From a virus, in IMG/VR virus record IMGVR_UViG_3300025828_000240, positions 1-21,085 of that record: a stretch of 21,085 bases of DNA, one strand, 5' to 3'. Each line of letters starts with the position of its first letter. Positions within the stretch are counted from its first letter, which is position 1. This document shows positions 1 through 21,085 of this stretch, in pieces. The notes under the pieces were generated by a model, which was not told the DNA's origin, made no database searches, and worked only from the letters and a program-made list of their open reading frames with translations. A program made the position numbers and the translations under genes.

Positions 1-230
1 GGTTCACTTCTCTTGGCGTCAGTACTATGGCGTTTAACTTGAATGGATTCAATTTTAATCAATCTATTATTGATCGTCAGGGTCATACCATTAATACTTG
101 GGCTGACATTCTTAACCGTGCTAACCTTGGTTTTGAAGTGATGCACGAACGGAATGCACACAACTTCCCACTTGATCTTGCAGCAGCTAGCTCCACTCCT
201 GTGGCTCTGCAAGCTCCTGCTATCGGTTAA
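1..230 (+). CDS. psbA: Photosystem II D1 protein, C-terminal end (5' part outside window)
   Basis: D1 binds the cofactors and, at its C-terminus, the oxygen-evolving Mn4CaO5 cluster of photosystem II in the thylakoid membrane. The reading frame is open from the first full codon at base 3 (FTSLGVST, then M at 27). In standard D1 numbering the visible part runs from about residue 285 to the end. All C-terminal cluster ligands are present in [15 protein letters not shown]: His332, Glu333, His337, Asp342 and Ala344. A 15-residue tail ([15 protein letters not shown]) follows Ala344 and would be removed by the host processing protease CtpA. The stop is TAA at 228-230. Phage psbA copies replace host D1, which turns over quickly in light, and so sustain photosynthesis during infection. 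Its position just upstream of the capsid gene matches known cyanopodoviruses such as P-SSP7. Nothing in the visible part suggests a broken gene. Confidence 0.97.
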
Positions 231-251
231 CTTTAAATAAGCAAATGTCTT

Positions 252-279
252 ATTAAAAGAAGTAACTGTTTCTTTTAAT
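252..279 (+). other. AT-rich hairpin downstream of psbA
   Basis: A perfect 10-bp inverted repeat (252-261 with 270-279, core TTAAAAGAA/TTCTTTTAA) has an 8-base loop and starts 22 bases after the psbA stop. No T-run follows, and the stem is almost all A/T, so it is a weak candidate for a terminator. It may instead mark the 3' end of the psbA message or stabilise it. The structure is seen; the role is inferred. Confidence 0.4.
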
Positions 280-288
280 TAATTCGTA

Positions 289-338
289 CGTTCAACCTTC
301 GGGTCGCATGTTACCTAGTCATGGAACGGGGGCTAGGT
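289..338 (+). promoter_or_regulatory. Downstream-peptide / glutamine-II riboswitch-like pseudoknot
   Basis: Three pairings can be read directly. P1 is CGTTC 289-293 with GAACG 324-328. A small UUCG-capped hairpin inside it is ACC 295-297 with GGT 302-304. P3 is ACCTAG 313-318 with CTAGGT 333-338, extendable by a G-U and a C-G pair. P3 crosses P1, so the fold is an H-type pseudoknot. The invariant-looking strings CGTTCA and CGCATGT sit where, from memory, the cyanobacterial Downstream-peptide RNA (later shown to be a glutamine-II riboswitch) carries its conserved bases. That class lies directly upstream of very short reading frames in marine cyanobacteria and their phages, and a 33-codon frame starts 17 bases after P3 here. 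The 3' strand of P3 includes an AGG that could act in ribosome binding, so ligand-stabilised P3 would reduce translation. Pairings are seen; ligand and class are inferred. Confidence 0.68.
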
Positions 339-354
339 TTATTTTGTACGAACT

Positions 355-456
355 ATGTCTATCAATCTTATTCGTTTCCTTGATAATCAGCGTCGTCGTG
401 CTGAGCGTTATCGTGTTGATACGCTCCGCTATCGCGGTGTTGAATACAAGAAGTAA
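355..456 (+). CDS. Small basic YRGVEY peptide (33 aa) under the putative riboswitch
   Basis: ATG 355-357 to TAA 454-456 encodes 33 residues beginning MSINLIRFLDN. A run of arginines lies mid-peptide, and the end is LRYRGVEYKK. The (T/R)YRGVxY string is the signature I associate with the short peptides found downstream of Downstream-peptide RNAs and with the cyanobacterial DUF4278 family; the function of both is unknown to me. The peptide is strongly basic with no membrane segment. No good Shine-Dalgarno lies at normal spacing; the nearest AGG (335-337) is 17 bases upstream and inside the pseudoknot. A longer overlapping frame from 308 runs straight through the RNA structures and is not credible. 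The real evidence is the conserved-looking end and the position behind the RNA element. The product could bind nucleic acid, but that is a guess. Confidence 0.65.
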   Translation: MSINLIRFLDNQRRRAERYRVDTLRYRGVEYKK

Positions 457-516
457 TCTGGTGACTTGTGCGTGCTTAACGCACACTGGGAGGGGTTCGA
501 TTCCCCTCCTTACTTA
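451..516 (+). ncRNA. tRNA-like, D-armless structure or tRNA remnant
   Basis: Three stems can be read. A closing stem is AAGTAA 451-456 with TTACTT 510-515. A 6-bp hairpin 467-472/480-485 has a 7-base loop (TGCTTAA). A 7-bp hairpin 489-495/503-509 has the loop TTCGATT, which is the canonical T-arm loop, preceded by G and followed by C. The arrangement mimics acceptor stem, anticodon arm and T-arm, but only about ten bases lie where a D-arm should be. The loop position before the would-be anticodon is G instead of the invariant U. No CCA follows. It is therefore not an ordinary tRNA gene. It may be a decayed tRNA, a tRNA-like processing signal between the psbA-peptide and capsid messages, or a chance resemblance. 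The closing stem uses the stop codon of the 33-aa frame. Confidence 0.45.
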
Positions 517-521
517 TTGGT

Positions 522-620
522 TAGAGCCGGTACGCCGATACCTCTAGCCGTCTAGACGGTGGGATAGACCACGATAAAAACTTAATACTTCTGGATCCAG
601 AGGAACTTGCTTAAACCTCT
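522..620 (+). other. Structured leader with two perfect palindromes upstream of capsid gene
   Basis: Consecutive inverted repeats fill this stretch. TAGA 522-525 pairs with TCTA 543-546 around an inner GGTA 529-532/TACC 539-542. CCGTCTAGACGG at 548-559 and TCTGGATCCAGA at 590-601 are perfect 12-base palindromes. AGAGG 599-603 can pair with CCTCT 616-620 as an alternative to the second palindrome. No convincing sigma-70 promoter was found. The hexamer TAATAC at 583-588 resembles the start of a T7 promoter, but the following bases do not. The region is probably the folded 5' leader of the capsid message or a processing region. Confidence 0.35.
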
Positions 621-632
621 TTATAAAAAACA

Positions 633-1766
633 ATGGCTTTTCAATCTTCTGTTAACCCCGCTCAGCTTACTCAGCTGGGTCAGGCTAACCTTGCGGGTGA
701 TACCCGCGCTCTCTATCTGAAGCTTTTCAGTGGTGAGATGTTCAAGGGCTTCCAGCACAACACCATCGCTCGCGATCTGGTGATGAAGCGTACCCTTAAG
801 AACGGTAAATCTCTCCAGTTCATCTACACCGGTCGTACCAAGAGTGAGTTCCATACTCCTGGTAACAGCATCCTGGGTGATAGCAACAATGCACCCCCGG
901 TGGCTGAGAAGACCATCACGGTCGATGATCTGCTGATCTCCAGCGCATTCGTCTATGACCTTGATGAGACCCTTTCTCATTATGACCTCCGTTCGGAGAT
1001 CTCTCGTAAGATCGGTTATGCTCTTGCTGAAAAGTATGACCGTTTGATCTTCCGTGCCATCACCAACGGTGCACGTAAGGCTTCTCCGATCACTGCTGCT
1101 GGCTACGTTGAGCCCGGTGGTACTCAGATCCAAGTCGGCACTGGTGCCGGTGCTGAAGCTGATGCTTATGATTCCGCTAAGCTGGTTGCCGCATTCTATG
1201 ATGCCGCTGCTGCTCTGGATGAAAAAGGAGTTAGCCAGGACGGTCGTGTGGCTGTTCTCAACCCCCGTCAGTATTATGAACTGATCCAAGCTGTGGGTAC
1301 CAACGGTCTTGTGAACCGTGATGTCCAAGGTACCGCACTGCAAGGTGGTCAGGGTATCGTGGAAATTGCTGGTATCAAGATCTACAAGTCGATGAACATT
1401 CCGTTCTTCGGTAAGTATGGTGTGAGCTACGGCGGTGCTGTTGCTGATCCTGGCAACACCGGCTCCTTCATTGGTGAAGCCCTGACTGCTGATGACAACT
1501 ACGACGACGCTTCTACCGGTATCAACAACGACTACGGTACTGCTGCTGAAGTCGGTGCCACTTCCTGTGGTCTGATCTTCCAGCGTGAAGCTGCTGGTTG
1601 TGTGGAAGCTATCGCTCCCCAAGTTCAAGTCACTTCCGGTGACGTGTCCGTGATCTACCAGGGCGACGTGATCCTGGGTCGTCTCGCCATGGGCGCTGAC
1701 TACCTGAATCCTGCTGCTGCAGTTGAACTTTATGCTACCAACGTCAAGCCTGCCGCTTGGGGTTGA
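633..1766 (+). CDS. Major capsid protein (T7 gp10-like)
   Basis: A 377-residue protein of the T7 gp10 type, which assembles the icosahedral head with an HK97-like fold. The N-terminus (MAFQSSVNPAQLTQLGQANL), the RDLVMKRTLKNGKSLQFIYTG segment around residues 48-68, the DLLISSAFVYDLDETLSHYDLRS-type region near 100-120, and the C-terminal GDVILGRLAMGADYLNPAAAVEL region all read as the cyanopodovirus capsid family. Length is typical (T7 gp10A is about 345 aa). The start has no Shine-Dalgarno, only an A-rich run (ATAAAAAACA) directly before ATG. Codons are visibly more G/C-ending (CTG, ATC, GGT, CGT, AAG) than in the following genes, as expected for the most abundant virion protein. The same bias leaves a long stop-free frame on the opposite strand. 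A terminator follows immediately. No slippery site giving a gp10B-like extension was found at the stop. Confidence 0.95.
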   Translation: MAFQSSVNPAQLTQLGQANLAGDTRALYLKLFSGEMFKGFQHNTIARDLVMKRTLKNGKSLQFIYTGRTKSEFHTPGNSILGDSNNAPPVAEKTITVDDLLISSAFVYDLDETLSHYDLRSEISRKIGYALAEKYDRLIFRAITNGARKASPITAAGYVEPGGTQIQVGTGAGAEADAYDSAKLVAAFYDAAAALDEKGVSQDGRVAVLNPRQYYELIQAVGTNGLVNRDVQGTALQGGQGIVEIAGIKIYKSMNIPFFGKYGVSYGGAVADPGNTGSFIGEALTADDNYDDASTGINNDYGTAAEVGATSCGLIFQREAAGCVEAIAPQVQVTSGDVSVIYQGDVILGRLAMGADYLNPAAAVELYATNVKPAAWG

Positions 1767-1777
1767 TACTTTTTTTG

Positions 1778-1805
1778 GGAGCCTCTTCGGGGGCTCCTTT
1801 TTTTT
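1778..1805 (+). terminator. Strong intrinsic terminator after capsid gene
   Basis: An 8-bp stem (1778-1785 with 1790-1797, one T-G pair) is capped by a UUCG tetraloop and followed by eight T residues (1798-1805). It starts 11 bases after the capsid stop. T7 has its late terminator (T-phi) at the same place, between genes 10 and 11, where partial read-through keeps capsid mRNA in excess over tail mRNA. The reverse strand would end in A residues, so it works in one direction only. Confidence 0.93.
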
Positions 1806-1839
1806 AATTCTTTATTGAGAATAAAACTCATTTACAATT

Positions 1840-2922
1840 ATGCCTTTTCCTACTACTGGCTCCAACACTGAGCTACAAGCTGTTAATCAGATCCTGGCGT
1901 CAGTTGGTCAGGCTCCTGTAACCACGTTGACAACTGAAGAAACTCTTGTACTTAGTGAAACCTCTAGGTTTACTGGTTATATTAATGGTACTACTCTTTA
2001 TACTTCTAAAAGTGATTTAACCCAAGGGTCTTATATTAGTGGTACTGGTGTAGAAGACAACACTTCTATTTCTACAGCACGTACTTTGTTTACCCCAAGC
2101 GCTAGTGCTTCAGGTACTACACTTACTTCGACCTCAGCTTTTATCCCTAAAGGTGTATCAATTAGTAGCTCTACAATTACTACTGCTGTCACTGTAGACA
2201 GTGGCCCTACCGATATTGGTGGTGGTAATTTTACATATACTATCAGCGCTTCTACTACTGCAGCTAATGCAGCTCTTACGTTAAGCCCTATCTATTATAA
2301 CCATACCTTAAACATCAATCATACTAGCAATGTAGGCAACACTGTTACCCAAGCTAGCTTGACTCAATCTAATGTTACAAGTAGAGTTGAAACTCAAACC
2401 AACCCGGACGTTGCGATTGCACTCAACACCCTGAGGGAAGTCTCACGTGAAGTCCAGTCTGAAGGCTGGTCTTTCAATAAAGAATTGGATTATCCCGTTA
2501 CACCTGATTCTAATAATGAAGTGAAGATTGCTAATAACATTCTTCAGATGGATCTTAACTCATCCTACACTCAAAACATGGGTAGGGATTCTATTAACCG
2601 TGGAGGTAAACTCTATGACCGTATTGCCCATTCTAATAAGTGGACTGACGAAAAACTCTATGTAGATATTACTTGGTACTTTGATTGGGAGAACATCCCT
2701 CAACCTGTTCAAGCGTTTATCGTAGCACGTGCTGCTGCTATTGTGTCTAGCCGTGTTGTCGGTGACCCAAATCAATTCCAAATGCTTCAACAAAAAGAAG
2801 CTTTTGCACGTGCTATGGCAATGGAGTATGAGTGCAACCAAGGTGACTACACTTACTTCGGAAGTCCTAAGACTGGAAACTATTATCAAAGCTATCAGCC
2901 GTACCATACCTTGCAACGCTAA
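1840..2922 (+). CDS. Tail tubular protein A (gp11-like) with a large internal insertion
   Basis: Tail tubular protein A forms the ring between portal and nozzle in T7-like virions. The family core is split here. Residues 1-30 (ELQAVNQILASVGQAPVTTL) are the usual N-terminus. The core resumes at residue 187 (NPDVAIALNTLREVSREVQ, then EGWSFNKE), and QPVQAFIVARAAAIVSSRVVGD leads into the C-terminal helices. Without the roughly 155-residue insert the protein would be about 204 aa, close to T7 gp11 (196 aa). The insert (residues 31-186) is rich in Ser, Thr and Gly. It holds two weakly similar units starting GTTL at residues 50 and 92, like the beta-strand repeats found in decorated phage tail proteins. 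The start is preceded by ACAATT, without a Shine-Dalgarno. The stop overlaps the next start (TAATG). Confidence 0.92.
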   Translation: MPFPTTGSNTELQAVNQILASVGQAPVTTLTTEETLVLSETSRFTGYINGTTLYTSKSDLTQGSYISGTGVEDNTSISTARTLFTPSASASGTTLTSTSAFIPKGVSISSSTITTAVTVDSGPTDIGGGNFTYTISASTTAANAALTLSPIYYNHTLNINHTSNVGNTVTQASLTQSNVTSRVETQTNPDVAIALNTLREVSREVQSEGWSFNKELDYPVTPDSNNEVKIANNILQMDLNSSYTQNMGRDSINRGGKLYDRIAHSNKWTDEKLYVDITWYFDWENIPQPVQAFIVARAAAIVSSRVVGDPNQFQMLQQKEAFARAMAMEYECNQGDYTYFGSPKTGNYYQSYQPYHTLQR

Positions 2923-5456
2923 TGCCAGCAGTAACTCAACTGACACCTAATTTTCTTGGTGGTGTCTCTAAACAAAATGACGACAAGAAACTAGAAGGTC
3001 AGCTAACTGAGTGTATTAACGGTTATCCTGACCCTACCTTTGGTCTTCTTAAAAGACCCGGTATGCAATATACTAATGTATTGCGTAAAGCTAATGGTGA
3101 TGCATTTACAGAGAGTGAACTAGAAGATGCGTCTTGGTTCTTTATTGACCGTGCTACTGCTGGGTCTTACATTGGTTGTATTAAAGGTGCTGCCATCTTT
3201 GTGTGGACTGCAGATGAAGGCACGTTTTGCACTGTAACTAACACTGGTAGTTCTTACCTTACAGGTACTAGCCAGAACGACTATCATTTCCGTAGCATTC
3301 AAGACACCACAATTATTACTAACAAAACTGTCAACACTGCTATGCAGGCTGCAGGTTCGTATGTTGCTAAGTCTGTCGGTGTAATTAAGCTACTTAATGT
3401 AGATACTTCTACCTATACTGTAACCTTGCAGGGTGATGCTATTCAGTTTGCCCCTCAATCAACTGAAACGTTTGATGACATGTTGCTGTATGACTCAAGT
3501 GATGTCAACACAAATCATCATATGATGGATGCAATCAGGGCTCACATTCTTGCTAGGCAGGGTGCTAGTGATCCTGATTTTACTGGAAGGTGGTATCTAG
3601 AAGGTTACAGAAATAGCCTTGTAATTAGACGTACTAATGAAGCTACTGGCGTTGTGACTAATTACACAGCTCCTGGTGGTACACCTCTTGCCTTTACGTT
3701 AAGTGCACGAGGTGGTCTTATTAATGATTATCTTGAGTCTTTTCAAGATGAAGTAACTGACGTATCCAAATTACCACTGGAATCACGTCAAGGTGACCAC
3801 GTAAAGATCCTTAATTCTGATTCAGCAGAAGATGATTATTATGTTGAATACGTAGCATACAACGGCACTAGAGGTGACGGTTACTGGAAGGAAACAGTAG
3901 CACGTGACGTGTCTCCTGGTCTTAATAACGCGACCATGCCCCATGAGTTGGTTAATACAGGTGCCACTACATTTACCTTTGGTCCTATTACTTGGACTGA
4001 TAGGCTTGCTGGAGATGATACAACTAATCCTCAACCTTCATTTATTGGTTCTGCTATTAGTTCAACATTCTTCTACAGCAACCGTTTTGGGATGCTATCT
4101 CAAGATAACGTAATCCTTGGTGTAGCTAACGATTCCTATAACTTCTTTGCTAAATCTGCACTAACTCAAGTTGACTCAGATCCGATTGACTTGAACGTAT
4201 CTAGTGTACGTCCAGTTACGTTGTCTGATGTTTTGCCTTCACCACAGGGTCTTCTGTTGTTTAGTGAACGTCAACAGTTTCAACTGTATGCAACTGACGC
4301 TAGTATTCTTACACCTAGCTCTGCTGTGATCCGTGCACTCTCTAACTATGAGATGGCTACAGATATTGCACCTATTGACGTAGGTACTTCACCTGCTTTT
4401 GTTAGTCGTGTACCTGGGTACAGCAAACTATTTACCCTGCAGCTACGTGATGTAGAGCAGACACCTATTGTTGTAGACATCAGTAAAGCTGTAATGGAGT
4501 GGATTCCAGACACTGTCGATGGTATGTCTACAAGCCCACCTAACTCTGTTATTATGCTTGTTGATAGGGATACATCTTATCTCTACATCTATAGGTACTA
4601 TAACAACGGTAAGGAAGATCTATTCCAAGCTTGGAGTAAGTGGCAACTGCCTAACACTATTCAAGCTGCTAAGATTGTCAACGATGCTGTATATGTTGTA
4701 GGACAGCATGAAGATGAGTACACCATTGGCAAGCTTGAATTGGATGAACTTCCTAACGGTAATGTCATTGCTGAAACTTCTAGCATTGATGGTAACTCTT
4801 GTCTTGATTTTGCAACACGTCCTGTAAAACCCGATCCAGCTGTTGATGCTGTTGTCTACGATGGAACCAATGACATCACTAAAATCTACGTACCCTTCAC
4901 CCCAATCCAAGACAAAGAAGGAGCCATGCTACTCACTGTGCCTAGTGCAGACAGCGGTACAGATGATGAGCTTGCCTCTGATCAAGGGTATTGGGCGGCT
5001 GCTACAGAGCGTACAGAGATTGGTACAGGATTTAGATATTTTGAAGTAAAAGGTGACTTCTCTGGTTATGCTGACGGTATTGTAGTTGGTTATAACTATG
5101 ACTTTGAAGCTACACTTCCTAAGTTTTACTTCAGACGTAAGGAGGCTACAACTGACTACACAGCTACCTTAACTATTTCTAGGGTTAAATTCTCTATTGG
5201 TAAAACAGGTGCTGTTACATTTAAGATTAAAGCAGCTGGTGCTAATGATTGGAGTAACATCCAACATACAGCAGAGGCTAATTACTACTCTGGAGACACC
5301 AATCCCGTAGTATCTGAACGTGTATTTACTGTACCCGTCCATCGACGTAACACTAACTTTGAATTAAAAGTGACAAGTAATTATCCATATCCTGTGTCGT
5401 TAGTATCAATGATGTGGGAAGGTAACTATTCTCCCCGATTCTATAGGAGGACTTAA
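2922..5456 (+). CDS. Tail tubular protein B / nozzle (gp12-like)
   Basis: An 844-residue protein at the gp12 position (T7 gp12 is 794 aa), forming the tail nozzle. The N-terminus (MPAVTQLTPNFLGGVSKQND, then GQLTECINGYPDPTFGLLKRPG) is the recognisable start of this family in podoviruses. The LLLFSERQQFQLY motif near residues 444-456 and the beta-rich body up to the terminal MMWEGNYSPRFYRRT also fit. The ATG overlaps the stop of the preceding tail gene by one base, and there is no separate Shine-Dalgarno, so translation is probably coupled to gp11. The last bases of the gene carry the ribosome-binding site of the next one. Confidence 0.93.
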   Translation: MPAVTQLTPNFLGGVSKQNDDKKLEGQLTECINGYPDPTFGLLKRPGMQYTNVLRKANGDAFTESELEDASWFFIDRATAGSYIGCIKGAAIFVWTADEGTFCTVTNTGSSYLTGTSQNDYHFRSIQDTTIITNKTVNTAMQAAGSYVAKSVGVIKLLNVDTSTYTVTLQGDAIQFAPQSTETFDDMLLYDSSDVNTNHHMMDAIRAHILARQGASDPDFTGRWYLEGYRNSLVIRRTNEATGVVTNYTAPGGTPLAFTLSARGGLINDYLESFQDEVTDVSKLPLESRQGDHVKILNSDSAEDDYYVEYVAYNGTRGDGYWKETVARDVSPGLNNATMPHELVNTGATTFTFGPITWTDRLAGDDTTNPQPSFIGSAISSTFFYSNRFGMLSQDNVILGVANDSYNFFAKSALTQVDSDPIDLNVSSVRPVTLSDVLPSPQGLLLFSERQQFQLYATDASILTPSSAVIRALSNYEMATDIAPIDVGTSPAFVSRVPGYSKLFTLQLRDVEQTPIVVDISKAVMEWIPDTVDGMSTSPPNSVIMLVDRDTSYLYIYRYYNNGKEDLFQAWSKWQLPNTIQAAKIVNDAVYVVGQHEDEYTIGKLELDELPNGNVIAETSSIDGNSCLDFATRPVKPDPAVDAVVYDGTNDITKIYVPFTPIQDKEGAMLLTVPSADSGTDDELASDQGYWAAATERTEIGTGFRYFEVKGDFSGYADGIVVGYNYDFEATLPKFYFRRKEATTDYTATLTISRVKFSIGKTGAVTFKIKAAGANDWSNIQHTAEANYYSGDTNPVVSERVFTVPVHRRNTNFELKVTSNYPYPVSLVSMMWEGNYSPRFYRRT
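5445..5450 (+). promoter_or_regulatory. Strong Shine-Dalgarno deciding the start at 5456
   Basis: AGGAGG lies five bases upstream of the ATG at 5456, inside the end of the upstream gene. It supports this start over the in-frame ATG at 5519. The other large structural genes here lack such a site. Confidence 0.85.
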
Positions 5457-6379
5457 TGTTTGAATTGAATAAAAATTTCAACCTCCTGGATGAACAGCTA
5501 GCTGAATCTGGGTTGGAGATGGCATTTGACCCGTTTACTGCAATTAGCGCTGTAGCATCCATCGCTGGCGGTATCTTTGGTGCCACTGAAGCTGACAAAC
5601 AAAATAGAGCAGCCGAAAAGGCGTACGAAGAACAGAAAGAAGCAGCAGAAGAAGCTGCTGATTTACAGAACGAATACAATAGAAAAGTATTTGAAGCTGA
5701 TAAACAAAACTACTACAACACTCGTAAGTATGAACTTGAAACTGCTCAACGGCAGTGGAAATATAATCAAAGTATTCAAGACTTTCAATACTTACAGACT
5801 GTAAAGCAGTATGGTCAGTCAGTTGAGAATACGACAAACCAGTTGACTTATAATGCATTAGCCGCTCAACAAGCTTATGAACAAGAGCAAGCAGCTCTTA
5901 ATGAAATCTACATTGAAGATGCTTTTAACCGTCAAGGTATGCTTGTTGATAGGATAACCAATGAAGGACGAGCTGCAATGGGTCAAGCTGGTGTGTCACG
6001 TAACAAAGCATTGCAATCTACGTTAGCTGATGTTGGACGTAATGCTGCAATCATGAGCGCTAGTCTTACTAGTTCTGTAAAGCAAACAAATCGTAATTTA
6101 CGTGACATCGGTATGCGGCGTTATAACGCTGATATGCAAGCACGTGCATCGATGATGTTACGTCCTGAAAAGCTGCCTGATCTGCTTACACCTACCCAAG
6201 CTCCTGAACGCATCTGGGTTGAACCTATGAAGGTTCTGCCACAAGCTATTGGTGCTCCACGTCAGCAGAGTGTCTTTGCTCCACTTATCAGTGGTCTTGA
6301 AACTGCTGCACCTGCAATTGGTAAAGCATTTACACCAAAACCGGAGCTTAAACCTAGTGATTCTCAACCTGGATTTTAA
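5456..6379 (+). CDS. Internal virion protein (gp14-like)
   Basis: A 307-residue protein at the position of T7 gp14, one of three internal core proteins ejected into the cell envelope before the DNA. Residues 21-42 (MAFDPFTAISAVASIAGGIF...) contain a hydrophobic, glycine-rich segment that could insert into a membrane. Residues about 45-160 are a long Ala/Glu/Gln-rich coiled-coil region. The sequence AAMGQAGVSRNKALQSTLAD near 179-198 resembles the conserved part of podovirus gp14-like proteins, and the end is proline-rich. It is longer than T7 gp14 (196 aa), which is usual for cyanophages. The start overlaps the previous stop by one base and has the best Shine-Dalgarno of the structural block. 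Assignment rests on gene order and composition rather than on a catalytic motif. Confidence 0.8.
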   Translation: MFELNKNFNLLDEQLAESGLEMAFDPFTAISAVASIAGGIFGATEADKQNRAAEKAYEEQKEAAEEAADLQNEYNRKVFEADKQNYYNTRKYELETAQRQWKYNQSIQDFQYLQTVKQYGQSVENTTNQLTYNALAAQQAYEQEQAALNEIYIEDAFNRQGMLVDRITNEGRAAMGQAGVSRNKALQSTLADVGRNAAIMSASLTSSVKQTNRNLRDIGMRRYNADMQARASMMLRPEKLPDLLTPTQAPERIWVEPMKVLPQAIGAPRQQSVFAPLISGLETAAPAIGKAFTPKPELKPSDSQPGF

Positions 6380-6382
6380 TTT

Positions 6383-9355
6383 ATGGCACAAGCACAATAT
6401 AGAAAGGCTGCCAGACCTGCAGGATTTACGCCTGTTCAGGTCAGTGGACAGAACATTGCAAGGATGCGTGAAGAAAGTGACCGTGTTGCTCAAGGTATGC
6501 GTGCTGCACGTGATGCTGAAATTCAGGACCGGCAAAGGATTCAAGCGGCAATGAAAGAAAACGCCGATTATACTAGGCGTGCTCTTAGAGAAAATCAAGC
6601 AATTGCTGGAACAAACGCAAACGAAAAAGTACGTCAATTGAGTCTTGACGCACAAACAAGTGTTGCAAATTTTGAAGAAAAACAAAGGGAGGCTACAACT
6701 GTATTTAAATCAGTTGCTAACTTAAGTGAAACTGCTGCTAAAAAAATCAATGAACTTGAGCAACAACGATTTGATGAAGATTATGCTCGTGAGTTGATTG
6801 AGTACGACCCTTCTTCTAATGAGACCATCACTCAAATCAAAGGAGAAGGTGAGTTAGCAGCTATTACTGAAGAACAACAATCAAAAATTGATGAAGCAGA
6901 AGCTAAAGGTGCCGATCCACTTGGTGTAGCACAAGCTCGTAGCATGAGTGCCGGTGCTCAATATGCTAGGAAACAAGCTGATGCAAACTACTTATTGAGT
7001 GTTGTATATCCTCAAAAATTACAAGAATATTTTTTAAAAAACTCTGAGTTACTTTCTAGTTCTGGTGATACTGCAGCTTCTATTGCTGTATTTCAACGTG
7101 ATTTCTTTGAAAGTAGTGGGTTAAGGTCTGCAGGGTATCGCCCTGAGATGTTGAGAAATGGTTTGATTGCTATGCGTCAAACCAACCAAAGTTATGTGCT
7201 CCAAGCTCGTAGGACTGAAACCAACAACCTGTATGAAATGCAGGCTGATATAGCTAGTACTAATCTTACTAATAACCCAGCACAATTTGAACAAAACGTA
7301 CAGTCTTCATTTAGAACCTGGGCACGTAACCCAAATATTGGTTATAGTGGAGCATTAGATAGGTACGAATCTTTAGCTACTGAACGTGGTCCTAATGGTG
7401 AGTTTTTGTTTACCATGGAGCAACTTGGTAACGCAGACCTTAAAGGTACCGGTAAACCATTCTCTCAAGAATGGGCAGCTCGCTATGAAAAAATGCAACA
7501 AGCACGACTGGTGGATACTAATAGATTCCTTGCAGCACAGAACCAGGCGGACGATATTGCGTATCAAAAAGACTTAAATAGAATCATGAAGGGTCTTGCT
7601 GCTGACCCGACTAAAGCTAACTTTGAAGCGGCTAAAGACTTTTTCCTGAAAAAGTATTCTGATAGAGGTTTACCACCAGTTCTTGTAAAATTTGGTGAAT
7701 CATATACCAACGAAGCTATTGATAAGGCGAAACAAATTGAACGTCTTGAAGAAATTCCAATTGGTCTTATTCAACAAGAGGATGTAGATGCTTTGGCTGG
7801 TCTTGACTGGCAAGCTGGACAACGCCTTGGTCAGAAATATGCTTTACAGGAGCAACGTTATAATAGTGGTACCTTTAAGGATATATCTGATTCATTCACG
7901 TCTGTTGCTAATGGTTTAACCACCTTTGGTACTAACAAACCAAACAACCCTGGTAGCATCTTTTTACAAAATAAGATGCGTGCAGAATATAGGCGACGTG
8001 TTGATGAAGCTGTAGCTGGTGGTGCTAATTTTAATGTTGCTTCTAATCAAATTGGTCAGGAACTTGCTGCTGAAGTTAAGGCTGGATTTAATGACGATCA
8101 ATCACGATGGTACCGTAAGATTGATCCAAAAACTCAGGAAGCTACATTTCCAAACTTAAGTAAAAACCAAGCCAGTGCTGTTAAAACTGCTAATGAGCGT
8201 TACCAACTTTTGAAAGAAAGGGTTATTAGAGACGGTGTGGCTAAAGTTATTACTACTCCTGAATCTATTATTACCAGAGCTGAAGCTAACGAGATAGTAT
8301 CTGCATATGGTACTGCAAGGTTTATTGTTCCAAGTGATGTACTAGCTGTTGCTGCTATGTCTAATGGTGGAGACCCGTTTGTAATTATCAACGCACAATT
8401 GGAGGCATTAGGTATGCAACCCTTACCACCACCACCATCAATGCAAGTTGTTGGAGAAGCAAGTCCTGCATTTAGAAAGCTGCTATTTAAAACACCAAGC
8501 TTTCAACGTTCACTTCGTGCTATGGGTGGTATGTCTTCTAGTGGATTCAGACCTGAATTAGTTCCTGGTGGGTATGCCCCGATGGTTCAGCAAGCTGCAA
8601 CAGCAGCTGGGATTGGTCCTGCATTGGTTGCTGCTATGGCAGAGATTGAAAGTGGTTGGAATCCAGGCACACCAAGCTACAATGGCAGTTCGTTTGGTTT
8701 GATGCAGATTCATCGCTCTTCTCACCCAGAGTTTTTTGAAACCAATGATTGGAAAGACCCACAAGCTAGTCTAAACTACGGTGCTAAGTTCTTTGCTAGT
8801 TTAATTAAAAGGTACAACGGTGACGTAAAAGCTGCTGCTATGGCGTATAACGCTGGACCTGGTGCCTATGATGAATACGCTGCTGGCGTACGTTATAACG
8901 ACGCTAAAGAACGTGAAATGATTAACCACGGCATAAAGTTCATGAAAGCGTACTATAAGTATGGTGGTGGTACTCAAGCCCTGAATACATCAAGTAACTT
9001 GCGGTTTAACTTCAGACAGCTTGTAACCGGTAACCCTGGTATTCAAACTTCAGCAGATGGTGCAAGAGTTTATGACCCAGATGGTCATGGTGGGCGTAAA
9101 TATCACGACCATTTTGAACTAAGTTCTAAGGAAGAAGTTCTACGGATGGAAAAACTATTGAATAACACTATTGACCCTTGGACTGGTAAACCTTATAGGG
9201 TAACCGATACGTACAGACCAGGTGACCCTAAGGCTCATGGTGCGTATAGAGCTATTGATGTAGCACCCCCAGTAACTCTACCAGTGTCTGAAGAGCAAGC
9301 ATGGTCTGAACATTTATACAAAGTACTTGGTCTTGACCCATACAGCATTAAATAA
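6383..9355 (+). CDS. Internal virion protein (gp15 position) with lytic transglycosylase and M15-like C-terminus
   Basis: A 990-residue ejection protein. Residues 1-130 are charged and helical (coiled coil), followed by a long helical body. Residues about 733-860 are an SLT-type lytic transglycosylase: catalytic Glu756 in AEIESGWNP, GLMQI at 772-776, and AYNAGPG at 821-827 all match the family. This enzyme cuts the glycan backbone of peptidoglycan to let the ejected core cross the wall. A second module follows at about 895-990, with YHDHFE at 907-912 and PKAHGAYRAID ending at 959. The His952 to Asp959 spacing matches the SxHxxGxAxD zinc-binding pattern of M15 D,D-peptidases, though the Ser and the Gly are replaced. 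That second activity is inferred. T7 carries its transglycosylase on gp16; here it is in the gene before. No Shine-Dalgarno; the start follows the previous stop by three bases. Confidence 0.85.
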   Translation: MAQAQYRKAARPAGFTPVQVSGQNIARMREESDRVAQGMRAARDAEIQDRQRIQAAMKENADYTRRALRENQAIAGTNANEKVRQLSLDAQTSVANFEEKQREATTVFKSVANLSETAAKKINELEQQRFDEDYARELIEYDPSSNETITQIKGEGELAAITEEQQSKIDEAEAKGADPLGVAQARSMSAGAQYARKQADANYLLSVVYPQKLQEYFLKNSELLSSSGDTAASIAVFQRDFFESSGLRSAGYRPEMLRNGLIAMRQTNQSYVLQARRTETNNLYEMQADIASTNLTNNPAQFEQNVQSSFRTWARNPNIGYSGALDRYESLATERGPNGEFLFTMEQLGNADLKGTGKPFSQEWAARYEKMQQARLVDTNRFLAAQNQADDIAYQKDLNRIMKGLAADPTKANFEAAKDFFLKKYSDRGLPPVLVKFGESYTNEAIDKAKQIERLEEIPIGLIQQEDVDALAGLDWQAGQRLGQKYALQEQRYNSGTFKDISDSFTSVANGLTTFGTNKPNNPGSIFLQNKMRAEYRRRVDEAVAGGANFNVASNQIGQELAAEVKAGFNDDQSRWYRKIDPKTQEATFPNLSKNQASAVKTANERYQLLKERVIRDGVAKVITTPESIITRAEANEIVSAYGTARFIVPSDVLAVAAMSNGGDPFVIINAQLEALGMQPLPPPPSMQVVGEASPAFRKLLFKTPSFQRSLRAMGGMSSSGFRPELVPGGYAPMVQQAATAAGIGPALVAAMAEIESGWNPGTPSYNGSSFGLMQIHRSSHPEFFETNDWKDPQASLNYGAKFFASLIKRYNGDVKAAAMAYNAGPGAYDEYAAGVRYNDAKEREMINHGIKFMKAYYKYGGGTQALNTSSNLRFNFRQLVTGNPGIQTSADGARVYDPDGHGGRKYHDHFELSSKEEVLRMEKLLNNTIDPWTGKPYRVTDTYRPGDPKAHGAYRAIDVAPPVTLPVSEEQAWSEHLYKVLGLDPYSIK

Positions 9356-9357
9356 CT

Positions 9358-12300
9358 ATGAATTATGATCCTAGCGAAAGGTTTCGGGAGGATCCTGGTG
9401 AGTTTGAATTAGATCCTAATTTTCAAGCTCAGTTAGATCTGGAGCGGCAAGCTGCTGAACAGCAAGCTGCTCTGGAAGCTCAACAACAACAGGAAGAATC
9501 TACTCCTACGGGAGGACAGCCGAAACAAACGCAACCACAAGCATCATCTACGGATGGTGATTTAAAACCAGTAGAAACCAGTCCATTTAAAACAGAAAGC
9601 GGTGAAGTTGATCTAGAGAAACTACGCAGACAGGGTGGTGAATTAGATACTGCCTTTTTACAAGGTATTCAAGATTTTGGTATCGATTTAATTAATATTA
9701 TACCTGGTGTAAATATTAAAAAACCCAGTGAATATGAAAATGACGTAGCAGAAGCAGTTCGTAATATTAGCTCTGTTGTTGTCCCTACAATGACAGGTAG
9801 TGCTGCTCTTAAAGGTTTAGGTGTAGCTGCTAACGCTCGTGTTGGTTGGTCACTTGGCAGCAACCCTTTTGTCCGCTTTCTGGGTGAACGTGGTGTTGAA
9901 GCCTTGGCTGGTCTTGGTGTTGGTGCTGTTAGCAGTGAATACGAAGAAGATAACTTGTCAGGCACATTGAAACAAAGCTTTCCCAAGACTTTTGATTTCA
10001 TTCCTGATAGCATGGCTACATTGGAAGGCGACAGTCCTGATGTAAAACGCCAAAAGAATATCAATGAAGATCTTGGTCTTGGTATTGTAACTGACCTTGC
10101 TATGGGGGCTAGTAGGCTTGTTACTGCGCTTGGTGGTACTGCTAGTTCATTGCGTAAATCTAATCGTCTTGTTGGTCAAACTGATGAAGCACGAGCATGG
10201 CTACGTGAAAATGCTCCAGAAGATCCGTTAAGAAAAAAAGCACAACAGCTTTGGGATTCTGCTACAAATACAAAAGGCAGAAGGTCTCATACTGCAGAGT
10301 TAGGTAATGATTTTGCTAGTCTGACGCCTGAAGAACAGGATAAAATCCTTGAGATGTATTTAAAAAACAATGCAATCTCTGATTCCGCCGAAGATGTTGT
10401 AGCACGTTCTGCAATGAAACAAGAGGAGGCTTTGGATGAGGTTGGTTTTTATAACCTATCTTTGAATCCAGACTTGGATAGACCTTTGAAGGGTGTCCAT
10501 GATATGTTTGATTACAGTGAAATTGGTGTACGTACTGTAGATGACTTTGGTATTGTAGGAGCTAGTGTAGACGCTGCACGTATTGCCAGCAATTCCGGTA
10601 CTATTTATGGTCGTATTGGTAACCCAATTTCCGAGCCTGCCTTAAAATATGCTTTGACTAATTATGGTGCTGGACAAGATATTGTCCTTGGATTGGCTGA
10701 TCAATTAAGAAAAGCTGGAGAGATTGGTGCGGAAGGTAATGGTTGGAAGATTAACTATGCTGATGTAATTGAGGCTAATGAAAACGTAGCTATTCAATTG
10801 TTTGATCCACGGATGTCTAAACAAGACCTTCGTGAAATCTTAGAACCTTATATTGTACGTGGTCCTGATGGAACAGAACGCCTAACTGAAGCAGGCTTTG
10901 GTATGACTGCTGCTGCCCTCAGGAACTTCGGAAGTGTGGTCACTGGTATGGATGTAGCCAGGGCGCAATCATTGCTTGCTGGAAGCCTTTCTGGACGCAT
11001 CTCAGACCTTTCTGAAGGTGCTCGTCTTATGACCGGTACATCTGCTGTACGTGAGGCACAGGAAAAAGTAATTGACCTAATGCAATACGTTAGCCAACTT
11101 GGTGCTTCTGCCAAGTATTATAAGAATCGTAAGATGGGTCTATTGCAGCAAGTACGTAATGGATTCACAAATATCGAAGGTTATAATGAAGCTAGTGTTA
11201 TTGGTGCTGGTGCAGTTGCTGAACGTGTCTTTAAAGATTCCGAACGATTTGCTAGTACCTTACGTCAAATTGCAGATAATCAGCCAGAATTAATGGATGA
11301 TTTGTTATTTGCTTATGAACTGACAGATGGTAGAGTAGATACAATCCTTAAGATGAATAACTACATCGCTGGGATGACTACTGATTTAGGTAAAATAATC
11401 TTTAATCCTAACCCTGAAGTACAAAATAAACTCATTCAGGGTATGTGGTCTAATATCTACAACTCTGTGTTGTCTGCTTTTGGTACACCAATTAAAGCAC
11501 TGGTTGGTAACTTTGGTGGTATTATTTCGCAACCTATTTCGCACTTTGGTGGTGCAATTGCTCACGGTGACTTTGAAGCTATTCATCGCGGATGGATTGC
11601 TTATAGTTCTGTGGGTGAAACCTTGAAAAAAGCTTTGCCTTATGCTGGTGATATTTTCATGCGTGCATCAAAAGAACCCGAGTCAGTTCGTTCTGTAACA
11701 AGGCTTGACCTTGCTTTACAGTCTGAACGTGAGATTGGATTCCTTAAACAAGCTGCTAGAACTAAAGCAGCACAAGGTGAAATGGGGCTACAATATATCG
11801 TTAGCCAAATTGAGATGTTGAATGCATTCTCAAAAGACCCCGTGTTACGATTTGGTCCTAATGCAATGACAGCAACCGATGGTTTTACTGGTGTGTTTAA
11901 TGCATCAGCTGAAGCTAGGTTCCGTGCTATGGATGAGCTACGATCAAGTGGTAAACCAATAACAAAGGAAAACGTAAAGCCTATTGCAGATAAACTTTAC
12001 AAAGAGATGTTTGATTCCAATGGTATCTTAAGTGATGAAGCTGTTAAATATGCAAACAGTGAAATTGCTTTGAACCTGGATTCACCTATTGCACAAGGCA
12101 TTACTGACTTAATTGATAGGGTTCCCGCAGTAAGACCATTTCTTATGTTCCAAACTACTGGTTTGAATACATTAGATATTGGTGGTAAATATGCACCGTG
12201 GGCACCGTTCCAAAAAGATATTAACGAACTTGTCTACACTAAACTAGATGACCTATTGGTTAATGAAGAATATGTAGATAATCTACTACGTTCACGTAAT

Positions 12301-13431
12301 ATTAACCCAGACCAAATGGATCCATTGGCTAAGCAAGCTAAAATTGCTGACCTTAAATATACAGCAATGGGTCGTAAAGCTATTGGTACTATGACAATTG
12401 CTGGTGCTGTTGGGTTGCTTATGAATGATAGGCTGACTGGTGATGGTCTTTATGATAAGGAAACACAACGCTCACGGGTTACTAACTCTAACTGGCAACC
12501 ACGTAGTATTAAAGGTTTAGATGGTAAGTGGTATTCCTATGAATCCCTTGGTCCATTGGCTGATGTATTGGCATTAACTGCTAACATTGGTGATAACTTT
12601 GATATGCTTGGTGAGGTTGCTACTGAAAACCTACTGAAGAAACTTATTTTTAGTGTTGGTGCTTCTGTGACCGATAGGACTGGTTTGTCTACCATTCGTC
12701 CGTTGGTTGAAGCCGCTTCAGGGGACACTTCTGCAATGACCCGCTGGGGAGCTGGATTCATTAATAGCCTTGGCCCTTTGTCTGGTCAACGTGCTGAATG
12801 GGGGCGTATCTTTAGCAAAGGTCTGCAAATCGTTGATAATGATTTGATGTCTATGTTGCAAAACCGCAATAGGTTTGCAGGTGAACTTGATTCAACTAAT
12901 CGTGCTCCTTATATTTACAGCCCTGTTACTGGTAAAACGACTAATGATTACACCTTTATGCAACGGTTGTGGAATGCAACTGGTGTTATGAAAATTGGTG
13001 CAGAGCAAACACCAGAAGAAAAGTTTTTACAAGAAGTTGAATTTGATATTAATACAACTTTTAGAACTAAAGATGGTGTGAAATTACTGCCTGCTGAACG
13101 CTCTGAACTATTTAGGTTGATGGGAGAACAAGGTGTATTCAGAGGTGCTATTAAAGATATTATGAAGGATGCTGGTGACTGGAACAGCCTAGCTATGTTG
13201 AGGCAAAAGCGGTCTGAAGGTTACACAGCTGATGAAGCATCTCTTTCTAAGTGGTACAATATCCACGTCCGTTTAAGTGATGCACGTCGTGTTGCTGAAG
13301 AATTAGCCTTTGCTGAAATGGATGCTGATATGTTTGCAGCTATCCAGTTCCGTCAACTACAAAGAGATTTATCACTAGAGGCTAGTCAATATGGCGAAAC
13401 TATTGATAATTCTCTAAACATTCGTAAATAA
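9358..13431 (+). CDS. Large internal virion / ejection protein (gp16-like)
   Basis: A 1357-residue protein, close in length to T7 gp16 (1318 aa) and in the same place before the tail fibre. These proteins are ejected and, in T7, build the channel that spans the periplasm. Residues about 20-75 are Gln/Glu/Pro-rich and likely disordered. Residues about 105-200 contain hydrophobic glycine/alanine stretches (VVPTMTGSAALKGLGVAA, ALAGLGVGAVSS). The body is helical, and a further hydrophobic stretch (AIGTMTIAGAVGLLMND) lies near residues 1006-1022. No transglycosylase motif is visible at the N-terminus, where T7 gp16 has one; that function sits in the preceding gene. The start lies two bases after the previous stop (TAACTATG) without a Shine-Dalgarno. 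Assignment is by length, order and composition. Confidence 0.85.
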   Translation: MNYDPSERFREDPGEFELDPNFQAQLDLERQAAEQQAALEAQQQQEESTPTGGQPKQTQPQASSTDGDLKPVETSPFKTESGEVDLEKLRRQGGELDTAFLQGIQDFGIDLINIIPGVNIKKPSEYENDVAEAVRNISSVVVPTMTGSAALKGLGVAANARVGWSLGSNPFVRFLGERGVEALAGLGVGAVSSEYEEDNLSGTLKQSFPKTFDFIPDSMATLEGDSPDVKRQKNINEDLGLGIVTDLAMGASRLVTALGGTASSLRKSNRLVGQTDEARAWLRENAPEDPLRKKAQQLWDSATNTKGRRSHTAELGNDFASLTPEEQDKILEMYLKNNAISDSAEDVVARSAMKQEEALDEVGFYNLSLNPDLDRPLKGVHDMFDYSEIGVRTVDDFGIVGASVDAARIASNSGTIYGRIGNPISEPALKYALTNYGAGQDIVLGLADQLRKAGEIGAEGNGWKINYADVIEANENVAIQLFDPRMSKQDLREILEPYIVRGPDGTERLTEAGFGMTAAALRNFGSVVTGMDVARAQSLLAGSLSGRISDLSEGARLMTGTSAVREAQEKVIDLMQYVSQLGASAKYYKNRKMGLLQQVRNGFTNIEGYNEASVIGAGAVAERVFKDSERFASTLRQIADNQPELMDDLLFAYELTDGRVDTILKMNNYIAGMTTDLGKIIFNPNPEVQNKLIQGMWSNIYNSVLSAFGTPIKALVGNFGGIISQPISHFGGAIAHGDFEAIHRGWIAYSSVGETLKKALPYAGDIFMRASKEPESVRSVTRLDLALQSEREIGFLKQAARTKAAQGEMGLQYIVSQIEMLNAFSKDPVLRFGPNAMTATDGFTGVFNASAEARFRAMDELRSSGKPITKENVKPIADKLYKEMFDSNGILSDEAVKYANSEIALNLDSPIAQGITDLIDRVPAVRPFLMFQTTGLNTLDIGGKYAPWAPFQKDINELVYTKLDDLLVNEEYVDNLLRSRNINPDQMDPLAKQAKIADLKYTAMGRKAIGTMTIAGAVGLLMNDRLTGDGLYDKETQRSRVTNSNWQPRSIKGLDGKWYSYESLGPLADVLALTANIGDNFDMLGEVATENLLKKLIFSVGASVTDRTGLSTIRPLVEAASGDTSAMTRWGAGFINSLGPLSGQRAEWGRIFSKGLQIVDNDLMSMLQNRNRFAGELDSTNRAPYIYSPVTGKTTNDYTFMQRLWNATGVMKIGAEQTPEEKFLQEVEFDINTTFRTKDGVKLLPAERSELFRLMGEQGVFRGAIKDIMKDAGDWNSLAMLRQKRSEGYTADEASLSKWYNIHVRLSDARRVAEELAFAEMDADMFAAIQFRQLQRDLSLEASQYGETIDNSLNIRK

Positions 13432-13493
13432 AATTAGGCTATAAAAGTTTAGAAAAGTTCACCCAAATCCGTAATTAACAATCGTGACTAATT
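13432..13493 (+). other. Short intergenic leader of the tail fibre gene
   Basis: A 62-base AT-rich gap between the gp16-like and fibre genes. TATAAA at 13440-13445 could be a -10 element, but no -35 lies at normal spacing (TTGATA ends 31 bases upstream). It ends in TAATT directly before the ATG, the same start context used at 16451. No hairpin terminator is seen. Confidence 0.3.
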
Positions 13494-16448
13494 ATGTCGT
13501 GTACTGACGTACAAACAATTCAACCTGGAGACGGGTCAAAGACACAGTTTTCTTTTGACTTTCCGTATATTTTTAAATCTGAAATTCACGTTTACTTTTG
13601 GAACGCTACAACTAAAGAATGGGACGAAAAGCTCACGACTGATGGCACACATCCTTGGCAGGTTACAGATGCTAACCCTACTATTGTAGAGTTTACAAGC
13701 ACTGCTCCACCCGCTCCTGCTGTACCTACTGTTCCTGGTGAATCTGCTGTAGACAACGTACGGATCCGTCGTGTTACTAATATTGACGACATCCGTGCAT
13801 TGTTTAACCCTGGTTCAGCCATTCGTTCTAATGACCTTAACAGGAACTTTGAACAACTTCGTTATGCAATTCAAGAATCTAATTGTCAAGATGTTCCTGA
13901 AGAAGTTTATCAGTATTTGCTAGATAACTATTGGGATCGTTTTGATAATACAATCTATCAAGCTGATACTTGGCGTAGTGATGACGCAACTATTGCAACC
14001 ACTGCTGCCTTGGATCAGCGCTTCCAAGATGAAGTAAACGATACCTTTACTAAAGCAGAACTGGCTGCAGCATCTGATGTCATGCCTGACGATGATGTTG
14101 CTGTACCTACTACTGGTGCTGTCAAAGACTTTGTTGACCATGTTATCGAAACTGACATCTTGGTTGACGGTACTGGTCTTAATAAAACTGGCAGTGGTGG
14201 TCAAGTAACAATTGGTATCTCTGCTGATTCTGTTGACTTTGACAGGATTAAAGATGCTGATAAGGTTCAACTAGCTGATCAAGTAGCAGATTATACTCTT
14301 GCTGGTGGTGACGATAAGATCTTCACCGCTTCTGCTGCTATCCGTCGTTTTGAAAACTACGTACAAAACACTGCTCCAACACCTACTGATGGTGTCGGTA
14401 AAGGTCGTGTTTGGGTTGACGTTGATGATGACCTAACCCTTTCTGTTTGGAATGGTAGTGCTTGGGTTGGTATCACTTCTGGTGGTACCTTTACTAACCA
14501 ACCTAAGGTTGTCTATGTTGATGCAACCAGTGGTGATGATGCTAACGACGGTCACCGCATCAGCCGCCCTAAAGCTACTATTAAAGCAGCTGTAAACCAA
14601 GTCAACGCTGATGCTACCTATGGTGATGGTAGTGTTATTATTGTTGCTGCTGGTGTGTATCAAGAAGCTGCACCAATCCAAATTACTAAAAAGAACGTTT
14701 CTATTATTGGTCAAGCACTTCGTAGCTGTATTGTACACCCAACTCAAGCAACTGAAACCAACACGTTGTTTGAACTTAATAGTGGTTCTTACATCGCTAA
14801 CCTGACGCTGACTGGTATGAAGGCAAGCGGTACACGTGGTGCTGCAGGTTCACTTTATACTGATGCTACTCACGGTTTGCCACCTACTCAAGGTTGGAAC
14901 TTTGCATTCTTCAGTGGTGCTGAAATCTTCAAATCTCCTTATATTCAGAACTGTACTAACTTCTCTGACTCTGAGATTGACAACACTAACTTGAATGCAA
15001 TCACACCTGCTGGTGGTGGCGGTGGTGATACCGACTCTGCACCAACTGGTGGTGGTTTGCTTGTTGATGGTTCTACTGTTGCTAGCACCTCTCCACTACG
15101 TTCTATGGTGTGTGATAGCTACACCCATGTTGGACTAGATGGTCCTGGTATCTTTGTTACCAATAATGGTTACGTGCAAGCAACTTCTAGCTATGCATTC
15201 TTCAACCATTTCCATATTGCTTGTATTAATGGTGGTCAAGCTAACCTTGCAGCTTCTACTTCTGACTTTGGTCGGTTCTCTTTGATTGCTGATGGTCGTT
15301 CACCTTCTGCTGTGTTTACTTCTAATGTAGACCTTGCAGCAGCTGATAATGACATTACCTTTAACATCAACGAACCTGTTGCTGCAGCTGGTTGGCATGG
15401 TGATGCAACCCGTCCACAAGACAACATGCTTGTTGAAGTGAATGGTGTTACTTATCCTGTGCTTAGTGCTGTTGCACGTGTTGATAGTGAAGGAGGTAAT
15501 GGTTGGACGGTAACAATCAGCCGCCCAGATCCTAACGACGCTTCAAGCAACCTTGGTCTTAATGGTGCAGTCAGTGATGATGCTGCTGTGTCGTTCTACC
15601 TTCGTTCTATGATTGCTTCTAGCGGTCATACGATGGAGTATGTTGGTAGTGGTACTAATTACAGTGCATTGCCTGAGAATGGTGGTGTACCGATTGATGC
15701 TAACCAAGTTAAAGAACTGAACAACGGTAAGGTTTGGTCTGCTATTACTGACCACAAAGGTAAGTTTAGCCTTGGAGGTTTCTTTGTTGTTGATCAACAG
15801 ACTGGTAGCTTTAGTGTTAATGCTGGTGCTTTCCAGGTAGACCTTAGCACTTTGAACGTTGACTTGAGTGGTAATGCACAGCTTGGTGCTCCACTTGATA
15901 TGAACGGTAATCAACTTACCGATAGTGTTGGTGATCTAAAGCTTAATGCTACTGGTGACATTAACGTACAAACCAATAAAATTACTAACGTTGTTGACCC
16001 CACTGCTGACCAAGACGCAGCTACTAAGAAGTATGTAGATGATCAAGATGCTACTAAGCTTAGCCTTAGTGGTGGTACGATGACTGGTGACATTGTATTC
16101 AATAGTGGTCAAACCATTGATGGATATATTGTACAAACGTCTGCCACGGGTTCTGCTGCTCTTCCAAGTGGTACTGAACTAGAACGTGACGGTAGTCCTT
16201 CTGCTGGTTATATCCGTTTCAACACTGATGTAACTCAATTTGAAGGTTATAACGGTACGTCTTGGGCAAGTGTTGGAGGAGGTGCAACAGGTGGTGGTAG
16301 TGATACTTGGGCTGTTGAACATGACAACACCATTACTACTTCTTACACCATTACTTCTGGTAAAAACGTCATTAGCGCTGGACCTTTGACGGTCAATAGC
16401 GGTGCAGTTGTCACCGTTCCATCTGGTTCTACTTGGGTAATTGTTTAA
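13494..16448 (+). CDS. Tail fibre protein (gp17-like) with beta-helix
   Basis: A 984-residue fibre. Residues 1 to about 125 are the T7 gp17 N-terminal attachment domain (MSCTDVQTIQPGDGSKTQFS, then VRIRRVTNIDDIRALFNPGS and AIRSNDLNRNFEQLRYAIQE), which docks the fibre to the tail. A linker of short helical and beta units follows. From about residue 340 (VVYVDATSGDDANDG, then RPKATIKAAVNQV) a right-handed beta-helix of the pectate-lyase type begins, as seen in polysaccharide-binding or -degrading tail spikes. The C-terminal third has the usual fibre motifs ATKKYVDDQDATKLSLSGG and TMTGDI at about 840-870, and a YIRFNTDVTQFEGYNGTSW segment near 900-920. No catalytic residues could be assigned, so binding is more certain than enzymatic activity. 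This is the main host-recognition candidate. Confidence 0.92.
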   Translation: MSCTDVQTIQPGDGSKTQFSFDFPYIFKSEIHVYFWNATTKEWDEKLTTDGTHPWQVTDANPTIVEFTSTAPPAPAVPTVPGESAVDNVRIRRVTNIDDIRALFNPGSAIRSNDLNRNFEQLRYAIQESNCQDVPEEVYQYLLDNYWDRFDNTIYQADTWRSDDATIATTAALDQRFQDEVNDTFTKAELAAASDVMPDDDVAVPTTGAVKDFVDHVIETDILVDGTGLNKTGSGGQVTIGISADSVDFDRIKDADKVQLADQVADYTLAGGDDKIFTASAAIRRFENYVQNTAPTPTDGVGKGRVWVDVDDDLTLSVWNGSAWVGITSGGTFTNQPKVVYVDATSGDDANDGHRISRPKATIKAAVNQVNADATYGDGSVIIVAAGVYQEAAPIQITKKNVSIIGQALRSCIVHPTQATETNTLFELNSGSYIANLTLTGMKASGTRGAAGSLYTDATHGLPPTQGWNFAFFSGAEIFKSPYIQNCTNFSDSEIDNTNLNAITPAGGGGGDTDSAPTGGGLLVDGSTVASTSPLRSMVCDSYTHVGLDGPGIFVTNNGYVQATSSYAFFNHFHIACINGGQANLAASTSDFGRFSLIADGRSPSAVFTSNVDLAAADNDITFNINEPVAAAGWHGDATRPQDNMLVEVNGVTYPVLSAVARVDSEGGNGWTVTISRPDPNDASSNLGLNGAVSDDAAVSFYLRSMIASSGHTMEYVGSGTNYSALPENGGVPIDANQVKELNNGKVWSAITDHKGKFSLGGFFVVDQQTGSFSVNAGAFQVDLSTLNVDLSGNAQLGAPLDMNGNQLTDSVGDLKLNATGDINVQTNKITNVVDPTADQDAATKKYVDDQDATKLSLSGGTMTGDIVFNSGQTIDGYIVQTSATGSAALPSGTELERDGSPSAGYIRFNTDVTQFEGYNGTSWASVGGGATGGGSDTWAVEHDNTITTSYTITSGKNVISAGPLTVNSGAVVTVPSGSTWVIV

Positions 16449-16450
16449 TT

Positions 16451-17113
16451 ATGTCTATTCGTATTGACGGTACTAATACCACCGCAAATCCAGGTATTAC
16501 GGGAGGAGACGCCGACACAGGTCTCCAATTTGGAACGGATGAAATTCAGTTTGTTACTGGTGGTACTAATCGTGCCACCGTAGAAAGCAACGGTAACTTT
16601 ACTATTGAAAACGGCAACTTAGTACTTGCAAGCGGCAGCGGCATTGACTTTAGTGCTACTGGCAATGGTGCTAATGTCATGAGCAACGAACTCTTTGATG
16701 ATTACGAAGAGGGCATCTGGCAACCAAAATTTTTTAACGACCAGAACGGTGCTACTACCGTTAGCACTGGAAGCAGAGCTGCAAAATATGTAAAAATTGG
16801 AAGAACTGTTTACATCAGTTGCTACATTCAATGCACCTCTAAGGGAACAAACACAGGAAGCGTATCAGTTGATAATTTACCCTATGCATCTGATACAAAT
16901 AACGCGCTTCATCATGGTATAGCTGTTTCGTTTTTTTCTGGTTTGACAAGCAGTCACAGCACTTTGTATGCCACAGTTCAACCAAATACCAATTGGTTAC
17001 TCTTAAGAAAAGTCGCCGGCACTGCTGACACTTCAGTAAGCGCTGTTTCAGCGTCTGATATTACCAACGGTTTTGACCTTATTGTTGGTGGCTCTTACAT
17101 AACAGCCGACTAA
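16451..17113 (+). CDS. Accessory tail fibre-like protein (220 aa)
   Basis: The start was set at 16451 (MSIRIDGTNTTANPG) because it follows the fibre stop by two bases and has the same TAATT-ATG context as the fibre gene. An in-frame ATG at 16433 lies inside the fibre gene and is less likely. The N-terminal 60 residues (GLQFGTDEIQFVTGG, then NRATVESNGNF) are the short beta-repeat common in distal fibre proteins of cyanophages. Residues about 80-220 look like a compact beta-domain (KYVKIGRTVYISCYIQ), a pattern frequent in phage tail-tip proteins. It probably attaches to or extends the main fibre. The receptor is unknown. Confidence 0.75.
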   Translation: MSIRIDGTNTTANPGITGGDADTGLQFGTDEIQFVTGGTNRATVESNGNFTIENGNLVLASGSGIDFSATGNGANVMSNELFDDYEEGIWQPKFFNDQNGATTVSTGSRAAKYVKIGRTVYISCYIQCTSKGTNTGSVSVDNLPYASDTNNALHHGIAVSFFSGLTSSHSTLYATVQPNTNWLLLRKVAGTADTSVSAVSASDITNGFDLIVGGSYITAD

Positions 17114-17189
17114 ACCTGCTTAATTACAACTTAAGCCCGCAACGGCTCAAAACTAAGCCTAAACCTATTGAATCTGGAGGATTCCCTTA
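17114..17189 (+). other. Intergenic gap with Shine-Dalgarno for the 87-aa gene
   Basis: A 76-base gap. TGGAGG at 17175-17180 is a good Shine-Dalgarno nine bases before the ATG at 17190. A weak GGCT/AGCC inverted repeat lies near 17144-17159 without a T-run, so it is not a terminator. No promoter could be supported. Confidence 0.5.
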
Positions 17190-17453
17190 ATGGCTTTCAC
17201 CGAACGACACGAACACAAAATTGAAATCATCCCACCGTACAACATCCTTCAATGCCGTCGGGCTGACATTGTTGAAAAGGATGGTAAAGAGGTGGGTCGT
17301 ACTTACCACCGCCACGTCAAGGTGCCTGGTAGTGACATGACTGGTGAGTGCGCTGAGATGCAAGCTGTTGCAAACGCACTGTGGACCGATGAAGTCGTTG
17401 CCGATTATCAAGCAATGATCGCCGCACAGGAACTTCCTGGAGGTGCATCATGA
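17190..17453 (+). CDS. Small conserved tail-associated protein (87 aa)
   Basis: Encodes 87 residues starting MAFTERHEHKIEIIPPYNIL, with a central RRADIVEKDGKEVGRTYHRH strand-turn-strand segment and a helical end (AVANALWTDEVVADYQAM). I recognise this as a small protein often found beside fibre genes in cyanophages, with no proven role; a tail-fibre assembly or adaptor function would fit the context. It has a good Shine-Dalgarno (17175-17180). Its last codons carry the Shine-Dalgarno of the next gene, and the two overlap as ATGA. It ends in GGAS, as does the next protein. Confidence 0.8.
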   Translation: MAFTERHEHKIEIIPPYNILQCRRADIVEKDGKEVGRTYHRHVKVPGSDMTGECAEMQAVANALWTDEVVADYQAMIAAQELPGGAS

Positions 17454-17454
17454 G
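17439..17454 (+). repeat. 16-base coupling cassette, copy 1
   Basis: GGAGGTGCATCATGAG holds the Shine-Dalgarno, the last codons (GGAS) of the upstream gene, and the ATGA overlap starting the downstream gene. An identical copy lies at 18572-18587 at the next-but-one gene junction. Confidence 0.9.
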
Positions 17455-18586
17455 TATCAAACTAAACGGAGCAACGTCTGGTTCGGTTGAACTGGACGTT
17501 CCCGCCGCTGTCGGGTCAGACCTTAGTGTGACCATCCCAGCAACTGCTGGTGAGCTTACTGTCAAGGCTACGGATGGATCAGTTGATCTTGGTGCGATTG
17601 ATATTGCTGCAAGCGCCCCTGCTGACTCTGTAAATATCGACAGCTCGGGCAGGCTCTTAGTTGGCACGTCTAGTGCGCGTAGCAATTATAGAAACAGTGT
17701 TACGCCAACTATTCAGCTTGAAGAAACGTCTGACAAAGGATTATGCGTGTTTTCAAACGTCAATGGAGGTGCAGGCCCTTATATCTGGCTGGGCAAATCC
17801 AGAGGGACATCTATTGGCTCAAGCACTATTGTTCAATCGGGCGACGTATTAGGCAGTATTCGATTTAATGGTGCCGATGGTTCGAACGTTATACTTGCTG
17901 CAAGTATAAGAGCAGAAGTAGACGGCACGCCTGGTGCTGGTGACATGCCGTGCAGGTTAGTGTTCTCCACTACTGCCGACGGAGCGAGCAGCCCGACGGA
18001 GCGGATGAGGATTACGAGTGGTGGTCAAACAAGACTATTTGCAGCAGCTAACGACAATGTACTTGCTATTCAAAGTGCAGAAAGCGCAGGCACTGCAACT
18101 TATGCGTTTTTCTCAAGTCATAGTGCGTCAAACAATACAACAGCAGGAACCGTTTCTTTTGGCGTATTTACTAATGGTAATGCAGTCAACACCAACAACT
18201 CCTACGGACCACTTTCTTCTGATGAGCGACTGAAGCAAGACATTGTTGATGCTGGTTCCCAATGGGATGACATCAAAGCTGTACGTTTAACCAAATTCCG
18301 CTACAAGAACGATCCAATAGGTGAGCTGCAATTGGGTCCGATTGCACAAGAACTAGAGCAAGTCAGCCCTGGTCTTGTTACCCGTCGCCCTGCTTCTGAA
18401 GATGAAATTGCTGACCCCAGCAATGACTTGGTGGATGGCGATGAGGTGCTGAGCTTCAAGGCATCCATTCTCTACATGAAGGCAGTCAAAGCACTGCAGG
18501 AAGCAATGGAGCGTATCGAAACCCTAGAAGCGTCTAACGCTGCACTTGAAACCCGCCTTACCGCACTTGAAGGAGGTGCATCATGA
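17450..18586 (+). CDS. Tail fibre/spike protein with C-terminal S74 intramolecular chaperone
   Basis: A 378-residue protein. The N-terminus (MSIKLNGATSGSVELDVPAA, then DLSVTIPATAGEL) is the beta-strand adaptor common to cyanophage fibres. A bridge at about residues 62-75 (DSVNIDSSGRLLVGTS) leads to a beta-rich receptor region. Residues about 256-378 are an S74 chaperone: SSDERLKQDI places the expected Ser257/Lys262 dyad, followed by LTKFRYKN, LQLGPIAQELEQ, and a heptad coiled coil at about 345-374. In this family the domain trimerises the fibre and then cuts itself off before the Ser, so the mature fibre would be about 256 residues. Start and stop are both in ATGA overlaps, with GGAGG upstream. 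This looks like an added or exchangeable receptor-binding module. Confidence 0.88.
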   Translation: MSIKLNGATSGSVELDVPAAVGSDLSVTIPATAGELTVKATDGSVDLGAIDIAASAPADSVNIDSSGRLLVGTSSARSNYRNSVTPTIQLEETSDKGLCVFSNVNGGAGPYIWLGKSRGTSIGSSTIVQSGDVLGSIRFNGADGSNVILAASIRAEVDGTPGAGDMPCRLVFSTTADGASSPTERMRITSGGQTRLFAAANDNVLAIQSAESAGTATYAFFSSHSASNNTTAGTVSFGVFTNGNAVNTNNSYGPLSSDERLKQDIVDAGSQWDDIKAVRLTKFRYKNDPIGELQLGPIAQELEQVSPGLVTRRPASEDEIADPSNDLVDGDEVLSFKASILYMKAVKALQEAMERIETLEASNAALETRLTALEGGAS

Positions 18587-18587
18587 G
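18572..18587 (+). repeat. 16-base coupling cassette, copy 2
   Basis: Identical to 17439-17454 (GGAGGTGCATCATGAG). It again ends the upstream protein in GGAS and starts the next frame in an ATGA overlap. Confidence 0.9.
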
Positions 18588-18735
18588 CACAGACATCTCT
18601 TACGCACCCAAAAAGCCCAACGATGAAATGATGGCATGGTTGGATACTGCTCAAGAGGCAAGTGATGCCTACAGTAAAGCTGCTGAGGAATTGCATGGTG
18701 AATTTGCTTATCACGTCTCACAGGAGGTAATCTAA
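18583..18735 (+). CDS. Small helical protein of the fibre cassette (50 aa)
   Basis: ATG 18583 to TAA 18733-18735 encodes 50 residues: MSTDISYAPKKPNDEMMAWL and then an acidic, alanine-rich helix ending HVSQEVI. No family recognised. It is supported by an ideal Shine-Dalgarno (AGGAGG 18571-18576, six bases before the ATG), an ATGA overlap with the S74 fibre gene, and the fact that its own last codons (CAG GAG GTA) form the Shine-Dalgarno of the following gene. It may be a fibre assembly chaperone, judged only from size, helix content and location. Confidence 0.75.
   Translation: MSTDISYAPKKPNDEMMAWLDTAQEASDAYSKAAEELHGEFAYHVSQEVI
18722..18728 (+). promoter_or_regulatory. Shine-Dalgarno for GTG start at 18736
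   Basis: AGGAGGT lies seven bases upstream of GTG 18736, which directly follows the previous stop. It justifies the non-ATG start. Confidence 0.85.
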
Positions 18736-19896
18736 GTGTCAACAATCAAAGTAAACCGAATTGAGAACACCTCCACAACTGATGGCGGTGTGTCGATTGA
18801 TACTGACGGTCACGTCACGATTGACGGTCAGCAGCTGCCTACTGCTGGTCCGCTAAGTAACAGGAACCTCATCATCAATGGGGCTATGACAGTCAGCCAG
18901 AGAAGCACGTCTAATGCTGGTCAAACTGCAACTGCATACAGGGCTTGTGACCGATTTCAGACTGGGATCGACAGTCTAGGTACTTGGACAGTTTCGCAAG
19001 CCGCTAGTGCGCCAGCTGGGTTTTCTAAATCGCTGAAAATGGAATGCACGACTGCTAATGCAAGCCCTAGCGCAGGAAGTTTTGCTGCAATCTTTTATAC
19101 GATTGAAGCACAAGATTTGCAGCTTCTTAATTACGGGACTGCAAATGCAGAAGTCGTGCAACTGAGCTTTTGGGTTCGGTCAAACAAAACGGGTTCTGCA
19201 TCTTTTGCTGTTCGTCAACGCGACAACAGTGACAAATTATTTAGCAAAGTTTATAACTTTAATAGCACGGCTGATACGTGGAAAAAAATAGAAATTGAAA
19301 TTCCAGCAGATACAGCAGGTGTTATTAACGATGACAACGGTCAAGGCCTGACCCTGGCCTGGTGGCTAAATAGCGGCAGCAATTTTACAGGCGGAGGAGC
19401 TACTACTGGATGGGAAGCTCTTGACAACACCAAACGGAACCCAACGAATGCAGGTATTGGTGGAACGGTGAATGATTATTTTGAGATCACCGGCGTCCAA
19501 CTAGAAATAGGTTCCAAGGCTACCCCGTTTGAACACGAGAGTTATGGTCAGACCTTGGCTAAGTGTCAGAGGTATTTTCAGTATTTTCCAGCGGGTGCCT
19601 TTGGTCGATGGAATAGTTCTACTTCTGCAGAACTTGGTAGTTCTTTTTCTGTTCCAATGAGGACTACACCAAGTCTCTCTATTAACCCAAACGACAATGT
19701 TTGTAACATTTTTAGAGTAGGTATTACTACTAATCAATGTACTGTTAGCTCTCTAAATAATGCTTATATGAATCCAACTGGAGGAGTAGCAGCTCTCACT
19801 GTTTCAAGTACAGCTTCAACACCAAATACCGGTGATGGGGCAGCTTATGATCCAGATGGCGACAGCCATGTTATTTTCTGTAGTGCGGAATTGTAA
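18736..19896 (+). CDS. Distal tail fibre / receptor-binding protein (386 aa, GTG start)
   Basis: Starts with GTG directly after the previous stop, supported by AGGAGGT. Residues 1-36 (STIKVNRIENTSTTDGG, then DGHVTIDGQQLP) are an adaptor found on many marine-phage fibre proteins. LSNRNLIINGAMTVSQR at 40-56, the beta-sandwich body (VVQLSFWVRSNKTGSASFAV), and VQLEIGSKATPFEHESYG starting at residue 254 followed by KCQRYFQYF are hallmarks of a widespread phage tail protein family thought to bind cell-surface sugars. The final roughly 110 residues form a variable C-terminal domain, the likely tip. Base composition in the first part is more G/C-rich than in the core structural genes. The biochemical target is unknown. 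Confidence 0.85.
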   Translation: MSTIKVNRIENTSTTDGGVSIDTDGHVTIDGQQLPTAGPLSNRNLIINGAMTVSQRSTSNAGQTATAYRACDRFQTGIDSLGTWTVSQAASAPAGFSKSLKMECTTANASPSAGSFAAIFYTIEAQDLQLLNYGTANAEVVQLSFWVRSNKTGSASFAVRQRDNSDKLFSKVYNFNSTADTWKKIEIEIPADTAGVINDDNGQGLTLAWWLNSGSNFTGGGATTGWEALDNTKRNPTNAGIGGTVNDYFEITGVQLEIGSKATPFEHESYGQTLAKCQRYFQYFPAGAFGRWNSSTSAELGSSFSVPMRTTPSLSINPNDNVCNIFRVGITTNQCTVSSLNNAYMNPTGGVAALTVSSTASTPNTGDGAAYDPDGDSHVIFCSAEL

Positions 19897-19898
19897 AA

Positions 19899-20060
19899 AT
19901 GTATCAACTAATTAATAACTACGACGGCAACGAATCACGCTACATTAAAATGCTTAGCACTGGAATTTTGATTCCAAAAGTTGCTGACAACACCGACTAC
20001 CAAGAATACCTAGCCTGGCTAGCCGAAGGCAACGAACCACTACCCGCTGATGAACCATGA
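19899..20060 (+). CDS. Small tail-fibre-associated protein (53 aa)
   Basis: ATG 19899, two bases after the preceding stop, to TGA 20058-20060. Encodes MYQLINNYDGNESRYIKMLS and a conserved-looking second half, with IPKVADNTDYQEYLAWLAEG and then NEPLPADEP. The N-x-D-Y-Q-x-Y-L-x-W-L-x-E-G-N pattern recurs in small phage proteins and domains next to fibre genes, often labelled tail fibre assembly; the role is not proven. No Shine-Dalgarno, but the close spacing suggests coupling. The stop overlaps the next start (ATGA). Confidence 0.8.
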   Translation: MYQLINNYDGNESRYIKMLSTGILIPKVADNTDYQEYLAWLAEGNEPLPADEP

Positions 20061-20221
20061 TTATTTCAGTTATTCGTCCAATCCTTTTTAAATTCCTGCA
20101 ATCCGATCGTGTCAAGGCATTGATCGTTGAGATGTTGGAGAAACTTGCTGAGTCAACTGATAATGATGTTGACGACAAAGCAGTTGAGTTTATTCGTAAC
20201 GGGTTGTTCCCGACTAAGTAA
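20057..20221 (+). CDS. Small conserved phage protein (54 aa), function unknown
   Basis: ATG 20057 overlaps the previous stop (ATGA); TAA at 20219-20221 overlaps the next ATG (TAATG). The product begins MIISVIRPILFKFLQSDRVK, an amphipathic rather than clearly membrane-spanning start. An acidic helical middle (LIVEMLEKLAESTDNDVDDK) and VEFIRNGLFPTK follow. It looks like a short two- or three-helix protein that I believe recurs near the end of cyanophage late operons. The T7 small terminase and holin genes lie in this general place, but neither can be assigned here from sequence. Confidence 0.75.
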   Translation: MIISVIRPILFKFLQSDRVKALIVEMLEKLAESTDNDVDDKAVEFIRNGLFPTK

Positions 20222-20658
20222 TGGACTTGGGAGAACCTTTGGTCTTCCCGCACATTACCATTCCTGAACCGTTACAACTACCGGTTCCTATATTAGAAGT
20301 ACCACAGGCGGACGTACCTTCGTATACCCCGCTTGTGGTGCCTCCTAGCGACCTTAGACCCCCTCCAGGTGTAAGCACACCTAACACACAGGAAAGGGCT
20401 GCTCCAGAGCCTCCTAGGCCCCCTGTAGCGCCTATTACACTTCCACCAATCCCACCAGAAGTCAGACAGGTAGAAATACCAGCTACTGACATTAAGATTC
20501 CTGTTCCTCAAACAGCCATTCTGGTGACTGCTGCAACGACAGCAACCGTTTCTGTTGCTGCCACTCTTACCGCCACTGCAGTATTTAAACGGTTAGTCTC
20601 CTTAATGAAGCCAATTATCAGAAAGATTCTAGCCAAAAAACAAAATGCAGAAAACTAA
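20221..20658 (+). CDS. Proline-rich protein with C-terminal membrane anchor (145 aa)
   Basis: Residues 1-97 are extremely proline-rich with short repeats of the type xxIPxPxxLPVPILEVP, PPSDLRPPPG and PEPPRPPVAP. They lack a signal peptide and are likely extended and disordered. Residues 97-122 (TAILVTAATTATVSVAATLT) form one Ala/Thr/Val membrane segment, followed by a basic helix (KRLVSLMKPIIRKILAKK). The shape is a tail-anchored protein with a long rigid arm. T7 has its Rz/Rz1 spanin genes in this part of the genome, and proline-rich arms occur in outer spanins, but the anchor here is at the wrong end for Rz and there is no lipobox, so a spanin role is only a possibility. A minor virion protein is the alternative. 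The start overlaps the previous stop. Confidence 0.75.
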   Translation: MDLGEPLVFPHITIPEPLQLPVPILEVPQADVPSYTPLVVPPSDLRPPPGVSTPNTQERAAPEPPRPPVAPITLPPIPPEVRQVEIPATDIKIPVPQTAILVTAATTATVSVAATLTATAVFKRLVSLMKPIIRKILAKKQNAEN

Positions 20659-20851
20659 AAACTTTGTACATGACTTCTTTAGTGAAATTGTCAAAGCATT
20701 AGTGCTTGTATGGAGTGCAGGTGTATTAACTGCTTCATACATGGGTATGTTACAAAAAATGGATCCTACGTTTGTAGCGTCTTTGCTTAGCGGAACGCTT
20801 GCTTCGTATGGTATTTCACGGATGGACAAAGACAAAAAAGAACAACCATGA
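20645..20851 (+). CDS. Holin-like small membrane protein (68 aa)
   Basis: ATG 20645 overlaps the end of the preceding gene by 14 bases. The product has a charged N-terminus (MQKTKNFVHDFFSE), a hydrophobic segment at about 16-36 (VKALVLVWSAGVLTASYMG), a short turn with MDPT, a second moderately hydrophobic segment at about 43-57 (FVASLLSGTLASYG), and a highly charged end (SRMDKDKKEQP). Two possible membrane passes, a basic tail and a length equal to T7 holin gp17.5 (67 aa) suggest a class II-type holin that would time lysis. No sequence identity can be claimed. The TGA overlaps the next ATG (ATGA). Confidence 0.7.
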   Translation: MQKTKNFVHDFFSEIVKALVLVWSAGVLTASYMGMLQKMDPTFVASLLSGTLASYGISRMDKDKKEQP

Positions 20852-21085
20852 AAAAACTATTTGCCTTACTTTTTCTATTGCCTGTAGCTGCTCAAGCACA
20901 AACTGTTACACCTAATTTTACACAAGGTAGTATGCAATCTACTACCACAACTACTATTGATATTAACCGTACCATTGCAACTGAAGTGTACGGTGGAGCT
21001 TATAAATCATGGTCTGGAACCAACGTAACACCCAGTGGTTCAATCGAAGATTCTTCAACAACCTTTTCAGTAACCACCGCTGGCA
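20848..21085 (+). CDS. Secreted conserved cyanophage protein, N-terminal part (cut by window end)
   Basis: ATG 20848 overlaps the previous stop; the frame is open to the end of the window (79 full codons). It begins with a clear signal peptide, MKKLFALLFLLPVAAQA, with likely signal-peptidase I cleavage after AQA and no lipobox cysteine. The mature part starts QTVTPNFTQGSMQSTTTTT and continues with EVYGGAYKSWSGTNVTPSGS, Ser/Thr-rich and beta-prone. I recall similar secreted proteins in cyanophage genomes close to lysis and terminase genes, without a known role. Export to the periplasm suggests it acts on the envelope before or during lysis. Confidence 0.82.
   Translation, partial: MKKLFALLFLLPVAAQAQTVTPNFTQGSMQSTTTTTIDINRTIATEVYGGAYKSWSGTNVTPSGSIEDSSTTFSVTTAG

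Follow-up and report, generated by a model that had tools for sequence, protein, structure and literature searches.

A predicted glutamine-II riboswitch precedes a short YRG-motif gene upstream of the capsid gene in T7-like cyanophages

Glutamine-II riboswitches (RF01704, formerly Downstream-peptide) are known from Prochlorococcus and marine Synechococcus (PMC2864571, PMC6698751, PMC6316151). L-glutamine is bound selectively, with a Kd of 190 μM for the RNA used in calorimetry, and C1, G18, C39 and G40 contact the ligand in the crystal structure (PMC6698751). They were reported as ON switches, the expression of the host element rising with glutamine (PMC6698751, PMC6316151). In picocyanobacteria these type 2 glutamine riboswitches precede DUF4278 genes, whose products resemble IF17, a glutamine synthetase inactivating factor, in its N-terminal part; the DUF4278 part of IF17 is reportedly dispensable for glutamine synthetase inhibition (PMC6316151). 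Phage glutamine riboswitches were reported for T4-like cyanophages, OM43 phage Melnitz, Pelagibacter phage Mosig and Prochlorococcus phage AG-345-P14, and the Melnitz riboswitch was said to resemble glnA and to be linked with a tmRNA gene (PMC9964418, PMC9602691, PMC9004378). All of these reports concern T4-like or related myophages, whereas the cassette analysed here lies in a T7-like cyanophage.

The window, i.e. the whole analysed stretch of 21,085 nt, is a viral record from IMG/VR (IMGVR_UViG_3300025828_000240). An earlier note on this DNA had proposed a nitrogen-sensing riboswitch of the Downstream-peptide (glutamine-II) type between psbA and the capsid gene. The features of the locus, including a predicted helix (P0) and a structured leader RNA (R1) described below, are as follows.

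3-230, + strand: 3' end of psbA (photosystem II D1), upstream neighbour (phrog_182, E 3.8e-29)
283-290, + strand: predicted P0 5' strand, UUCGUACG, pairing with 345-352 and overlapping pocket letters C1 and G2 (ligand-free fold, pair probabilities, permutation)
286-338, + strand: glutamine-II aptamer (RF01704, 50 bits, E 1.2e-9)
289-293, + strand: pseudoknot helix PK, 5' strand CGUUC, partner 324-328 (RF01704 match; PMC6698751)
295-304, + strand: P1 hairpin with UUCG loop (RF01704 match, pair probabilities; P1 covaries)
305-308, + strand: linking strand CGCA, equal to C17, G18, C19 and A20 of the crystal structure (numbering of PMC6698751)
313-320, + strand: P2 5' strand, partner 331-338 (7 of 8 pairs changed on both sides)
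324-328, + strand: PK 3' strand GAACG, partner 289-293 (RF01704 match, pocket check)
331-338, + strand: P2 3' strand, partner 313-320 (covariation)
345-352, + strand: predicted P0 3' strand, UGUACGAA, the ribosome-binding stretch directly before the start codon (pairing, permutation, fold)
355-456, + strand: microprotein gene, MSINLIRFLDNQRRRAERYRVDTLRYRGVEYKK, with one DUF4278-type YRGxxY repeat (conserved frame, motif, pN/pS)
489-572, + strand: R1, unclassified structured leader RNA of the capsid gene, between the microprotein and capsid genes (covariation, occurrence)
633-1766, + strand: major capsid protein gene, downstream neighbour (phrog_267 / phrog_27239)

For identification of the element, Rfam covariance models were used. 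Positions 286-338 (+) were matched end to end by RF01704 with 50.0 bits at a curated cut-off of 33, corresponding to E 1.2e-9 for the whole 21-kb window and 5.9e-11 for a 1-kb stretch; a chance pseudoknot is ruled out by this score. This was the sole Rfam match above curated cut-off in the window, the aptamer occurs as a single copy in the whole record, and RF01739 (Glutamine-I, glnA) gave no match above cut-off anywhere in the window. The anatomy given in the earlier note was recovered at exact coordinates: a pseudoknot (289-293:324-328, CGUUC/GAACG) crossed by 313-320:331-338, a UUCG-capped hairpin inside the element (295-304), and the strings CGTTCA (289-294) and CGCATGT (305-311). P2 is formed by ACCUAGUC/GGCUAGGU, with eight pairs, one of them G-U. 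When compared with the crystal structure (numbering of PMC6698751), 18 of 18 checked pocket and pseudoknot positions carried the same letters, and the conserved pocket letters C1, G2, G18, C19, A33, C39, G40, G41 and G42 were all present. The natural P1 of the window has the same UUCG loop as the crystallised RNA, in which this loop was engineered. From its score, pocket letters, covarying helices (below) and site before a short gene, the element is assigned to the glutamine-II riboswitches, as the earlier note had suggested.

Among 19 database phage records sampled, 14 carried one aptamer copy above cut-off upstream of the capsid gene, including P-SSP7, P-SSP2, P-GSP1, 9515-10a, NATL1A-7, S-RIP1, S-RIP2, S-TIP37, S-CBP1 and S-CBP4. 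SS120-1 also has a glutamine-II aptamer; none was found in S-CBP2, S-CBP42, Syn5 and P60. In the P-SSP7 record, both the riboswitch and a 17-residue peptide gene are unannotated. For covariation analysis, 32 distinct phage aptamers were aligned, in which 99.4% of pair cells were standard pairs. The covariation score was 0.432, compared with 0.122 for shuffled and at most 0.073 for slid alignments (best at slide 0), and 70 double changes were observed in P1 and P2 versus 16.6 in shuffles. In P2, both sides had changed in 7 of 8 pairs; P1 covaries as well. The covariation among relatives that the earlier note had asked for is therefore present. The pseudoknot was invariant in the same sample, and a compensating pseudoknot change was seen in SS120-1 (L262, ~830-885; 38.9 bits), where C5:G36 is replaced by U:A (CGUUU/AAACG for CGUUC/GAACG). 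In S-SBP1 (L003, 734-944), the P1 loop of the aptamer houses a 54-codon gene, whose ATG and TAG lie in the P1 strands UCUAUG/CAUAGA; all other parts of the aptamer are intact.

A pattern scan of viral contigs yielded at least 120 aptamer-containing stretches. A short frame with a YRG motif followed the aptamer in 114 of them, and since the other six end 22-101 nt past the aptamer, the two are in effect always associated. When loci were sampled independently, by capsid protein, the canonical aptamer was recognised by pattern in 36 of 56 loci, and eight more had the YRG frame without a pattern match. Judged from these samples, most T7-like cyanophages have the predicted cassette of riboswitch and microprotein gene upstream of the capsid gene, whether psbA is present or not.

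In the window, the 33-codon ATG frame (355-456) begins at the 17th base past the aptamer, as previously noted, so that 16 nt separate P2 from ATG 355; relatives show the same arrangement. A longer overlapping frame (308-547, 79 codons) starts within the aptamer and was set aside, since relatives conserve the peptide of the 355 frame instead. The core of the window peptide is YRGVEY. The 99 distinct phage peptides are mostly about 12-42 residues long, and each has a single YRGxxY repeat; in all complete phage relatives the microprotein terminates with this core. Five residues past the Tyr of YRG, a second Tyr (+5) was invariant among the peptides, though not a selection criterion, position -2 was always Leu, Tyr or Phe, and the net charge was positive (median +5). 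Among relatives, pN/pS was 0.49 in the YRG frame versus 1.04 and 1.06 in the other two frames, values which are indicative only because the pairs are non-independent.

Behind the same riboswitch, Prochlorococcus and Synechococcus encode 55-57-residue proteins with three LxYR(G/R)xxY repeats, which were assigned to DUF4278 by Pfam PF14105 (E 2.6e-11 and 5.1e-8; 33.6-44.2 bits). Peptides of phage relatives scored 18.3-22.9 bits on PF14105, below the cut-off of 25.3, and the window peptide matched no Pfam model, PF14105 included. For DUF4278, no solved structure was recognisable (best match E 1.2). The phage peptide shares with DUF4278 and the N-terminal part of IF17 the LxYRGxxY core, the richness in Arg and Lys and the position behind a glutamine riboswitch (PMC6316151), but has one repeat only. 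It appears to be a one-repeat derivative of the DUF4278 family, as judged from motif, context and sub-threshold profile matches, which do not amount to formal membership. The tiny peptide of the earlier note was hence retained as a conserved 33-codon frame and refined to one repeat of a host family found behind the same riboswitch.

For analysis of the expression platform, pairing between the aptamer 5' flank and the spacer before the start codon was examined. In the window, the predicted helix P0 had pair probabilities of 0.73-1.0 and included C289 and G290, the pocket letters C1 and G2. Folding of 280-360 without ligand gave a minimum structure that contained P0 and lacked P2, and whose hairpins are incompatible with P2. 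Over 118 distinct canonical phage loci, own flank-spacer pairing was -7.01 kcal/mol versus -5.88 kcal/mol when swapped (z -6.3; 0 of 2000 permutations), and in 27 non-redundant loci z was -3.8. In the same permutation test, the control pairs (flank with frame interior, far-upstream stretch with spacer, flank with reversed spacer) gave no signal. For the canonical class the signal lies in the group; taken singly, only 20 of 118 loci were within the best 5% of swaps. A P0-like helix was also present in 25 of 25 loci of a variant aptamer class (see below; z -8.1). Helices of unlike sequence (AGUAGACUCCAG/CUGGAGUCUACU, UGUUAGUCUUCU/AGGAGACUGACU and GGUAAUCUCC/GGAGAUUAUC) each bury a Shine-Dalgarno-like GGAG. 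This conserved complementarity between aptamer 5' flank and putative ribosome-binding stretch is new here and is supported by permutation.

Because P0 uses C1 and G2 and the ligand-free fold excludes P2, P0 may represent the off-state, which the glutamine-stabilised pseudoknot would open. Given the ON behaviour reported for glutamine-II switches (PMC6698751), synthesis of the peptide is expected at high glutamine levels. We consider it quite probable that the element acts on translation, as a glutamine-II riboswitch by which a T7-like cyanophage turns on the 33-residue microprotein at plentiful glutamine. In the absence of glutamine, the RNA would form P0 (283-290:345-352) together with hairpins that are not part of the aptamer; nucleotides 3-10 upstream of AUG355 would be paired and translation low. 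Binding of glutamine and Mg2+ would draw C289 and G290 into the pseudoknot, the stacked P1-PK-P2 rod would form, and P0 would be shortened and strained, so that ribosomes could start. The peptide may then engage the host partner of DUF4278 proteins, possibly glutamine synthetase or regulators, in such a way that nitrogen assimilation suits phage production. The model agrees with the reported ON behaviour of glutamine-II (PMC6698751), its opening step being a proposal. RNAfold, which is blind to pseudoknots, still left six base pairs of P0 in place after the pseudoknot bases had been set aside, so that opening by glutamine may be incomplete. In one locus (L037), a long P0 ends several bases before C1 and does not compete directly with the pseudoknot.

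Between the microprotein and capsid genes, the stems of R1 covaried (0.417 versus 0.128 in shuffles), and no Rfam family matched R1 above cut-off. An alternative fold from RNAalifold (CCGU/ACGG hairpin plus columns 65-67:87-89) was rejected, as its covariation did not exceed that of shuffles, whereas that of the fold with stems B, C and D did. R1 was present in 19 of 20 cyanopodovirus records, from which the model had partly been built, and in 56 of 56 loci of the capsid-protein-drawn sample. It was found in none of 39 host loci and was absent from S-TIP28 and five more distant cyanophages. S-B28, S-SRP01 and DSL-LC07, in which no riboswitch was found, retain R1, whose function is probably separate from that of the riboswitch. 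The first hairpin of R1 resembles a tRNA T-arm. In NATL1A-7 (L020, 1538-1666), a tRNA-Gly gene lies directly upstream of the capsid gene with its T-arm overlapping this hairpin, which suggests that the hairpin derives from or mimics a tRNA T-arm. Positions 451-517 (+) of the window show a tRNA-like arrangement that lacks a D-arm, with AAGTAA...TTACTT ends, a GTGCG-TGCTTAA-CGCAC hairpin and a T-arm-like hairpin. A tRNA or tmRNA at this site was rejected: ARAGORN reported 0 genes, and Rfam matched only a 17-nt T-arm fragment of tmRNA (14.4 bits at a cut-off of 47). R1 is a candidate for a new RNA family attached to the capsid gene.

As stated in the earlier note, the window element lies between the 3' end of psbA (phrog_182) and the major head protein gene (phrog_267/27239); no sigma-70-type promoter was found near it. 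An AU-rich 11-bp hairpin at 252-279 (+), between psbA and the riboswitch, may act in processing or stability of the psbA message. Across loci, the aptamer is separated from the capsid gene by ~230 to >1500 nt, with other genes inserted in places (gp222 in 9515-10a and NATL1A-7). psbA is adjacent, up to ~1.8 kb away, or absent (S-RIP1, S-TIP28, MedDCM-S28-C3, SS120-1). Because the YRG frame is always close behind the aptamer while the capsid and psbA distances vary, riboswitch and microprotein gene are taken as the cassette and psbA as a frequent but dispensable neighbour. The earlier placement of the sensor beside psbA holds for the window but not for all relatives, and both psbA and the capsid gene are disfavoured as the main control target by the psbA-less loci and the variable capsid distance.

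Control of the capsid gene and late operon by message processing, attenuation or translational coupling, with the short frame as leader only, would fit an aptamer that always precedes the capsid gene within the late region, with the structured leader R1 and one terminator-like hairpin (488-510) intervening. We regard this as improbable, given that the distance to the capsid gene is far less constant than that to the YRG frame, that R1 is kept in phages in which the riboswitch was not found, and that changes in the peptide are constrained in its frame only. Slightly less probable still is a regulatory upstream frame, of which the act of translation rather than the product would matter: some frames have only 12-17 codons, yet the YRGxxY core stays unchanged in otherwise very dissimilar sequences, silent changes prevail, and the hosts have a recognised protein family behind the same switch. 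An action on psbA, as a 3' UTR element for stability or processing of its message, is very improbable. psbA often ends 12-15 nt before the aptamer in relatives and the AU-rich hairpin at 252-279 is present in the window, but the element occurs without psbA upstream in the four phages named above, genes intervene elsewhere, and P0 targets the downstream start site. Equally remote is a decayed, host-derived riboswitch that has lost glutamine sensing: some relatives have lost or altered the riboswitch, but the pocket letters are all intact and compensating changes maintain the element over many divergent phages.

The aptamer upstream of the microprotein gene has a variant form, found in 44 of 46 viral pattern matches (L266-L311) and in the isolate S-CBP3 (L012, 463-511). 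It has the glutamine-II topology with a covarying downstream P2, but Glutamine-I core letters (GACGG and GGAACGC), and the ligand-adjacent C19:G41 pair is changed to G:C. In ten sources scanned, it remained below the cut-offs of both RF01704 and RF01739. Like the canonical class, the variant sits before YRG microproteins. It is a possible link between the two glutamine riboswitch classes. Near a variant-aptamer cassette on a viral contig (L285, 7624-7850, - strand), a group I intron was found (83 bits).

Compared with the host glutamine-II elements, the phage copies share the aptamer letters, the P1-PK-P2 topology and the position just ahead of the start codon in a small gene of DUF4278 type. 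They differ in lying in the late region before the capsid gene, in encoding a single YRGxxY repeat instead of three in 55-57 residues, and in the P0 pairing between 5' flank and spacer, in place of which an upstream GUAGC-GCUAC hairpin is seen in host copies. This host hairpin (GUAGC-NNNN-GCUAC, L141-L260) has varying loop letters and is followed by a T-/A-rich stretch directly before the aptamer. Glutamine-I (glnA, RF01739) shares ligand class and the core letters CGUUCA...GGAACG with the window element, which forms a pseudoknot with downstream P2, whereas a three-way junction was described for Glutamine-I. The kind of riboswitch is already known, and Rfam may already list some of these phage sequences. 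For the T7-like cyanophage cassette with its one-repeat YRG microprotein, and for P0, no published description was found in a literature search outside which the founding 2011/2018 aptamer papers (PMC3127080, PMC6212724) and supplements fell.

Taken together, T7-like cyanophages probably read host nitrogen status during infection. A more far-reaching reading, which is tentative and on balance doubtful, is that these phages carry a nitrogen-status cassette of their own. It would combine a glutamine-II or hybrid aptamer, a rewritable anti-ribosome P0 and a one-repeat DUF4278 mimic that modulates glutamine synthetase or nitrogen signalling of the host in a dominant manner, and the hybrid would record the conversion of one glutamine riboswitch class into the other. 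With P0, glutamine-II switches gain a concrete candidate for their expression platform. No smaller natural form of DUF4278 than the phage peptide was seen here, and this peptide would reduce the question of host-protein function to one testable repeat. Nitrogen limits much of the ocean's primary production, and cyanopodoviruses are among the best studied marine viruses. A conserved glutamine sensor in these phages would mean that phage gene expression is wired directly to the nitrogen status of the host.
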